Origin: Caulobacter sp. FWC26
GTDB lineage: Bacteria; Pseudomonadota; Alphaproteobacteria; Caulobacterales; Caulobacteraceae
NCBI RefSeq assembly: GCF_002742645.2
Contig: NZ_CP033875.1
Location: forward strand, 3,884,001 to 3,948,000
Direction of reading: 5' to 3'
DNA: 64,000 nucleotides
Numbering within the stretch: position 1 is the stretch's first letter; each line of letters begins with the position of its first letter. Under the pieces are notes generated by a model that was not told where the DNA came from, made no database searches, and saw nothing but the letters and a program-made list of their open reading frames with translations. Position numbers and translations under genes: made by a program. Shown here in pieces: positions 1 to 64,000 of the stretch.

Positions 1-770
1 GTCTGTGGTTCGAGGTCCATCCCGAAAACTACATGTCGGCCGGCGGCCCGCGCCTGACGGCGCTGGAGGCGGTGCGCGAGCGTCATCCCGTCTCGCTGCA
101 CGGCGTAGGCCTCTCCCTGGCGGCTGACGCCGACCCGGATCCCGATCACCTGCGCGCCTTGAAGCGGCTGGTCGATCGCTTTGAGCCGTTCGTGGTGTCC
201 GAGCACCTGGCCTGGTCGACCCATCGCGGCGCGCACCAGCCCGATCTCTTGCCTTTCCCCCGGACGCGAGCGGCCCTCGATCGCATCTGCGACAATGTCT
301 GCCGGATGCAGGACGCCCTGGCGCGCCGCGTTCTGATCGAGAACCCGTCGCTCTATCTGCCGCTCCAGGGCCATGCGATGGACGAGGTCGCGTTTCTGAA
401 GGCCCTGGTGACGCGCACCGGGTGCGGCCTGCTGGTCGACGTGAACAACGTCTTCGTCAGCGCCAGCAATCTGGGCTACGCGGCCGAGAGCTATCTCGAC
501 GCCCTGCCCGCCGAGGCGATCGGCGAAATCCATCTGGCGGGACATGCGCCTGACCCCGGCGGCTCCGGCCTGCTGATCGACACCCACGGCGCGCCCGTCG
601 CCGATGCGGTCTGGGCGCTGTTTGAGCGGCTGATCCGCCGGATCGGACCACGCCCGACCCTGATCGAGCGCGACGACGACATCCCCGCCTTCGCCACCCT
701 GCTGGCCGAGCGCGATCGGGCCGCCGACGTGCTGGCCTCGGTCAAGACCGTCGAGCCTCATCATGTCTGA
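1..770 (+). CDS. bufB: BufB-like MNIO/DUF692 enzyme, 5' end outside window
   Basis: C-terminal part of a DUF692 (MNIO, multinuclear non-heme iron oxidase) protein. The frame is open from base 3 and reads WFEVHPENYM, the family signature near the N-terminus, so only a short N-terminal piece is missing and the ATG at 33 is internal. Further family features are SEHLAW, LIENPS, DVNNVFVS and EIHLAGH, which supply the metal-binding His, Glu and Asp residues. MNIO enzymes use iron to modify cysteines in small peptides. With the following DUF2063 and DoxX genes this matches a bufferin operon, in which BufB acts on the BufA precursor to make a copper-sequestering periplasmic peptide. bufA would lie just upstream, outside the window. 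The end overlaps the next gene by 8 bases. Confidence 0.9.
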   Translation, partial: LWFEVHPENYMSAGGPRLTALEAVRERHPVSLHGVGLSLAADADPDPDHLRALKRLVDRFEPFVVSEHLAWSTHRGAHQPDLLPFPRTRAALDRICDNVCRMQDALARRVLIENPSLYLPLQGHAMDEVAFLKALVTRTGCGLLVDVNNVFVSASNLGYAAESYLDALPAEAIGEIHLAGHAPDPGGSGLLIDTHGAPVADAVWALFERLIRRIGPRPTLIERDDDIPAFATLLAERDRAADVLASVKTVEPHHV

Positions 771-1530
771 CCTTCTGACGTTCCAGGACGCCTTTGTGGC
801 GGCGCTGTCGGGCGATCGCGCGCCGCTGTCGCCCTGGCTGCCGGAGTCGCAGGCCGACGCACCGGGTCTTGCGGTCTATCGCAACACCATCACCAAGGGC
901 TGCGTTGACGCCTTGGCGGACAATTTTCCGACCGTCCGCGCGATCGTGGGCGAGGAATGGTTCACCGGAGCGGCTGTCCTGTTCTCGCGCGAGTCTCCGC
1001 CCGAGCATGCGGCGCTGCTCGACTACGGCGCGGCGTTCCCGGCGTGGCTGGAGCGGTTCGAGCCCGCCGCCGATCTTCCCTACCTCGCCGGCGTGGCCCA
1101 CCTCGACCGCCTGTGGACCGAGGCCCTCTTCGCCGGCGAGGCGGCCCCGCTCGAGGCGGCCGCGCTGGCGTCGCTTCCGCCCGACGCCCTGGCGGCCGCC
1201 CGCGTCAGGCTCCACCCTAGTTTGCGGCTGGCCAGCTTCGACGCGGGCGTGCCCGGGCTCTGGCTGGACCTGCGCGCAGGCGCCGAAGCGCTAGAACTGG
1301 CGGAGACGCCCCAGACCCTGCTGCTGATCCGTCGCGCCGGAAGCGTCAGCAGCCGCATCGCCGACGAGGGCGAGGCCGCCTTCCTCCGCGCCTGCCGCGA
1401 CGGCGACACGCTGGGCCGCGCCGCTGAGCATGCGGCGAAAGCCCAACCCTCCTGTTCCATCCCCTCCCTTTTCGCCGCCCTGATCGCCGACGGCGCCTTC
1501 AGTGGCCTAGACCCGGATCGTCACACATGA
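763..1530 (+). CDS. bufC: BufC-like DUF2063 protein, MNIO partner
   Basis: A 255-residue DUF2063 protein. The N-terminal domain starts [15 protein letters not shown] and contains [24 protein letters not shown], the typical DUF2063 helix region. The C-terminal half is Ala/Leu rich and less conserved. In bufferin and related MNIO systems this protein forms a complex with the DUF692 enzyme and presents the precursor peptide to it. It overlaps bufB by 8 bases and the DoxX gene by 4 bases (ATGA), so the three are cotranslated. Family assignment is from motifs; the role is inferred from known bufferin systems. Confidence 0.88.
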
Positions 1531-1979
1531 CCGCCACCCAAGCCTCTTGGCGCGCTCCCTTCGTTCACCTGGCCCAGATCGCCGAAAAGCTGTTGCCCGA
1601 GGATGTCCTGGCGCTGGTCGCGCGCCTCGGCGTCGCGGCCATCTTCTTCCAGTCGGGACGCACCAAGGTGGACGGCCTCCTGCACATCACCGATGGGACC
1701 TATGCGCTGTTCGAAACCGAGTATCACCTGCCGCTGATCCCTCCCGTATGGGCCGCGTACGCCGCGACCTATTCGGAGCACCTGTTCTCGATCCTCCTGG
1801 TTCTGGGCCTGTTTACCCGCGTCTCGGCCCTGGCCTTCCTGGGCATGACCGCCGTGATCGAGATCTTCGTCTATCCGGACGCCTGGCCGACCCACCTGTC
1901 CTGGGCGGGGCTCCTGCTCTTCTTGATCGCCCGTGGCGGGGGCGCGTTCAGCCTTGATCGCGTCGCGCGACTGCCCTGA
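1527..1979 (+). CDS. bufD: BufD-like DoxX family membrane protein
   Basis: A 150-residue DoxX/DUF1772-type integral membrane protein with about four hydrophobic segments. It has the DoxX signature [17 protein letters not shown] and an aromatic-rich loop ([26 protein letters not shown]). DoxX proteins commonly end MNIO operons (BufD/HvfX) and may handle redox or export steps in the inner membrane; their exact role is not settled. The gene starts within the stop of bufC (ATGA overlap) and is the last gene of the operon. The next gene begins about 120 bp downstream. Confidence 0.85.
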
Positions 1980-2102
1980 ACAACACACGCCCTGCGACAA
2001 TTCGCCTCAAGCGAGAGACGTTATGATGGATGCCCGTTAAGGGTGTTTTTGCCCCTTGGGATCATTGTTCCCAGAACGCTGTTCACATTTCAGGGGTGCG
2101 AC

Positions 2103-2612
2103 GTGGGCAAGCACGAGACTACGTTCAGGTTTCAGGACGCAGCGGTTCTGATCGTGGACGAGAACGCCGGCTTCATGGATCTCACCGCGCAGATCCTGAT
2201 GGGCTTCGGCTTCCGGAAGCTGGAGCGGCGCGGGCTCAAGCACGCCCAGACGGCCGCCGGCTTCGACCCGGACCTCATCATCCTGGACCCGTTTCCCGAC
2301 CTGGAGGCGGGCCTGCGGCTGATCGAGGATCATCGCCGCCGACAGTCCGCCAACGCGCCCCCAGCGGTGGTGATCGTGGTGACGGGTCACACGCCCCGCC
2401 CCCTGATCGAACAGGCGCGACGGGTCGGGGCCGACTACATCGTGGCCAAACCCTTCTCCGCCAACACTCTGCTGGATCGCATCCTGTGGAGCACGTCCTC
2501 GGTGTTCGCTAATCTCGCATCGGCTGAGACCGACGCCGAGGACGCCGCAGACGCCGGGGACGACGCCTATCGGGCGTCGATCCAAGGCGCGACAGCGGCG
2601 CTGCTCCAGTGA
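2103..2612 (+). CDS. Atypical response-regulator receiver protein
   Basis: A 169-residue single receiver domain with a charged C-terminal tail. I chose the GTG at 2103 because it gives a normal receiver start (VLIVDEN). The upstream in-frame codons to 2043 have no receiver homology. Acidic D19/E20, candidate phosphoacceptor D62 (in IILDPFPD), T94 and K116 (VAKPF) are all present. The usual MP after the phospho-Asp is replaced by PFPD, and one residue of the acidic pair is Glu, so this is a diverged receiver. No output domain is visible. It overlaps the next gene by 4 bases (GTGA), and the two probably work together. It could be a CheY-like or c-di-GMP-binding receiver; I cannot tell which. 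Confidence 0.75.
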   Translation: MGKHETTFRFQDAAVLIVDENAGFMDLTAQILMGFGFRKLERRGLKHAQTAAGFDPDLIILDPFPDLEAGLRLIEDHRRRQSANAPPAVVIVVTGHTPRPLIEQARRVGADYIVAKPFSANTLLDRILWSTSSVFANLASAETDAEDAADAGDDAYRASIQGATAALLQ

Positions 2613-3037
2613 GCGCCAGTCGCCTGACCCGCTTTGCCGACCTGCCGGGCGGAATCGACCCGCAGACCGCCCTGCTCCGCGCGCAGACGAACATCGAGGC
2701 GTATCGCGGTTCGGCGATGGCGCTGATCGATCAGGCCATAGACGCCCTTGTCGCCGCCGGACCGGCTATCGATGCGCGCACGGCGGCGCGGCTGGCCGAA
2801 AGCGTCCGGTCGCTGGCGGGCATGTTCGGCCTATCGGTGCTGGAGCAATCGGCCGGCGGGCTGTGCGACATGATCCGGGCCCTCATCGAGCGCGGGGCAT
2901 GGGACGCGACCGCCGTGCGGATCAACGTTCAGGCGCTTAAGCTCATCCGCCAGCACGGCGACAGCGAGGACCTCGGAGATATCCTGGAGGGCCTGCGCCA
3001 GTTGGGAGCCAAGGCGGCCAAGAACCAGCCAGGCTGA
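2609..3037 (+). CDS. Helical Hpt-like/CheE-like protein
   Basis: A 142-residue, almost wholly alpha-helical protein translated from a start overlapping the upstream receiver gene. The stretch around residues 63-90 (ARLAESVRSLAGMFGLSVLEQ, then GGLCDMIRALIE) resembles the helical layout of histidine phosphotransfer domains (xxLKGxxxxLGxxxLxxLC). The expected phosphoryl His is absent. It may therefore bind the receiver without phosphotransfer, as CheE-type chemotaxis accessory proteins of Caulobacter are thought to do. Operonic pairing with a receiver is the main functional hint. The family assignment is tentative. Confidence 0.6.
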   Translation: MSASRLTRFADLPGGIDPQTALLRAQTNIEAYRGSAMALIDQAIDALVAAGPAIDARTAARLAESVRSLAGMFGLSVLEQSAGGLCDMIRALIERGAWDATAVRINVQALKLIRQHGDSEDLGDILEGLRQLGAKAAKNQPG

Positions 3038-3055
3038 CCTCCCGCGCCGCTCGCC

Positions 3056-3109
3056 TAGAGCAATTTTCCGATCTGTTTGGACCGGAAAAACTTCGTCGGA
3101 AGACGCTCT
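3056..3109. repeat. Intergenic inverted-repeat element
   Basis: Outer arms AGAGC (3057-3061) and GCTCT (3105-3109) enclose an inner pair TTTTCCG (3064-3070) and CGGAAAA (3083-3089). It lies between the end of the helical gene and the end of the TspO-like gene on the other strand. It could act as a bidirectional terminator or be a dispersed palindromic repeat of the kind common in alphaproteobacteria. Confidence 0.5.
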
Positions 3110-3112
3110 CGC

Positions 3113-3688
3113 TTAGTGCAGGGTGGGGCCGCGCGGGATGGGGCGGCGCCACAACTGGCTGGTCAGCGCGTTGGCCAAGCCCACCCAGCCCAGGTCCGGC
3201 GCCGTGCCGCCGCCGACCTTGCGCGCTTCCAGAGCATACGCCGCCGAAGCCGCCAGAGAGGCTGTCGCGGCGCCAAGTTGGCCGCCGACGCGCTTGGCGC
3301 CCAGGCCCAGCCACAGGGCGTTGAAGCCCTGCACGAGGCTCCAGATCGTCAACGCCCGCGTGCGGGCGGGGCTGGACGGCGCGTTCCAGGTGCGCAGACC
3401 CGACAGGGTCATGGCGATGAACAGCGGCGGCAAAAGAAGGCTGGTCAGCGGCTTGGGCTGATGCGCCACCGGCTCATGCATCTCGGCGAACTCGACGGCG
3501 TACATCTCATCGTCCAGAGCCCGCTCATGGCGTCGACCCATGATCATGGCGGCGATGATCGCGCCACCCGCCAGGGCCGCCCCGAGAGCCACTTGGCCCA
3601 CCGGATGATGACGCTCGCCCTGGTCGAGCTCGAACGCCTCGCGACCGGCCAAGGCGCGGTGTCGCGCGGTTCCATTGGCGATATGCAT
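3113..3688 (-). CDS. TspO/MBR-like membrane protein
   Basis: A 191-residue membrane protein. The C-terminal 120 residues match the TspO layout: LLLPPLFIAMTLSGLRTW, then ALTIWSLVQGFNALWLGL (the usual QLxLNxxW helix), then a last helix PDLGWVGLANALTSQLW like PYLLWVxFAxxLN. TspO proteins bind porphyrins and act in tetrapyrrole or oxidative-stress signalling. The N-terminal 60 residues carry an extra hydrophobic segment and are unusual for the family. A Shine-Dalgarno GGGAG stands 7 bases before the ATG at 3688. The Trp residues are fewer than in classic tryptophan-rich sensory proteins, so the assignment is moderate. Confidence 0.62.
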   Translation of the reverse strand: MHIANGTARHRALAGREAFELDQGERHHPVGQVALGAALAGGAIIAAMIMGRRHERALDDEMYAVEFAEMHEPVAHQPKPLTSLLLPPLFIAMTLSGLRTWNAPSSPARTRALTIWSLVQGFNALWLGLGAKRVGGQLGAATASLAASAAYALEARKVGGGTAPDLGWVGLANALTSQLWRRPIPRGPTLH

Positions 3689-3853
3689 GCGGCGCTCCCT
3701 ATGAACTCTATGGGTTCAAACAGTCCAGTTCAGCCTTGGTTCCAGGCCGCTCCGACCGCTCCAAAGGATCATGACCGGATCACGCTTGCGAGGCAAAGGC
3801 CAGCCCCCACCGAGAGGGCTGGACTGTGGGGCGATCACAGGGGACTTTCGCCC

Positions 3854-4372
3854 ATGACCATCAACATCCGCGCTGCTCGGTCTGAGGAGTTGTCCGCCAT
3901 ACAGGCGATCGAGGCCGCTTCGGGGCTGCGGTTCGTCGGCCTGATGGACGCTATCGCCAACGACGCCCCAACCTCGCTTGAGCTTTTGGCCGCTCGCCAG
4001 GCGGCGGGCCAGCTTCTGGTCGCAGAGACTGACGCCAGCGGCGCTCCGACACTTGCCGGGTTTGCGATGTTTCGGCCGCTCGAGAAAAGCCTCTACATCG
4101 AACAGGTCGACGTGCTGCCGGCCTTCGAGCGACAACGGATCGGCGCGACGCTGATCAACGCGGTGGCAAGTCAAGCGCGCGCCATCGGCCTTCTTGGGCT
4201 GACCTTGTCGACATTCCGAGCGATCCCGTGGAACGCGCCCTACTATCGACGCCTCGGGTTCGCCGACATTGAGGACAGCGCCTTGACGCCCGACCTGACG
4301 GCGATCCGTCGCGAACATCAGGCGCGGGGGCTCGATGAAAGCGCCCGCGTCTTCATGGCGAGAACGCTTTAA
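3854..4372 (+). CDS. GNAT family N-acetyltransferase
   Basis: A 172-residue GNAT enzyme. Start ATG at 3854 (MTINIRAARSEEL) is chosen because the family fold begins here; the longer upstream frame overlaps the TspO-like gene on the other strand. The core VDVLPAFERQRIGATLINAV is motif A, with the Q/R-x-x-G-x-A acetyl-CoA pyrophosphate loop. NAPYYRRLGFADIE is motif B. These enzymes transfer acetyl from acetyl-CoA to an amine; the substrate cannot be read from sequence. It converges with bfr, the two ends overlapping by 4 bases. Confidence 0.85.
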   Translation: MTINIRAARSEELSAIQAIEAASGLRFVGLMDAIANDAPTSLELLAARQAAGQLLVAETDASGAPTLAGFAMFRPLEKSLYIEQVDVLPAFERQRIGATLINAVASQARAIGLLGLTLSTFRAIPWNAPYYRRLGFADIEDSALTPDLTAIRREHQARGLDESARVFMARTL

Positions 4373-4848
4373 GCCGGCAGCTCGCCCATCGCCGATTGAA
4401 GGTAGTTCGCCTCGCCCAGCGACTTCACCAACGACAGCTGGGTTTCCAGGAAGTCGATGTGCTCCTCGGTGTCGCTGAGGATCTCGCGGAGCAGCTCGCG
4501 GCTGACATAGTCCCGCGCCTGCTCGCACTGGATGATGCCGGGGATCAGGGTCTCACGGCCGGCCAGCTCGACCTGCAGGTCGCTGTTCAGGCACTCGGGC
4601 ACGGTCTCACCGATCTTCAGCTTGTGAAGGTCCTGAAGGTTGGGAAGCCCCTCCAGGAACAGGATGCGGTTGATCAGCATGTCGGCGTGCTTCATCTCGC
4701 CGATCGACTCGTCATAGGTGATCTTGCCCAGGCGCTTGAAGCCCCAGTTGTCGTACATCCGAGCGTGCAGGAAGTACTGGTTCACCGCCGTCAGCTCGTT
4801 GGTGAGCACCGCGTTGAGCAGTCGGATGATGCTGGGATCGCCCTGCAT
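4369..4848 (-). CDS. bfr: Bacterioferritin
   Basis: A 159-residue bacterioferritin, the haem-containing 24-mer iron store of the cytoplasm. Start ATG at 4848 (MQGDPSIIRLLN) follows a strong AAGGAGG Shine-Dalgarno; the upstream frame adds a non-family tail. Ferroxidase ligands are visible: E in LTNELTAVNQYFLH, the ExxH in IGEMKHADMLI, and the later ILSDTEEHIDF. The haem-ligand Met is in KHADML. The bfd gene lies 152 bp upstream on the same strand, the common pairing in which Bfd reduces the haem to release iron. Confidence 0.96.
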   Translation of the reverse strand: MQGDPSIIRLLNAVLTNELTAVNQYFLHARMYDNWGFKRLGKITYDESIGEMKHADMLINRILFLEGLPNLQDLHKLKIGETVPECLNSDLQVELAGRETLIPGIIQCEQARDYVSRELLREILSDTEEHIDFLETQLSLVKSLGEANYLQSAMGELPA

Positions 4849-5000
4849 GGCGGCCTCCTTAGGCGTCTGGGATTCGCGTTGGCGGCGACCGTGGGGCAAG
4901 CGCAAACGGCGTTCAACCTGAATGTGTGCAAGTGTTTCGCGGTCTCACGGAATTCGGCGAGAACGCTTCTTGGTCGCGAAAACCTTCGCGCGACGGGGAC

Positions 5001-5186
5001 TTACTCGGCGGCGTAGGCCAGCGCTTCGCGGCTTTCCTGGATCATCTGCCGCATCTCGCACACGCACTTGGCGCACTGGGCCTGACAGCCCTTGTGGCGG
5101 AAGATATCGGCCGGCCGCGTCGCGCCCGCGTCGATGGCGGCGCGGACTTCGCGCTCGCGGATGCCGTTACAGTTGCAGACGTACAA
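5001..5186 (-). CDS. bfd: Bacterioferritin-associated ferredoxin
   Basis: A 61-residue (2Fe-2S) BFD-type protein. Cysteines C4 and C6 (YVCNCNGI) plus C38 and C41 (QCAKC) form the cluster site; C34 is extra. The start is a TTG at 5186 that places YVCNC in the normal position, and no ATG is available. In known systems Bfd binds bacterioferritin and passes electrons to its haem so that stored iron is released under iron limitation. A Fur-like palindrome lies 22 bp before the start, consistent with iron repression. Confidence 0.92.
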   Translation of the reverse strand: MYVCNCNGIREREVRAAIDAGATRPADIFRHKGCQAQCAKCVCEMRQMIQESREALAYAAE

Positions 5187-5207
5187 GGAAAGAACGCCTT
5201 ACCCGAT

Positions 5208-5222
5208 TGAGTGTCATTCTCA
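5208..5222. promoter_or_regulatory. Candidate Fur box upstream of bfd
   Basis: The 15-mer TGAGTGTCATTCTCA (minus strand TGAGAATGACACTCA) fits the 7-1-7 Fur consensus TGATAAT-N-ATTATCA at 6 of 7 positions in one half and 4 of 7 in the other. It lies 22 bp upstream of the bfd start, where a repressor would block transcription. Binding is inferred. Confidence 0.5.
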
Positions 5223-5317
5223 TCTAGCGCAGGGCGACGGCTTTTGCAACTGACTCTCACTCTGGTTCGCAGCGACAGGAGGTCGCAAGCGGCGGCGAAT
5301 TGGCCTAAAGCGACGGC

Positions 5318-5974
5318 ATGACGCTCGACTGCCGCCTCTATCTGATCACGCCGCCCACGCTGAATGACCTCGCCGCGTTTGGTCGCCAGCTGGCCCAGGC
5401 GCTTGACGGCGGCGACGTGGCCGCCCTGCAGATCCGCCTCAAGGACGCGCCCGACGCGGTGGTGGCCGCCGCCGTGGACGCACTCGCGCCGATCGCCCAG
5501 GCGCGCGACGTCGCCGTGATCCTCAACGACCGCCCTGATCTCGCCGCCCGGCTTCCGGTGGACGGCGTCCATGTCGGCCAGTCCGACATGTCGTGCAAGG
5601 ACGCCCGCAAGCTGATGGGCGACCGCATGGTGGGCGTGACCTGCCACGACAGCCGCCATCTGGCGATGGAAGCAGCCGAGGCCGGCGCCGACTATGTCGC
5701 TTTCGGCGCCTTCTTCCCGACCACGACGAAGGACGCCCTCACCAAGGCCGAGCCGGACATCCTGACCATCTGGCAGGAGACGATGGAGATTCCTTGCGTG
5801 GCGATCGGCGGGATCACCGCCGCGAACGCCGCAGGTCTCGCCCAGGCGGGCGCGGACTTCCTGGCGGTGTCGGCCGGCGTCTGGTCTTACCCCGAAGGCC
5901 CGGACGCCGCCGTCGCCGCCCTGAACGCCGCCATCGCCGAGGGCCTTGCCGCCCGCGTGGCCGCCCGTAAGTAG
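5318..5974 (+). CDS. thiE: Thiamine-phosphate synthase family protein
   Basis: A 218-residue TIM-barrel protein of the ThiE/TenI family. It shows RLYLITPP at the N-terminus, [57 protein letters not shown] and [11 protein letters not shown], the ordered phosphate- and pyrophosphate-binding motifs. ThiE joins HMP-pyrophosphate to the thiazole phosphate to give thiamine phosphate. The gene stands alone, divergent from bfd. TenI-type regulators lack some of these residues, so the synthase is favoured. Confidence 0.88.
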
Positions 5975-6058
5975 TTCCAGGTAACGCCGGTCTCTTGTGA
6001 CGCGCCGCACATCGTCCTAGCGTCCTCCCAGCGAACAAAAGCAGGGGGAGACGCTGAC

Positions 6059-6466
6059 ATGAAGCGGCTCGTAGTGTGTTTGCTTAGCGTACCGATCCTG
6101 GCCCTCGGCACGGCCGCGATCGCGGAAGACTGGAAACTGGCTCCGGGCGAAACCAAGACCTATTACGACGCGGAGTTCAGCCGGGTCGACCAGTCCACCG
6201 GGCTGATCGTCACCCGCATCGCCGAGGGCAAGGCCAACGGCCCCTACAAGAACTGGCCCGCCTCGAAGGGCCCCATCCTGATCTTCGCGCTCGACTGCGC
6301 GGCCGACAAATGGATGGACCTGGGCATGGACTTCGACGGATCCAAGGGCCTGCCCAAGGGCTGGCGCAAGGAAGGCAAGATCGACGACATCTCCGGCGCC
6401 GTCGGCAAGGCCGGCAAGCTGCTCTGCGAGACCAAGGACAGCCTGCCGAAGGTCGACCTGCCCTAA
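6059..6466 (+). CDS. Exported protein of unknown function
   Basis: A 135-residue protein with a clear Sec signal peptide (MKRLVVCLLSVPILALGTAAIA, predicted cleavage after AIA-E). The mature part is small and polar, with two cysteines (near LDCAAD and LLCETK) that could form a disulphide, and it ends in a Lys/Asp-rich tail. It is preceded by GGGGGA 8-13 bases before the ATG and followed by a hairpin. I do not recognise the family. Periplasmic location is inferred from the signal peptide. Confidence 0.72.
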   Translation: MKRLVVCLLSVPILALGTAAIAEDWKLAPGETKTYYDAEFSRVDQSTGLIVTRIAEGKANGPYKNWPASKGPILIFALDCAADKWMDLGMDFDGSKGLPKGWRKEGKIDDISGAVGKAGKLLCETKDSLPKVDLP

Positions 6467-6470
6467 ATCT

Positions 6471-6502
6471 CCGATCTCCCCGGCGAATGCCGGGGAAATC
6501 GG
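6471..6502 (+). terminator. Hairpin after the exported protein gene
   Basis: The stretch CCGATCTCCCCGGC-GAAT-GCCGGGGAAATCGG forms a long near-perfect stem just past the stop codon and is followed by a short T-rich stretch (GTGTTTCTG). Probably a rho-independent terminator. Confidence 0.65.
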
Positions 6503-6668
6503 TGTTTCTGGCGGCCGAAATCCCCGTTAAGCCTGCCGAATCAACGGCGCCTTGCCTTCCGCGCGTTCGGCGACTAGGTTCCGCGCCCGTTCTTTCACAC
6601 CGTCGACCTACCGCTCCGCCGCCGGACTTTCCGGCGGGCGTCGACGGCTTCTTGAGGATAGCCCGCCC

Positions 6669-7469
6669 GTGCCCACGCCCTCCGCCCTGCTCAACGTCAT
6701 GATCGAAGCGGCTCGGAAGGCCGCCCGTGGCCTGGCTCGTGACTTCGGCGAAGTCACCGAACTGCAGGTCTCCAAGAAGGGCGCGGCGGATTTCGTCACC
6801 AACGCCGACATCAAGGCCGAACAGACCCTGTTCGAGCTGCTGACCAAGGCGCGTCCGGGCTACGGCTTCCTGGGCGAAGAGCGCGGCATGGTCGAAGGCA
6901 CCGACAAGACCCACACTTGGATCGTCGACCCGCTGGACGGCACCACCAACTTCATGCACGCGATCCCGCACTTCGCGGTGAACATCGCCTTGCAGCGCGA
7001 GGGCGAAGGCATCGTCGCCGGCGTCACCTACAACCCCATCACCAACGATCTGTTCTGGGTCGAAAAGGGCAAGGGCGCCTTCCTCGGCGCCGAAAAACGC
7101 CTGCGCGTCGCCGCGCGTCGCCAGCTGGACGAAGCGGTCCTCGCCACCGGCGTGCCGTTCGCCGGCAAGCCGGGCCACGGCCAGTTCCTGAAAGAGCTGC
7201 ATCAGGTCAGCCAGAAGGTCGCCGGCGTCCGTCGCTTCGGCGCGGCCTCGCTCGATCTGGCCTGGGTCGCCGCCGGTCGCTTCGACGCTTTCTGGGAGCG
7301 CAACCTCAACAGCTGGGATGTCGCGGCCGGCGTGCTGATGATCCAGGAGTCGGGCGGCAAGATCACCACGATCGACGAGAACGATCACGACGTGGTGCAG
7401 GGCAAGTCGATCCTGGCCAGCAATCAGGACCTCCACCCGCAGATCCTGGAACGCCTGCGGGCGGCTTAA
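6669..7469 (+). CDS. suhB: Inositol monophosphatase family protein
   Basis: A 266-residue protein of the inositol-1-monophosphatase (SuhB) family. I place the start at GTG 6669 (VPTPSALLNVM), which gives the family N-terminus; an ATG at 6699 is the alternative. Metal-binding motifs are in order: GEE in GFLGEERG, then WIVDPLDGTTNFMHAIPHF (the DPLDGT signature), and NSWDVAAGVLMIQESGG at the C-terminus. Substrate is likely myo-inositol phosphate; E. coli SuhB also acts in rRNA antitermination, but that role cannot be read here. Confidence 0.92.
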   Translation: MPTPSALLNVMIEAARKAARGLARDFGEVTELQVSKKGAADFVTNADIKAEQTLFELLTKARPGYGFLGEERGMVEGTDKTHTWIVDPLDGTTNFMHAIPHFAVNIALQREGEGIVAGVTYNPITNDLFWVEKGKGAFLGAEKRLRVAARRQLDEAVLATGVPFAGKPGHGQFLKELHQVSQKVAGVRRFGAASLDLAWVAAGRFDAFWERNLNSWDVAAGVLMIQESGGKITTIDENDHDVVQGKSILASNQDLHPQILERLRAA

Positions 7470-7483
7470 GGGAACGTCACAAG

Positions 7484-7640
7484 CGCCCCCTCCACCGCGG
7501 AGCCTGTCCTTGGGCGCGCGCTTCGCGCGACCCGGGGGCGGTCCCCCTCCCCCGCTTCACGGGGGAGGATGGGCCGATCCTCCTCACCCGCATCGCGGGG
7601 AGGTGGCGCGGCGCGGATACGCGCCGTGACGGAGGGGGCG
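7484..7640. repeat. Dispersed GC-rich inverted repeat, copy 1
   Basis: Outer arms CGCCCCCTCC (7484-7493) and GGAGGGGGCG (7631-7640) surround internal hairpins such as CTCCCCCG-CTTCA-CGGGGGAG. The last 45 bases (about 7596-7640) are nearly identical to 12542-12586, so this is a member of a dispersed family. It fills the gap between suhB and the phosphodiesterase gene. Confidence 0.8.
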
Positions 7641-7686
7641 TTCCCCTCTAGCCAAACCGTCACATCCGCGCGCTAAATCGCGGTCC

Positions 7687-8757
7687 ATGACCCTGCTGAC
7701 CCGTCGCGCCCTGACCACCGCCGCCCTCGCTGGCACGTTCCTGCCGGGCCTCGCCCGCGCCCAGAGCAAGAAACCGATCGTCATCGGCCACCGCGGCTGC
7801 AGCGGCGAGCGGCCCGAGCACACCGCCCTGGCCTACGAGCGCGCCATCGAGCAGGGCGCGGACTTCATCGAGCCGGATCTGGTTCCCACCAAGGATGGCC
7901 ATCTGGTCGCCCGCCACGAGAACGAGATCGGCGGCACGACCGACGTCGCCAGTCGCCCCGAGTTCGCCGCGCGCAAGGCCACCAAGACGATCGACGGCGA
8001 GCAGGTCACCGGCTGGTTCACCGAAGACTTCACCCTCCCCGAGCTGAAGACCCTGCGGGCCCGCGAACGCCTGCCGCAGCTGCGGCCCGCCAGCGCAGCC
8101 TTTGACGGCCAGGCCCAGATCCTGACCTTCGAGGAAGTCTCGGCGATCGCCCAGGCGGGCTCCAAGCGCACCGGCCGCACGATCGGCGTCTATCCCGAAC
8201 TGAAGCACCCCACCTACTTCGCCGCGATCGGTCTGCCGACCGAGGATCGCTTGGTGGCCAAGCTCAAGGCCGCCGGCCTCAACACCGCGACCGCGCCGGT
8301 CTTCGTGCAGTGCTTCGAGGTCGGGCCGCTCAAGCGTCTGCGCGCCAAGACCGCCGCGCGGCTGGTGCTGCTGGTCGACGCCGAAGGCGGGCCGGCGGAT
8401 CAGCCGAGCGTCAAGTACGCCGACCTGATCACCGCGCAAGGACTGAAGGACGTCGCCGTCTATGCCGACGGCCTGGGCCCGAACTGGAAGCTCGTGGTCC
8501 CCAATGACGGCCAAGCGCTATTGCCGCCCACGGATCTGATCCGAAACGCCCACGCAGCGGGCCTGGCCGTGCATCCCTGGACGGTGCGGGCCGAGAATGC
8601 GTTCCTGCCGGGATCACTGCGCCGAGGCGACGCCGCCCAGCCGACCTTCCTGGCCCAGCATGGCGACGTGGAGGCGGTGCTCAAGGCGCTCTATGCGGCG
8701 GGGGTCGACGGCGTATTCAGCGACTTCCCGGCCGCCGCAGTCGCCGCGCGCGGCTGA
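7687..8757 (+). CDS. glpQ: Glycerophosphodiester phosphodiesterase, exported
   Basis: A 356-residue GDPD-family TIM-barrel enzyme that hydrolyses glycerophosphodiesters to glycerol-3-phosphate and an alcohol. The N-terminus MTLLTRRALTTAALAG is a twin-arginine-like signal, with predicted cleavage near ARA-Q. Catalytic motifs are IGHRGCSGERPEHT, FIEPDLVPTKDG and LVARHE (His, Glu, Asp metal and acid-base residues), and a final VDGVFSDFP. Periplasmic action on phospholipid-derived diesters is inferred. The symbol follows the periplasmic E. coli enzyme. Confidence 0.9.
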   Translation: MTLLTRRALTTAALAGTFLPGLARAQSKKPIVIGHRGCSGERPEHTALAYERAIEQGADFIEPDLVPTKDGHLVARHENEIGGTTDVASRPEFAARKATKTIDGEQVTGWFTEDFTLPELKTLRARERLPQLRPASAAFDGQAQILTFEEVSAIAQAGSKRTGRTIGVYPELKHPTYFAAIGLPTEDRLVAKLKAAGLNTATAPVFVQCFEVGPLKRLRAKTAARLVLLVDAEGGPADQPSVKYADLITAQGLKDVAVYADGLGPNWKLVVPNDGQALLPPTDLIRNAHAAGLAVHPWTVRAENAFLPGSLRRGDAAQPTFLAQHGDVEAVLKALYAAGVDGVFSDFPAAAVAARG

Positions 8758-8842
8758 TCAAGACGGACCGCTCCTGGCTCTTGCCTAAGCGCCGCGCGCC
8801 GGTGCAGCGTGCGCGCCTTCGAAGCCGCCTGCGAGAACCGCC

Positions 8843-10147
8843 ATGAAGATCCGTCACGCCGCCTCCGCCGCTGCGCTCGCCGTCGCCCTGGCGGTTCTTG
8901 GCGCCCCGGCCCTGGCCTCGCCCGGCTCCGAGGCCCTGGACCGCGTCGCCGTCGACTTCGTGCGCCTGACGCTGGAGGCGGGCGAGCGGGAGCCCGGCTA
9001 TGTCGACGCCTATTACGGCCCCAAGGACTGGCAGGACGCCGCCAAGGCCGCGCCGCGCCCGGTGTCGGTGCTGCGCAAGGAAGCCGACCGCCTGCAGATG
9101 CTGCTGGCTAAGGTCCCCGATAAGGACCTCACGGCCGACCAGCGCCGTCGCAAGCTGTTCCTGCGCGGCCAGTTGAAGGCGGCCCAGACGCGCCTGGCGA
9201 TGATCGCCGGCGACACGTTCAGTTTCGAGGACGAGGCCGAGGGCCTGTTCGGCGTGCGCCCGGTGCTGAAGCCCCTGAAGAGCTACGACTCCGTCCTGGC
9301 GCGCCTGGAAAAGATCGTGCCCGGCCAGGGCGATCTGGCGGCGCGCGTCGATGCGTTCCAGAACCGCTACGTCATCCCGACCGATAAGGTCGGCGCGGTG
9401 ATGGAGGCGGGCATCGCCGCCTGCAAGGCCAAGACCGAGCAGCACATCAAGCTTCCGCCCGGCGAGCGCTTCGACCTGGAGTTCGTCACCAAGAAGCCCT
9501 GGAGCGGCTACAACTGGTACAAGGGCGGCGCTCACAGCCTGATCCAGATCAACACCGACCTGCCGATCTATATCAGCCGCGCGCTCGATCTGGGCTGCCA
9601 CGAGGGCTATCCCGGCCATCACGTCCTGAACGCCCTGCTCGAGCAGAAGCTGACCAAGGAAAAGGGCTGGGTCGAGTTCAGCGTCTATCCGCTTTTCTCG
9701 CCGCAGTCGTTCATCGCCGAAGGCTCGGCCAATTTCGGAATCGAACTGGCCTTCCCCGGCAAGGCCAAGACCGCCTTCGAGCGCGACAGGCTCTACCCGC
9801 TGGCGGGCCTGGATCCGAAGACGGCCGAGGCCTTTGACGAACTGCAGCAGGCCAAGGCCGCCCTCGCCAGCAGCGGCAATACGGTCGCGGCCCTCTACCT
9901 GTCTGGCAAGATGACCAAGGAACAGGCCGTCCAGGCGCTGATGAAATACAGCCTGTACTCGCGGGGCGCCGCCGAGAAGCGGGTGTCGTTCATCGAGACC
10001 TACCGCTCCTACGTCATCAACTACAATATCGGCCAGGACATGGTGCGCGACCACGTGCTTCGCGCCGGCAAAACCGAAGACGCCCGCTGGAAGGCGATGG
10101 AGCGCCTGCTCAGCGAGCCGACGACGCCGGCGGATCTGAAGCGCTAG
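8843..10147 (+). CDS. DUF885 family protein, putative metallopeptidase
   Basis: A 434-residue DUF885 protein with a Sec signal (MKIRHAASAAALAVALAVLG, cleavage near LAS-P). The hallmark LDLGCHEGYPGHHVLNALL carries an HExxxxHH zinc-like site, with further acid residues in FIAEGSANFGIELAF. DUF885 proteins are related to gluzincin carboxypeptidases but most are uncharacterised. It is monocistronic and ends convergent with the exporter gene. Confidence 0.85.
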   Translation: MKIRHAASAAALAVALAVLGAPALASPGSEALDRVAVDFVRLTLEAGEREPGYVDAYYGPKDWQDAAKAAPRPVSVLRKEADRLQMLLAKVPDKDLTADQRRRKLFLRGQLKAAQTRLAMIAGDTFSFEDEAEGLFGVRPVLKPLKSYDSVLARLEKIVPGQGDLAARVDAFQNRYVIPTDKVGAVMEAGIAACKAKTEQHIKLPPGERFDLEFVTKKPWSGYNWYKGGAHSLIQINTDLPIYISRALDLGCHEGYPGHHVLNALLEQKLTKEKGWVEFSVYPLFSPQSFIAEGSANFGIELAFPGKAKTAFERDRLYPLAGLDPKTAEAFDELQQAKAALASSGNTVAALYLSGKMTKEQAVQALMKYSLYSRGAAEKRVSFIETYRSYVINYNIGQDMVRDHVLRAGKTEDARWKAMERLLSEPTTPADLKR

Positions 10148-10157
10148 CCTTCCACTC

Positions 10158-12008
10158 CTAAGCCGCCTCGACCCCAAACTGGAGACGCGCCAGACGCGCA
10201 TAGAGGCCGCCCTTGGCGAACAGCTCCGCGTGCGCGCCCTGTTCGACGACGCGACCTTCCTCCATCACCACGATGCGGTCGGCCTTGAGCACGGTGGCCA
10301 GGCGGTGGGCGATGACGAGGGTGGTGCGGCCTTCCATGGCCGTGGCCAGGGCCTGCTGAACCAGCTGCTCGCTCTCAGCGTCGAGGGCGCTGGTGGCCTC
10401 GTCCAGCAGCAGGATCGGCGCCTCGCGGACCAGGGCGCGGGCGATGGCCAGACGTTGCCGCTGGCCGCCCGACAGGGTCTTGGCGCGCTCGCCGACGGGC
10501 GTATCGAAACCCTCGGGCAAGGCCGACAGGAAGCCGGTGGCCTGGGCCGCTTCGGCGGCGGCGCGGACCTCTTCGTCGGTGGCGTCAGCGCGGCCGAAGC
10601 GGATGTTGTCCATCGCCGAGCCCGAGAACAGCGGCGAGTCCTGGGCCACCAGGGCCATGCGGGCGCGCACCTCGGCGGGTTCGGCGTCGCGCAGATCCAC
10701 GCCGTCCAGCAGGATGCAACCGCTCTGGGGGTCGTAGAAGCGCAGCAGCAGCCGCAGGACGGTGCTCTTGCCCGCCCCTGACGGGCCGACCAGGGCCACG
10801 GTCTCACCGGGCTTCACGCGGAGATCGAAGCCGTTCAGGGCGGGCAGATCGGGCCGTCCCGGATAGGCGAAAACCACATTCTCGAAGGCGATCTCGCCGT
10901 GGCCCGGAACCGGCAGCGTCTTTGGCTTCGGCGGAGCGGCGATGTCGGGCTTGGCGTTGAGCAGTTCGGAGATGCGGTCCATGGCGCCCGAGGCCTTCTG
11001 GACGTCGCCCCACACCTCGCCCAACGCGCCGATCGAGCCGGCGGCCATCACCGCCAGCATGGCGAACTGGGCCAGGGTGCCGCCGGTCATCTCGCCGGCC
11101 AGCACCAGACGGGCGCCGGTCCACAACAGCAGGGTGATCCCGCCGAACGCCAGGGTGATGACCATGGCGGTCATGGTGGCGCGAGTGGTGATCCGGCGGA
11201 CCGAAGCCTTGTAGGCGTCTTCGACCGCCGCGCCGAACCGCGTCGACGAGGCCGACTCGCGCCCGAACGCCTGTACGGTCTCCAGCGCGTCCAGGCTCTC
11301 GCCCGCATAGCCGACCGCATCGGCGAACTTGTCCTGAGCAGTGACGGTCAGCTTGCGCACCCGGCGGCCCACCAGAAACATCGGGGCCAGGATCACCGGC
11401 ACCATCAGCACGATGAAGCCGGCCAGCTTTGGCGAGACCACCGCCATGGCGGTGAGACCACCAATCAGGTTGAGGATGTTGCGCAGGGCGATCGAGATCG
11501 ACGCCCCGACCAGTTGCTCCACCAGCGCCACGTCGGTGGTCAGGCGCGACAGGACCTCGCCCGTGCGTGTCTTCAGGAAATAGGGCTGATCCAGGCTCAG
11601 CGTGTGGCCATAGAGCTTGCGCCGAAGATCGGCCACCACCCGCTCGCCCAGCCGGGTGATGAAGAAGAACCGCAGCGCCGTCGCCAGGGCCAGCACCAGG
11701 GCGACCGCGCCCAGGCCGATAAAGGCGCTGTTGATCGCCGCGCCCTGGCCCTTGGAGAATCCGTGGTCGATGACGTTCTTGAAAGCGTAGGTCAGGCCCA
11801 GCGTGGCGGCCGTCGAGAACAGCAGGAAGAAGCCGGCGGCCAGCCCGTCGCCCTTGTGGGCGATGACGAACGGCAGCAGATGCGCCAGGGGACGGATGTC
11901 CTTGCGACGCGGCCGGCGGGCCTTGGCCTCGGCCATGCCCTGGACCAGCTCGGCCCCCGCGCCGGGGCGACCTTCGACCTTCTGGTCGCCGCTGTTCGCG
12001 TCAGTCAT
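10158..12008 (-). CDS. MsbA-like ABC exporter (fused TMD-NBD)
   Basis: A 616-residue half-transporter. Start ATG at 12008 follows AAGGGA; a TTG one codon earlier is less likely. Residues about 35-330 form a six-helix type IV exporter domain (RTGEVLSRLTTDV is the coupling region). The nucleotide-binding domain has Walker A GPSGAGKST, Q-loop VAQDSPLFSGSAMDNI, signature TLSGGQRQRLAIARAL, Walker B ILLLDEATSALD and the switch IAHRLAT. It should work as a homodimer in the inner membrane. Lipid or lipophilic substrates are typical of the group; the actual substrate is unknown. Confidence 0.93.
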   Translation of the reverse strand: MTDANSGDQKVEGRPGAGAELVQGMAEAKARRPRRKDIRPLAHLLPFVIAHKGDGLAAGFFLLFSTAATLGLTYAFKNVIDHGFSKGQGAAINSAFIGLGAVALVLALATALRFFFITRLGERVVADLRRKLYGHTLSLDQPYFLKTRTGEVLSRLTTDVALVEQLVGASISIALRNILNLIGGLTAMAVVSPKLAGFIVLMVPVILAPMFLVGRRVRKLTVTAQDKFADAVGYAGESLDALETVQAFGRESASSTRFGAAVEDAYKASVRRITTRATMTAMVITLAFGGITLLLWTGARLVLAGEMTGGTLAQFAMLAVMAAGSIGALGEVWGDVQKASGAMDRISELLNAKPDIAAPPKPKTLPVPGHGEIAFENVVFAYPGRPDLPALNGFDLRVKPGETVALVGPSGAGKSTVLRLLLRFYDPQSGCILLDGVDLRDAEPAEVRARMALVAQDSPLFSGSAMDNIRFGRADATDEEVRAAAEAAQATGFLSALPEGFDTPVGERAKTLSGGQRQRLAIARALVREAPILLLDEATSALDAESEQLVQQALATAMEGRTTLVIAHRLATVLKADRIVVMEEGRVVEQGAHAELFAKGGLYARLARLQFGVEAA

Positions 12009-12135
12009 CAACAGTCCCTTGCCAAAATCGCGCGGGTTCTTTATAGCCGCGCGTCTTCGAGGGCCACCCCGCGCGTGCGCGGTTTGGCGCTTACCCCATT
12101 CTCACTCGCCGGCTTAGTCGGTCTGGATCGCCGCC

Positions 12136-12366
12136 ATGAAACAAGACATTCACCCCGACTACCACTTCATCACCGTCACCCTGACCGACGGTTCGAGCTA
12201 CAAGACCCGCTCGACCTACGGCAAGGAAGGCGCGAATCTGGCGCTCGACATCGATCCGCGCACCCATCCGGCGTGGACCGGCGGCAACGCCCAGCTGATG
12301 GACCGCGGCGGTCGCGTTTCGCGCTTCAACGCCAAGTTCGCCGGCTTCACCGGCAAGAAGGCCTAA
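12136..12366 (+). CDS. rpmE: 50S ribosomal protein L31
   Basis: A 76-residue L31 protein: [19 protein letters not shown], and [13 protein letters not shown] followed by FNAKFAGF. It lacks the CxxC pair of zinc-binding L31 and so is the Cys-free type normal in many alphaproteobacteria. It is monocistronic, with a strong hairpin downstream. Confidence 0.97.
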
Positions 12367-12394
12367 GCCCCCTTCTCGCCGTAAGGGCGACGAG

Positions 12395-12427
12395 AGGCCG
12401 GTTCCGCGTTTGCGGGCCGGCCTTTTT
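12395..12427 (+). terminator. Rho-independent terminator of rpmE
   Basis: A GC-rich stem (AGGCCGGTTCCGC pairing with GCGGGCCGGCCT) with a TTT-containing loop is followed directly by a run of five T. Classic intrinsic terminator 29 bp past the stop. Confidence 0.85.
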
Positions 12428-12447
12428 CGTGTCTGGAGGTCGGGCAA

Positions 12448-12586
12448 CGCCCCCTCCGTCACGCCGCCTATCGGCGCCGCGCCACCTCCCCCGCAAGCGG
12501 GGCAGGAGGTTTGCGGCTGTCTTCCTCCTGCCCCGTGAAACGGGGGAGGTGGCGCGATGCGGATACGCATCGTGACGGAGGGGGCG
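12448..12586. repeat. Dispersed GC-rich inverted repeat, copy 2
   Basis: Perfect 16-bp outer arms CGCCCCCTCCGTCACG (12448-12463) and CGTGACGGAGGGGGCG (12571-12586) enclose further nested pairing around CCTCCTGCCCCG and its partner. Same family as 7484-7640. It lies between rpmE and the YcgN-like gene, which converge here. Confidence 0.85.
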
Positions 12587-12590
12587 CCGC

Positions 12591-13079
12591 CTATTCCTCT
12601 TCCGGCTCGTAGAGATCGTCCCCGCGATCGCGCATCAGATCGGTCGCGACAAAGTCCATCGCATCCTCGGCGTCCTTGAAGCTGAGTTCCGACACCGTCT
12701 GGTTGCGGATGGAGATCCCCGCCTTGTGCGTGCTCTCCGGATCGCCGGTCACCAGCGGATGCCAAAGCGGGAGGTCCTTGCCCTCGTGCAGTCGCCGATA
12801 GGCGCAGGAGCGCGGCATCCACTCCAGGTCCTCGATATTGTACGGCGTCAGCTTGATGCAGTCGGGCACCGTCTTCTTGCGGTTCGGATAGTCCTTGCAG
12901 CGGCATAGCCGCTCGTCGAACAGCTGGCAGTGCACCCGCGTGGGGATGATTTCGCCGGTATCTTCGTCTTCGAAGCGAACCAGGCAGCAAAGGCCGCAGC
13001 CGTCGCATAGGCTCTCCCACTCGGGGACGGTCATTTCGGCGAGCGTCTTCGTCTGCCAGAAAGGTTTGCGTGGCGTCAT
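12591..13079 (-). CDS. YcgN/UPF0260 cysteine-cluster protein
   Basis: A 162-residue UPF0260 protein. It has a dense cysteine cluster, LCDGCGLCCLVRFED, then CQLFDERLCRCKDYPNR and VPDCIKL, then PRSCAYRRLHEG, matching the CxxCxxCC zinc/iron-sulphur cluster family represented by YcgN and YkgJ-like proteins. The function is unknown; metal binding is likely. It is divergent from pbpC, with only about 55 bp between the starts, so the two promoters overlap. Confidence 0.92.
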   Translation of the reverse strand: MTPRKPFWQTKTLAEMTVPEWESLCDGCGLCCLVRFEDEDTGEIIPTRVHCQLFDERLCRCKDYPNRKKTVPDCIKLTPYNIEDLEWMPRSCAYRRLHEGKDLPLWHPLVTGDPESTHKAGISIRNQTVSELSFKDAEDAMDFVATDLMRDRGDDLYEPEEE

Positions 13080-13133
13080 GACGCCGTCCTAAACCCGATT
13101 TACCCGGCGACCAACTAGAGCCTGACCGACACC

Positions 13134-15332
13134 GTGAACGACTGGACGCTGCCGCCCTACAAGTTCGACGACGGGAAGAGCCCCGGAGAGCCGCCGAAGC
13201 CTGGTCAGGCCTCGATGGGCGACGGCGCTTCGCAAGATCCCTGGACGCCGCAGGACCATGATCCGTTCCGCCTGTCGGACAATGCCGCGCCGCCTCCCTC
13301 GCCGGAGCCGCCGCCCGAGGAGCCCTTCCGCGCGGATCTCAAGCACGCCGCAGCCAAGAAGACGTCCCGGAAATGGGGATGGATCTGGGGAACGCTGCTG
13401 GTCGGCCTCCTGCTGGCCGTTCTGACCGCCGCGGGCGGCGCGGCCTATGTCTGGTTCAAGTATCTGCAGGACACCCCGCCCCTGCCCTCGCGCGAGGCCC
13501 TGTTCGCGGTCAACCGCGCGCCCGGCATCCGCTTCGAAGACCGCAGCGGCCAGGTCATCGCTACACGCGGTCCGCGCTATGGTCAGCGCATCACCCTGGG
13601 CTCGGTGCCCAACTACGTGCCGATGGCGTTCCTGGCGGCCGAGGACCGGCGGTTCTATGAGCACGGGGCCATCGACGTACAGGGCATCGCGCGGGCGGCC
13701 TGGATCAACTACCGCGCCGGGAAGACCCGGCAGGGCGCCTCGACCCTGACGCAGCAACTGGCCAAGGGGCTGTTCCTGACCCCCGACCGGGTCGTGAAGC
13801 GCAAGCTTCAGGAGATGCTGCTGGCTTACCGGCTGGAGCAGATCCTCACCAAGGACGAGATCCTCGAGCTCTATCTCAACCGCATCTATTTCGGCGCGGG
13901 CACCTATGGGATCGACGGCGCGTCGCAGACCTATTTCGGCAAGCCGGCCAGCCAGCTCACCCTGTCGGAAGCCGCTCTGCTGGCCAGCCTGCCCAAGGCG
14001 CCGTCGCGCCTGGCCCTGACCCGCGACATGGAGCGCGCCCTGGCCCGCTCGCGCCTGATCCTGGCGAATATGCGCAAGGAAGGCTGGATCACCGCCGAGC
14101 AGCAGAGCCAGGCCCTCGACGACACGCCCCGCCTGTCGCCGATGGCGCTGCAGGACGAGGGCGACTACGGCTGGGTGCTCGACTACGCCACCGCCGAGGC
14201 GGTCAGGATCGCCGGCCAGAACGCGCCGGACCTGGTGGTGCGCCTGACGATCGACCCGGTGCTGCAAAGCGAAGGCGCCGAGGTCGTGCGCCAGACGATG
14301 GCGATCGAGACCACGCGCTCGGGCGCCAGCCAGGCGGCGCTGTTGTCGCTGTCGGCCGACGGCGCGATCCGCGCCATGGTCGGCGGGACGGACTATTCGG
14401 AAAGCCCGTTCAACCGCGCTGTCCAGGCCAAGCGACAGCCCGGTTCGACCTTCAAGCCGTTCGTCTACGCCGCCGCCGTCGAGAAGGGCGTGCTGCCGAC
14501 CGACATCCGGGTGGACGAGCCCGTAAAGTTCGGAACCTGGTCGCCGGAGAACTACAGCGGCGGCTATCGCGGCCCCATGACCGTCGAACAGGCGCTGGTC
14601 ACCTCGATCAACACCGTCGCCGTGAAGCTGGGCCAGGAAGCCGGCGGCGCGGCGATCGGCGATCTTGTCCGCCGCTTCGGGATCACCAGCCTGCCGCCGA
14701 CGCCCGACCTGTCTGTGGCGCTGGGCTCCTACGAGGTGAACCTGCTGCAGCTGACCTCGGGCTTCCAGGTGTTCCAACAGGGTGGGATCCGGATCGAGCC
14801 CTATGTGATCGAATCGATCAGCACCCAGGGCGGCGAGCAAATCTTCCAGCATCAGCCGCCGCAGGCCGAGCGTAGCGTCTATGACGTGGCGCACGCCAGC
14901 ATCATGGTGAAGATGATGAAGAAGGTCGTCACCCAGGGCACCGCGCAGCGCGCCGCCTTCGGGCGGCCCGTCGCGGGCAAGACCGGCACCAGTCAGAACT
15001 GGCGCGACGCCTGGTTCGTCGGCTTCACGCCCGACTATGTGACCGGCGTCTGGGTCGGCAACGACGACGAAAAGCCGATGAACAAGGTGGTGGGCGGCGA
15101 CATTCCCGCCAGCATCTGGCGTCGCTTCATGATGACCGCGCATCAGACCCTGGCGGTCCGCGACTTCGAGTGGCTGCTGCCCGACCCGGCGCCCCAGAGC
15201 GAACCGGACCCGCGCAACGGCTTCTACGAGACCCTGTCGGCCGAGTTCTCCCGCGCCGCCTCGGAGCTGGAAGCGCCCCCGCCCGTCGCGCCCGCGCCAA
15301 CCCCGCCGGCTCAGGACAATCTACCCTACTAG
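13134..15332 (+). CDS. pbpC: Bifunctional penicillin-binding protein PbpC (class A)
   Basis: A 732-residue class A PBP. The cytoplasmic N-terminus starts NDWTLPPYKFDD, the short motif reported to bind bactofilin BacA at the stalked pole in Caulobacter, followed by a Pro-rich linker and one membrane segment (WGTLLVGLLLAVLTAAGGAAY). The glycosyltransferase domain has EDRRFYEHGAID, QGASTLTQQLAK and KRKLQEMLLA. The transpeptidase domain has the catalytic Ser in GSTFKPFVYA (SxxK), SIN and KTGTSQ (KTG). It polymerises and crosslinks peptidoglycan; in C. crescentus it is tied to stalk biogenesis. The start codon is GTG. Confidence 0.95.
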   Translation: MNDWTLPPYKFDDGKSPGEPPKPGQASMGDGASQDPWTPQDHDPFRLSDNAAPPPSPEPPPEEPFRADLKHAAAKKTSRKWGWIWGTLLVGLLLAVLTAAGGAAYVWFKYLQDTPPLPSREALFAVNRAPGIRFEDRSGQVIATRGPRYGQRITLGSVPNYVPMAFLAAEDRRFYEHGAIDVQGIARAAWINYRAGKTRQGASTLTQQLAKGLFLTPDRVVKRKLQEMLLAYRLEQILTKDEILELYLNRIYFGAGTYGIDGASQTYFGKPASQLTLSEAALLASLPKAPSRLALTRDMERALARSRLILANMRKEGWITAEQQSQALDDTPRLSPMALQDEGDYGWVLDYATAEAVRIAGQNAPDLVVRLTIDPVLQSEGAEVVRQTMAIETTRSGASQAALLSLSADGAIRAMVGGTDYSESPFNRAVQAKRQPGSTFKPFVYAAAVEKGVLPTDIRVDEPVKFGTWSPENYSGGYRGPMTVEQALVTSINTVAVKLGQEAGGAAIGDLVRRFGITSLPPTPDLSVALGSYEVNLLQLTSGFQVFQQGGIRIEPYVIESISTQGGEQIFQHQPPQAERSVYDVAHASIMVKMMKKVVTQGTAQRAAFGRPVAGKTGTSQNWRDAWFVGFTPDYVTGVWVGNDDEKPMNKVVGGDIPASIWRRFMMTAHQTLAVRDFEWLLPDPAPQSEPDPRNGFYETLSAEFSRAASELEAPPPVAPAPTPPAQDNLPY

Positions 15333-16039
15333 CTGACCGGGCTCAGCGCCCGGTCGACCGCCGCCATCGCGTGCAGAGTCGTGGTGTCGAACACCGGAAC
15401 CGGGCTGTCGGCCTGCGAGACCAGCAGCATGATCTCGGTGCAGCCCAGGATGATCGCCTGCGCGCCCCGCTGCGCCAGCCGCGCGATCACCGCCCGGTAG
15501 GCCTCACGCGAGGCGTCCAGCACGCGACCGGCCACCAGCTCCTCGTAGATGATCCGATGCACGACGGCGCGGTCGTCGGCGTCAGGCGTCAGCACCGTCA
15601 GGCCGTGCTTCTTCTCCAGCCGCCCGCGATAGAAGTCGTGCTCCATGGTGAAGGCCGTGCCCAGTAGCCCCACGGTGGAAAACCCCGCCGCGCGGACCGC
15701 CTCGCCCGTTGGGTCGGCGATGTGCAGCAGCGGGATGTGAACCGCCGCCTCGATCGCGTCGGCCTCGCGATGCATGGTGTTGGTGCACAGCACCAGAAAG
15801 TCCGCGCCCCCCGCCTCCAGAGCCCGCGCTGCGTCGGCCAGGCGTCGCGACAGTTCAGGCCAGCGCCCCGCGTGCTGCAGCGCCTCGATCGCGGCGAAGT
15901 CGAACGACCACATCAGGGTCCGCGCCGACGCCACGCCGCCCAGACGATCGCGCACCGCCTCGTTGATCAGCCGATAATATTGGGCCGAGCTTTCCCAGCT
16001 CATCCCGCCGATCAGTCCGATCAGGGCCTGTTCGCTCAT
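15329..16039 (-). CDS. Aspartate/glutamate racemase family protein
   Basis: A 236-residue racemase. Start ATG at 16039 (MSEQALIGLIGGMSWESS) follows GGAG by 7 bases; a GTG at 16060 is the alternative. Catalytic cysteines are in VLCTNTMH and ILGCTEI, as in the Asp/Glu racemase superfamily. The IGGMSWESSAQYY start is typical of the aspartate racemase (YgeA/RacX) branch, which can have broad amino-acid specificity. It converges with pbpC, overlapping by 4 bases. Confidence 0.9.
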   Translation of the reverse strand: MSEQALIGLIGGMSWESSAQYYRLINEAVRDRLGGVASARTLMWSFDFAAIEALQHAGRWPELSRRLADAARALEAGGADFLVLCTNTMHREADAIEAAVHIPLLHIADPTGEAVRAAGFSTVGLLGTAFTMEHDFYRGRLEKKHGLTVLTPDADDRAVVHRIIYEELVAGRVLDASREAYRAVIARLAQRGAQAIILGCTEIMLLVSQADSPVPVFDTTTLHAMAAVDRALSPVS

Positions 16040-16088
16040 CGCGCGCTCCGCGTTACTCACGCAAAGCGCTCTAGCAGTCCCGGGCGCG

Positions 16089-16814
16089 CTAAAGAACCTC
16101 TCGCCGCGACAGATGGAGGATCGCCGCGATCAAGGCGATCAGCCCAAGGCCGCCGCCGAGCGCCAGCGCCGTCTCGATCCGCCAGGCGTCGCGCGCCAAC
16201 ATGTTGACGGGCATCTGCCAGGGGAAGAACACACCCTGCTTGGCCGAGGTCGCGACCACGGAGAAGAAGGTCCCGCCGATGCCCAGCGCCAGCGCCGGCA
16301 CGAAGCTGGCGAACCGCAAGGCGGTCCACAGCTGGATGGCGATCATCAGCGTGGCCGCCGCCAGGACCTTGACGAGCAACAGCGCATGCTTGGCCAGGTC
16401 CGGCGCTCCCGTCGGCATGACCGCTGGCTTGATCGTCCCCGCCAGGACGACCGCGCCCCAGGAGAGGAGCAGGTTCAGCACGCTCATGGCGGCCACGAGC
16501 GCGACGACACAAATGGCCTTGGCGGCGTAGAGTTTCCAGCGCGCCACGGGCAGGGCGCGCAGGTGATCCCAACTGCGCGGGGCGTGCTCCATCTGCGCGA
16601 CCAGGGCGGTCAGGGCCGTCACGCTCATCGGCAGCATGAAGAACGCCCAAACCACGCCCGACATCTGTAGGCCCATCTCCCACGGCGGCGCCTTCTTGCC
16701 GCGTAGTAGATTGAAGAACAGGAAGATGGCGATCAGCGTCGGCGCGGCGATGGCCAGCAGGGCCGCCAGCGAGCGGTTGAGCTTACGGACTTCGACGGAC
16801 AGAACGGCGAGCAT
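16089..16814 (-). CDS. ABC transporter permease (ABC-2 type)
   Basis: A 241-residue membrane protein with about six hydrophobic segments (for example SLAALLAIAAPTLIAIFLFF, VVALVAAMSVLNLLLSW, LGLIALIAAILHL). Its start overlaps the stop of the ATPase gene, so they form one transporter. The layout resembles ABC-2 permeases of bacitracin/lantibiotic-immunity type. The substrate is unknown. The start codon lies at 16814 on the minus strand. Confidence 0.85.
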   Translation of the reverse strand: MLAVLSVEVRKLNRSLAALLAIAAPTLIAIFLFFNLLRGKKAPPWEMGLQMSGVVWAFFMLPMSVTALTALVAQMEHAPRSWDHLRALPVARWKLYAAKAICVVALVAAMSVLNLLLSWGAVVLAGTIKPAVMPTGAPDLAKHALLLVKVLAAATLMIAIQLWTALRFASFVPALALGIGGTFFSVVATSAKQGVFFPWQMPVNMLARDAWRIETALALGGGLGLIALIAAILHLSRREVL

Positions 16815-17749
16815 CAGGCGGCCTCGGGTTGCGACGAACGGGATGCGGCCACGCCGCGATAGATGTCTTCCAGAGAGCGCGGCTTGGGCCCCACGGCGAA
16901 CACCGGCGCGCCGCCTGCAACGAGCACGCGAACCAGTTCGGCGGCCGCTTGGTCGAGGTCCTGGCCAGGGCGCAACGCCACCGACAGTCCGCCCTCGAAG
17001 GCGACCGGCGAATGGCCGGCAGCCAGCAGCGCCTGAACGGCGCGCGCGTCATCGCCCGTCCGCAGCAGGATCTCGGGCGCCAGATCAGCCTTCAGTCGTG
17101 ACAGCTCCCCTTCCAGGACTAGCCGCCCGTCATGGACCACCCCGACATGGGTCGCGGTCTGCTCGATCTCGCCCAACAGGTGGCTGGACAGCAGCACGGT
17201 CGCGCCGGTCCGCTCGGACAGGCTTCTCAGGAACCGGCGCATGTCGGCGATGCCGTCAGGGTCCAGGCCGTTGGTCGGCTCGTCCAGCACCAGGATCGGC
17301 GGCGCGCCCAGCATGGCGCGCGCCAGGCCCAGGCGCTGGCGCATGCCCAGCGAGTAGCCGCCCACCTTACGGTCCGCGTCGGCGCTCATCTCCACGACCT
17401 CCAGCACGCGGTCGATCTCGGCTTTGCGCAGGCCAAGGAGCGTGGCGGTGAGGCCCAGGTTCTCGCGGCCCGTCAGATTGCCATAGAAGCCATGCGCCTC
17501 CAGCAGCGCACCGACCTGCCGAGCCGCGCCGATGCGGTCGCGGGCGACGTCGATCCCGTTGACCCTCACCGCCCCTGCGTTGGGCCGGATCAGACCCAGG
17601 ATCATTCTCAGGGTCGTGGTCTTGCCCGCGCCGTTGCGGCCCAGGAAACCGTAAACCGCCCGCTCGGGCACGGTCATCGACAGGTCTTCGACCGCGAGGC
17701 GCGCGCCGAAACGACGGGATAGGCCTCGGGTCTCGATAGCGGCGGACAT
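16814..17749 (-). CDS. ABC transporter ATP-binding protein
   Basis: A 311-residue ATPase. Walker A GRNGAGKTTTLRMILGL, signature YSLGMRQRLGLARAML, Walker B ILVLDEPTNGLDPDG and H-loop LLSSHLLGEIE are all present. The C-terminal 90 residues form the extra domain of drug/bacitracin-type ATPases (BcrA/CcmA-like). It pairs with the overlapping permease. Its promoter faces a divergent DUF2975-HTH pair across a 99-bp gap with two matching palindromic operators. Confidence 0.92.
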   Translation of the reverse strand: MSAAIETRGLSRRFGARLAVEDLSMTVPERAVYGFLGRNGAGKTTTLRMILGLIRPNAGAVRVNGIDVARDRIGAARQVGALLEAHGFYGNLTGRENLGLTATLLGLRKAEIDRVLEVVEMSADADRKVGGYSLGMRQRLGLARAMLGAPPILVLDEPTNGLDPDGIADMRRFLRSLSERTGATVLLSSHLLGEIEQTATHVGVVHDGRLVLEGELSRLKADLAPEILLRTGDDARAVQALLAAGHSPVAFEGGLSVALRPGQDLDQAAAELVRVLVAGGAPVFAVGPKPRSLEDIYRGVAASRSSQPEAA

Positions 17750-17766
17750 TGGCGGCGCTCACGAAA

Positions 17767-17784
17767 TTTAAGTTAGAGATAAAG
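17767..17784. promoter_or_regulatory. Operator-like repeat, distal half
   Basis: The 18-mer TTTAAGTTAGAGATAAAG matches the second copy at 17801 in 13 of 18 positions, including both ends. The pair is 34 bp apart, about three helical turns, in the gap between divergent genes. Confidence 0.5.
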
Positions 17785-17798
17785 TTGCGGAGCCGCGA

Positions 17799-17819
17799 TC
17801 TTTAAGTCAAGATTAAAGA
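17799..17819. promoter_or_regulatory. Perfect palindrome, putative HTH operator
   Basis: TCTTTAA and TTAAAGA arms (7 bp, perfect) flank a 7-bp spacer, centred in the divergent promoter region. A likely binding site for the small HTH protein encoded at 18349, which would then control its own operon and the ABC transporter. Confidence 0.55.
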
Positions 17820-17848
17820 CAAGACAGGTTCCCAACCCGCCGTAGATC

Positions 17849-18349
17849 ATGACCCAGACCGAAATCCTCGCCTTCCGCCGCCGCTGCCGTCAGTTCCGCT
17901 GGCTGGCGATGTTCATGGTGATCAGCGTCGGGCTGCTGATGGCGCTGATGGCGTGGATCGCGCCGATCCTCATCGCTCTAGTCAAGGGCCGCCCTCTGCA
18001 GTGGGGCTCCATGGCGGCCATGACCGTCTGGAACCTGCCGGTCGCCTGCTACCTGTTCGCCGTCTGGACGATCGGGAGCACGCTCGGCGAACTGGCCAAG
18101 GGCCGGCTGATTCAGGCCGCCCTGCCGCCCGCCCTTCGACGGGTGGGGATCGCTTTGGGTCTTGGCGGTCTGACCAGCGTCTTCGTCGTCAGCAATCTGA
18201 TGCGTTTGATCGGACAGGCAAAGGGCGGCTATCTGCACTTTGACGTCGCGGCGATGACCCTGGGCATGATCGGCGGCGCGCTGTTCCTGCTGGGGCGCGT
18301 GATGGACCAGGCCCTGGCGGCCCAGGCCGAACTCGACGAGATGATCTGA
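17849..18349 (+). CDS. DUF2975-like membrane protein
   Basis: A 166-residue membrane protein with four hydrophobic segments (WLAMFMVISVGLLMALMAW, VTMTVWNLPVAC-like, LGGLTSVFVVSN, MIGGALFLLGRV). The topology and the downstream YozG-type HTH gene are the usual pairing for DUF2975 proteins. Its function is unknown; such pairs may form a sensor module in which the membrane protein controls the regulator. The next gene starts in its stop codon (TGATG overlap). Confidence 0.78.
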   Translation: MTQTEILAFRRRCRQFRWLAMFMVISVGLLMALMAWIAPILIALVKGRPLQWGSMAAMTVWNLPVACYLFAVWTIGSTLGELAKGRLIQAALPPALRRVGIALGLGGLTSVFVVSNLMRLIGQAKGGYLHFDVAAMTLGMIGGALFLLGRVMDQALAAQAELDEMI

Positions 18350-18588
18350 TGCCCGTGCGCGTCACGCTAGACGCCCTGATCGTGGCCAAGGGCCTGAAGG
18401 CCCGCGACCTGGCGGCCGAGGTCGGGCTCAGCGAAACCCAGCTGTCGCTGTTCAGGTCCGGCAAGGTGAAGGGGATTCGTTTCCGCACCCTGGCCCGCCT
18501 CTGCGCGGCCCTGGACTGCAAGCCCGGCGATCTTCTGGACTACGACTTCGACGCCGACGACCTGAGCGCCCCTGACGACGCCAACTAG
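18349..18588 (+). CDS. Small HTH regulator (XRE/YozG type)
   Basis: A 79-residue one-domain helix-turn-helix protein. The HTH core is GLKARDLAAEVGLSETQLSLFRSGK, followed by IRFRTLARLCAALDCKPGDLLDYDF, the usual Cro/C1 ending of YozG-like regulators. It is translationally coupled to the DUF2975 gene and probably binds the palindromes upstream of the pair. Its end overlaps the purK end by 4 bases (convergent). Confidence 0.9.
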   Translation: MPVRVTLDALIVAKGLKARDLAAEVGLSETQLSLFRSGKVKGIRFRTLARLCAALDCKPGDLLDYDFDADDLSAPDDAN

Positions 18589-19670
18589 TCCCGCAGCGGT
18601 CGCAGTCGATTGACGTGACCCATCTTGCGGCCGGGGCGCGCCTCGCCCTTGCCGTACAGGTGCACGCGGGTCTCGGGTTCGGCGGCCAGCTTCTTCCAGG
18701 CGTCGACATCGGCGCCCAGGAGGTTGGTCATCTCGACATGGTGATGCGGCGCCGTGGGACCCAAGGGCCAGCCGGCGACGGCGCGGATGTGCTGCTCGAA
18801 CTGGTCGACCTCGCAGCCGTCCTGGGTCCAGTGGCCGGTGTTGTGGACGCGAGGCGCGAACTCGTTGACCAGCAGCTTGCCGCCCGAAAGCTCGAACAGC
18901 TCGACGCCTATGACGCCCACATAGTCGAGCGCGGTGAGGATCTTGGCCACGATCGACTCGGCCTGGTCTCGCGTGGCCGGCGTGATCTTGGCCGGCGCGA
19001 CGGTGCGGCGCAGGACTCCGCCTTCGTGGTGGTTCTCGCTGACCGGATAGCAGGCGATTTCGCCGTCGCGGCCGCGCGCGGCGATGACCGACAGTTCGCG
19101 ACCAAAGTCGGCGGGCGCTTCGAGGATCGCCGGCTGGCGGCCGATCTTGTCAAAGGCGGCCTCCGCGTCGCCGGCCTTCTGGATCCAGGCCTGCCCCTTG
19201 CCATCGTAACCCTCGCGGCGGGTCTTGAGCAGGGACGGCGCGCCGATGCGGGCGACGGCCTCGGCGAGGCTCTCGCTGTCGTGGACGGCGGCGAAGGCCA
19301 CGGTCGGCACGCCGATCTCGGCCATGAAGGTCTTTTCCGCGACCCGATCCTGTGCGGCGGCCAGGGCCTTGGAGCCCGGCGAGACCATGGCCCCCAGCGC
19401 GGTCAGTTCCGAGACGGTGTCGGCGGGGACGTTCTCGAATTCGTAGGTGACGACGTCGCAGGCTTCGGCCAGGCGCTTGAGCGCCCAGCGGTCGTCATAG
19501 GCGGCGACGATCTGGCGGGCGGCGACACGGCCGGCGGGCGAGCCTTCCTCGGGGTCCTGGATCACGACGTCGAACCCGAGGCGCGCGGCGGCCAGGGCCA
19601 GCATGCGCCCCAGCTGTCCCCCGCCGAGGACGCCGATGGTGGAACCGGGAACCAGGGGGAACGAAGCCAT
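18585..19670 (-). CDS. purK: 5-(carboxyamino)imidazole ribonucleotide synthase
   Basis: A 361-residue ATP-grasp enzyme. The N-terminal nucleotide-binding part starts TIGVLGGGQLGRMLALAA. The ATP-grasp core has SLLKTRREGYDGKGQ and ILEAPADFGRELSVIAARG, and NEFAPRVHNTGHWTQDGCEVDQFEQHIRAV closes the site. It converts AIR, ATP and bicarbonate to N5-CAIR in purine synthesis. It lies 5 bp downstream of purE in one operon. Confidence 0.97.
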   Translation of the reverse strand: MASFPLVPGSTIGVLGGGQLGRMLALAAARLGFDVVIQDPEEGSPAGRVAARQIVAAYDDRWALKRLAEACDVVTYEFENVPADTVSELTALGAMVSPGSKALAAAQDRVAEKTFMAEIGVPTVAFAAVHDSESLAEAVARIGAPSLLKTRREGYDGKGQAWIQKAGDAEAAFDKIGRQPAILEAPADFGRELSVIAARGRDGEIACYPVSENHHEGGVLRRTVAPAKITPATRDQAESIVAKILTALDYVGVIGVELFELSGGKLLVNEFAPRVHNTGHWTQDGCEVDQFEQHIRAVAGWPLGPTAPHHHVEMTNLLGADVDAWKKLAAEPETRVHLYGKGEARPGRKMGHVNRLRPLRD

Positions 19671-19675
19671 CGTGA

Positions 19676-20167
19676 TCAGTCCTCGACGCTCTCGGCGACG
19701 CTGTCGGTCTGGGCGGCGCGGAAGGCCGCCAGGCGCTCGCCCAGGGCCGCATCGGAAAGGGCTAGGATCTGGGCCGCGAGCAGCCCGGCGTTCTTGGCGC
19801 CCGCCTCGCCGATGGCCAGGGTGGCGACAGGCACGCCGCCCGGCATCTGCACGATCGACAGCAAGCTATCGAGCCCGCTCAGCGCCTTGGACTGCACCGG
19901 CACGCCCAGCACGGGAAGGTTGGTCATCGAGGCCGCCATGCCCGGCAGGTGCGCGGCGCCGCCGGCGCCGGCGATGATCACCTTGTAGCCCGCCTTCTCC
20001 GCGCCCGTGGCGAAATCGAACAGGCGCTGGGGCGTGCGGTGGGCCGAAACCACCTTGGCCTCCCAGGCCACGCCCAGGCTGTCCAGCGCGTCGGCCGCGC
20101 CCTTCATGGTCGGCCAGTCCGAGCGGCTGCCCATGATGATCGCGACAGGCGGCGTGGTCGAAGGCAT
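19676..20167 (-). CDS. purE: N5-CAIR mutase
   Basis: A 163-residue class I PurE. It has [44 protein letters not shown] and [26 protein letters not shown], the ordered active-site motifs. It rearranges N5-CAIR to CAIR as the step after PurK. First gene of the purEK operon. The 230-bp region upstream, shared with dgcA, holds the promoters of both. Confidence 0.97.
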
Positions 20168-20354
20168 CGGCGTCGTCCCTTGAACTCGGCGGCGGCGGAT
20201 GAAAGCCGCCCCGTAGGCGGGCCGCCCTCCGCGCGCAAGCCTAAAACGACACGAGCGCGTTCAACTTGGCGTCTGAACATGGGTTTGACAGCATCATGAG
20301 ACGACATGTCCCTGCGACTCTTCGGCGCCCCGATTGCGCCGAACGCCGTTCCCG

Positions 20355-20362
20355 TTAACCAT
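20355..20362 (+). promoter_or_regulatory. TTAACCAT CtrA-type half-site before dgcA
   Basis: Exact TTAACCAT, the extended half-site reported for the cell-cycle regulator CtrA, 35 bp before the dgcA ATG. Only one half-site is seen; the canonical paired TTAA-N7-TTAA is absent. Confidence 0.35.
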
Positions 20363-20396
20363 AGGCGAGCTGTGCCATTCGATTCCCCGTAAGGTC

Positions 20397-21110
20397 ATGA
20401 AGATTTCCGGCGCCCGGACCGAACCTTTCGCCGCCATTCGCAAGCGTGCGCTGGCGCGCGCCGGCGCTCAGGTGACGGCTCGCGAAGTCTCAGCCCCCGA
20501 CAGCGCGGCCTTTCTGGGCCTGACCGAGACCGACCTGACGCCTAAGGTGGTCGAGGCGCTTCAGACCCTGATGAGCGAGATCGAGGACCTGCGGAACGAG
20601 GTCTCGGTGCTCAAGCTGCGCCTGAACGAGGCGCAGGGCCTGGCCGACATGGACGTTCTGACGCCGGTCCTGAACCGGCGCGCCTTTCTGCGCGAGATGA
20701 AGCGGGTGGCTGCTTTCGCCCAGCGCTACGGATCGCCGGCCAGCGTGGTGTTCTTCGACCTGGACGGCTTCAAGAGCGTGAACGACCGCTTTGGCCACGC
20801 CGCCGGCGACGAGGCCCTGAAGGCGGTCGCCAAGCGCCTGCTGGCCAATGTCCGCGAGAGCGACATCGTTGGCCGCATGGGCGGCGACGAGTTCGCGGTG
20901 CTGCTCGCCCAGGCTGACAAGGAAACCGCCCTGGCCAAGGCGCAAAGCCTCGCTGAGGCCGTTCGCGCCGAGCCGGTGGAGTTCGGTGAATGGTCCGCCC
21001 CGCTGCACATCTCGTTTGGCGTCCGCGAGATCGAGCCCGGCGCTGATCCGGAAGAGGCGCTGGCCGAAGCGGATGCGGCGATGTTCCTGCGGAAACGCAA
21101 GAGCGCCTGA
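20397..21110 (+). CDS. dgcA: Diguanylate cyclase DgcA
   Basis: A 237-residue soluble GGDEF protein. Start ATG at 20397 (MKISGARTEPF). Residues about 55-82 form a short coiled coil, then the GGDEF domain: ADMDVLTPVLNRRAF, VVFFDLDGFKSVNDRFGH and the active site GGDEF at residues 162-166. The inhibitory site RESD (153-156, RxxD) sits five residues before GGDEF, so the enzyme should be feedback-inhibited by c-di-GMP, as described for C. crescentus DgcA. There is no sensory domain and no membrane segment. It makes c-di-GMP from two GTP. Confidence 0.92.
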   Translation: MKISGARTEPFAAIRKRALARAGAQVTAREVSAPDSAAFLGLTETDLTPKVVEALQTLMSEIEDLRNEVSVLKLRLNEAQGLADMDVLTPVLNRRAFLREMKRVAAFAQRYGSPASVVFFDLDGFKSVNDRFGHAAGDEALKAVAKRLLANVRESDIVGRMGGDEFAVLLAQADKETALAKAQSLAEAVRAEPVEFGEWSAPLHISFGVREIEPGADPEEALAEADAAMFLRKRKSA

Positions 21111-21252
21111 TCGCGGCGACGCCACCCTCGGCGCCCAAGCCTTGGCCATGACAACCGCCAGGCGTGCGACCTTATCGCACGGGGACTCGCCTGACGTCGG
21201 CACGCTAGTTAGCTTTACGGTTTGTTAAGCATGCGCGCGAGATTTGAGGGTC

Positions 21253-21615
21253 ATGCAACGTATACTGGTCGCCGAAGACGATCCGGTTCTGTCGATGATC
21301 TATGAGATCACTCTGACGGAAGCTGGATTTGACGTCCTGCTCTGCAGCGACGGCCAGGAGGCGTTTGAAGCGCTCAAGTCTTTCAGTCCCGACCTGGTGA
21401 TCACCGACCACACCATGCCGCGGATGAGCGGCGGCGACCTTGTTCGGGCGGTGCGCCGCGACTTGCCGGGCGCCGCCACCCTGATGGCCTCGGCGGTGGA
21501 TCCGCGATTGCTTGAGAATGACCAGCACGCCGACGCGCGCCTGGAAAAGCCCGTGACGCCGGGCCGCCTTCTGCAAACCGTGCGTGAGCTGGAAGCCGCG
21601 CCCCCGCGCGCCTGA
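21253..21615 (+). CDS. Single-domain response regulator
   Basis: A 120-residue CheY-type receiver. Start ATG at 21253 (MQRILVAEDDP); a TTG at 21244 is the alternative. Acid pair E8/D9-D10, phosphoacceptor D52 (LVITDHTMPRMSGG) and a conserved Lys in LEKPVTPG are present. No output domain, so it acts through partner proteins. It follows dgcA by about 140 bp on the same strand with its own leader region. Confidence 0.9.
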   Translation: MQRILVAEDDPVLSMIYEITLTEAGFDVLLCSDGQEAFEALKSFSPDLVITDHTMPRMSGGDLVRAVRRDLPGAATLMASAVDPRLLENDQHADARLEKPVTPGRLLQTVRELEAAPPRA

Positions 21616-21681
21616 CAGAACTTTAAGCTGACCCGACATGCCCCGCCCGCCTAGGGTGAGGTCGCGTTTCGGGGGCTTTCG

Positions 21682-23406
21682 ATGATCGTCAATCGTATTC
21701 TGGCCGCGTCCGTCGCTCTGACGGTGGGGGGCCTTGGCGCGCTGCCGGTCGACGCGGCGTCCCCGCAGCGAAACCTCGACGTCTATCGAGTCTCGCCTTT
21801 GGTCGAGAACGGCAAGATCCAGGCGCTGGCTGTAGAGGTCAGACTTCCCGCCGACGCCGACGGCGAGACGCGGATGCAACTGCCGGCGGAATGGGGCGGC
21901 GGCGAGCGTCTTTGGCGGTTCCTGAAGGACCCCGTCGTGACCGGCGGTCAGCTTTCCCAGCCTGACGAGAAGACGTGGGTGATCACCTCGAAGCCGCGCG
22001 CGCGCCTGACGCTTCGCTATCGGGTCGTCAGCGCCTACGACGGTCCCCCGCCGCCGGACAGCCCCAACTACGGCCAGCCCATCATCGGCCCGGAAGGGTT
22101 CTACGTGATCGGCCACACGATCTTCGCGACGCCCGAGGACCGAGAAACGGACCTGGCGCGCTTTGAATGGGATCCCGCCAGCTCGGCGCTGCAGCTTTCC
22201 ACGGACCTGACGCCGCTGCAGCGGGCGCCCGCTTCGATCTCGCAGCTGGGTCCGAGCGTGCTGATGGCCTACCCGGACACGGTGGAGGCCCGCCGTGACG
22301 TCGGCGGCGCGCCGCTGACCGTGGCCACGCGCGGAACGTTCAGTTTCAGCGCCGAGGCGTTCGCCGACATGGCGGCCCGGTCGATCGGCGCCGTCCGCGC
22401 GTTCTGGGGTGATGGCCGCGCGCCGTTCCTGATCACCCTGGCCGGCCAGCCCGCGCCGCAAGGCTGGACCTCGTATCGCGGCAGCGGACTGGACGACGCC
22501 TTCGCCGTCATCTCCACCCAGAACACCAAGCTCGAGGACTATCGCCTCTTCCTGACGCACGAGTATCTCCACACCTGGATCGCCGAGCGCCTCGGCGGGG
22601 CCATCGACGGCCCCGGCGAGCCGGCCGGCTATTGGTTCAGCGAGGGCTTCACCGATTACTACGCCCGCCGCTTGGCGCTGCGGGCCGGGCTCGTGGACCT
22701 GGAGACCTTCGCCGCCGCATGGAACGAGGCCCTGGACGCCTATGCGACCTCACCGGCGATCGGCGCGAACAACGCGCAGATCGTCGCCGGCTTCTGGAGC
22801 GACAGGGCGGTGCAGAAGCTGCCCTACCAACGCGGGGCGCAACTGGCGGTGCTGCTGGAGAACAGGCTGAAATCCAAGGGCGGGCTGGACCGGGTGATGC
22901 TGGCCCTACGCGATCAAGCGGCCAAGCGGCGCGATACGAGCCGCCGGGTTCCGGCCTCTCAGGCCTTCACCCCGGTCGCCAGAAGCGTGACCGGGGTCGA
23001 TCTCGCCCCCGAGATTGACCGCTATGTAAGCCGGGGCGAGCGCATCCTGCTGCCAGCCGACGCTTTTGGGGGATGCCTGACCGTTGAGACGCTGACGCGC
23101 CCCGCCTATTGGCTGGGCCTCGATCTCGCCGAGACCGACAAGGCCCGAACCCTCGTCGGCGTCGATCCGTCGGGTCCCGCCTACGCGGCGGGCCTGCGCG
23201 AGGGCATGAAGTATCTCGGTCGGCACGGCGGCAAGCCGGGCGACAGCACCGTCGAGGTCGGGCTGGCGATCGAGGAGAACGGCAAGCCGCGCGTGGTCCG
23301 GTTTCTGCCGAAGGGGCCCGGAGAGGTCACTGTGCAACGGATCAAGGTCCCCACAGCGCTCGGGCCCGACGCCCGCGCCGCCTGCGTGAAGGCCGTGGCC
23401 GGCTAG
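21682..23406 (+). CDS. M61-type glycyl aminopeptidase family protein
   Basis: A 574-residue exported protein (signal MIVNRILAASVALTVGGLGALPVDA). The zinc motif HEYLHTW and the downstream WFSEGFTDYYARR (third ligand Glu) place it in the M61/gluzincin aminopeptidase group. The C-terminal 130 residues resemble a degenerate PDZ domain (DPSGPAYAAGLREGMKYLGRHGG), as in M61 proteins. It probably trims peptides in the periplasm; the substrate is unknown. Confidence 0.88.
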   Translation: MIVNRILAASVALTVGGLGALPVDAASPQRNLDVYRVSPLVENGKIQALAVEVRLPADADGETRMQLPAEWGGGERLWRFLKDPVVTGGQLSQPDEKTWVITSKPRARLTLRYRVVSAYDGPPPPDSPNYGQPIIGPEGFYVIGHTIFATPEDRETDLARFEWDPASSALQLSTDLTPLQRAPASISQLGPSVLMAYPDTVEARRDVGGAPLTVATRGTFSFSAEAFADMAARSIGAVRAFWGDGRAPFLITLAGQPAPQGWTSYRGSGLDDAFAVISTQNTKLEDYRLFLTHEYLHTWIAERLGGAIDGPGEPAGYWFSEGFTDYYARRLALRAGLVDLETFAAAWNEALDAYATSPAIGANNAQIVAGFWSDRAVQKLPYQRGAQLAVLLENRLKSKGGLDRVMLALRDQAAKRRDTSRRVPASQAFTPVARSVTGVDLAPEIDRYVSRGERILLPADAFGGCLTVETLTRPAYWLGLDLAETDKARTLVGVDPSGPAYAAGLREGMKYLGRHGGKPGDSTVEVGLAIEENGKPRVVRFLPKGPGEVTVQRIKVPTALGPDARAACVKAVAG

Positions 23407-23637
23407 CTAGGCGATGATGTCCGGGGTCAGCAGGTCTTCGAGCCGGCCGATCTCGTCCTTGAGGACCAGCTTCTTCCGCTTCAGGCGTGCAATCTGCAGC
23501 ATGTCGGGCTGGAAGCGCTCCTCCAGCGCCCGGATCGAGTCGTCGAGGTCCTTATGCTCCTCGCGCAGCTCGGCGAGGCGACGTTCGATCGCGATGTCGG
23601 TATCTTCCGACGGATCATCGTCGTTCATGGACGTCAT
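23407..23637 (-). CDS. DUF465 (YdcH-like) protein
   Basis: A 76-residue, highly charged helical protein with the DUF465 core HKDLDDSIRALEE and LKRKKLVLKDEIGRLE, which forms an antiparallel helical hairpin. The function is unknown. An internal ATG at 23628 is an alternative start. A second DUF465 gene lies 1.3 kb away on the other strand. The 3' end lies next to the M61 gene end (convergent). Confidence 0.88.
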   Translation of the reverse strand: MTSMNDDDPSEDTDIAIERRLAELREEHKDLDDSIRALEERFQPDMLQIARLKRKKLVLKDEIGRLEDLLTPDIIA

Positions 23638-23695
23638 CTCGGTGGGGCCCCTCTGAGGGTCATAGATAGCAAAGGCTGACGAGCGGTAAAGGCGC

Positions 23696-24169
23696 TCACC
23701 GTTGCGACATCTCCAGCGCCGCCGCCAGCTGTTCCAGCGCCGCCCGGCGCGGGGGATCGCCGGACGCCTCGGCAGCCGCGCTGAGGCCGTCGACCAGGCT
23801 TGACGGGGCGGACGGCGGCCCAGCCAGAGCCTCCAGGCTTTCCATCAGGACACGCTCACCTTGCAGCTCCACCGCCTTCACGGCGTCGCGAAAGGCCTCC
23901 TTTGCGACGTCATCGACAGGCGGTCTCGGCGGCTTCAAGGCGCGTCGGACCCCGCGCAGGGGCGCGCCGACCTCGCTGTCCCAGCGGCGCATCAGCCCGG
24001 CGGCGGCCTTGAGGTCGGCTTGCCGCCCCTGCTCGGCCATCCAGGCGGCCCAGAGCAGATACGGCACGTTCTGACCATGACCGTCCTGCAGATTCAGGCA
24101 CGCCTCTGCGACAGGTTGACGCGCATAGGCTCGCAGCGCCCAGTCCCAAAGTCCGAGTGTCGCGCCCAT
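23696..24169 (-). CDS. TIGR02444/DUF2390 family protein
   Basis: A 157-residue helical protein: LWDWALRAYARQPVAEACLNLQDGHGQNVPYLLWAAWMAEQG matches the TIGR02444 N-terminus closely, with LKAAAGLMRRWDSEVGAPLRGVRRALK following. The function is unknown. It sits 4 bp downstream of ubiX in the same direction and may be cotranscribed. Confidence 0.88.
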   Translation of the reverse strand: MGATLGLWDWALRAYARQPVAEACLNLQDGHGQNVPYLLWAAWMAEQGRQADLKAAAGLMRRWDSEVGAPLRGVRRALKPPRPPVDDVAKEAFRDAVKAVELQGERVLMESLEALAGPPSAPSSLVDGLSAAAEASGDPPRRAALEQLAAALEMSQR

Positions 24170-24173
24170 CGCG

Positions 24174-24791
24174 TTAACCTTCCGCCTTGCCGGTGATCGT
24201 TTCCAGGTCTTCGCCCCAACGCTTCACCGGGCGCCAGGCCAGGCCGAAAAGGTCGAGGACGCGCCCCACCGACTGATCGACCATTTCCGCGATCGAGGCG
24301 GGCTTGGCGTAGAGCGCTGGCAGCGGAGGCGCGATCACCGCGCCCATCTCGGCCAGGCTGGTCATGGTGCGCAGATGGCCAAGATGGAACGGCGTCTCGC
24401 GCACCATCAGCACCAGGGTCCGGCGCTCCTTCAGCACGACATCGGCCGCGCGGGTCATCAGCGAAGACGTTACGCCGGTGGCGATTTCGCTCATCGTACG
24501 GACCGAACAGGGCGCGATCAGCATGCCCAGCGTGCGAAACGAGCCCGAGGCGATCGACGCCCCGACATCGGCGGCGCGATGGACGACGTCGGCCTTGGCG
24601 TTGACGTCGGAGACCGAAAGGCCCGTCTCCTGGGCCAGGGTCAGGGCGGCGGACTTGGACATGACAAGGTGGCTCTCGACGCCCAGATCCCGGCAGGCGT
24701 CCAGCGCACGCAGGCCATAGGCGACGCCGGAAGCGCCCGTTATGCCGATCACGAGGCGGGAGCGATCAGCGTTTTTCGAACCGTCCGACAT
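24174..24791 (-). CDS. ubiX: Flavin prenyltransferase UbiX
   Basis: A 205-residue enzyme that prenylates FMN to give the cofactor of UbiD decarboxylases. Motifs: IGITGASGVAYGLRALD (FMN site), VMSKSA, SGSFRTLGMLIAPCSVRTMSEIATGVTSSLMTRAADVVLKERRTLVLMVRETP, and PPLPALYAKPASIAEMVDQSVGRVLDLFGL. It supports ubiquinone synthesis; no ubiD is in the window, though coq9 and a UbiB-type kinase gene are. Confidence 0.96.
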   Translation of the reverse strand: MSDGSKNADRSRLVIGITGASGVAYGLRALDACRDLGVESHLVMSKSAALTLAQETGLSVSDVNAKADVVHRAADVGASIASGSFRTLGMLIAPCSVRTMSEIATGVTSSLMTRAADVVLKERRTLVLMVRETPFHLGHLRTMTSLAEMGAVIAPPLPALYAKPASIAEMVDQSVGRVLDLFGLAWRPVKRWGEDLETITGKAEG

Positions 24792-24920
24792 GGTGAATTT
24801 TTGTCCGTCATGGGAGCAAGCCGCGCCACGTCAAGCGGGGCCGATTGCAATCATATGTGATCTGACAGCGCCGCGCAGCGGGTGTTCACTTTGGTTTCCA
24901 ACAGCAAGGAGCCGAGAGCC

Positions 24921-25094
24921 ATGGCCATCGAATCCCATATCCGCGAGCTTGGGTCCCGTCACGAGAACCTTGACCGCAAGATCCAGGAGGAGACCAATCG
25001 ACCCGGTAGCGACGGAACGGCGCTCAGGGAGCTTAAGCGGCAGAAACTGCGGCTGAAGGAAGAGATCGAGGGCCTCAAGGCCCGAATGCACTAG
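24921..25094 (+). CDS. DUF465 (YdcH-like) protein
   Basis: A 57-residue helical protein. Start ATG at 24921 (MAIESHIRELG) follows AAGGAG at a good distance; the longer reading to 24882 lacks homology. The core SRHENLDRKIQEETNRP and LKRQKLRLKEEIEGLK is the DUF465 hairpin. The function is unknown. A strong terminator follows at 25118. Confidence 0.9.
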   Translation: MAIESHIRELGSRHENLDRKIQEETNRPGSDGTALRELKRQKLRLKEEIEGLKARMH

Positions 25095-25117
25095 CTGCTA
25101 AAGGCAGCCGAAAAACG

Positions 25118-25150
25118 AGAGGCCCCGCTCCGGCAAGGAACGGGGCCTCT
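25118..25150 (+). terminator. Intrinsic terminator of the DUF465 gene
   Basis: AGAGGCCCCG and CGGGGCCTCT form a perfect 10-bp stem, followed by GCTTTTT. It lies 24 bp past the stop and also fits the end of trcR on the other strand. Confidence 0.9.
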
Positions 25151-25174
25151 GCTTTTTCTGCGAGGCGCGGAGGC

Positions 25175-25888
25175 TTAGTCCTCGTCTTCCTCATCGACAT
25201 AGCCGGTGGACTTGCCGAACACGTCCTCGGCCTTGAGGTCGCCACGCGGCGCGCGGAAGTCTTCTTCCTCTTCCTCGACCTCGGGCTCGAACTGGCCGGC
25301 TTCCGAAGCCGGACGCAGGGTCGGGTCTTCCGGAACGATGCCCTTCTTGAGGTCGTCCTTGGCCTTCTTCTCGGCGGCCTTCTTGACCAGGGCGTCCAGC
25401 TCCAGCTGGCCCACCAGGCCCAGGGTCACCGGATCGACCGGCTTGATGTTGGCGGCGTTCCAGTGCGTGCGCGCGCGGACCTGCTCGATGGTGGCCTTGG
25501 TGGTGCCGAGGATCTTGGAGATCTGGGCGTCGGTCACTTCGGGGTGGTGGCGCAGGAACCAGGCGATGGCGTCCGGACGGTCCTGACGGCGCGACACCGG
25601 CGTATAGCGCGGAGCCTTCTTCTGCGGCTTCAGCAATTCGGCGTGGCGGCTGACCAGCGCCTTCATGCGGTAGTCGGGGTTCGCCTGAGCGCGGTCCAGC
25701 TCCTCGCGGTTCAGCTGGCCGTTGCCGATCGGATCGGCGCCGCGGATGTCGCGCGCCACTTCACCGTCGGCGATGCCGCGCACTTCCAGCGGGTGCAGGC
25801 CGCAGAAATCGGCGATCTGCTCGAAGCTGAGCGAAGTGTTGTCCACCAACCAGACGGCGGTCGCCTTGGGCATCAGGATGTCGGACAT
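25175..25888 (-). CDS. trcR: Cell-cycle transcription regulator TrcR (DUF1013)
   Basis: A 237-residue DUF1013 protein. Start ATG at 25888 (MSDILMPKATAVWLVDN) follows GGAGG; the upstream frame is not conserved. It carries two helix-turn-helix-like parts: LSFEQIADFCGLHPLEVRGIADGEV and VTDAQISKILGTTKATIEQVRAR. The C-terminus is acidic (EPEVEEEEED, DEEDED). In Caulobacter and Sinorhizobium this family was reported to travel with RNA polymerase and to promote cell-cycle gene expression. A stable hairpin sits in its leader. Confidence 0.9.
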   Translation of the reverse strand: MSDILMPKATAVWLVDNTSLSFEQIADFCGLHPLEVRGIADGEVARDIRGADPIGNGQLNREELDRAQANPDYRMKALVSRHAELLKPQKKAPRYTPVSRRQDRPDAIAWFLRHHPEVTDAQISKILGTTKATIEQVRARTHWNAANIKPVDPVTLGLVGQLELDALVKKAAEKKAKDDLKKGIVPEDPTLRPASEAGQFEPEVEEEEEDFRAPRGDLKAEDVFGKSTGYVDEEDED

Positions 25889-25909
25889 GCGGTCCTCCAG
25901 AAATGACGG

Positions 25910-25931
25910 CGCCCGGCCTTTCGGCCGGGCG
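25910..25931 (-). promoter_or_regulatory. Stable leader hairpin before trcR
   Basis: CGCCCGGCC and GGCCGGGCG form a perfect 9-bp stem; on the mRNA the loop is GAAA, a GNRA tetraloop. It ends 10-20 bases upstream of the Shine-Dalgarno of trcR and has no T-run. It may shape translation or stability of the trcR message. Confidence 0.5.
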
Positions 25932-26028
25932 GGATGTGGATGAACGCTATAATCCGGTTCTCGCGAAAAGGGAACGGGGGACAAGCAGAGACGCCGCCCC
26001 CGGCGCTCAAAGCCAGGCGGCCATTACT

Positions 26029-27003
26029 TCACACCACCAGCACCACCTTGCCCACATGCTCCCCAGCCTCGAGGTGCGCATGCGCCTGGGCCGCCTCGGC
26101 CAGCGGGAAGGTCGCGTCGACGATCGGCTTCAGCTGGCCCGCCGCCACCCACGGCCAGGCGACGCCCTCGACCTCGGCGGCTAGGCGCGCCTTCTCGTCG
26201 GCCGAGCGGGGGCGCAGGGTCGAGCCGCTGATCACCGCCCGCTTCTGCATGATCTTCATCACCGGGACCTCCAGCGTCGAGCCGCCAAGGCTGGCGATGT
26301 AGACGATGCGGCCGCCGGTGTTCAGGGCGTCGAGGTTCTTGTCGAAATAGCTGGCGCCGACCATGTCGAGCACGACATCCGCGCCGCCGGCGGCCTTGAC
26401 GATCTCGGCGAAGTCCTCGGCCTTGGTGTCGACGGCGATGTCGGCGCCCAGCTCAAGCGCCTTGGCCTTCTTGTCTGCGCCGCGCCCCGTGGCGATGACC
26501 TTGGCGCCGGCGGCCTTGGCCATGGCGATCGCCGTTGTTCCGATTCCGGACGTTCCACCGTGAACCAGCAGCGTCTCGCCCGCCTTCAGCGCGCCATGCT
26601 CGAACACGTTGGCGAAGACGGTGAACACGGTCTCGGGCAGAGCCGCCGCGTGGATCAGATCGAGATCGCCGGGGATCGGCAGGGCGTGGCGCGCGTCCAC
26701 CACCGCGTACTCGGCGTAGCCGCCCCCGCCCAGCAGGGCGCAGACCTTGTCGCCGGCCTTCCAGCGGCCCGCGCCCACCACGACCTCGCCGGCCACCTCC
26801 AGCCCCAGGGTCGCGGGCGCGCCCGGCGGCGGCGGGTAAAAGCCCATGCGCTGCAGCAGGTCGGGACGGTTCACGCCGGCCGCCGCCACCTTGATCAGGA
26901 TCTCGCCGGGTCCCGGCGCGGGACGCAGGGCCTCGGTGGCGTGCAGCGCTTGCGCCGGCCCCTTGCCGCCTTCGATCGCGATCGCGGTCATCATCTCAGC
27001 CAT
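26029..27003 (-). CDS. NAD(P)H quinone oxidoreductase (zinc-free MDR family)
   Basis: A 324-residue MDR-family quinone reductase of the PIG3 type. Start ATG at 27003 (MAEMMTAIAIEGGKG). It has GVNRPDLLQRMGFYPPPPGA, LGLEVAGEVV, the Rossmann motif VHGGTSGIGTTAIAMAKAAGAKVIATGRG, and VLDMVGASYFDKNLDAL. It reduces quinones with NADPH; a detoxification role is likely. It is monocistronic and divergent from DUF1192. Confidence 0.92.
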   Translation of the reverse strand: MAEMMTAIAIEGGKGPAQALHATEALRPAPGPGEILIKVAAAGVNRPDLLQRMGFYPPPPGAPATLGLEVAGEVVVGAGRWKAGDKVCALLGGGGYAEYAVVDARHALPIPGDLDLIHAAALPETVFTVFANVFEHGALKAGETLLVHGGTSGIGTTAIAMAKAAGAKVIATGRGADKKAKALELGADIAVDTKAEDFAEIVKAAGGADVVLDMVGASYFDKNLDALNTGGRIVYIASLGGSTLEVPVMKIMQKRAVISGSTLRPRSADEKARLAAEVEGVAWPWVAAGQLKPIVDATFPLAEAAQAHAHLEAGEHVGKVVLVV

Positions 27004-27078
27004 GCCGGGCTCCTTCGTGGTGCTTGCCTTGCGGCCTAGGTAGGCGTCAGATGTCTGACGGAAAAGGGAGAAAAGCCG

Positions 27079-27285
27079 ATGTTCGAGGAGCCTGCGGAAC
27101 CCCGCGCCTTCAGCGGACGCGCCTTGAACGAGACGACCCACGAGGACCTGGAGGTCTACGGCGTCTCGGAACTGGAGGAGCGCATCGCCGCGCTGCAGGC
27201 GGAAATCGAGCGCACCAAGGCCCAGCTGGCCAAGAAAAAGGCCGGTCGTGACGCGGCCAATGCGCTGTTTGGTCGCCTGGACTAA
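27079..27285 (+). CDS. DUF1192 family protein
   Basis: A 68-residue protein with the DUF1192 core DLEVYGVSELEERIAALQAEIERTK. It is a short amphipathic helical protein of unknown function, conserved in alphaproteobacteria and often close to DUF1465 (rcdA), as here. It precedes rcdA by 182 bp, a gap that holds a dyad and a sigma54-type promoter. Confidence 0.9.
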   Translation: MFEEPAEPRAFSGRALNETTHEDLEVYGVSELEERIAALQAEIERTKAQLAKKKAGRDAANALFGRLD

Positions 27286-27323
27286 CGGTTCCTTTAAGGT
27301 TTCGGTGAGGTTACTGGCGGCTT

Positions 27324-27341
27324 AAGGCGGTGTTCCGCCTT
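27324..27341. promoter_or_regulatory. 7-bp perfect dyad upstream of the sigma54 promoter
   Basis: AAGGCGG-TGTT-CCGCCTT, 56 bp before the -24 element of the predicted sigma54 promoter. It could be an activator site or the weak terminator of DUF1192; no T-run follows. Confidence 0.4.
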
Positions 27342-27396
27342 CAGAGGTTTTAGGTCGGTTCGAAAGGGGCGGGTCGCGAAACGGGACGGTTGGCTC

Positions 27397-27412
27397 TGGC
27401 ACGGGCGTTGCA
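27397..27412 (+). promoter_or_regulatory. Consensus sigma54 (-24/-12) promoter before rcdA
   Basis: TGGCACGGGCGTTGCA matches the RpoN consensus TGGCACG-N4-TTGCW at every defined base. GG at 27398-27399 and GC at 27410-27411 have the standard spacing. The rcdA ATG is 55 bp downstream. Chance occurrence of a full match is low even in GC-rich DNA, but use in vivo is inferred. Confidence 0.65.
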
Positions 27413-27467
27413 GTTCGGTCGTCAGGCGAGACGTTCTCGCGGCCTTTCGAAGGGGCATTGAGTAGCT

Positions 27468-27977
27468 ATGACCGAAGTGAACGCGTTCGCGGACACGCCT
27501 TGGCGCGCTGGAGTGATCCAGGATTTCGCGCGATCGGAACTGTTCGACCGGACGTTCGAGGAAGGCATGCAGCTGGTCGAAGAGACCGCCGCCTATCTCG
27601 ACGGCGCCGGGCGCCATGACAGCAAAATTCTGTCCCGCAACGCCGCCCTCGGCTACGCCGCCGAAAGCATGCGCCTGACCACACGCCTGATGCAGGTGGC
27701 GTCGTGGCTTCTGGTGCAGCGCGCCGTCCGCGAAGGCGAGATGCCGCCTGAGGCCGCCTGCGCCGAAGCCTATCGCCTGGGTGAGGAAGCTCCTGGCGAT
27801 GCGCCGGCCGTCGAGGAACTGCCCTTTGGCCTGATGAACCTGCTGCAGCGCTCAGAGCGCCTCTACGAGCGCGTCCGCCATCTGGACCGCCGCATGTACG
27901 TGGAAGCCCCCAACGAAGAAGCCCCGCGCCCCGTGCAGGCCCATCTCGATCGCCTGACCGCCGCGTTCGGGGGCTAA
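27468..27977 (+). CDS. rcdA: RcdA, adaptor for CtrA degradation (DUF1465)
   Basis: A 169-residue DUF1465 protein. It has the helical-bundle core FDRTFEEGMQLVEETAAYLDG, SRNAALGYAAESMRLTTRLMQVASWLLVQRAVREGEM and LMNLLQRSERLYERVRHLD. In Caulobacter RcdA is an adaptor that works with CpdR and PopA to bring CtrA and other substrates to ClpXP at the cell pole. The last 20 residues are polar and probably disordered. Start ATG at 27468. A sigma54-type promoter lies just upstream. Confidence 0.93.
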   Translation: MTEVNAFADTPWRAGVIQDFARSELFDRTFEEGMQLVEETAAYLDGAGRHDSKILSRNAALGYAAESMRLTTRLMQVASWLLVQRAVREGEMPPEAACAEAYRLGEEAPGDAPAVEELPFGLMNLLQRSERLYERVRHLDRRMYVEAPNEEAPRPVQAHLDRLTAAFGG

Positions 27978-27988
27978 GCCCCCCTCGC

Positions 27989-28666
27989 CTACTTGCCGAA
28001 CCGCATCCGGGCCAGCGCAGAGACCATCTCGCTGGCCAGGTCCATCGGCTTCAGACCCGCCTTCCATTTCTCGAAGGCCATCACGTTGTCGATCCGCGCG
28101 TCCAGATGCGACAGCGCCGACACGCGGCCCGACGCCATGTCGACCGCCAGGGTCGAGATCAAGATTCCCGACAGGATCGCCCGCTTGGAATAGTGGTTCT
28201 CGTCGGTGGCCGTGTCGCCGGCCCAGCGCCAGATCGCATCGGCCGACTCCCAGGTGAGCCTCAAGGCCAGCGCCAGATTGGTCGGAAACGCCAGGAAGGT
28301 CGCCAGCGGGCGCAGAACGTCGGCGTTTTCCTGCGCCGCGTCGAGTCGGGCGACCACGCCCTCGCGGATTCGCTGGCGGATCTTCAGCGCGGCGACATCG
28401 AAGGCCTGCAGACGCGCCAGCGCCGCCGCGTCATGGCGTCGCGACAGCAGGGCGGCGAGGTCTCGCTGCCCTTCCGGAAGCAGCAACTGCCCCTCGGCGT
28501 CCGAAAGTCCGGCCGCCGCCAGCGCGCGGCTGACGAGTCCGCTGTTCCAGCCGGTTTTGGGCGCGAGACGCAGGGCCTCGTCCAGAACGCGCTGTTCGGC
28601 CTGATCGGCCCAGTTCAGGCCAGCTTGATCGGAAGCTTGGCCGGAGGTGTCGACGGTTTCGCTCAT
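27989..28666 (-). CDS. COQ9 family ubiquinone-biosynthesis protein
   Basis: A 225-residue COQ9 protein (TetR-like fold without DNA binding). It has the N-terminal helix pair [29 protein letters not shown] and the conserved lipid-binding helix region [39 protein letters not shown]9 binds lipid intermediates and helps Coq7-type hydroxylation of ubiquinone precursors. It is convergent with rcdA. Confidence 0.93.
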
Positions 28667-28847
28667 GAATCCGAGTCTACACCGTGGTTTAAGCCGCGTC
28701 GCGCATGGACAGCCGCCGTTGGCTCTGCTATCAGCCCCGCCTCATCGCCTGGAAGCACCCCTTCCGGGGCACTGGTTTTATTCGCCCGCCCGGCCCCTCA
28801 AGAGGGACTTGGGAATTTTGGTCGGGCTGTCGAATGGAGAGATACCC

Positions 28848-29081
28848 CTGGTCCAGATTTTCGTCCGCGACAACAACGTCGATCAGGCGCTCAAGGCCCT
28901 GAAGAAGAAGATGCAACGCGAAGGCTCGTTCCGCGAAATGAAGCGGCACGTGCACTATGAAAAGCCGTCGGAAAAGCGCGCGCGCCAAAAGGCCGAAGCC
29001 GTCCGTCGCGCGCGCAAGCTGGCCCGCAAGCGCGCCCAGCGCGAAGGCCTGCTGCCGATGCCGAAGAAGCCGGGCCGGTAA
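28848..29081 (+). CDS. rpsU: 30S ribosomal protein S21
   Basis: A 77-residue S21 protein: [41 protein letters not shown] and a very basic C-terminus. No ATG or GTG lies at the family start. The CTG at 28848 follows GGAGAG by 6 bases and gives the normal length. A TTG at 28818 would add 10 residues. The identity is certain; the start is not. Confidence 0.93.
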
Positions 29082-29114
29082 GACCCGCTTCTCTTCGCAT
29101 CGCTGAAGATTTCG

Positions 29115-29150
29115 AAGGCCGCGCGGTGATCCGCGCGGCCTTTGTTGTTT
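29115..29150 (+). terminator. Intrinsic terminator of rpsU
   Basis: AAGGCCGCGCGG-TGAT-CCGCGCGGCCTT, a perfect 12-bp stem followed by TGTTGTTT. It lies 34 bp past the rpsU stop. Confidence 0.92.
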
Positions 29151-29221
29151 CGGCTCTGGGGTCATTTCGGCTTAGGGATCGTTTCGGCCTCGGGCTAGCG
29201 AGGCTCTAAGTCAAACATTTC

Positions 29222-29268
29222 GAGCGTGACTCGCGCCGAAACCGATTCCCAGGTTCGGCGTCACGCTC
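29222..29268. repeat. GAGCGTGAC palindromic repeat
   Basis: Arms GAGCGTGAC (29222-29230) and GTCACGCTC (29260-29268) with an inner GCCGAA/TTCGGC pair. The flank (29213-29230) read on the minus strand matches 46193-46220 in 23 of 28 bases, so this is a dispersed family. It abuts the end of the ABC permease gene. Confidence 0.75.
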
Positions 29269-30698
29269 TAGGCGGCCTGCTTGCGGACGATCCGGCCGAT
29301 CAGGGTCTTCAGGTCGATCTTGCCCGTCGCCAGAGCGCCGACGTGGAACGCCCGGGTCGAAAACGCCACCAGGGCCACCGTCGTCACCGCCATCAGAATC
29401 GTCGTCCCCACCACCTGCATGAGCGGCGGATCGCTGGCGATGCGCACGGGCATCAGGAACGGCGTGAAGGGCGGGATCCACGACAGGGTCGAGAGAATCG
29501 GCGAGTCGGGCGAACGGATCGCCTGGCTCATGAAGATGATCGGGATCGACATCACCAGGATGATCGGCCCCAGCAGGGTCTGCGCGTCACGCTGGGTCTC
29601 GCAGAAGGCCCCGACGCCCGCGAACAAGGCCGCGTACATCAGATAGCCTCCCACCAGATAGGCCCCGAAGTAGAACACCAGGCCCTTGCCCAGCAGCACG
29701 GCGGCGAGATCACCCGCCAGGCCCGGCGCGAAGTTGATCAAGGCCACCCAGCCGGCCATGGCCCAGACGCCCATCACCGTCAGGGTCAGGCCCGCGACGC
29801 CGAGGATCTTGCCGCCCATGATCTCCGGGACCGAGGCGGACGACAGCAGGACCTCGAGGATCTTGCTCGACTTCTCCTCGATCACGCTGTTGAGCAGGAT
29901 GCTGGCGCCGGTCATCACCATCGACCACAGCAGGAAGCCCGCTGCGAGGCCCACGTAGGTCGGCAGGCGATCGCGCAGCGCCACCTTGGCGCCGGAAGCG
30001 GCCTTGGGCGACAGGCTGTTGAAGGCCGGCTTCAGAGCATCGGCCTTGCTCAGGGTCTCCTGCGAAACCCCCGCCCGGGCCAAGGCCCGCTCGCGCATGA
30101 TCTCGGTGACCGTCTGACGCAGATCGCTTTCCAGCACGGGCGCGGCGAGGTTGCGGCTCCAGAGATCCAGGGTCACGTCGGTATCGCGCCCGCTGACGAT
30201 CAACATCGAGTCGAGGCGCTTCTCGCCGACCTCGCGGCGCGCGATGGCCCCGGCTTCGGCGGGCGTCCTGGCGGCTCGCGCCTCCGGCGGCGCAGGTAGG
30301 ACGACAGCGTCGACCTTGGGCGGCTTGAAGCGCGCGGCGGCCGTGGGGTTGAAGCGCGCCAGGGCTTCGCGTCCGGCGGCGTCGCCGCCTTGGAGCTGGG
30401 CCTTGCGGACGGCCTCCTGCGCCTCGGGACCCGCCGATGACAGCGCCGCCGCGCGCAGAGCTCTCGCGGTCGCGCGATCCTGATCCTCGGCCATGGCCTT
30501 GGCGATGGCGGGCGCGAAGCCCTGACCGGTCAGATCGATGATCGCCAGGCGCTCGGGCTTGGCCGATTTCATCATCATCAGCGGAGCCGAACTGCTGATC
30601 CCCATCACCAGCGGCAAGGCGATGATCGACAGCCAGAAGCCGACCGTGCGGACATAGGCCAGGTACTCCCGGCGCGCGATCTTCAGCAGACGGCTCAT
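29268..30698 (-). CDS. ABC-2 type permease (NatB-like)
   Basis: A 476-residue ABC-2 permease. One membrane segment lies near the N-terminus (FWLSIIALPLVMGISSSAPLMMM), then a long periplasmic part (residues about 45-235), then five to six C-terminal segments. This is the NatB/YhaP layout of sodium or drug export. EEKSSKILEVLLSSASVPEIMGGKILG is the conserved cytoplasmic coupling motif. It overlaps the ATPase gene by 4 bases. The substrate is unknown. Confidence 0.9.
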   Translation of the reverse strand: MSRLLKIARREYLAYVRTVGFWLSIIALPLVMGISSSAPLMMMKSAKPERLAIIDLTGQGFAPAIAKAMAEDQDRATARALRAAALSSAGPEAQEAVRKAQLQGGDAAGREALARFNPTAAARFKPPKVDAVVLPAPPEARAARTPAEAGAIARREVGEKRLDSMLIVSGRDTDVTLDLWSRNLAAPVLESDLRQTVTEIMRERALARAGVSQETLSKADALKPAFNSLSPKAASGAKVALRDRLPTYVGLAAGFLLWSMVMTGASILLNSVIEEKSSKILEVLLSSASVPEIMGGKILGVAGLTLTVMGVWAMAGWVALINFAPGLAGDLAAVLLGKGLVFYFGAYLVGGYLMYAALFAGVGAFCETQRDAQTLLGPIILVMSIPIIFMSQAIRSPDSPILSTLSWIPPFTPFLMPVRIASDPPLMQVVGTTILMAVTTVALVAFSTRAFHVGALATGKIDLKTLIGRIVRKQAA

Positions 30699-31612
30699 GC
30701 CTGGCCTCCGGTCAGAACGATGAAGGCGTCATGCAGGCTGGGCTCCTTGAGCTCGAACCGTCGCAAAGACAGATCCCGCGCGAACGCCGCCTTCAGGGCG
30801 TCCTGTCCGGTTCCGATCTCAGGCAAGCGCGCCACATGGCGCCAGCCGCCTTCGGGCAGAGGTTCGGACGTGATCTCGCCAAGACCCGGCAGGGCGGCGA
30901 CCTCCTCGGCCAGGAGATCACCTTCCAGAACCAGCGCGCGCGGCGCGGCGCAACGCGCGGTGGCGACGTCGCCGTCGAACACCTTGCGGCCGCGGGCCAT
31001 CAAGACGACCTTGTCGCAGAGCCGCTCGGCGTGCTGCATTACGTGGGTGGAGAACAGCACGGTGGCCCCGCGCGCCGCGATCTCGCGGATCATCGTCTCC
31101 AGCGCCTGCTGATTAACCGGGTCCAGACCGGAGAACGGCTCGTCCAGCACGACCAGTTCAGGCTCGTGCGCCAAGGCGGACAGGAGCTGAACCTTCTGGG
31201 CCATCCCCTTGGAAAGGTCCTTGATCGGCCGCTTCATCGCAAAGCCCAGGCCTTGGGCCTCCAACAGCACCTGAGCCCGCTTGCGCCCCTCCGCCTCCGG
31301 CACGCCCTTCAGGCCGGCGAAGAAGGCGATGGCGTCGACCGGCGTCATGCGCTTGTAGAGGCCGCGCTCTTCGGGGAGGAAGCCGATCCGGTCACGGACC
31401 TTGGTCGCGTCGTCCGCGCCGAGCACCGATATGCGCCCGGCGGTCGGCGGCAGCAGGCCCAGGATCATGCGAAGCGTGGAGGTCTTCCCCGCGCCATTGG
31501 GGCCAAGGAAGCCCGTGATCCGGCCGGCGGGAACCTCGAAGCTGACGTCGCGCACGGCGTGGAAGTCGTCATAGGTCTTGCAGACCCCTTCCAGGGTGAC
31601 GGCGTTGACCAT
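30695..31612 (-). CDS. ABC transporter ATPase (NatA-like)
   Basis: A 305-residue ATPase. Start ATG at 31612 (MVNAVTLEGVCKTYDDFHAV); the frame runs further up but overlaps the hydrolase gene region. Walker A GPNGAGKTSTLRMILGL, signature DLSKGMAQKVQLLSAL, Walker B LVVLDEPFSGLDPVN and H-loop FSTHVMQHAE are present. The C-terminal DUF4162-like domain is typical of NatA. It pairs with the overlapping permease. Confidence 0.93.
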   Translation of the reverse strand: MVNAVTLEGVCKTYDDFHAVRDVSFEVPAGRITGFLGPNGAGKTSTLRMILGLLPPTAGRISVLGADDATKVRDRIGFLPEERGLYKRMTPVDAIAFFAGLKGVPEAEGRKRAQVLLEAQGLGFAMKRPIKDLSKGMAQKVQLLSALAHEPELVVLDEPFSGLDPVNQQALETMIREIAARGATVLFSTHVMQHAERLCDKVVLMARGRKVFDGDVATARCAAPRALVLEGDLLAEEVAALPGLGEITSEPLPEGGWRHVARLPEIGTGQDALKAAFARDLSLRRFELKEPSLHDAFIVLTGGQA

Positions 31613-31650
31613 GAGACGGCTCTCCGAATCGATCCTGCGCTCTGGTTGTA

Positions 31651-32607
31651 TCAGCCCTTTTGGCGAGCGTCGGCCACGAAGGCCACCGCGCGTACGATGT
31701 GGTCGGCGAAGCGGCGGCCGATCAGCAAGGTATGGGTCGCCGCTTCGACATGGTCGACATAGCCGTGCTCGGAGCGACGCGCTGGGGCGGCCTGCATCTC
31801 CTTGCGTAGCTCGCGTCCCGCCACCGGGCCGGCCGTCACCACCGCCAGCGGCCACTTGGGATCGAACGGCGGCTCGGCGGCGGCCTGAGCCGAGGCCTCG
31901 GCCCACAGCCCCACCTCTTCCGCCGAGGTGCGGTTGTGCTGGCCGTTGGCGAACGCCCAGCCCTTCTCGGCCTTGGCCGGGGGCGGCAGATCGATCTTGT
32001 CGCCCAGGCGCGTATGGATCAGCGGCTTGTAGAGCCCCAGCGAGGCGCCGACGGCGGCCCACTTCGACACGCGGGCGAAGGTCTTGATGAAGCCCTGCAT
32101 CGAGGGGTTCAAAGCGGCCTCGGGCGTCGCCGCGTCGACGAGGACCAGGCCGGCGACCTTGTCGGGATTGCGGCCCGAGAACGCCCTCAAGCGTAGCCCC
32201 GCCATCGAATGGCCGACCAGAATGTAGGGACCCGGCTCGCCGGACGCGGCGACCAGCTTCTCGAAATCCGAAACGATCGCGAGGCCGTCGCGCGGGCTCG
32301 GTCCCTTCGGTGAAAAGCCCATGCCCGCCCGATCATAGGCGCAAGAGCGCCAGCCCGCCTCTGTCAGCGCCGCCTGGGTGGCGCCCCAGTCGGCGGCGAA
32401 GCCGAAGGCCCCCGCTTCCAGCCAGACGACGGGACGATCGCTGCTGGGCCCTTCGCAGACCAGACGCAAGGCGCGCCCGGGCTCGATCTCGACCATCTGG
32501 CCGCGCAGCTTCGGCGCTCCGGTCGCGCTCATCAGGCCGCCTGCGGCGATGTAGAACACAAGGACAAGAGCAAGGACCGCCGCGCCCCGACCGAAAAACT
32601 GGATCAT
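31651..32607 (-). CDS. Alpha/beta hydrolase
   Basis: A 318-residue hydrolase. Start ATG at 32607 (MIQFFGRGAAVLALVLVFYIAAGG), with an N-terminal membrane anchor or signal. Nucleophile Ser in ILVGHSMAGLRLRAF (GxSxG), CAYDRAGMGFSP as the oxyanion-loop region, VLVDAATPEAALN, and a candidate catalytic His in EAATHTLLIGRR. Likely envelope-associated; the substrate is unknown. Confidence 0.88.
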   Translation of the reverse strand: MIQFFGRGAAVLALVLVFYIAAGGLMSATGAPKLRGQMVEIEPGRALRLVCEGPSSDRPVVWLEAGAFGFAADWGATQAALTEAGWRSCAYDRAGMGFSPKGPSPRDGLAIVSDFEKLVAASGEPGPYILVGHSMAGLRLRAFSGRNPDKVAGLVLVDAATPEAALNPSMQGFIKTFARVSKWAAVGASLGLYKPLIHTRLGDKIDLPPPAKAEKGWAFANGQHNRTSAEEVGLWAEASAQAAAEPPFDPKWPLAVVTAGPVAGRELRKEMQAAPARRSEHGYVDHVEAATHTLLIGRRFADHIVRAVAFVADARQKG

Positions 32608-32665
32608 GGCGTCCAATGTAGTGGCGGTTCGCGAACGGTCGAGACCGGCGATATCAGTTTCGACC

Positions 32666-33493
32666 TTAAATCGCCGCGTCGGTCGAACTTGAGCCCGTCG
32701 AAGCGGCCGGCGCCGGAACCGTGGCCACGGGAAGCGTGGCCCGGACACGTCCGTTCTTCAGACGCGCCAGTTGAACCTGCCCCTTGGCGGACTTCGCCAC
32801 ACCCGGGGGCCAACGCGACACCGTCGCCTTGTGGACCTTTCGCGACACGCGGCCAGCCGCACGCAACGGCAGGTCATCGGCCTCGGCGAAGGAGCGCCCC
32901 ATGAAGAAGCTGGGATTGAGCGGCTTGTCGCCCTTGCGGATCTCGAAATGGAGATGCGAGCCCGATGAGCGGCCCGAATTACCGACGAAGGCCAAGGTCT
33001 GACCTCGACGAAGATAGGCGCCGCGCTTCACGCCTTGCGCAGGCCGCGCCAGGTGCGCGTACATTGTCGAAAGGCCGCCCTTGTGGACGACGAGGACGTA
33101 GCGGCCATAGGTGGCGCTGACGCCGGTCGTCTTGACCACCCCGTCGGCCGCGACCTTCACCGCCGCGCCGGCGGGCGCGGCGATATCGACGCCCTGATGC
33201 AGCCGGCCGCTTTCTTCCCACGGAAGCTGCCGCAAGCCGAACGGCGAGTTGATGACCCGGCCAGGGAGCGGGGCGTCAAAGACAAAGGCCGGCGGCGGCG
33301 CCTGGACCTCAGGCTCCAGCTCGGGCGCGGGCTGAGCGGGCGCGGGGGGCGTCTGGCTCAACGGCGCGCGCGCCACCCACTCGCCCATGGCGACGGCGCC
33401 GTTCAGCGCACCCGCCATCGCGGCGACGCCCAGCATCGAGAACAACGCCACGCGCAAGTGCTGAGGCGAGAGAGCCAAGCTCCTGGAGACCAA
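32666..33493 (-). CDS. M23/LytM peptidase domain protein
   Basis: A 275-residue protein with an N-terminal membrane anchor (LRVALFSMLGVAAMAGALNGAVA), a Pro/Glu-rich linker, and an M23 domain. Zinc ligands are visible: H and D in RLHQGVDIAAPAG, and H in SGSHLHFEIRKG, so it is probably active (unlike DipM-type degenerate LytM factors). It cuts peptidoglycan crosslinks or acts in cell separation. The C-terminal 60 residues are basic and probably disordered. Confidence 0.92.
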   Translation of the reverse strand: MVSRSLALSPQHLRVALFSMLGVAAMAGALNGAVAMGEWVARAPLSQTPPAPAQPAPELEPEVQAPPPAFVFDAPLPGRVINSPFGLRQLPWEESGRLHQGVDIAAPAGAAVKVAADGVVKTTGVSATYGRYVLVVHKGGLSTMYAHLARPAQGVKRGAYLRRGQTLAFVGNSGRSSGSHLHFEIRKGDKPLNPSFFMGRSFAEADDLPLRAAGRVSRKVHKATVSRWPPGVAKSAKGQVQLARLKNGRVRATLPVATVPAPAASTGSSSTDAAI

Positions 33494-33829
33494 AACCGCT
33501 TCCTCTTCGACGTTCGGTCAGTCGAGAGGACCGCGTCTGGGCGATCTTGCTCTCATGCTTGACCTTTCGGGATGGTGAATCGGCGGCGTGTATGAATGTC
33601 GCATGGGGCGAAAACGGGGCGCAACTTAACCATTTGCGAACCGTGTTGGCGCCGCCACCCCAGCAGTCTCAACTACACACAGAACATTACAGCTATTTTA
33701 TAATATTAAAGAGCCGTAATTCTCTTAATTACACGTCATGACTGAGACGTAACGGGACTTCGAGCACCCTCGCAGGTATTCAATATTCATCGGCGCACGG
33801 AAAAGCGCCCAACCAGAGGGATACTTCAA
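33494..33829. other. 336-bp intergenic region, locally AT-rich
   Basis: No gene seen. Contains divergent promoters for the M23 gene and urcA. TTAACCAT at 33626-33633 matches the CtrA half-site. Bases about 33685-33740 are far more AT-rich than their surroundings (TTTTATAATATTAAAG), suggesting a strong promoter or a nucleoid-protein site. The short ORF here has no coding features. Confidence 0.6.
33626..33633 (+). promoter_or_regulatory. TTAACCAT CtrA-type half-site
   Basis: An exact match to the extended CtrA half-site, 133 bp upstream of the M23 peptidase start. Single half-site, so tentative. Confidence 0.3.
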
Positions 33830-34183
33830 ATGCGCAAGTTCATCATGAGCCTGACCACCGTCGCCACCCTGAGCCTGGCCGCCGTGCCGATCCTGGGCCT
33901 GACCCAAGCCGCCAACGCCGCCGAGCGTGACCCGAGCGTGACCATCGTGGTGTCCGACCTGAACCTGTCGAACCCGGCCCAGGCCTCGGTGTTCAAGGCG
34001 CGCGTCGACCAGGCCGGCACGGCGCTCTGCCGCGCCAAGCTCCGCAACAACGACCTCAATATGTCGTTCGGCCAGTGCAAGATGGAAGTCCATCGCGAAG
34101 CCCAGCGCCAACTGTCGACGCCCCAACGCCAAGCCCTGGTTCAAGCCAAGCGCGCCATGGCGGTTGAGATGGCGGCTCAGTGA
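33830..34183 (+). CDS. urcA: UrcA family exported protein
   Basis: A 117-residue protein of the UrcA family. Sec signal MRKFIMSLTTVATLSLAAVPILGLTQAANA, cleaved after NA-A. The mature part shows VVVSDLNLSNPAQASVFKARVDQAGTALC and a second Cys in GQCKMEVHREA, the family's two conserved cysteines, likely a disulphide. Function unknown; such proteins are small, abundant and periplasmic. Own promoter (AT-rich upstream) and own terminator. Confidence 0.88.
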   Translation: MRKFIMSLTTVATLSLAAVPILGLTQAANAAERDPSVTIVVSDLNLSNPAQASVFKARVDQAGTALCRAKLRNNDLNMSFGQCKMEVHREAQRQLSTPQRQALVQAKRAMAVEMAAQ

Positions 34184-34227
34184 TCGCCAAGACCGACGCC
34201 ACACTCCCCCACACCACCCCGCGACAG

Positions 34228-34251
34228 AGGCCTCAGGTAACCCTGAGGCCT
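34228..34251 (+). terminator. Intrinsic terminator of urcA
   Basis: AGGCCTCAGG-TAAC-CCTGAGGCCT, a perfect 10-bp stem followed by TTGCTTT. Confidence 0.88.
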
Positions 34252-34268
34252 TTGCTTTAGACACGAAA

Positions 34269-34296
34269 AAGGCCCCGGCGGCGTCGCCGGGGCCTT
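34269..34296 (-). terminator. Intrinsic terminator of the pnt operon
   Basis: AAGGCCCCGGCG-GCGT-CGCCGGGGCCTT, a perfect 12-bp stem. On the minus strand a T-run follows (plus-strand AAAAA at 34266-34270). It lies 22 bp past the pntB stop. Confidence 0.88.
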
Positions 34297-34317
34297 CGTC
34301 GTTCCGATGACCTGGGA

Positions 34318-35736
34318 TCAGAGTCCCTTGAGGATGCCCTCGACCATCTTCTTGGCGTCGCCGAACAGCATCATCGTGTTGTCGCGGAAGAACAGCTCGT
34401 TCTCGACGCCGGCGTAACCCGAGGCCATGCCGCGCTTCACAAACAGCACCGTGCGCGCCTTTTCCACGTCCAGGATCGGCATGCCGAAGATGGCGCTGGT
34501 CGGGTCGGTCTTGGCCGCCGGGTTGGTGACGTCGTTGGCGCCGATCACGAAGGCGACGTCCGCCGTCGAGAACTCGCTGTTGATGTCCTCCAGCTCGAAG
34601 ACCTCGTCATAGGGCACGTTGGCTTCGGCCAGCAGCACGTTCATGTGGCCCGGCATCCGGCCGGCGACGGGGTGGATGGCGTACTTCACCTCGACGCCCT
34701 CCTCCTTCAGCTTGTCGGCCATTTCGCGCAGAGCATGCTGGGCCTGGGAGACGGCCATGCCGTAGCCCGGGACGATGATGACCTTCGATGCGTTCTTCAT
34801 GATGAAGGCCGCGTCGTCGGCCGAGCCCTGCTTGACGGGACGGGTCTCGACCTTGCCGCCAGGACCGGCCGCCGCCGCGTCGGCGCCGAAGCCGCCCAGG
34901 ATCACCGACACGAACGAGCGGTTCATGCCCTTGCACATGATGTAGGACAGGATCGCGCCCGACGAGCCGACGAGCGCGCCGGTGATGATCAGGGTGGTGT
35001 TCTCGAGCGTGAAGCCCAGCGCCGCCGCCGCCCAGCCGGAATAGCTGTTCAGCATCGACACCACGACCGGCATGTCCGCCCCGCCGATCGGGATGATCAG
35101 GGTGACGCCGATCAGCAGGCTCAGGGCGAAGATGCCCCAGAAGGCCCAGATCGCCGAACCGCCGCTGGCGACCAGCACCACGATCAGGGCCACGATGGCG
35201 GCCGCGATGAGGATGTTGAGCAGGTGACGGGCCGGCAAAAGGATCGGCGCGCCGCCCATGTTGCCGTTCAGCTTGGCGAAGGCGATGACCGAACCGGTGA
35301 AGGTGATGGCGCCGATGGCCAGGCCCAGCGACAGCTCGATCAGGCTGTTGAGGTGGATGGCGCCGTCCTCGCCGACGATGCCGTAGGCGCCGGGCGTGTA
35401 GATGGCGGCCACCGCCACCAGACAGGCGGCCATGCCGACCAGCGAGTGGAAGGCGGCGACCAGCTGCGGCATCGAGGTCATGGCGACCTTGCGGGCGATC
35501 ACGGCCCCTACCGCGCCCCCGACGGCGACGCCGCCGAGGATCAGGCCCAGGGTCACCACGTCCAGAGCGCCCTGGCTCCAGAGCGTGGCCAGGGTGGTCC
35601 CCACGGCGATGGCCATGCCGATCATGCCGTTGCGGTTACCCGCCTGGCTGGTCACGGGGCTGGACAGGCCGCGCAGCGCGAGAATGAAGAGCACCCCTGA
35701 GACGAGGTACAGGATGGCGGCGAGATTGGCGTTCAT
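34318..35736 (-). CDS. pntB: NAD(P) transhydrogenase subunit beta
   Basis: A 472-residue PntB. Start ATG at 35736 (MNANLAAILYLVSGVLFILALRGLSSP). The first 270 residues hold about nine membrane helices (domain II). The rest is domain III, the NADP-binding part with IIVPGYGMAVSQAQHALREM, IHPVAGRMPGHMNVLLAEANVPYDEVFELEDIN and DVAFVIGANDVTNPAAK. With PntA it couples proton entry to NADPH formation from NADH. Last gene of the operon. Confidence 0.97.
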   Translation of the reverse strand: MNANLAAILYLVSGVLFILALRGLSSPVTSQAGNRNGMIGMAIAVGTTLATLWSQGALDVVTLGLILGGVAVGGAVGAVIARKVAMTSMPQLVAAFHSLVGMAACLVAVAAIYTPGAYGIVGEDGAIHLNSLIELSLGLAIGAITFTGSVIAFAKLNGNMGGAPILLPARHLLNILIAAAIVALIVVLVASGGSAIWAFWGIFALSLLIGVTLIIPIGGADMPVVVSMLNSYSGWAAAALGFTLENTTLIITGALVGSSGAILSYIMCKGMNRSFVSVILGGFGADAAAAGPGGKVETRPVKQGSADDAAFIMKNASKVIIVPGYGMAVSQAQHALREMADKLKEEGVEVKYAIHPVAGRMPGHMNVLLAEANVPYDEVFELEDINSEFSTADVAFVIGANDVTNPAAKTDPTSAIFGMPILDVEKARTVLFVKRGMASGYAGVENELFFRDNTMMLFGDAKKMVEGILKGL

Positions 35737-35764
35737 TGGACTGGTTCCCCCTGCTCTCGCCCGC

Positions 35765-36100
35765 TCACTTCTTCTCTTTCTTCTTGTACATCGCCAGCAT
35801 GCGCTGGGTGACCAAGAAGCCGCCGAAGATGTTGACCGCCGCGAAGGCCGCAGCGATGGCGCCGGCCCCCTTGGAGATCCAGGTCGAGCCGGCGACGGCG
35901 CCGCCGGCCAGGTCGGAATTGGCGCCATGAGCCGCTGCGGCCAGCAGGGCGCCGACGATAATCACCGACGAGATGGCGTTGGTGACGGCCATCAGCGGCG
36001 TGTGCAGCGCGGGTGTCACGCTCCAGACGACGTAGTAGCCGACAAAGATGGCGAGCACGAAGATCGCCAGACGGAACACGGTGGGGTCGACGGCTTCCAT
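35765..36100 (-). CDS. pntAb: NAD(P) transhydrogenase alpha subunit, membrane part
   Basis: A 111-residue protein with three to four membrane helices: [39 protein letters not shown] is the conserved core. It corresponds to the C-terminal membrane domain of E. coli PntA; in alphaproteobacteria it is a separate gene. Basic tail KKKEKK. Lies between pntAa and pntB, about 25-28 bp from each. Confidence 0.96.
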
Positions 36101-36125
36101 GGGAGCCTCCCTTTCGATTCTGGAG

Positions 36126-37262
36126 TTAGGCGGTCTTCAGGTTCGGGTGGACGATCGCCCCGTCACGGGTGACGACGGCGGCCTGCAGGATCTCGTCCTC
36201 GAAGTTGGGGGCGAAGGCGCCCTCCTTGGTCATGAACAGCGAGGAGAGGGCCAGCAGATTGCGGGCGTAGAGCGCGCTGGCGTCGGCGGCGATCCGACCC
36301 GGCAGGTTGGCGTGACCGAGGATCTTGGCGCCGTTGGCGGTGACGACCGTCTCGTTGAGCTTGGCGCCCTCGACATTGCCGCCCTGCTCGATCGCCAAGT
36401 CGACCAGGATCGAGCCCGGCTTCATCGAGGCGACCTGCGCGGCGCTGACCAGCTTCGGCGCGGGACGCCCCGGGATCAGGGCCGTCGTGATGACGATGTC
36501 CTGCTTGGCGATGTGGCTGGAGACCAGTTCTGCCTGCTTGGCCTGGTACTCCTTGGACATCTCCTTGGCGTAGCCGCCGGCGGTCTGGGCGTTCTTGAAC
36601 TCCTCGTCCTCGACGGCCAGGAACTTGGCGCCCAGCGACTCGACCTGCTCCTTGGTGGCCGGACGCACGTCGGTGGCGGTCACGACCGCGCCCAGACGGC
36701 GAGCCGTCGCGATGGCCTGCAGGCCAGCGACGCCCACGCCCATGATGAAGACCTTGGCCGCAGCGACGGTGCCCGCAGCGGTCATCATCATCGGCAGGGC
36801 CTTGCCATAGGCTTCGGCCCCCTCGATCACGGCGCGGTAGCCGGCGAGGTTGGCTTGAGAGGACAGCATGTCCATCACCTGCGCACGCGTGATGCGCGGG
36901 ATGAACTCCATGGCGATCGCCGTCGCGCCCGCCTTGGCCAGGGCGTCCAGCGTTTCCTTGTCCTGATACGGATTCAGCGCCGCAGCGACGATCGCGCCCT
37001 TTTTCAGCGCCGCGATCTCGGACGACTCAGGCGCGCGCACCTTGAACAGGATGTCGGCGTCGTTCAGGGCGTCCTTGGCCGTCTTGGCGATCTTGGCGCC
37101 GGCGGCCTCGTAGTCGGCGTCCGGATAGGACGCGGCCGTCCCGGCACCCGCCTCAATCACCACCGAGAAGCCGGCGGCGCCGAGCTTCTTGACGGTTTCA
37201 GGCGTGGCCGCGACCCGCGTTTCGTTGGCGCGGGTTTCTTTCGTGACGGCGATGACGGCCAT
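36126..37262 (-). CDS. pntAa: NAD(P) transhydrogenase alpha subunit, NAD domain
   Basis: A 378-residue protein. Start ATG at 37262 ([22 protein letters not shown]) has GGAGGGG at the right distance; the ATG at 37268 is too close to it. The NAD-binding Rossmann motif is [30 protein letters not shown], and the mobile loop [28 protein letters not shown] is the RPAP transhydrogenase loop. It is the hydride-donating domain I. First gene of the operon. Confidence 0.97.
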
Positions 37263-37386
37263 CGGCATTCCCCTCCCCAGAGCGGTGTTACCTCACCAGC
37301 ATGAGGGGCTCTGTAGGGGATAGTCTTGCCTCTTGTCGAGGCATGACGTGGAGGTCAGGGAAAAATTCTACCGATGGCCACCGGTG

Positions 37387-37617
37387 TCAATGGCTCGAGC
37401 CGGGCTTTTCCTTCAGGAGCAGCACACCCGCCACCAGGAGGACGACCGAGGCGATAGCGCTACCAATGAAGCCGGCCGGCGTGCAGAACAGCAGGGTGAT
37501 GAAGAGCAGCAGGACCGCGACGGCCAGCGAACCCCACTTCGTCAGTTTACCGAACGCCGCGTAGGTGGCGGCTTGCTCGTGGATGTCCATTTCACCGCGG
37601 TGATAGTCGCCGGCCAT
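37387..37617 (-). CDS. aa3-type cytochrome c oxidase subunit IV
   Basis: A 76-residue protein: YHRGEMDIHEQAATYAAFGKLTKWGSLAVAVLLLF is the signature of bacterial aa3 oxidase subunit IV (the small one-to-two-helix subunit). Two hydrophobic segments. It is placed alone, away from any other oxidase gene. Confidence 0.88.
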   Translation of the reverse strand: MAGDYHRGEMDIHEQAATYAAFGKLTKWGSLAVAVLLLFITLLFCTPAGFIGSAIASVVLLVAGVLLLKEKPGSSH

Positions 37618-37679
37618 GTGTCGTCCTCAGGAGAAAAGAAGAAACCGAGTTCGCCCGATACAACGCGGGCGACGAAGGC

Positions 37680-38681
37680 TCAAGCGCGCGCATCGCCCCA
37701 GCGCTCGGCCACGAAGCGCGCACGGACCGCCGCGACCGCTTCATCGACCGTAATATCCGAAATGCGGCCCTGCCCGCCATCCAGGCGCGACAGCCAGCGC
37801 GAATAGGCCGGCACGGGCGCCGTGCCCATCAATCCGACGCAGGGCGTGCCGACGGCGGCGGCGACATTCAGCGCGCCCGAGTCGTTGCCGAGGAACCCGG
37901 CCGCCAGCGAGATCAGCGCCGCCGACTGGTCCAGCGGCAGGTCGCAGGCCACAACATTGCCCGGCAAGTCACCGATCGCAGCCCTGGCGATCCCAGCCTC
38001 GTGCGGACCGCCGACCCAGAACACCGTGCCGAACAGATCGGCGAGTCGCCGGGCGGCCTGCGCGAAACGCTCGGCCGGCCAGGTCCGCGCGGGCTCGCTG
38101 GCGCCGATCCCCAGGCAGAGCCAGGGGCCGGGCCGATCGGCGAAACGGGTCCGCACCGTCGCCACCGCCTCGGGATCCAGCCGGAGCGCGGGCTCGCGGC
38201 TGGCGACGACAAGACCGTGCGCCCGTTCGAAGGCGTCCAGCTTCTCGATCCTGTGGGCCGGGCGCATCGTCTTAGGCAGGAAGGGTCCGGTCGTCAGGAA
38301 ACGCACCTGACCATGGCCCAAGCCAAAGCCTCGTCGCTCCGGCACGCCCGCCAGGGCTGCGGCGATGGCGGGGCGGTCGATCTTTTCAAGAATCCACACC
38401 GCGCGCGGCGCCTCCGCCCGACAGATCCGGTAGAAGTCCAGAGTCTCGCGCACGCCCTTCAGGCGATCCTTGTAGTGGGGGGCGTAGACCACCCGCGCCA
38501 CCGACGGCTCGACCTTGAGGACCTCGGAGGCCCGGCTCGACGGCCGCGCGACCAGCACCACCTGGCCTTCGGGCGTGGTCGCGGCGATGGCTCGGATCGT
38601 CGGCAGGTGCCACATCAGGTCGCCGATGCCGCGATCCGGCGCGTAGACGAGGACGGAGCCTGGGGACTTCTCTGCGGGCAA
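37680..38681 (-). CDS. Glycosyltransferase family 9 protein
   Basis: A 333-residue GT9-like (heptosyltransferase) protein. Motifs: RGIGDLMWHLPTIRAIA, GIGASEPARTWPAERFAQAARRLADLF and SLAAGFLGNDSGALNVAAAVGTPCVGLMGTAPV, the usual D-S-G-x-x-H-like donor site (His here replaced by Asn). The start is a TTG at 38681. Likely adds a sugar to lipopolysaccharide core; the acceptor is unknown. The 3' gap to the oxidase gene is 62 bp. Confidence 0.88.
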   Translation of the reverse strand: MPAEKSPGSVLVYAPDRGIGDLMWHLPTIRAIAATTPEGQVVLVARPSSRASEVLKVEPSVARVVYAPHYKDRLKGVRETLDFYRICRAEAPRAVWILEKIDRPAIAAALAGVPERRGFGLGHGQVRFLTTGPFLPKTMRPAHRIEKLDAFERAHGLVVASREPALRLDPEAVATVRTRFADRPGPWLCLGIGASEPARTWPAERFAQAARRLADLFGTVFWVGGPHEAGIARAAIGDLPGNVVACDLPLDQSAALISLAAGFLGNDSGALNVAAAVGTPCVGLMGTAPVPAYSRWLSRLDGGQGRISDITVDEAVAAVRARFVAERWGDARA

Positions 38682-38753
38682 GACGGTCGTCTCTCGGCGA
38701 GGGGGTCCCGCCGATTAGCGAGCGCCGCGGAGGTTGTCACCTAGGGCGGCCGG

Positions 38754-39677
38754 TCAGGGCCAGTTTGACAGCAGTCCGCGCAGCCCGGCGACACAGGCCA
38801 GGGGCTGATCAACCATCACGTGGTGATCGGCGTCGGGAATGGCGAGCTTCAGGACCCTGGAGGGCATCCGTCCGACCATGTAGTTTAGCGTCTCATCGGT
38901 CATCAGGTTCGAGCGCTCACCCCACGCCAGCGCGGTCGGACAGGCGATCTGGGGCAGCAAATCCCCCAGATCCGGCATCTTGAAGTTCCGCCAGAGGTCC
39001 GGATCGAACTTCCAGGTCCAGCCCTCGGCGGTTTCCTTCAGCGAGCGCCGGGCGATAAAATCGGCGATGTAGAGGTTGTCGCACGGCTGGGGCGGCGCCA
39101 GCCGGAAGCGGGTCAGCGCCTCTTCCAGCGTCGCATAGACCGGCGCGCCCTTGCCTGATCGGGGCGGCGGCCCTTTCCAGCGCTTTTCGGGCGGTTGAAT
39201 GGTGGTGTCGAGCAGGATCGCCCCGCGCAGCCGGTCCGCATGGCGGGCGGCGCAGTAGAGCGTCGGGAACCCGCCGAACGAATGGCCGACGACGATCGGC
39301 TTGACGCCGCCCGCCTCCAGGCCGGCCGCCTCCACCGCTGCGAAGATCTCCGTCGCGAACAGTTCGGCGCTGTAGGCCGGGCGCCAGTCGCTGCCGCCCA
39401 TCCCCGACCAGGAGATCGCCGCCACGCGCCAGTCCTTGGAGAAGAAGGGCGCGATGAAGCTCCACCAATCGGCGTGGGCGCCGTTGCCATGCAGCAGCAG
39501 GAGGCCCGGCTTGCCCACCTCGCCCCACGTGAGAAGCTCAATGTTCGCACCCTCGACAGCAATCATCGCGCGCTCGGGCGTCTCGGCGATCGCGGCGTCG
39601 AACCAAGCGGGCGCGGGCGGCGGCGCGCCGTGGAACGGCGCCAGCAGCGACGCGGGCGCAGATTGATCGTCGGCCAT
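38754..39677 (-). CDS. Alpha/beta hydrolase
   Basis: A 307-residue hydrolase of the epoxide-hydrolase/esterase type. HGNGAHADWWSF oxyanion motif, nucleophile Ser in VVGHSFGGFPTLY, acid likely in ALAWGERSNLMTDE, His in IPDADHHVMVDQP. The substrate is unknown. It is the second gene after a thioesterase (gap 3 bp), so they share an operon and perhaps a pathway for acyl or ester compounds. Confidence 0.9.
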   Translation of the reverse strand: MADDQSAPASLLAPFHGAPPPAPAWFDAAIAETPERAMIAVEGANIELLTWGEVGKPGLLLLHGNGAHADWWSFIAPFFSKDWRVAAISWSGMGGSDWRPAYSAELFATEIFAAVEAAGLEAGGVKPIVVGHSFGGFPTLYCAARHADRLRGAILLDTTIQPPEKRWKGPPPRSGKGAPVYATLEEALTRFRLAPPQPCDNLYIADFIARRSLKETAEGWTWKFDPDLWRNFKMPDLGDLLPQIACPTALAWGERSNLMTDETLNYMVGRMPSRVLKLAIPDADHHVMVDQPLACVAGLRGLLSNWP

Positions 39678-39680
39678 CGG

Positions 39681-40163
<483 letters not shown>

Positions 40164-40205
40164 CTAACAAGCGTTTGAAAAAAGGAAAGCCTTCCCTAAA
40201 GCCTG

Positions 40206-40310
40206 TCTGGTTTAGATGGCATCATCCAAACCAGATAAATACGCTCTATTTCATACACTTAGGGCGCGTTCGAGCGGTTTAGCCGCTTACACTTAAACCT
40301 CACGCGCCCT
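40206..40310. repeat. Two intergenic hairpins
   Basis: Hairpin one: TCTGGTTTAGATG (40206-40218) pairs with CATCCAAACCAGA (40223-40235), one mismatch. Hairpin two: AGGGCGCG (40261-40268) pairs with CGCGCCCT (40303-40310), with AGCGG/CCGCT inside. They fill the 170-bp gap between the UbiB-type gene's end and the thioesterase start. Either may be a terminator. Confidence 0.7.
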
Positions 40311-40324
40311 AGGGACGGCTGCGC

Positions 40325-41671
40325 CTACAGCCCCACTGCCGCCAGCGCCTGGGCCTGGCGTGCGGCCACGGCCTCTTCGGAGAAGCCCTCCAGCGAGGCC
40401 TCGAACAGCTGCTTCCAGTTGTGGCTGGCGCCCAGGTGCAGGAAGGCCGCGCCCAGGCCGATCGCGGCGCGGTCCATGAAGACGAACTCGCGCGGGATCG
40501 TCACGCCGCCGACGGCCTTGAGAGCCTGGCGCACCTTGAAGGCCTCGCGCCGACCGTATTCGCCGGGCGGGACGTCGTCGGCGACCGTGCGCGCACGGTC
40601 GTCCAGAAGGGGGCCGTAGATGAACCGCGCCCAGACATTCAGCGCGTCGACCAGCGGATCGCTGAGCCCCTGGAAGCCCCAGCTGCGATAAGCCTCCACC
40701 TGCTCGGCGCGATCATCATTGGCGAGCGCCCGGTACAGCCTGACAACCCCCGCCACGAACTTCGGGGGGAAGATGCGGATGCAGCCGAAGTCGAGAAGGT
40801 TCAGGTGCGCGGCCCCCTCGCCCGCGAAGGTGTAGTTCCCAAGGTGCGGATCGCCATGGATGATCCCCAGATGGGTCATGGGGCTCCACCAGGCCTCGAA
40901 CAGCAGGGCGGCGATGCGGTCGCGCACGGCCTGGGGGGCCGCCTTGAACGCCAGCAGGCCCTGACCGTCCAGCCAGGTCATCGACAGCAGGCGTCCGGTC
41001 GAAAGTTCCGGGACCGGCGATGGGGTGCGGATGTCCGCGCGGTCGGCGAAGAAGTTGGCGTACAGCGCCATCAGCTTGGCCTCGCGGGCGTAGTCCAGCT
41101 CCTCGCGCAGGCGGTCGCCGATCTCGACAATGGCCTCGGACGGGTCGAGCGCGCCGTCCATGCGCTTGATGAGGGAGATCAGGGCGCGTAGCTGGCCAAG
41201 ATCGCTTTCGACGGCGCTCTGCATATCCGGGTATTGCAGCTTCACCGCCAGAGCGCGGCCGTCGTGCGTGGTGGCGCGGTGAACCTGACCCAGCGAGGCG
41301 GCCGCAACGGCTTCGTGCTCGAAACTGGCGAACCGCGCCTGCCAATCAGCGCCAAGCTCGGCCGCCATACGCCGCCTGACAAACGGCCAGCCCATCGCAG
41401 GCGCGTTGGTCTGCAGCTCTGCCAGCTCCTTGGCGAACTCGGGCGGCAGGAGGTCCGGCACGGTGGCGAACATCTGCGCCGCCTTCATCAGCGGCCCCTT
41501 CAAGCCGCCCAGCGCCGCCTTCAGGGCCTTGGCGTTGCGCGCGTCGGCCTCGTCGCCGCCGAACATCCGGTTGGCGCCGTAGGACACGGCGGCGCCCGAC
41601 AGCCCCGCCCCGACCTTGGCGAAGCGTGAGAGGCGGCCGGAGAGGCGGTCGCGTTCGGGATCTTGCACCAT
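40325..41671 (-). CDS. UbiB/ABC1 atypical kinase
   Basis: A 448-residue ABC1 family protein. The Lys-Gly-Pro box LGGLKGPLMKAAQMFATVPDLLP is the KxGQ-like inhibitory motif of the family. ATP-binding features are AAASLGQVHRATTHDGRALAVKLQYP, EELDYAREA, and catalytic GIIHGDPHLGNY and LLDFGCIR. These proteins support ubiquinone synthesis, probably as ATPases that move lipids. The KxGQ Gln is here in MKAAQ. Confidence 0.9.
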   Translation of the reverse strand: MVQDPERDRLSGRLSRFAKVGAGLSGAAVSYGANRMFGGDEADARNAKALKAALGGLKGPLMKAAQMFATVPDLLPPEFAKELAELQTNAPAMGWPFVRRRMAAELGADWQARFASFEHEAVAAASLGQVHRATTHDGRALAVKLQYPDMQSAVESDLGQLRALISLIKRMDGALDPSEAIVEIGDRLREELDYAREAKLMALYANFFADRADIRTPSPVPELSTGRLLSMTWLDGQGLLAFKAAPQAVRDRIAALLFEAWWSPMTHLGIIHGDPHLGNYTFAGEGAAHLNLLDFGCIRIFPPKFVAGVVRLYRALANDDRAEQVEAYRSWGFQGLSDPLVDALNVWARFIYGPLLDDRARTVADDVPPGEYGRREAFKVRQALKAVGGVTIPREFVFMDRAAIGLGAAFLHLGASHNWKQLFEASLEGFSEEAVAARQAQALAAVGL

Positions 41672-41689
41672 CAGATCAACGCTCCAATC

Positions 41690-41808
41690 CCTTCTCCCCT
41701 TGCGGGAGAAGGTGTCGCGAAGCGACGGATGAGGGGTCGCGCGGACGGTCGGAGAAACCCCTCATCCGACCGCCTGCGGCGGCCACCTTCTCCCGCAAGG
41801 GGAGAAGG
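41690..41808. repeat. Long inverted repeat with 25-bp arms
   Basis: Perfect 25-bp arms (41690-41714 and 41784-41808), each containing its own small hairpin (CTTCTCCC...GGGAGAAG); the centre holds a second pairing CGGATGAGGGG / CCCCTCATCCG. A common mobile-palindrome type in alphaproteobacteria. It lies between the UbiB-type gene start and the M3 peptidase stop. Confidence 0.85.
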
Positions 41809-41812
41809 ACGC

Positions 41813-43603
41813 TCACACCAAGGCTTCAAACTCATCCACCAGCCGCTCCAGCTGGGCGCAGCCGGCGGCCCAGAACGCCTTTTCGCGCGGGTTGAGCCCA
41901 AACGGGGCCAGGGCCTCGACATAGGTCTTGGTCCCCCCAGCGGCGAGCAACTGCTCATAAAGCGGCGCAAACCGCTCCGGATCCTCGCGACGCTTCTCCA
42001 TCAGCCCCCGCACCAGCAGATCCCCGAAGGCATAGGCGTAAACATAGAACGGCGCGTGGCAGAAATGGCTGACATAGGCCCAGTAGTGCTCGTAGCCAGC
42101 GTTCAGCTTGACCGCCGGCCCCAGGCTCTCGCCCATGACATCCAGCCATAGGGCGCCGATCTGATCGGGCGACAGCTCGCCGTCCTGACGCGCCTCGTGG
42201 AAGCGGCGTTCGAACCTGTGAAAGGCGATCTGACGCACCACGGTGTTGAGGCCATCCTCGATCTTGCCGGCCAAGAGGCCCTTGCGGTCCTCGGGCGTGG
42301 CTTCGGCCAGCAGCCGGTCGAACACCAGACCTTCGCCGAAGATCGACGCCGTCTCGGCCAGGGTCAGCGGTGTGTCGGCGAGCAGCGTGCCCAGCGGCTG
42401 GCACAGGGTCTGGTGAACGGCGTGACCCAGCTCGTGCGCCAGGGTCAGGACATCCCTGCGCTCGCCCATGTAGTTCATGAACACGAACGGATGGCGGTCG
42501 GCCGTCACCGGGTGGGCGAAGGCCCCCGACTGCTTGCCCGGACGGGGCCGCGCGTCGATCCAGGGCTTGTCGAAGAAGACCCGGGCGGCGTCGGCGAACT
42601 TGGGCGCCAGGTCCTGGAAGCTCTCCAGCACCATGCCCTTGGCCTCGTCCCAGCGATAGGCGCGGGGCGCGGCGGCCGTCAGCGGGGCGTTGCGGTCCCA
42701 GTAGTCCAGCGAGTCGACACCCATGACCTTGGCCTTCAGCGCGTAGTAGCGGTGCGACAGGCGCGGATAGGCCTCGACCACCGCCTGCTCCAGGGCGTCG
42801 ACAGCGTCGGCGTCGACCTCGTTGGCCAGGTGGCGCGACTGCGCGGGCGTCTCATAGCGCCGCCAGCGGTCCTCGACCTGCTTTTCGAAGGCCAGGGTGT
42901 TCAAGACCAGCGCCTGGGTCGAGGCGCGCTCTTGCAGGGCGCTGGCCAGGCCATCGGCGGCGGCCTTGCGACGGTCGACACTGGGGTCCGACAGGCGGTT
43001 CAGGGCTTCGGCGAGGGTCAGGGTCTCGTCGCCGACCTTGGCGGTCAGCTTGGCCAGGGTTTCGTCGTAGAGCCGCACCCAGTTGGCGACGGCCGGAGCC
43101 TTGTCGACGATGAACCGCTCCAGCTCCGGCGACAGCTCATGCGGCCGCGACAGACGCACGCGGCGCAGCCACGGCGTCCAGCGCGCGGCCTCGGGATGGG
43201 CCTCCAGCGCCTTGGCGATCTCGCTGTCCTCCAGCTGGTTCAGCTCCAGCGTGAAGAACAGGCTTTCGGCGGCGATCTGCGACGAGCGGGCCCGCAGATC
43301 GGCCTCGAACTTGGCCCAGGCCGGGTCGTCGCGCGCGACCGAAGCGGCAAGACCTGCATAGGCGCCCACGCCCCACAGGCCGTTGGTCGCCTGCTCGTAG
43401 AGGGTGATCCCGCGATCCAGCAGCACGCCCAGCCGCTGGGGCTCCTTGCGGGCCTCCAGGAACATGCCCTCCAGCGAGGCCAGTTCGTCATTGGCGGCCT
43501 TGGCGGCGGCCAGATCGACCTCGATGCGGGGATCGTCACGACCAGCGTAGAGATCGCCGAGATTCCATTCGGGCGGGGTGTCGGGCTTGAAGGGCGCGTT
43601 CAT
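41813..43603 (-). CDS. M3 family oligoendopeptidase F
   Basis: A 596-residue PepF-type peptidase. The zinc site is in LTLAHELGHAVHQTL (HExxH); the third ligand Glu is in ETASIFGEGLVFD. The N-terminal part (DTPPEWNLGDLYAGRDDP) and FVFMNYMGERRDVL match the PepF family. It cleaves short cytosolic oligopeptides. The long open frames opposite it are shadows. Confidence 0.95.
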   Translation of the reverse strand: MNAPFKPDTPPEWNLGDLYAGRDDPRIEVDLAAAKAANDELASLEGMFLEARKEPQRLGVLLDRGITLYEQATNGLWGVGAYAGLAASVARDDPAWAKFEADLRARSSQIAAESLFFTLELNQLEDSEIAKALEAHPEAARWTPWLRRVRLSRPHELSPELERFIVDKAPAVANWVRLYDETLAKLTAKVGDETLTLAEALNRLSDPSVDRRKAAADGLASALQERASTQALVLNTLAFEKQVEDRWRRYETPAQSRHLANEVDADAVDALEQAVVEAYPRLSHRYYALKAKVMGVDSLDYWDRNAPLTAAAPRAYRWDEAKGMVLESFQDLAPKFADAARVFFDKPWIDARPRPGKQSGAFAHPVTADRHPFVFMNYMGERRDVLTLAHELGHAVHQTLCQPLGTLLADTPLTLAETASIFGEGLVFDRLLAEATPEDRKGLLAGKIEDGLNTVVRQIAFHRFERRFHEARQDGELSPDQIGALWLDVMGESLGPAVKLNAGYEHYWAYVSHFCHAPFYVYAYAFGDLLVRGLMEKRREDPERFAPLYEQLLAAGGTKTYVEALAPFGLNPREKAFWAAGCAQLERLVDEFEALV

Positions 43604-43652
43604 AGGGCAGCAGATAGGGCTGCGGCCCCCACAGGCGCAATGCTCCAGCCCC

Positions 43653-44306
43653 CTAGACCCGCGCTTTCCCGGTTCGCGGCTCGACGAAAACAGCCACCAG
43701 GCATGTCGCCAGATAGGTGGCGACCGCCGAACCGCCCAGGCCGACCGGGTCGCCGGCGAGCGGCTTCAGCATTGGAACCACCTGCAAGACCAGCAGAAAA
43801 CCCAGGAAGCCGACAGCCCCGGCCCAGCCGTGTCCTTGCTGACCGCGTCGCCAAGCCCAGGCGGCCCCGGCCATCCCCAGCAGGCCCATCTCGACGGCCT
43901 GTTCGAGCACGGCGTGGTTCCATAGGCCCAGGCCGACCTTGGGTCCGCTCCAGATCAGCGGCAGGTCCGGGCGATGGACCAGAAAATCCAGCAGCCAATG
44001 CGACAGAACGGCCAGACCGATGAACAGGCCCGCCCGCCGGGGTAATTTCAAGAGCAGAACCAGCGCGGTCGCCACGGCGACGGACCAAAGCGCCGCCGCC
44101 GGCAGACTATGCGTATAGGGCATGTGCGAAAGGATCAGGGCGCTGCCCGGCAGGCTGTGATCGACGGACGCCTTCTCGACGCCGGCGATGAGCAGGCCGC
44201 CCCAGGCGATATCCATGGCCTGACAGGCCAGCACATAGCTCCAGAGCGGCGCGCGCGGCTCGATCGCCTTGGCGGCCAACGCCCCCGCATAGTGCCCAAC
44301 GAACAT
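43653..44306 (-). CDS. Membrane protein of unknown function
   Basis: A 217-residue polytopic protein with about seven hydrophobic segments. Start ATG at 44306 (MFVGHYAGALAAKAIEP) is preceded by a G-rich stretch; the longer upstream reading has no homology. The start FVGHYAGALAAK and SHWLLDFLVHRPDLPL (His-rich) recall metal-dependent hydrolase-like YdjM/DUF457 membrane proteins. The match is weak. Function unknown. Confidence 0.75.
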   Translation of the reverse strand: MFVGHYAGALAAKAIEPRAPLWSYVLACQAMDIAWGGLLIAGVEKASVDHSLPGSALILSHMPYTHSLPAAALWSVAVATALVLLLKLPRRAGLFIGLAVLSHWLLDFLVHRPDLPLIWSGPKVGLGLWNHAVLEQAVEMGLLGMAGAAWAWRRGQQGHGWAGAVGFLGFLLVLQVVPMLKPLAGDPVGLGGSAVATYLATCLVAVFVEPRTGKARV

Positions 44307-44474
44307 GACGCCCCCCCGGGTCTCGGCCTCGCACGCCGCGCGAGGCCCTGATCCACGATCCGTCAGCATGGGCGTGGAAGTCCAGCGCGATGATCGACGT
44401 CGCGGCGCGAGATCAGGTCGAGCTTTCCGGCGCCTTCGCGGCCGGCCACACCCTTCGATGCTGGGAAGTCACTG

Positions 44475-44491
44475 TTAACTATAATGTTTAA
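44475..44491. promoter_or_regulatory. Two TTAA half-sites before tacA
   Basis: TTAA at 44475-44478 and 44488-44491, spaced by 9 bp rather than the 7 bp of the CtrA consensus. CtrA is known to act on tacA in Caulobacter. The 294-bp gap around it holds no gene. Confidence 0.3.
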
Positions 44492-44599
44492 GGTTCGCGA
44501 CACCTCTCTGAAAGCCGGTGTTTACCCGAGAGCTGTATCACTCTGAGCCAACAAGAGCCCTGCTCCATGTGGGCACGGCCGGTTCTGGTGGATGTTTCA

Positions 44600-46068
<1,469 letters not shown>

Positions 46069-46069
<1 letters not shown>

Positions 46070-46161
46070 TGAGCCCGCTGATCCTGCGCCCGCTGTCGCG
46101 CGAACAGCGCCTGAAGGCCCTGCTCAAGCCGGCCCGCGCGACGGTGAAGCCTAGAGCGTGA
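46069..46161 (+). CDS. Possible 30-codon ORF coupled to tacA
   Basis: Starts in the tacA stop (ATGA overlap) and encodes a 30-residue Leu/Arg-rich peptide (MSPLILRPLSREQRLKALLK, then PARATVKPRA). It runs into the palindromic repeat that follows, which supplies its stop. The amphipathic basic composition and coupling make it plausible, but no family is known and it could be chance. Confidence 0.35.
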
Positions 46162-46265
46162 GGCCGAAAGTGGGAACCGGTTTCGGCTATTCTCACGCTC
46201 TAAGTATTTGATTTAGAGCCTTTTTAACGCCCAAAATCGACTCCGATTTCGGGCTAAAGGCTCTA
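46152..46265. repeat. Tandem palindromic repeats
   Basis: First unit: TAGAGCGTGAG (46152-46162) / CTCACGCTCTA (46192-46202) with inner GCCGAAA/TTTCGGC. Second: TAGAGCCTTT (46214-46223) / AAAGGCTCTA (46256-46265) with a nearly perfect inner stem GCCCAAAATCG/CGATTTCGGGC. Related to 29222-29268. Confidence 0.8.
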
Positions 46266-46295
46266 GCCGGGGCTGACGGCGAGGCCGAATTGCGA

Positions 46296-46631
46296 TCAGT
46301 CTTCCTGGACCTCCGGTTCAGGTTCCGGTCGCCCGCGACGCTGGAAACCCTTGCCGCGCTTCATCGGCTTCTTCTCGCCCTTGGCCTTGCGGGCGATCTC
46401 TTTCAGCTTGATGGCCTGGTTGCCTGACAGGGCCTGGCCGCGCGCGCCCTTTTCGGGATCGGCGAAGGCCCGGCCGTAGGTCTCGACCCGCTGGGCGACG
46501 CTGGTCAGGAACTCCCCCTCCCACTCGGAGAGTTCGACGCCTGACTTCTCAGCCGCGCGACGCGCGCGCTTCAGAGCGTTCAGCGCGGCCCGCTTGGCCT
46601 GTTCTTTCGGATCGGGCGGCTTGGCGCGCAT
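46296..46631 (-). CDS. Conserved basic protein of unknown function
   Basis: A 111-residue, highly basic protein (KRAALNALKRARRAAEKSGVELSEWEGEFL, then AFADPEKGARGQALS and IKLKEIARKAKGEKKPMKRGKGF) with an acidic tail. The composition suggests nucleic-acid binding. No family recognised. It lies downstream of gapR on the same strand. Confidence 0.65.
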   Translation of the reverse strand: MRAKPPDPKEQAKRAALNALKRARRAAEKSGVELSEWEGEFLTSVAQRVETYGRAFADPEKGARGQALSGNQAIKLKEIARKAKGEKKPMKRGKGFQRRGRPEPEPEVQED

Positions 46632-46678
46632 CGGCAGGGAGTATCCCCGACCGCGCGCGCCGACGCACTCTCAAAAAC

Positions 46679-46948
46679 CTAGATTTCGCCGATCGCCGAC
46701 AGATAGAGATCCAGGATGGCGTCTTCTTCCTGGCGCTTGGCGCGGTCCTGCTTGCGGATGCGGACCACCTTCTTGAGCACCTTCACGTCGAAGCCGTTGC
46801 CCTTGGCCTCGGCGTAGACTTCCTTGATCTGCTCCATGATCTCGGCCTTCTCGACCTCCAGGCGCTCAACGCGCTCGATGATCGACTTCAGCTGGCCCTG
46901 GGCGGTCGAGTTCAGGACGTCGGTGTGGGGAATGGCGTCGTCGGCCAT
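46679..46948 (-). CDS. gapR: GapR, nucleoid-associated protein (DUF2312)
   Basis: An 89-residue DUF2312 protein. Helical N-terminal part QGQLKSIIERVERLEVEKAEIMEQIKEVYAEAKGNGFDVKVLKKVVRIRKQD matches GapR over its coiled-coil and DNA-binding helices. In Caulobacter, GapR is a tetramer that clamps over-twisted DNA ahead of polymerases and supports topoisomerase activity. Start ATG at 46948. Confidence 0.95.
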   Translation of the reverse strand: MADDAIPHTDVLNSTAQGQLKSIIERVERLEVEKAEIMEQIKEVYAEAKGNGFDVKVLKKVVRIRKQDRAKRQEEDAILDLYLSAIGEI

Positions 46949-47023
46949 GGGCGGTCTCGCGGAAAAGGCTGGAAATCGGAGGCGCGGAACCTAGTTCGAA
47001 GGCGCGCCGCTGGGAAGCGCGAT

Positions 47024-47899
47024 TCAGCGGCCGTCCACACGTCCTCTCGCGATCTCGGCCAGGGCGGCCAGGTCGAGCCCCTTGTCGTCCCCGTCGAGCA
47101 ACATCTCCAGACTGGCCTCGGCCAGATCGGCCTGCGGCATCGAAAGGCCCTTGGCCTCAGCGGCGTCGAGCACGAGGCGCACATCCTTCAGGCCCAGCTC
47201 AGCCGCGAAGCCAGGCGGGCTGTAGCGTCGCTCGGCGATCATGCCGCCGTAGATCTTGTAGATCGGGGCTGCGAACAGGGTGCTGCTCAGCATGTCCAGC
47301 AACTCAGGGGCCGGAACGCCGTAGGCTTCGCCCAGGGCCACGGCCTCGCCCATCGACTCGATGGCCGAGACGATCATGAAGTTGCCGGCCAGTTTCAGGG
47401 CGTTGGCGCGGACGGGGTCCTCGCCCAGCGGCCAGACCTTGGCGGCCAGTTGCTCCAAGACCGGCATGGCCGTTGCGACGGCGTCCGGCGCGCCGGACGC
47501 CAGCACGTTCAGCGCCCCGGCCTGGGCGACGAGCGGGCGCCCGAACACCGGAGAGGCGACATAGCCGAGGCCGAGCTCGGCGTGCAGGGTGGCGAGCTCG
47601 CCGGCCAGGGCGGTCGAGATCGTGGCGAGGTTGACGTGGACCACGCCCTTGCGCGCCCGGGCCAGGACGCCGCTATCAACCAACACCTCCCTCACCGCCT
47701 GGTCGTGGGCCAGCATGGAAAGCACGATATCGGCCTTGAAGGCTTCGTCGGCGTCGGCGGCGGGAACGGCGCCCTCAGCGACCAGCGCCTCGACGATGGC
47801 GGGCGACCGGTTCCACACCGTCACCTTCATCCCCTTGGCCAGCAGATTGCGGACCATGGCCGCGCCCATGGCGCCAAGGCCGATCATTGAGATGTTCAT
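47024..47899 (-). CDS. NAD(P)-dependent beta-hydroxyacid dehydrogenase
   Basis: A 291-residue 3-hydroxyisobutyrate dehydrogenase-like protein. NAD motif ISMIGLGAMGAAMVRNLLAKG, substrate loop YVASPVFGRPLVAQAGALNVLASG (G-R replaces the usual GG-x-x-G-A), and catalytic Lys in ALKLAGNFMIVSAIE. It oxidises a beta-hydroxyacid with NAD or NADP; the substrate is unknown. Start ATG at 47899. Confidence 0.92.
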   Translation of the reverse strand: MNISMIGLGAMGAAMVRNLLAKGMKVTVWNRSPAIVEALVAEGAVPAADADEAFKADIVLSMLAHDQAVREVLVDSGVLARARKGVVHVNLATISTALAGELATLHAELGLGYVASPVFGRPLVAQAGALNVLASGAPDAVATAMPVLEQLAAKVWPLGEDPVRANALKLAGNFMIVSAIESMGEAVALGEAYGVPAPELLDMLSSTLFAAPIYKIYGGMIAERRYSPPGFAAELGLKDVRLVLDAAEAKGLSMPQADLAEASLEMLLDGDDKGLDLAALAEIARGRVDGR

Positions 47900-47973
47900 G
47901 GAGAGGCTCCGAATCCTACTCGCCCCCAGATAGGCGTCACCGCCCCATCACGCCATGGCGAGGAAAGCCGTTG

Positions 47974-48591
47974 TCAGATCAAGCCGTGCGCCGCGACCGC
48001 GCCCCGCAGGGCGCCGGGGTCGGTGAAGTGATGGGTGTGGAAGCCGAGGGCCTCCGCAGCGGCGATATTGGCGACGCTGTCGTCGATGAACAGGAGGTCC
48101 TGTGCGGATAGCCCGGTTCGCTCCAGCACGATCTCGTAGATCCGGCGCGCAGGCTTGATCACCCCTTCGTCTCCCGAAACCACCGCGTCGCGAAAGTGGC
48201 CGAAGTGCGCGGGCGAGATCGCCTGGACGACCGGCCACTTCGATTGCGGCATGTTGGTCAGAGCGAACTGAGGAACCTGGCGCGCCGCCAGCGCGTCGAT
48301 GACCTCTGCCGTCTCGGGGATCGGCCCCGACAGCATCTCGTCGAAACGGTCGTCCCAGGCCCGGATTTCGGCCTCATGTTCGGGAAAGCGCGCGATCAGC
48401 GGCGCGGCGTTGTCGGCGAACGACACGCCCCGGTCATGCGCCACATGCCATTCCAGGGTGCAGACATGCGAAAGGAACCGGTCGAGATCGGCCGGTTCCT
48501 CGAAGATCTTCGCATACAGTGCGCGGGGGTCCCAGCGCACGATGACATTGCCAACATCCCAGAGCACGGCTCTGGGAGGCGAGCCCGTCAT
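47974..48591 (-). CDS. HAD family hydrolase
   Basis: A 205-residue HAD phosphatase (YihX-like subgroup). Start ATG at 48591 ([22 protein letters not shown]). Motif I is WDVGNVI, motif II FALTNMPQSKW, motif III in SGDEGVIKPARRIYEIVLE, motif IV DLLFIDDSVANIAAAEALGF. Cleaves a phosphomonoester; the substrate is unknown. It overlaps the rpmJ stop by one base (TGATG). Confidence 0.9.
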   Translation of the reverse strand: MTGSPPRAVLWDVGNVIVRWDPRALYAKIFEEPADLDRFLSHVCTLEWHVAHDRGVSFADNAAPLIARFPEHEAEIRAWDDRFDEMLSGPIPETAEVIDALAARQVPQFALTNMPQSKWPVVQAISPAHFGHFRDAVVSGDEGVIKPARRIYEIVLERTGLSAQDLLFIDDSVANIAAAEALGFHTHHFTDPGALRGAVAAHGLI

Positions 48592-48716
48592 CAGCCTTGC
48601 TTGGCCTTGAAGCGCGGGTCGGTCTTGTTGATGATGTAGATGACGCCCTTGCGGCGGACCATCTTGCAGTCGCGGTGGCGACCCTTGAGCGACTTCAGCG
48701 AGCTGCGAACCTTCAT
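48591..48716 (-). CDS. rpmJ: 50S ribosomal protein L36
   Basis: A 41-residue L36: [22 protein letters not shown], then [19 protein letters not shown]. It is the long form lacking the four-Cys zinc site (only one Cys). It is upstream of, and coupled to, the HAD gene. Confidence 0.96.
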
Positions 48717-48924
48717 GACCGTCTCTGTCTGTACTCAGCGGAGAGGTTCGGGCGCGCACAAGACGACGGCCGGAACGTCCGGGTGTTTCGGAGGCGGTGC
48801 GTATAGTCAGGACGGGGGCGTGAGTCAATGCGCTCCTGGGCCTTTCGCGCCACGCGGCGGGAACTTCACCCGTCTGGCGCGCTTGTGATTGAAGCTTTCC
48901 CTCGAACCCCGGTAGCTTCCTCGC

Positions 48925-50226
48925 ATGGCCATGGATCGTCGCGTCTTTCTCGTTCTCTTGCTCGCCGGCTGCGCGGATACGTCTCCGCAGGGGCCGCTGA
49001 CCGCCATCAGCCCGCCGCCCTCGCCCGCGCCGAAACCGCAGACGCCCGTCGCTCCGGCGCCTACGCCGCAGACGCCTGTTCCCGCCGGCGAGCTGGCTTT
49101 CGACACCTGGATGCAGGATTTCCGCGGCCGGGCCCTCGCCGCCGGGCTGTCGCCGGCGCTGCTGGATCGCGAACTGAGCGGGGTGATTCCCGATCCGAAG
49201 GTGATCAGTCTCGACAGCCGCCAGCCGGAGTTCTCCAAGCCGGTCGGCGACTATATCCGGGGCGTCATCAGCGATGACCGGGTCGCGATCGGCCGTAACA
49301 AGCGCGAGCAGTTGGCGTTCCTGCCGCCGATCGAGGCGCAATATGGCGTGCCGCGCGACATCCTTCTGGCCGTCTGGGCCATGGAGTCGGCGTTCGGGCA
49401 GCTACAGGGCAATTTCGACGTGGTGCGCTCGATGGTCAGCCTGGCGGCCGACGGTCGCCGCCGCGCCTGGGCCGAGGGCGAACTGATCGCCGCCCTGAAG
49501 ATCATCGACTCGGGCGAGGTGACGCGCGCCCAACTGAAGGGGTCCTGGGCCGGAGCCATGGGCCAGACCCAGTTCATTCCGTCCAGCTATCGCGCCACCG
49601 CCGTCGACTTCGACGGCGACGGGCGCCGGGACATCTGGGGATCGGACGCCGACGCTCTGGCCTCCGCCGCCAACCTGCTCGCCCACGGCGGATGGAAGCG
49701 CAATGTGGGTTGGGCCAAGGAAGTGATCCTGCCCCCCGGCTTCGACTATTCGGTCACCGAAGGCCCCAGGGAAATTCCGGCCTGGTGGGAGGCGCGTGGC
49801 GTTCGACGCGCCGACGGCCTGCCCTGGACCGCTCAGGACGCCGCTTCGCCGGCCATGCTGATCCTGCCGGCCGGCGCGGCGGGACCCGCCTTCCTGGCGC
49901 TGCCCAACCACTTCGCGATCCGGACCTACAACAACTCGACGTCCTACGCCCTGGGCATCGGCCTGCTGGCCGATCGGTTCGCGGGCGGCGGGCCGCTGGT
50001 CACGCCGTGGCCGGTCGAGACGCCGCTGTCGATGTCGGACCGCATAGCGGCCCAGATCGCGCTGGCGCGCGTGGGCTTCAACCCCGGGCCCGCCGACGGC
50101 GTCATCGGCGCCGGCACGCGCCGCGCCCTGCGCGCCTGGCAACAGAGCCAGCAACTCCCGGCCGACGGCTACCTGTCCAACGACATGGTCGCCCGCCTGA
50201 AGGCCCAGGCGGGCATAACACCCTAG
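48925..50226 (+). CDS. Lytic murein transglycosylase (MltB-like) with PG-binding domain
   Basis: A 433-residue lipoprotein (lipobox LLAGC; the Cys is about residue 16). After a Pro-rich linker comes the MltB-type catalytic core, with Glu in AVWAMESAFGQLQGNFDVV, GAMGQTQFIPSSYR and DFDGDGRRDIWGSDADALASAANLL. The C-terminal peptidoglycan-binding domain is QIALARVGFNPGPADGVIGAGTRRALRAWQQ. It cuts glycan strands to 1,6-anhydro ends. Start ATG 48925, or 48931 two codons on. Confidence 0.93.
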   Translation: MAMDRRVFLVLLLAGCADTSPQGPLTAISPPPSPAPKPQTPVAPAPTPQTPVPAGELAFDTWMQDFRGRALAAGLSPALLDRELSGVIPDPKVISLDSRQPEFSKPVGDYIRGVISDDRVAIGRNKREQLAFLPPIEAQYGVPRDILLAVWAMESAFGQLQGNFDVVRSMVSLAADGRRRAWAEGELIAALKIIDSGEVTRAQLKGSWAGAMGQTQFIPSSYRATAVDFDGDGRRDIWGSDADALASAANLLAHGGWKRNVGWAKEVILPPGFDYSVTEGPREIPAWWEARGVRRADGLPWTAQDAASPAMLILPAGAAGPAFLALPNHFAIRTYNNSTSYALGIGLLADRFAGGGPLVTPWPVETPLSMSDRIAAQIALARVGFNPGPADGVIGAGTRRALRAWQQSQQLPADGYLSNDMVARLKAQAGITP

Positions 50227-50238
50227 GTCTGACGCGGC

Positions 50239-51087
50239 TCACCGCCCGGCGGCGATCTCCATCCAGATCGAGCGGCTCTCGCCGGGCCGCAGCGCGGCCA
50301 TGCCGGTCTCCCCCGCGCCGAAGGGATTGGGACGGCTCGCGCAGGGCTCCACGCAATAATAGCCCTCTTCGGGAGGCACATAGACATGCAGCCAGGCGCA
50401 GTCCGTTGAAGCGCTGACCACCGTGTCGGGCTGGCCCGGCGCGCTGAGCACCGCGCGCTGAGTCCAGCCGGTGTAGCAATGATCGATCAGGTCATGGCCC
50501 GCCACCGGCGCGCCCGTCGCCCAATCCGGCCCCCACGGTCCGGCGTGGTGGACGGTGGGCAACACGTCGGCGTCGATCATCCAGACCCCGTCATGGGCCG
50601 CCGTCAGGCGCTCGCCGGGCCGCGCGGGAAAATAGGGGTGGAACCCAAGGCCTGCAGGCATCACCGCGTCGCCCGTGTTGGTCACGCTCAGCGTCACCCG
50701 AAAGGCCGCCTCGCGAAGCTCGAACCGCTGCTCGGCCCGATACGCCCACGGCCAGTCGCCGGGCGCGTGATCAAAGGTCAGCACCGCTTCGCCGCCCTCG
50801 GCCCTCTGTACGGACCAGGGCCGCCGCCAGCCCTGGCCGTGCAGCGGATGAGGATGATCCCCGAGGTTGGGCGGCAGGACGACCTCGCGTCCCTGAAACT
50901 GGAAGCGGCCGTGGGGGATACGATTACAAAACGGGACCAGCGGAAAGCAGGCCGTCAGCAAGGCGTCGGTCGATCCGCCCGGCGTCGGCCGCAGCACGTC
51001 TCGCCCAGCGACGGTGAAGCCGGCCACCGCGCCGCCGACCTCGGGGGCGAACACCAGGCGGGAATCTCCCGTCTCGATCGCGACCAT
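50239..51087 (-). CDS. Aldose 1-epimerase family protein
   Basis: A 282-residue galactose mutarotase-like protein. Start ATG at 51087 (MVAIETGDSRLVFAPEVGG). It has PFCNRIPHGRFQFQGREV, HPLHGQGWRRPW, PAGLGFHPYFP and YYCVEPCASRPNPFG, with the active His and Glu. It interconverts aldose anomers; the sugar is unknown. It is convergent with the transglycosylase gene. Confidence 0.9.
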   Translation of the reverse strand: MVAIETGDSRLVFAPEVGGAVAGFTVAGRDVLRPTPGGSTDALLTACFPLVPFCNRIPHGRFQFQGREVVLPPNLGDHPHPLHGQGWRRPWSVQRAEGGEAVLTFDHAPGDWPWAYRAEQRFELREAAFRVTLSVTNTGDAVMPAGLGFHPYFPARPGERLTAAHDGVWMIDADVLPTVHHAGPWGPDWATGAPVAGHDLIDHCYTGWTQRAVLSAPGQPDTVVSASTDCAWLHVYVPPEEGYYCVEPCASRPNPFGAGETGMAALRPGESRSIWMEIAAGR

Positions 51088-51206
51088 GACCTCTGCTCCC
51101 TGGAACCGACGGCCGCATCGGTAGGTCCATTCGCCCTCTTCGCCAAGCCTGATGGTAGCGGTCTCAACACCTTGCGCGCCTCGTCGGCGCGGGCTCAACT
51201 GTGTTC

Positions 51207-52436
51207 ATGGTCGAAACCCTCACCGCCAAGGAAGCGCGGCGCATCGCGCTGGCGGCTCAGGGATTCGGGCGACCGCGACCGGACAACCCCGGCCGCAGAC
51301 ATCTGCTGTCCACCATCGAGGCGCTCGGCGTGGTGCAGATCGACTCGGTCAACGTGGTCTCGCGCTCGCACTATCTGCCGTTCTTCTCCCGGCTGGGACC
51401 TTATGATCGCGGTCTGCTTGAGGATCTGGCCTGGGGGCGCAAACCCGCCCTGGCCGAATACTGGGGGCACGAGGCGTCCTTGACGCCGCTCGCCACGCAC
51501 CCGTTCCTGCGCTGGCGCATGAAGGACGCCCAAGACGGGGTTGGGGTCTGGAAGAACGTCGCCAAGTTCCTGCGGAGCCATGCCGACTTCATCGATCAGG
51601 CCCTCGAGGCCGTCGACCAGCGCGGACCGCTGGCCGCGTCCGAACTGGATCTCGGCGCAAAGGGCGCGGGCGGCTGGTGGGGCTGGAGCGAGGGCAAGCG
51701 GGCGATGGAGTGCCTGTTCTGGACGGGGCGGCTGACCACCGCCACCCGCCGCAACAGCTTCGAGCGGGTCTATGGCCTGCCCGAGCGTGTCCTCCCCAAG
51801 GCGATACACGAAGCCCCGACGCCGTCCCGCGACGAAGCCTGTCGCGCCCTCCTGATGATTTCCGCCAAGGCCATGGGCGTGGCGACCGAGCGCGACCTGC
51901 GGGACTACTTCCGGCTCGGCCTCGTCGATGCGCGCCAGGGCGTGGCCGCCCTGGTCGATCAAGGCCTGCTGACCCCGGTCGCGGTCGAGGGCTGGGATCA
52001 GCCCGCCTATCTCTGGCCGCAGGCGCGGCGTCCTCGGTCGATCAAGGCCAACGCGCTGTTGTCGCCGTTCGACAACCTGATCTGGTTTCGCGAGCGGACC
52101 GAGCGCATGTTCGGCGTCCGGGTTCGCCTGGAGATTTATACGCCGGCCCATAAGCGCACTCACGGCTACTACGTCCTGCCCTTCTTGCAGAACGAGGCGA
52201 TCACCGCCCGGGTTGATCTGAAGGCCGATCGGAAGGCGGGAGTCCTGCGGGTTCTCGCCGCGCACGCCGAGCCGGCCGCCGACGGCGACACCCCTCGCGC
52301 CCTGGCCGAGGAACTGAGCCTGATGGCGGGATGGCTCGGGCTGTCCCGCGTCGAGGTGAAACCGGTCGGCGACTTCGCCCCCGTCTTGGGTTCGGCGATT
52401 GACGAACAGAGCGAACTCGGCTCGACCCGACTGTAA
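51207..52436 (+). CDS. YcaQ-like winged-helix protein (DNA glycosylase family)
   Basis: A 409-residue HTH_42 (YcaQ/AlkZ) protein. Start ATG at 51207 (MVETLTAKEARRIALAAQGFG). It has the winged-helix core LLSTIEALGVVQIDSVNVVSRSHYLPFFSRLG and the QxDxx-like catalytic patch (VVQIDSV), then SPFDNLIWFRERTERMFG and GYYVLPFLQ. Members repair interstrand crosslinks. The role here is inferred from family. Confidence 0.9.
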   Translation: MVETLTAKEARRIALAAQGFGRPRPDNPGRRHLLSTIEALGVVQIDSVNVVSRSHYLPFFSRLGPYDRGLLEDLAWGRKPALAEYWGHEASLTPLATHPFLRWRMKDAQDGVGVWKNVAKFLRSHADFIDQALEAVDQRGPLAASELDLGAKGAGGWWGWSEGKRAMECLFWTGRLTTATRRNSFERVYGLPERVLPKAIHEAPTPSRDEACRALLMISAKAMGVATERDLRDYFRLGLVDARQGVAALVDQGLLTPVAVEGWDQPAYLWPQARRPRSIKANALLSPFDNLIWFRERTERMFGVRVRLEIYTPAHKRTHGYYVLPFLQNEAITARVDLKADRKAGVLRVLAAHAEPAADGDTPRALAEELSLMAGWLGLSRVEVKPVGDFAPVLGSAIDEQSELGSTRL

Positions 52437-52593
52437 ACCATTGTAAAAATGCCGCCTCAGGTCGAGCGTGCAATGGCGGAGCAAGGTACAGATGACTGGC
52501 TGGACGCCTGCTTGTCGCCCCACCGACGGCCGGACGACCGCGGCGCGTCTCGCTCCCCCGCGGGGCGCGCCACCTCCCAGCTTAAGTGAGCAT

Positions 52594-53304
52594 ATGAAAG
52601 TCGCCCTGCTCGACGACGACCAGAGTCACAACGCCCTCGTCGCTTCGGTTCTGGATCCGGCCGGCTTCACCTGCACGAGCTTCACGACGCCCTCTCGCTT
52701 GCTGGCCGAGTTACGCAAGCAGACCTTCGATCTCATCATCCTGGACTGGAACATGCCCGAGTTGTCGGGCGTGGAGACGCTGAAGCTGCTGCGTGAGGAT
52801 CCCCTCACCGCGCCGCCCGTCCTGTTGCTGACCAGCCGCTCGGTGGAAGCCGATCTCGTCGAGGGCCTGAACGCCGGCGCCGACGACTATATCGTCAAGC
52901 CGCTACAGCCTCAGGTGCTGCTAGCTCGCGTGAACGCTGTGGTGCGGCGTATTCATCGCCCCCCGAGCCAGCCGCAGCCCGAACAATACGGCCAGTACCG
53001 GCTGGATCCCGGGGCGCAGACCGCCAGTTGGGATGGACGCGTCGAGACCCTGACCCCGAAGGAGTTCCAACTGGCGTCGCTTCTGTTCAGCAACCTTTCG
53101 CGTCCCCTGTCCCGCGAGTACCTGCTGCGACGCATCTGGGGCCAACGACCCGACCTGGAGACCCGGACGCTGGACGCCCACGTCTCCCGTCTGCGGTCGA
53201 AGCTGCATCTTCGCCCGAACAACGGGTTCCGGCTGAGCACCGTCTATGGCTTCGGCTACCGCCTGGAAGCATGCGACCCGGACACTACGGGCGAGGGAGA
53301 TTGA
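52594..53304 (+). CDS. OmpR-family response regulator
   Basis: A 236-residue OmpR/PhoB regulator. Start ATG at 52594 (MKVALLDDDQSHNALV). Receiver with phosphoacceptor D51 (LIILDWNMPELSG), Thr in LLTSRSVEA, Lys in IVKPLQPQ. The C-terminal winged helix has LTPKEFQLASLLFSNLSRPLSREYLLRRIWG and TRTLDAHVSRLRSKL. It opens a three-gene cassette, 2 bp before the LysM-FecR gene. Confidence 0.93.
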   Translation: MKVALLDDDQSHNALVASVLDPAGFTCTSFTTPSRLLAELRKQTFDLIILDWNMPELSGVETLKLLREDPLTAPPVLLLTSRSVEADLVEGLNAGADDYIVKPLQPQVLLARVNAVVRRIHRPPSQPQPEQYGQYRLDPGAQTASWDGRVETLTPKEFQLASLLFSNLSRPLSREYLLRRIWGQRPDLETRTLDAHVSRLRSKLHLRPNNGFRLSTVYGFGYRLEACDPDTTGEGD

Positions 53305-53306
53305 CC

Positions 53307-54644
53307 ATGTCCAGGGCGGCTACAGCGCGCCTCGCGGCGCTTGCGCTGTTGGGAGCGGCGACGGCGCGGGCGGAAACGGCGCCTGTCGATCCTCCGGTGG
53401 CCTACATGGTCAAACCAGGAGACACGCTGATCGGCCTGGGACGCGCCTACCTGAACCGTCCGAGCGACTATCGTCGGGTTCAGAAAGCCAATGGCGTGAC
53501 CGAGCCCCGGCGGCTGCGTCCGGGCTCCCGGCTCGCCATCGACCCGAACTTGCTGAAGTCGACGCCGATCGCCGCGACGCTGTCGGCGCTGACGGGGCCC
53601 GTGCAGATCGAGACCAACGGCCAGCGGATACCCGGCCGCGTGGGCATGTCGCTGTCGGAAGGGCAGTGGATCATCACGGGTCCTGGCGCTTTCGCGACCT
53701 TCGAGCTTGAGGACGCCTCACGCGTCACCCTGCCCTCGAACACCCGCGTGCGGATCGCCAAGCTGCGCCAGACCTTGCTGAACAACGCGCCCCAGCGCGT
53801 CTTCCAGCTCGATCAAGGCAAGGGAACGATCTCGGCCACGCCCACGCCGACGCCCGGGGCGCGGTTCGAGGTGCGCACGCCGGTTTCGGTGTCGGCGGTG
53901 CGCGGCACAGAGTTCCGCGTCGCTGCGGCGGCCGACAGGGCCCAGACGGAGGTCCTGAAAGGCGCCGTCGGGGTCGCCGCAGGCGAGACCGTCTCGGACG
54001 CCCCGCCCATCGCGGCCGGCTTTGGCGTCAGCGCTTCGGCGAACGGCGTCAGCGCCCCCGTCGACCTGTTGCCCGGGCCCAAGCTGGGCGCGGGCGGCCA
54101 GACCCAGAGCGACGCGCTGGTTCGTTTCAGCCTGGAACCTGTCAAGGGCGCCGCGTCCTACCGCCTGCTGCTGGCGCGGGACGCGGGCTTCGTCGACATT
54201 TTCGCCGAGGCCACGACCCAGGCGACGTCCCAGGAGAAGCCGAACGCGGACTTCGGCCAGATCGCGAACGGCACCTACTTCGTTCGGCTCACCGCCATCG
54301 ACCCTGGCGGGCTGGAGGGGTTCCCGGCCGACTACAGCTTTGACCGCGACCTCGACACCCTGGACGCCGCGTCGCCCAATGACACCCGCCAGGGGAAGCA
54401 TCGCAGCTTCCTGTTCCGGTGGAGTTCCGCCGGCGACGGGGTGCGGAACTACCGCTTCCAGATGTTCGCCGAAGCTGACCCAAAGACCCCGATCGTCGAC
54501 CAGCCCGGCCTGACTGAACCGCGACTGACGCTCACCGATCTCGCGCCCGGGGCCTACACATGGCGGGTCAGCGCTCTGCGCTTCAAGGACGGCGTGATGA
54601 CGGAAAAGCAAGGGCCGCCGCAGCAGTTGCAGATCGGGAAGTGA
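53307..54644 (+). CDS. Exported LysM-FecR domain protein
   Basis: A 445-residue protein with a Sec signal (MSRAATARLAALALLGAATARA). LysM domain at about residues 33-78 (YMVKPGDTLIGLGRAYLN...GSRLAID) for peptidoglycan binding. FecR-type domain about 95-205 (ITGPGAFATFELEDASRVTLPSNTRVRI, VSVSAVRGTEFRVAAA). The C-terminal half is repeat-like beta structure (SFLFRWSSAGDGVRNYRFQMFAEAD). Middle gene of the cassette and probably its periplasmic ligand or sensor. Confidence 0.88.
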   Translation: MSRAATARLAALALLGAATARAETAPVDPPVAYMVKPGDTLIGLGRAYLNRPSDYRRVQKANGVTEPRRLRPGSRLAIDPNLLKSTPIAATLSALTGPVQIETNGQRIPGRVGMSLSEGQWIITGPGAFATFELEDASRVTLPSNTRVRIAKLRQTLLNNAPQRVFQLDQGKGTISATPTPTPGARFEVRTPVSVSAVRGTEFRVAAAADRAQTEVLKGAVGVAAGETVSDAPPIAAGFGVSASANGVSAPVDLLPGPKLGAGGQTQSDALVRFSLEPVKGAASYRLLLARDAGFVDIFAEATTQATSQEKPNADFGQIANGTYFVRLTAIDPGGLEGFPADYSFDRDLDTLDAASPNDTRQGKHRSFLFRWSSAGDGVRNYRFQMFAEADPKTPIVDQPGLTEPRLTLTDLAPGAYTWRVSALRFKDGVMTEKQGPPQQLQIGK

Positions 54645-56917
54645 CGGCGTCCTCCACCCGTCCGCCCCGGCTGCAAGGACGCCGAGCCTCCTGGTTCTGG
54701 CTGGCCGTCGTCGCGAGCCTGGCGCTGGCCGTCGTCGCGGCGCGCGCGCCCAGCCGCCTGGACAGTCTCCTGTACGACGTCTTGACCCGCGCCAATGCGC
54801 GCCCCGCCGACGACTCGATCCTGATCATCGATATCGACGAACGCAGCCTGGCCAGGTTGGGCGCCTGGCCGTGGGCCCGCGACAGGCACGCCCGGATGAT
54901 CGACCAGCTCGATCAGGCGGGCGCTGGGACGATCGTCTACGATGTCCTGTTCAGCCAACCCTCTCCAGACCCCGCTCAGGACCTTGCCCTCGGCGAAGCC
55001 ATCAAGCGATCCGGACGCGTCTACCTGCCGGAGTTCCTGACCGATAGCGGCCAGAACGCGCCGCCCCGTATCGTGAGCTCGATCCCTGAGATCGCCCAAG
55101 GCGCGGCCGGTGTCGGTCTGGCGCACGTGCGCTTCGACAACGACGGCGTCGTGCGGCGCATGGCGCCGTTCGAGGCCGACGGTCCAAACCTCCGCCCTGA
55201 TCTGATGACCGTGGTCCACCGCGCCACCCGACCGCCGGGCTCACCGGATGTCACCCGGAGCGACGCCCAAACCTTGCTGATCCCCTTCGCCGGACCGCCG
55301 TCCATCTACCGACATGTCAGCTTCGTCAGCGTGTTGGAGGGCGAGGTGCCCAGAGAGCTGATCGCCGGGCGTACGGTGTTCGTCGGCGTCACCGCGCCAG
55401 GCCTCGGCCCGGCCTTTCCGACGCCTGTGACGCCCGACGCCGCCAGCATGACCGGCGTTCAACTACAGGCGAGCATCCTCGACGCCCTGCGACGAGGACA
55501 GATGATCAAGCCGGCGGAGTCGGCGAGCCGCGTGGGATTCAGCCTGACCCTGCTGTGGCTGCTGCTGATCGGGTTCATCGCCCTGCCGCCCCGCGCGAAT
55601 CTCTTGCTGACGATGGGCCTGTGCCTTGTGGCGCTGGGCTACTCGGCCGCCCTCCTCTGGCTGGCCCATGTCTGGCTTTCGCCGATCGCCACGGTGATCG
55701 GCCTGATACTGGTGGCGCTGGTCTGGGGGTGGGGGCAGTTGAGCCGGGTCAGCGACCTGATGGGGCGGGAACTGGCGCGCGTGCGGTCGATCGTGAGGGC
55801 GCGCGGGGCGAAGCCGGCGGCCTTCCAGGGCGACGTCATCTCGCGCCAAGCCTCCAGCCTCGGCGAGGCGATCACGCACATGGACGATCTGCGCCGCTTT
55901 TCCGCCGACGCCTTGTTCAGCCTACCCGACGCCACCTTGGTGGCGGACGCCCACGGCCGGGTGATCGCCGCGAACGCGGCCGCCCAAGCCCTGTTTGGAC
56001 CCCATCAGACCGCCTTGAACGGCGCCTCTATGGCCGACCTGATCAATCTGCTGGATCCGCTCGGGCGACGGTTTGAGCTCGACTGGCCGCACGCCACCGA
56101 CCAGCAGGACCCCGTCGATCTGCATCTGCCGGACGGCCGGACCCTGCAGCTCCAGACCGTGTTCCGGCGTGACGACAACGGCGCGCCGGCCGGGTGGATC
56201 GTGCGGTTGGCCGACATCTCGATCCTGACCGCCGCCATGCGCCAGCGGGAGCAGGCGCTGCAGCTTCTGACGCACGACATGCGCTCGCCCCAGACTTCGA
56301 TCCTGGCCTTGCTGGCGACGACGCCGGACCTGCCGAGCGAAACCGCCGAGCGGATCGCGGCCTACGCCCGCCGCACCCTCGCTCTGGCCGACGGCTTCGT
56401 TCAACTGGCCCGCGCGGAGGTCACGCCTGTTTCCCTGGAGCCACTCGATCTGGCCGACGTGGCGGTCGAGGCGATCGACGAGGTCTGGCCTCAATCGGTG
56501 CAGCGGAAAATCCGCATCGAGCAGGTCGGCGGCGACACGCCCCTGATGGTGCTGGGCGATCGTGGCGTACTGGCGCGCGCCTTGGTCAATCTGCTGGGCA
56601 ACGCCGTGAAATACAGCCCGCCCGGCTCCACGATCACCGTCACCCTGTCCGAGCAGGCTTCGCCGAGCGGCCCGGTGGTCAGCGCCGCCATCGCCGACCA
56701 GGGGCCGGGCTTGTCACGCGAGGAGGCCGCCTCCGCCTTTCGGGCCTTCCAACGGTTCGAGCGTCCGGGTCAAACCCTGGCGGGCGGCGGCGTCGGACTT
56801 GGACTCGCCTTCGTTCAGGCGGCCATCGCGCGTCATGGCGGAGAGGTGTCCTGCCGCAGCGAACCCGGCGTCGGCGCCGAATTCACCGTCCGCCTGCCTC
56901 GACACGGAGTCGGATAG
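54641..56917 (+). CDS. CHASE2 sensor histidine kinase
   Basis: A 758-residue kinase. Start GTG at 54641 overlaps the stop of the LysM-FecR gene (GTGA). One N-terminal membrane segment, then a large periplasmic CHASE2 domain (about 40-280, ARADDSILIIDIDERSL-like), then three membrane segments (about 290-370). A PAS domain (about 420-520), HisKA with H545 in LLTHDMRSPQTSI, and an HATPase_c domain (N box LVNLLGNAVKYS, GPGLSREE, GGGVGLGLAFVQAA). Partner of the OmpR-type regulator. Confidence 0.93.
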   Translation: MTASSTRPPRLQGRRASWFWLAVVASLALAVVAARAPSRLDSLLYDVLTRANARPADDSILIIDIDERSLARLGAWPWARDRHARMIDQLDQAGAGTIVYDVLFSQPSPDPAQDLALGEAIKRSGRVYLPEFLTDSGQNAPPRIVSSIPEIAQGAAGVGLAHVRFDNDGVVRRMAPFEADGPNLRPDLMTVVHRATRPPGSPDVTRSDAQTLLIPFAGPPSIYRHVSFVSVLEGEVPRELIAGRTVFVGVTAPGLGPAFPTPVTPDAASMTGVQLQASILDALRRGQMIKPAESASRVGFSLTLLWLLLIGFIALPPRANLLLTMGLCLVALGYSAALLWLAHVWLSPIATVIGLILVALVWGWGQLSRVSDLMGRELARVRSIVRARGAKPAAFQGDVISRQASSLGEAITHMDDLRRFSADALFSLPDATLVADAHGRVIAANAAAQALFGPHQTALNGASMADLINLLDPLGRRFELDWPHATDQQDPVDLHLPDGRTLQLQTVFRRDDNGAPAGWIVRLADISILTAAMRQREQALQLLTHDMRSPQTSILALLATTPDLPSETAERIAAYARRTLALADGFVQLARAEVTPVSLEPLDLADVAVEAIDEVWPQSVQRKIRIEQVGGDTPLMVLGDRGVLARALVNLLGNAVKYSPPGSTITVTLSEQASPSGPVVSAAIADQGPGLSREEAASAFRAFQRFERPGQTLAGGGVGLGLAFVQAAIARHGGEVSCRSEPGVGAEFTVRLPRHGVG

Positions 56918-56920
56918 ATC

Positions 56921-57418
56921 CTATCGCGCCTTGGAGACGCTGAGCGCGTCAACCAACAGGTCCGCCACCTGCGCCGGCGTCTCGCGCCTGGTGCGGATCG
57001 AGGACCAGGCCAGGGTTCCGCCGTCGCGTGCGTTGATAACGGCCAGGGTGACGACACGCGCTTTTCCGCGCTGCCCCCACAACCGCCACCACGGCGCTTC
57101 ATCGGGCGCGCTGCGCCAGGCGTTTTGATCCAACGCGCCCACGGCGCTCGAGACCCCAACGGTCGGGAGCGGCTGGGCGACGCCGACCTGAACCAGATAC
57201 ACGGGCTTTTCCGTGTTCGCTGCGGCGCCTAGCCGGCTCAAGACCCCGATCTCGACCGCACGGGCGTACGTCGCCGCCTCGCCATCGGTCTGACCTGGAT
57301 ATGCGGCGACCGCCGCCCCCTTCATCGACGCGATATCGCCCTGACCAACCGCGCGGGGCGAGGCGCAGGCGCCGAGCAGAAGGCCGCACACCGCCAGGGC
57401 GAAAACCGGGTGACGCAT
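56921..57418 (-). CDS. Lipoprotein of unknown function
   Basis: A 165-residue lipoprotein. Signal with lipobox LLLGAC (MRHPVFALAVCGLLLGAC), Cys acylation site. The mature part has VYLVQVGVAQPLPTVGVS and VVTLAVINARDGGTLAWSS and resembles small envelope lipoproteins of DUF4136 type, weakly. It ends 4 bp from the kinase stop (convergent). Function unknown. Confidence 0.8.
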   Translation of the reverse strand: MRHPVFALAVCGLLLGACASPRAVGQGDIASMKGAAVAAYPGQTDGEAATYARAVEIGVLSRLGAAANTEKPVYLVQVGVAQPLPTVGVSSAVGALDQNAWRSAPDEAPWWRLWGQRGKARVVTLAVINARDGGTLAWSSIRTRRETPAQVADLLVDALSVSKAR

Positions 57419-57617
57419 GATCTCAATCCTCTTGAGTCGTACGAAACGACCCTAGCGCGGGCGACTCCAAAGATCATCCACGCGCCCACGACCCGGGCGG
57501 CGCCAGAGCGGCCGGAGACGGGAGTTGACCCTTCCGTAAGTTTGCATCGTTATTCCGCCCCAAAAATGGATATTGCTTCGCTGTGAGGGGCTACGGGCTT
57601 CGGACTTGGGAGATCTT

Positions 57618-58145
57618 TTGAGCGATACGGACTCGGACAAGGCCGCGCTGCTGCGCCTGTACGAGGAGAAGCGCGCCAATCTGGTGCGCGTCTTTGCGGC
57701 GCGCCTGAATTCACGAGCCGAGGCCGAGGATCTCGTACAAGATCTCTTCATCCGCATCAGCGGCCTGGAGGTCCTGGAGCCGATCGACAATCCCTCCGCC
57801 CTGCTCCATCGCATCGGTTCAAACCTGATGCTCGACCGCCTGCGCAGCCAGAAGCGCTCCGGAGCGCGCGACACCGACTGGCGTGACGTGAACACCACGG
57901 TGCTGGCGGGCCAGGAGGTCGCCGACCAGCCCTTGGCGGACGAGGTCGTCAATAGTCGCCAGCGCCTGCAGGCGCTGGTCAAGGCGGTCGAGGATCTGCC
58001 CGAGAAGACCCAGCAGGCGTTCCGGCTGCACAAGCTGGAGGGCCTCAGCCATGCCGAGACTGCACGGCGAATGAACATCAGCGTCAGCACTGTCGAAAAG
58101 CACATCAGCTCGGCCCTAAAGACCCTGACGAGGCGACTGCGTTGA
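57618..58145 (+). CDS. ECF sigma factor, FecI-type
   Basis: A 175-residue ECF sigma factor. Start TTG at 57618 is preceded by GGGAG; TTG at 57573 is an alternative. Region 2: EDLVQDLFIRISGLE with NPSALLHRIGSNLMLDRLRSQKR. Region 4: LPEKTQQAFRLHKLEGLSHAETARRMNISVSTVEKHISSALKTLTRRL. It is followed by fecR-type and TonB-receptor genes, the usual cell-surface signalling set. Confidence 0.93.
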   Translation: MSDTDSDKAALLRLYEEKRANLVRVFAARLNSRAEAEDLVQDLFIRISGLEVLEPIDNPSALLHRIGSNLMLDRLRSQKRSGARDTDWRDVNTTVLAGQEVADQPLADEVVNSRQRLQALVKAVEDLPEKTQQAFRLHKLEGLSHAETARRMNISVSTVEKHISSALKTLTRRLR

Positions 58146-58230
58146 TTTATGCAATGCTAGATGGGGGACGGAAACGGTCGGCGCCGTCGACCCTCTTGGG
58201 GATGATGGATCCTTGCGGGAGCCACGCCGG

Positions 58231-59208
58231 ATGAGCCGGTCTGCGCAATATCTTCAGGAGGCGGCCGACTGGCTGACCCGGTTGCAGCGGCCGGAAGCCG
58301 GTGAAGCCGACTGGCTTGCGTTTGACGCCTGGCTGGAAGAGCCCGGCGCGCGCGAGGCCTATGACGCCGTCCAAGCCGTCGACGAGGAGATCTTCGAACG
58401 TGGAGCGGCCTTGCGGGGAGCGTTGACGGAACCTCGGCGCGTCGCGGGCAAGCGGCCCTTCTCGGTCGACTGGCGCTGGCTGGGCGGTCTGGGCGCGACA
58501 GCGGCTGCCGCCGCCATCGCCTTGACGCTCGCACCGTGGGGAGAACTTCTGCCCCAGCCAGACACGCTCTATTCGACCGCCAAGGGCGAGAGCCGGGTCA
58601 TCCAGCTGGCGGATGGCAGCCGCATCGACCTGAACACCGACTCGAATCTGTCGGTTCGACTGGAAGACGACGCTCGGCGCGTCACCATCCACGATGGCCA
58701 GGCGCTGTTCGATGTGGCGCGTGATGAGCGCCGTCCTTTCCTGATTACCGTCGGCGACGAAACCGTCCGCGTGCTCGGCACAAAATTCGACGTGCGCCGT
58801 CGGGACGGCCGGCTGGCCGTGACCGTTCTGCGCGGCGCGGTCGAGGTGTCGACCGAAGGCGAGGGCAAGCCCGTCAGGCTACGCCCCGGACAGATGCTCG
58901 AACATGTCGACGGCTCCGGCGCCCCCGTGGTCCGGACCGTGTCGACAGAGGAGCAGGTCAGCTGGCGCTCCGGGCGCCTCGTCTATCGAGACCAAACCCT
59001 GGGGCGGGTCGTCAGCGATCTGAACCACTACTTCGAGCGGCCGCTTCGTCTTGAGGGCGTGAGCACGGCCAATCTGCGCTTCTCCGGCGTATTGATCGTG
59101 GATGGTCAGGATGCGATGGTTCGCCGCCTCACCAGCCTGATGCCGATTTCGGCGACGCCGACCGATGACTCCATTCTTCTGCGCGAAAGATCTTCCCCGG
59201 CGAAGTGA
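58231..59208 (+). CDS. FecR-family anti-sigma regulator
   Basis: A 325-residue FecR protein. Start ATG at 58231 (MSRSAQYLQEAADWLTRLQRPEAGEADWLAFDAWL, the sigma-binding N-terminal domain DUF4880). Single membrane segment (GGLGATAAAAAIALTLAPWG), then periplasmic FecR domain GESRVIQLADGSRIDLNTDSNLSVRLEDDARRVTIHDGQALFDV, and a C-terminal STN-contacting part. It holds the sigma factor and receives the receptor signal. Confidence 0.95.
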   Translation: MSRSAQYLQEAADWLTRLQRPEAGEADWLAFDAWLEEPGAREAYDAVQAVDEEIFERGAALRGALTEPRRVAGKRPFSVDWRWLGGLGATAAAAAIALTLAPWGELLPQPDTLYSTAKGESRVIQLADGSRIDLNTDSNLSVRLEDDARRVTIHDGQALFDVARDERRPFLITVGDETVRVLGTKFDVRRRDGRLAVTVLRGAVEVSTEGEGKPVRLRPGQMLEHVDGSGAPVVRTVSTEEQVSWRSGRLVYRDQTLGRVVSDLNHYFERPLRLEGVSTANLRFSGVLIVDGQDAMVRRLTSLMPISATPTDDSILLRERSSPAK

Positions 59209-59229
59209 CGCCTCGCGGCTGGTTCGATC

Positions 59230-61623
59230 CTGAAACGAGCCCGCCTCCTCGTCGCCGCTGGCCTCTTTGGCCTCGGCGTCCAAGGCCCCGCCGGGGCTGC
59301 GGAAACCCGCGCGCGCCTGGATATCCGCAAGTCCACCGTCGGCGAGACCCTGATTGAACTGGGCCTTCGCCTGGGCGTCAGCATGGGCGGGGTCGAGGCC
59401 TGCAAGGGCCCCGGCGCGCCGCTGGTCGGAACGTTCAGCCTGCGCGAGGCGCTGGACCGGGCGACCGCCGGAAAGGGGTGCGCGTACAGTTTCGTGGACG
59501 CCAGGACGATCCGATTCTCGGCGCTTCGTCCGGCCTTGCCGCCTCGCCCCGCCGGAACGACACCGGCTCGCGTGGTCATAGAACCCATGGCGCCGCTCGC
59601 GCCCCTCACCATCAGCGCCGGCAAACGACCACTTCGTCTGGGTAGCCTTCCGGGCGGGGTCAGCGTGATCAACGCACCACAGCTTCGAGACACCGGCGCG
59701 AGCGACACGAATTCAGTGGCGCGGCAAACGGCGGGTTTCATCACCACCAACCTGGGAGCCGCGCGAAACAAGATCCTGTTGCGGGGCCTTTCGGACGGCA
59801 CCTTCACGGGACGCACGCAGTCGACCGTCGGGACCTATCTCGACGACCTGCCCATCAACTACAACGCCCCGGATCCTGATCTGCGGCTGATCGATGTGGA
59901 TCGCGTCGAGATTCTGCGCGGCCCTCAGGGCGCGCTGTATGGCGCAGGCTCGCTGAGCGGCATCTATCGGATCGTGACCCGCCCCCCGGAACTGGGGGTC
60001 GCCTCGACCTCGGTCGGCGCCACGACCGCCAGCACCCGGTCTGGCTCGCCCAGCTATAAGCTGGAGAGCGTGATCAACCTCCCCACCGGCGATAACTCTG
60101 CGGCCAGAGTCGTCGCCTACCATGATGTGGACGGCGGCTATCTGGACGACGTCAATCTGCGCCTTTCCAATGTCGACCGAACGACGCGAAGGGGGGGGCG
60201 GGCGGCTTGGCGGGTCGATCTTGGCGACTGGCGGATCAAGCTGGGCGCCGCTCGGCAGAGTGTGTCCTCAAAGGACACCCAATACGTCACCCTGGCGCCC
60301 GGGGGCCCTCGACGCGCTAACCAGGTGCGCGAAACCCACCGCAATCGGCTGGGTCAGGCCTCCCTCAACATCAGCGGCTCCGGCGATTGGGGCCAAATCG
60401 ACTCCGTGACTGGCTATGTGCGCCACAACTACGCCAGCCGCTACGACGCCACCCTGTCGCTCAGCCAGTTCTCCCAAACCGCTGTCGAACTGGGCGTCTA
60501 CGACGAGTCGACGAAGCTTCGGATGGCGGTGCAAGACCTTCTCTACACGGCGCCCGCACGGGGCCGCCTGCGTTGGATGCTCGGCGCCTTCGCCGCGAGG
60601 AGCCTGGAAGACGGCGCGTCGGACCTTCGGGCGCGCGCCGGCGGCATGACCCGCGGCGTTTACAACGAACAGCGCGAGGATCGTCTGAACGAGCACGCCC
60701 TGTATGGCGAGGCCACCTATGATCTTGGCGGGGGCTGGAAGGCTGCGGTCGGCGGACGGGCGTTCAAAACGATGGTCCAGACACGTTCTCACGTCCTGGC
60801 TCCGCCGCCCGGACAGTCCCGTGATCTCGATCGGAAAGCCTCGTTCGACGGCTTCTCGCCGAAGCTATCCCTGCAGCGAGACCTGTCGGGCGGCGGTCTG
60901 ATCTACCTCCTGAGTTCGGAGGGCTATCGCGCGGGCGGCTTCAATTCCGGCGGTCTTCTGGCGCCCGGCGCGACGCGTCGGGTTTTCCGACCCGACCATC
61001 TGCGCAACTACGAGATGGGGCTGGCGCTGAATCCCTGGCGCGGACGCATGAATCTTCGGGCCGCGCTGTTCATGGTGGATTGGCGCAATATCCAGACCGA
61101 CCAGTATTTCGGATCGGGGCTGTCCTACACGGCCAATGTCGGCGACGGCCGTAATCGCGGTCTCGAGATCGAGGCCACCTGGCGGGCCACCCCCCGACTG
61201 GTGGTCAGCGGCAACGCGCTGTTCAACCGCCCTGAGCTGACCAGGATCGAACCCGGTTTCGGCATCGCCGGCGCCGCCAGCCTGCCCGGCGTGCCCGATG
61301 TTTCGTTCGGCGGCCTGGCCAGCTACCAGCGGCCGCTGACGCCCCGCGCCTCGCTGTTGCTGACCGCCGAGGCAGGCTATATCGGCCAGTCTCGACTGAC
61401 CTTCGACCCGCGATACTCGCCGTCGATGGGCGGTTACTATACCGGCAAGCTGTCGGCCCAACTGCTGGGCGAGAGATGGCGCGCGGCGCTCTTCGTCAGC
61501 AATCCATGGAACAGTTCGAGCGACACATTCGCTTACGGCAACCCGTTCAGCTTCGGTCAGGTGCGTCAAGTCACCCCGCAGCGCCCCCGCACCTGGAGCC
61601 TGTCACTCGCCGCTGACTTCTAG
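59230..61623 (+). CDS. TonB-dependent receptor with STN signalling domain
   Basis: A 797-residue receptor if it starts at CTG 59230. The first in-frame ATG (59383) would remove the signal peptide (KRARLLVAAGLFGLGVQGPAGAA). N-terminal STN domain (LDIRKSTVGETLIELGLRLGVSMGG), plug (VARQTAGFITTNLGAARNKILLRGLSD, VDRVEILRGPQGALYGAGSLSG), and a 22-strand barrel ending in ADF. The STN domain talks to the FecR protein. The ligand is probably a siderophore or other iron chelate; not provable here. Confidence 0.92.
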   Translation: MKRARLLVAAGLFGLGVQGPAGAAETRARLDIRKSTVGETLIELGLRLGVSMGGVEACKGPGAPLVGTFSLREALDRATAGKGCAYSFVDARTIRFSALRPALPPRPAGTTPARVVIEPMAPLAPLTISAGKRPLRLGSLPGGVSVINAPQLRDTGASDTNSVARQTAGFITTNLGAARNKILLRGLSDGTFTGRTQSTVGTYLDDLPINYNAPDPDLRLIDVDRVEILRGPQGALYGAGSLSGIYRIVTRPPELGVASTSVGATTASTRSGSPSYKLESVINLPTGDNSAARVVAYHDVDGGYLDDVNLRLSNVDRTTRRGGRAAWRVDLGDWRIKLGAARQSVSSKDTQYVTLAPGGPRRANQVRETHRNRLGQASLNISGSGDWGQIDSVTGYVRHNYASRYDATLSLSQFSQTAVELGVYDESTKLRMAVQDLLYTAPARGRLRWMLGAFAARSLEDGASDLRARAGGMTRGVYNEQREDRLNEHALYGEATYDLGGGWKAAVGGRAFKTMVQTRSHVLAPPPGQSRDLDRKASFDGFSPKLSLQRDLSGGGLIYLLSSEGYRAGGFNSGGLLAPGATRRVFRPDHLRNYEMGLALNPWRGRMNLRAALFMVDWRNIQTDQYFGSGLSYTANVGDGRNRGLEIEATWRATPRLVVSGNALFNRPELTRIEPGFGIAGAASLPGVPDVSFGGLASYQRPLTPRASLLLTAEAGYIGQSRLTFDPRYSPSMGGYYTGKLSAQLLGERWRAALFVSNPWNSSSDTFAYGNPFSFGQVRQVTPQRPRTWSLSLAADF

Positions 61624-61716
61624 CGAAAGCCGCGCCGCCAAATCGCGACACTGACGATTTTCTTGAGCAGCCGACGGAGGTCGCTTCGGGTCGGCGGCGT
61701 CTTCCCCAGGAGACCT

Positions 61717-61752
61717 ATGCGGGGGCGGGGTCGCGCAGTCGGGATTTTGTGA
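61717..61752 (+). promoter_or_regulatory. 11-codon leader ORF coupled to the GT2 gene
   Basis: ATG at 61717 follows AGGAG at 4 bases and reads MRGRGRAVGIL then TGA, whose last base is the first base of the GT2 ATG (TGATG). The GT2 gene has no good Shine-Dalgarno of its own, so its translation is probably coupled to this leader. Confidence 0.55.
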
Positions 61753-62591
61753 TGACCAGGCTTTCAGCGCTCATCTGCGCTCACAACGAGGAGCAGCGTC
61801 TTCACGCTTGCCTCTCGGCGCTTTCATTCTGCGACGAAATCGTCGTCGTCGCCGATCGCTGCACCGACGGCACCGAAGCGGTCGCGCGCCAGTATGGCGC
61901 CAAGGTCGTCTCCGGCGCCTTCCCGGTCGAGGGCCCCCGCAAGCACGCCGGCCTAGCGCGCTGCACCGGGGATTGGATCCTGGAACTCGACGCCGATGAG
62001 GGCGTCAGTGCGGCCTTCGCGCGCGAAGTCCGCGAAACGATCGCTCGCCCCAACGCCGCCGACTGGTACCAGGTGCCGATCGACAACTATGTCGGCGATC
62101 AACTGGTGCGGCATGGCTGGGGCGGTTCGTTCGGCACCTCCTCTGCGGCGCGCCTGTTCCGGCGCGGCGTCAAGTCGTGGAAAAGCGAGCGCGTCCATCC
62201 GGGCGCACGGCTCGACGGAACCTTCGGCGGACGGCTCAACGAACCTCTGCGGCACATGGTCGATGAAGACATCGCCGACATGTTCGCCCGCCTGTCGCGC
62301 TACACCGCTTTGAGGGCCCAGGATCTGGCGGATGCTGGCGCGGTCAAAAGCCTGCCCGACGACGCCTTCCGAGGGCTGCGTCGCTTCTTCAAGTGCTACG
62401 TGTCGCGCAAGGGCTATCGAGAAGGCGATCTGGGTTTCCTTATCTCGCTGATGGCCGGGCTCTATCCAATCCTGTCGAACCTGCGGGCGCGCGAGATCCT
62501 GCGCCAACGGTCGCGAGGCGCGGTCTCCGAAGCGCCGGTTCCGTCGGCGATACCGGTCCCGTTGCAGCACGCCGAGGCGGTCGCGCGGTAG
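61752..62591 (+). CDS. Glycosyltransferase family 2 protein
   Basis: A 279-residue GT2 enzyme. Start ATG at 61752 (MTRLSALICAHNEEQRLHACLSAL); GTG at 61749 is an alternative. DXD-type motif in WILELDADEGVSAA, with ADRCTDGTEAVARQYG. It resembles WaaE/LPS core beta-glycosyltransferases. One hydrophobic C-terminal segment (FLISLMAGLYPILSNL). It likely adds a sugar in envelope glycan assembly together with the next gene. Confidence 0.9.
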   Translation: MTRLSALICAHNEEQRLHACLSALSFCDEIVVVADRCTDGTEAVARQYGAKVVSGAFPVEGPRKHAGLARCTGDWILELDADEGVSAAFAREVRETIARPNAADWYQVPIDNYVGDQLVRHGWGGSFGTSSAARLFRRGVKSWKSERVHPGARLDGTFGGRLNEPLRHMVDEDIADMFARLSRYTALRAQDLADAGAVKSLPDDAFRGLRRFFKCYVSRKGYREGDLGFLISLMAGLYPILSNLRAREILRQRSRGAVSEAPVPSAIPVPLQHAEAVAR

Positions 62592-62597
62592 CCATCA

Positions 62598-63374
62598 ATG
62601 CCCGCGCGCCTGCCGCTCGCCTTTCGCCTGATCCTTGGCCCGGAGCTGGACCTTTGGTCCAAAGCGGGTCACGCGCCGGTCATCTGGTGGCGTGACGATG
62701 ACGCCCGAGCGCCGACCCCGGCGCTGGAGCGTTTGCTGGACCTCTCGCGCCGCCACGCCGCGCCGCTGACCTTGGCCGCGATCGCCGGTCCCGAGCTGAC
62801 GCAGCTGGTGCGGCGCGTCAGCGAAGACCCGCATATCGAAATCGCCGTTCATGGCTTCACGCATGTCAACCGCCAGCCCGAGGGCGCGGGCTTTGGCGAG
62901 ATCATCGACAGCGATACGGTCGAGGAAGTCCGTGAACGGCTCAACGCCACCGTCACGGCCTTTCATGAGGCCGGCGCGATGCCGACCCTGTTCGTTCCCC
63001 CGTGGAACAATCTGTCCCGCCAATTGCTCGGGGCGCTGCCGGGCTCGGCCCTGAGCGCGATCTCGGCCTTTGATGAGGCCATGAAAGAGACCGACACGGT
63101 TCCGCGCGTTGACGCGCACCTGGACGTCTTGCGCTGGAGGGGCGGCGCCCGGTTTCGCGGGCGGTGGAAATTCCTGACGCGAATGCGCCGATTGCTGGCC
63201 CACAGGCGCAGAAGCGGGGCCTGGGACGAGCCGATCGGCCTACTGACCCACCATCTCGACCACGATCACCAGACCTGGCGCTTTCTGGAGGCGTTCCTGA
63301 CAGTCTTTCCGATCGTCGCGCGTCGCGCCTTGCGCGTCGAACCGAGCCAGGACCACCCCGCGCTCAGCGCTTAG
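62598..63374 (+). CDS. Polysaccharide deacetylase-like protein
   Basis: A 258-residue NodB-fold protein. Motifs: VIWWRDDDARAPTPALERLLDL (DDD metal site), IEIAVHGFTHVNRQPEG (HxxTH), FVPPWNNLSRQLL, and HHLDHDHQTWRFL. It would deacetylate a glycan N-acetyl sugar. It follows the GT2 gene by 6 bp, so they are cotranscribed and may act on the same glycan. Confidence 0.88.
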   Translation: MPARLPLAFRLILGPELDLWSKAGHAPVIWWRDDDARAPTPALERLLDLSRRHAAPLTLAAIAGPELTQLVRRVSEDPHIEIAVHGFTHVNRQPEGAGFGEIIDSDTVEEVRERLNATVTAFHEAGAMPTLFVPPWNNLSRQLLGALPGSALSAISAFDEAMKETDTVPRVDAHLDVLRWRGGARFRGRWKFLTRMRRLLAHRRRSGAWDEPIGLLTHHLDHDHQTWRFLEAFLTVFPIVARRALRVEPSQDHPALSA

Positions 63375-63377
63375 AGC

Positions 63378-63503
63378 TTAGGCCGCTTCGGGTCGGTCGC
63401 GCAGACACTCGCCGATGGCTCGCGCGCACCCCGGAAGACCCAAGGCGCCGACAAACGACATCGCAACGGCGCAGACCAGCATGATCGGTTGAAAAATGCG
63501 CAT
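63378..63503 (-). CDS. Putative 41-residue small membrane peptide
   Basis: An ORF with GGAG 9 bases before its ATG at 63503. The peptide MRIFQPIMLVCAVAMSFVGALGLPGCARAIGECLRDRPEAA has one hydrophobic helix and then a Cys-containing polar tail; GLPGC at residues 22-26 could be a lipobox. It is convergent with the deacetylase. No family recognised. Confidence 0.5.
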   Translation of the reverse strand: MRIFQPIMLVCAVAMSFVGALGLPGCARAIGECLRDRPEAA

Positions 63504-63621
63504 CGGATAAGTCTCCACGCAGCGTGTCATCTGCTGACAATCTGTCACGGTTGTAAGACGGAACCTTGACGGTTGTTCCGCGCTCGAATGAAAAAATTCA
63601 GTCGGCGGCTTTGCAGCCCAT

Positions 63622-64000
63622 TCAACCGCCCAAGTCGTAGGTCGTTCGCACGGCCTCGATCCGGGCGAGCTTGTCGTGCAACGGCGCCCAATCGTCAGCT
63701 TCTGCGATCGGCGCCCAAAGGGCCTCGACCTCGTCGATGAGCAGCTCCTCCGGCTCGTCGCTCTGGAAAACAGGGTCCATCAGTCGTTCCGGACGATCCG
63801 GCGCAGCCGCCTCCAGCCTGCGGCGGAAATCGCGGAAGGTCTCGCTGTCATAGAGCGCGGCCCTGGGGCCTCGCAACGCGCGCTCCGCCGACGCCTCGCC
63901 GCAGAACCAATCGAAGAAGAACGGCTCCCAGCGGAGGTCATCGCCGCCGGCGGCCAAGGCGCGAAACGCGGCGTTGACCAGGTCCAGGTCGCTGTCAGCC
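63622..64000 (-). CDS. Partial gene, SelO/UPF0061-like C-terminus possible
   Basis: The frame is open to the window edge on the minus strand, so only the C-terminal part is seen (about 125 residues). It reads DLDLVNAAFRALAAGGDDLRWEPFFFDWFCGEASAERALRG, then YDSETFRDFRRRLEA, and ends LIDEVEALWAPIAEADDWAPLHDKLARIEAVRTTYDLGG. This could be the end of a SelO-type AMPylase, but I am not sure. Start outside the window. Confidence 0.55.
   Translation of the reverse strand, partial: ADSDLDLVNAAFRALAAGGDDLRWEPFFFDWFCGEASAERALRGPRAALYDSETFRDFRRRLEAAAPDRPERLMDPVFQSDEPEELLIDEVEALWAPIAEADDWAPLHDKLARIEAVRTTYDLGG

Follow-up and report, generated by a model that had tools for sequence, protein, structure and literature searches.

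In this work we have examined a window of 64,000 nucleotides from Caulobacter sp. FWC26 (contig NZ_CP033875.1, positions 3,884,001 to 3,948,000), in which three adjacent genes encode a response regulator, a LysM-FecR protein and a CHASE2 sensor kinase (Table 1). We consider it probable that this trio is an envelope-sensing two-component system of the BiofilmReg type with a separate periplasmic co-sensor, acting in the steps proposed below. What can be read directly from the DNA is the gene order, the domains, the intact phosphorylation residues, a FecR-CHASE2 pairing which recurs in other genomes and two conserved repeats at the locus. New here is the trio in Caulobacter, which extends the published range; we also put forward a candidate for its operator and another for a target operon, and count how often FecR and CHASE2 are paired. 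Literature searches for CHASE2 with Caulobacter, and for Caulobacter with response regulator and FecR, gave no account of the locus as judged by titles and the beginnings of abstracts.

Table 1. Features of the trio locus, in positions of the window
Feature	Positions	Strand	Remarks
Direct repeat TGTAAACCATTGTAAA (period 10), predicted to be the regulator's operator	52432..52447	+	146 bp before the regulator ATG
12-bp hairpin, loop CTCCCC	52542..52571	+	In the regulator leader
OmpR/PhoB-type response regulator, 236 aa	52594..53304	+	Pfam Response_reg and Trans_reg_C; D51, K102
LysM-FecR protein, 445 aa, two Fn3-like domains, export-signal-like start	53307..54644	+	
CHASE2-PAS sensor histidine kinase, 758 aa, GTG start	54641..56917	+	
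Small lipoprotein gene (P0244), perhaps distantly DUF4136-like; in relatives, part of the predicted target operon	56921..57418	-	Caulobacter trio loci have homologs next to the kinase

Layout of the trio and features of its proteins

Re-checking on the sequence bore out the coordinates and strands given by the first-pass annotation, as well as the 2-bp gap between the regulator and FecR genes (FecR ATG at 53307) and the 4-nt GTGA overlap between the FecR stop codon (TGA, 54642-54644) and the kinase GTG at 54641. The Pfam domains also agree with its placing of a LysM-FecR protein between an OmpR-type regulator and a CHASE2 kinase. To its account we add the two Fn3-like domains at the C-terminus of the FecR protein, the operator-like repeat, the hairpin of the leader and the convergent gene for a lipoprotein. 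An in-frame ATG at 54560 would give a longer kinase; the spacing between the FecR and kinase genes is -4 in several Caulobacter orthologs and +3 to +19 in others, and we favour the GTG because the -4 spacing recurs. A sigma-70-like promoter was sought for the trio and none was found.

The phosphorylation residues of the regulator are intact and so are those of the kinase (H545, N650 and G-boxes at 686 and 717), with H545 and N650 invariant across 62 aligned sequences. In the kinase, Pfam finds CHASE2 at residues 28-313 with 168.9 bits against a cut-off of 26.3, HATPase_c at 640-754 and HisKA no better than E 0.075; PAS_4 (426-527) is placed between CHASE2 and the kinase core, as in the usual BiofilmReg form. 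Solved relatives of the kinase found by sequence, among the matches listed (60 of 85), all lie in its PAS/kinase half, and the structure comparison with a kinase model is dominated by the kinase core (rows spanning 488-757) and barely probes the CHASE2 fold. The FecR protein has LysM at 33-78, FecR at 122-221 and its two Fn3-like domains at 255-445. It shares the periplasmic fold of the FecR anti-sigma regulators, with no match to DUF4880, an N-terminal LysM in its place and no ECF sigma gene adjoining. Its solved relatives by sequence are three weak matches, all LysM-type proteins, of which TsaP is the best (E 0.004).

FecR genes beside CHASE2 receptors

When other genomes were searched for co-occurrence of the trio, as the first-pass annotation had suggested, the gene order was found again. 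Of 397 genomes from the phylum, 201 had CHASE2, as did 108 of 199 from the family, including 27 of 44 in the genus; 17 of these 44 carried a FecR-kinase pair of the trio kind. We examined 194 unique CHASE2 ORFs with purpose-built FecR models, 7 of the 201 ORFs having been dropped as duplicates; the loci are the best-scoring CHASE2 matches with some lower ones, so that low-scoring CHASE2 proteins are under-represented. FecR stands directly upstream of 57 of the 66 CHASE2 kinases on the same strand (35 of 44 loci with long flanks and 22 of 22 with short flanks of 1.5 kb, which may miss partners). Around the long-flank kinases, 37 FecR matches fall within 1 kb, 7 at 1-2 kb and 2 beyond, and the 35 long-flank loci with FecR have the regulator before it on the same strand in 28 cases, on the other strand in 3 and none seen in 4. 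Other output classes, assigned by motif with Pfam agreeing on six proteins (two SpoIIE, three cyclases and one Ser/Thr kinase), also have FecR neighbours. Of 77 long-flank CHASE2 cyclases, 31 have one no more than 1.6 kb away (upstream for 9, convergent for 13 and otherwise placed for 9), and 7 of 8 long-flank CHASE2-SpoIIE-type proteins have a convergent one. At short-flank loci a FecR gene was near 4 of the 33 cyclases and near none of the 4 SpoIIE-type proteins. Because the pairing recurs with kinases, cyclases and SpoIIE proteins, gene neighbourhood points to FecR as a partner of CHASE2.

The pairing is not universal. FecR was near none of six CHASE2 Ser/Thr kinases, and 46 of the 77 long-flank and 29 of the 33 short-flank cyclases were without a neighbouring FecR. 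Nine kinases had no FecR directly upstream (loci L179, L180, L193, L191, L181, L110, L112, L195 and L114), the FecR gene of L112 being 618 bp away. CHASE2 can thus work without FecR, since part of the kinases, part of the cyclases and all six Ser/Thr kinases have none near. In four family members (L179, L180, L191 and L193) the regulator lies directly upstream of the kinase without FecR, which offers a natural FecR-free comparison. No natural FecR-CHASE2 fusion occurred among the 201 CHASE2 ORFs, or in the Pfam assignments of the proteins listed (120 of 306, and of 203). A Pfam scan of seven FecR neighbours of non-kinase CHASE2 proteins found no DUF4880 and RTX-type repeats in one; at L149 (8365-13281) a CHASE2 cyclase is preceded by a protein of 1639 aa that has FecR as well as RTX-type matches. 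Upstream of the FecR-less cyclases and Ser/Thr kinases, 29 of 31 same-strand neighbours were scanned; HD, GAF and FHA recur, with no common periplasmic family among the families listed (25 of 47).

Predicted operator, leader hairpin and convergent operon

A conserved direct repeat, TGTAAnnCnTTGTAA, precedes the regulator gene; most of the relatives examined also have it upstream of the convergent lipoprotein operon. In the alignment of regulator leaders, TGTAAAnnATTGTAAA is conserved in the Caulobacter-type rows. In this genome TGTAAANNNNTGTAAA is matched exactly at two places, one in the trio leader and the other before a MarR-like gene, and at three more with one mismatch. A second copy, in the same orientation, precedes the convergent operon that follows the kinase. 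It was seen in 11 of 14 Caulobacter loci and in both loci of another genus; it is absent in L010/L184, in L015/L172 and in the window, where no copy was found upstream of the lipoprotein gene. At up to one mismatch, a refined motif, TGTAANNCNTTGTAA, matched 28 times in 16 trio loci, 27 of these at the two sites, whereas shuffles give an expectation of 0.05 matches; of 19 control loci, 1 had matches. Since the trio loci themselves supplied the motif, its presence at them is partly by construction. Genome-wide, there were 33 exact matches in 19 genomes with the system, 30 of them at the locus, 3 in 17 same-genus genomes without CHASE2 and, for a reversed control, 2 in all 36. Three of the 19, G458, G467 and G490, are counted on FecR and kinase seen within a short fetched flank; they stand outside the leader alignment and carry the regulator-side repeat, with second sites on the far side of the kinase, those of G458 and G467 having been seen already before the motif was refined. 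With so few copies of the repeat at other places in these genomes, the conserved regulon would seem to be a small, local one. Exact matches outside the locus also occur in G490 and G562, and we make no claim for a third regulon target, as the G490 site had no clear gene start. No copy was found at the regulator genes of nine other loci, of which eight have FecR and L181 lacks it. The MarR-like gene of this genome (G000; L221:9503-10143) lies about 50 bp downstream of its repeat with a LysR gene near; by eye, the L221 neighbours resemble MsrA and a ZIP transporter, and the stretch may be an acquired island.

The regulator leader also contains a hairpin, in which 98.8% of cells are paired. Four of its pairs show changes on both sides, which 3 of 500 shuffles reach, and its covariation score exceeds all 500; its count of further pair types, reached by 203 of 500, is not above the shuffles. 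It has no second match in the genome within three mismatches and could be either an RNA element or a DNA palindrome. The leaders of 11 loci from other lineages contain no 12-bp stem; the stems of L162, with 11 bp, and of L188, with 10 bp, stand above most shuffles and are unrelated to it in sequence. A sub-threshold Rfam match to c-di-GMP-II-GAG (26.6 bits against 40) falls within the LysM coding sequence and was taken as chance.

The lipoprotein P0244 has no Pfam match. Its alignment was compared by hhalign with the kinase-following lipoproteins of three out-of-class loci (L089 and L090 over the DUF4136 cut-off, L147 below it), and the full-length comparison gave 94.8%. A distant relation to DUF4136-type lipoproteins is plausible, because the proteins without their signal peptides still gave 53.8% and decoys at most 1.1%. 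In several relatives the convergent operon consists of a small protein of about 120-135 aa, a short membrane protein and then the lipoprotein; the small conserved protein heading it (L166:3317-3682, L167:4158-4562) has no Pfam match, and none was seen in the window. In another lineage a small lipoprotein-like gene (L157:5159-5557), with an fn3 match below cut-off, again lies convergent beside a CHASE2 kinase.

Mechanism, rival readings and known systems

How might the three proteins work together? We propose that the genes are cotranscribed and that the LysM-FecR-Fn3-Fn3 protein is exported and tethered to peptidoglycan through its LysM domain. Its FecR fold would dock on the kinase's CHASE2 domain, tuning kinase activity to the state of the wall or envelope. 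The kinase would then phosphorylate the OmpR-type regulator, which is predicted to bind the TGTAA-N5-TGTAA repeats and so control its own operon, in whichever direction, and, in most relatives examined, the convergent lipoprotein operon as well. A mechanism through CHASE2 is the best reading of the conservation and of the FecR fold, the periplasmic signalling module of anti-sigma regulators such as PupR (6ovk).

Could FecR instead be a parallel periplasmic factor, a wall-binding structural or biofilm protein that is an operon-mate only, with CHASE2 sensing a ligand of its own? We regard this as the less likely course, yet one with some weight: the nine kinases and 46 long-flank cyclases without a FecR neighbour speak for it, as do reports from S. 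meliloti, where the plant-signal pathway depends on CHASE2 cyclases (PMC13001267) and smc02177, a FecR-domain gene targeted by Clr, was reportedly dispensable for perceiving the signal (PMC5498481). Against it stand the role of the FecR fold as a signalling module in anti-sigma regulators (6ovk) and the pairing itself, which spans kinase, cyclase and phosphatase outputs in both gene orientations. It is improbable that another regulator, for example a CpxR-like one, binds the TGTAA repeats and that the trio is its target and not the source of the binding regulator. The repeat at the trio's own promoter does read GTAAA-N5-GTAAA (52432-52447) and fits the CpxR consensus GTAAA-N4-8-GTAAA (PMC6391269), but the box of a global regulator would be expected to persist without the trio, and exact matches fall from the 33 in genomes with the system, nearly all at the locus, to the three in the CHASE2-less genomes.

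The trio FecR working for the adjoining ECF sigma/TonB system, its closeness to the kinase being accidental, seems very improbable indeed. The genes for an ECF sigma factor, a FecR protein with DUF4880 and a TonB receptor (57573-61623) do begin 0.66 kb downstream of the kinase, and several Caulobacter relatives likewise have a second FecR match downstream of the trio. However, that set has its own FecR (58213-59208, DUF4880 at its N-terminus), the trio FecR carries LysM instead, and it accompanies the kinase also where no second FecR was found (e.g. L011, L166, L173). This genome has 12 FecR matches, of which 11 adjoin an ECF sigma gene (10 in separate stretches and 1 in the window); the sole exception is the trio FecR, which adjoins the only CHASE2 match found in the genome. 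The first-pass annotation had held that FecR here serves a two-component system and not a sigma factor, and these counts, with FecR directly upstream of most CHASE2 kinases, uphold its picture of an envelope-facing two-component cassette, one in which FecR has a regulator and a kinase, not a sigma factor, for neighbours. Its description of the system as undescribed has to be given up, as a 2016 paper on B. contaminans gives this gene order and reports a biofilm phenotype along with a periplasmic model (PMC5192318).

Perhaps FecR-fold periplasmic proteins are general partners, or "ligands", of CHASE2 receptors whatever the output (histidine kinase, cyclase or SpoIIE phosphatase), with the Caulobacter form a self-contained island whose regulator is almost confined to its own and the convergent lipoprotein operons. 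We offer this wider reading tentatively, and would not yet bet on it. A FecR neighbour recurring across outputs is a concrete protein candidate for what CHASE2 recognises, which is termed unknown in PMC5192318 and PMC10581220, and if the reading were true it would settle what CHASE2 senses. The biofilm link in Burkholderia lends the system practical weight. Caulobacter is a tractable, non-pathogenic organism, and the predicted operator with its two target promoters makes the system directly testable there.

The closest known system is the BiofilmReg operon of Burkholderia contaminans, consisting of the regulator, a LysM-FecR protein called "PBP", a CHASE2-PAS histidine kinase and a DUF4136 gene, for which periplasmic co-sensing was proposed and where biofilm formation was reportedly lost on plasposon insertion into the regulator gene (PMC5192318). 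The survey in that paper covered beta- and gammaproteobacteria, and its authors found exact orthologs only in Burkholderiales; the downstream DUF4136 gene belongs to the Burkholderia form, and a three-gene form without it is described. Our trio agrees with it in its three genes, their order and their domains, and the Burkholderia operon is likewise predicted to have a long leader. In Caulobacter the lipoprotein gene is convergent, whereas it is fourth in the Burkholderia operon, and in relatives the lipoprotein operon has its own repeat and further small genes. A Campylobacterota cluster of a CHASE2 adenylate cyclase with FecR, a TPR protein and a phosphodiesterase (PMC9239204) is similar in that the gene for a FecR-domain envelope protein adjoins that of a CHASE2 receptor, and differs in its cAMP output; elsewhere mtxA, for a protein with Fn3-like and TPR domains, is followed by a CHASE2 cyclase gene (PMC4439547). 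Unlike the FecR/PupR anti-sigma regulators, the trio FecR has LysM and Fn3-like domains and neither DUF4880 nor an adjoining sigma gene. With CpxAR the trio has in common the GTAAA-N5-GTAAA type of repeat and an OmpR-type regulator, but the NCBIfam models are far from reached (CpxR 126.9 bits against a cut-off of 341, CpxA 67.6 against 486), and the trio has a CHASE2 sensor and a FecR co-protein.
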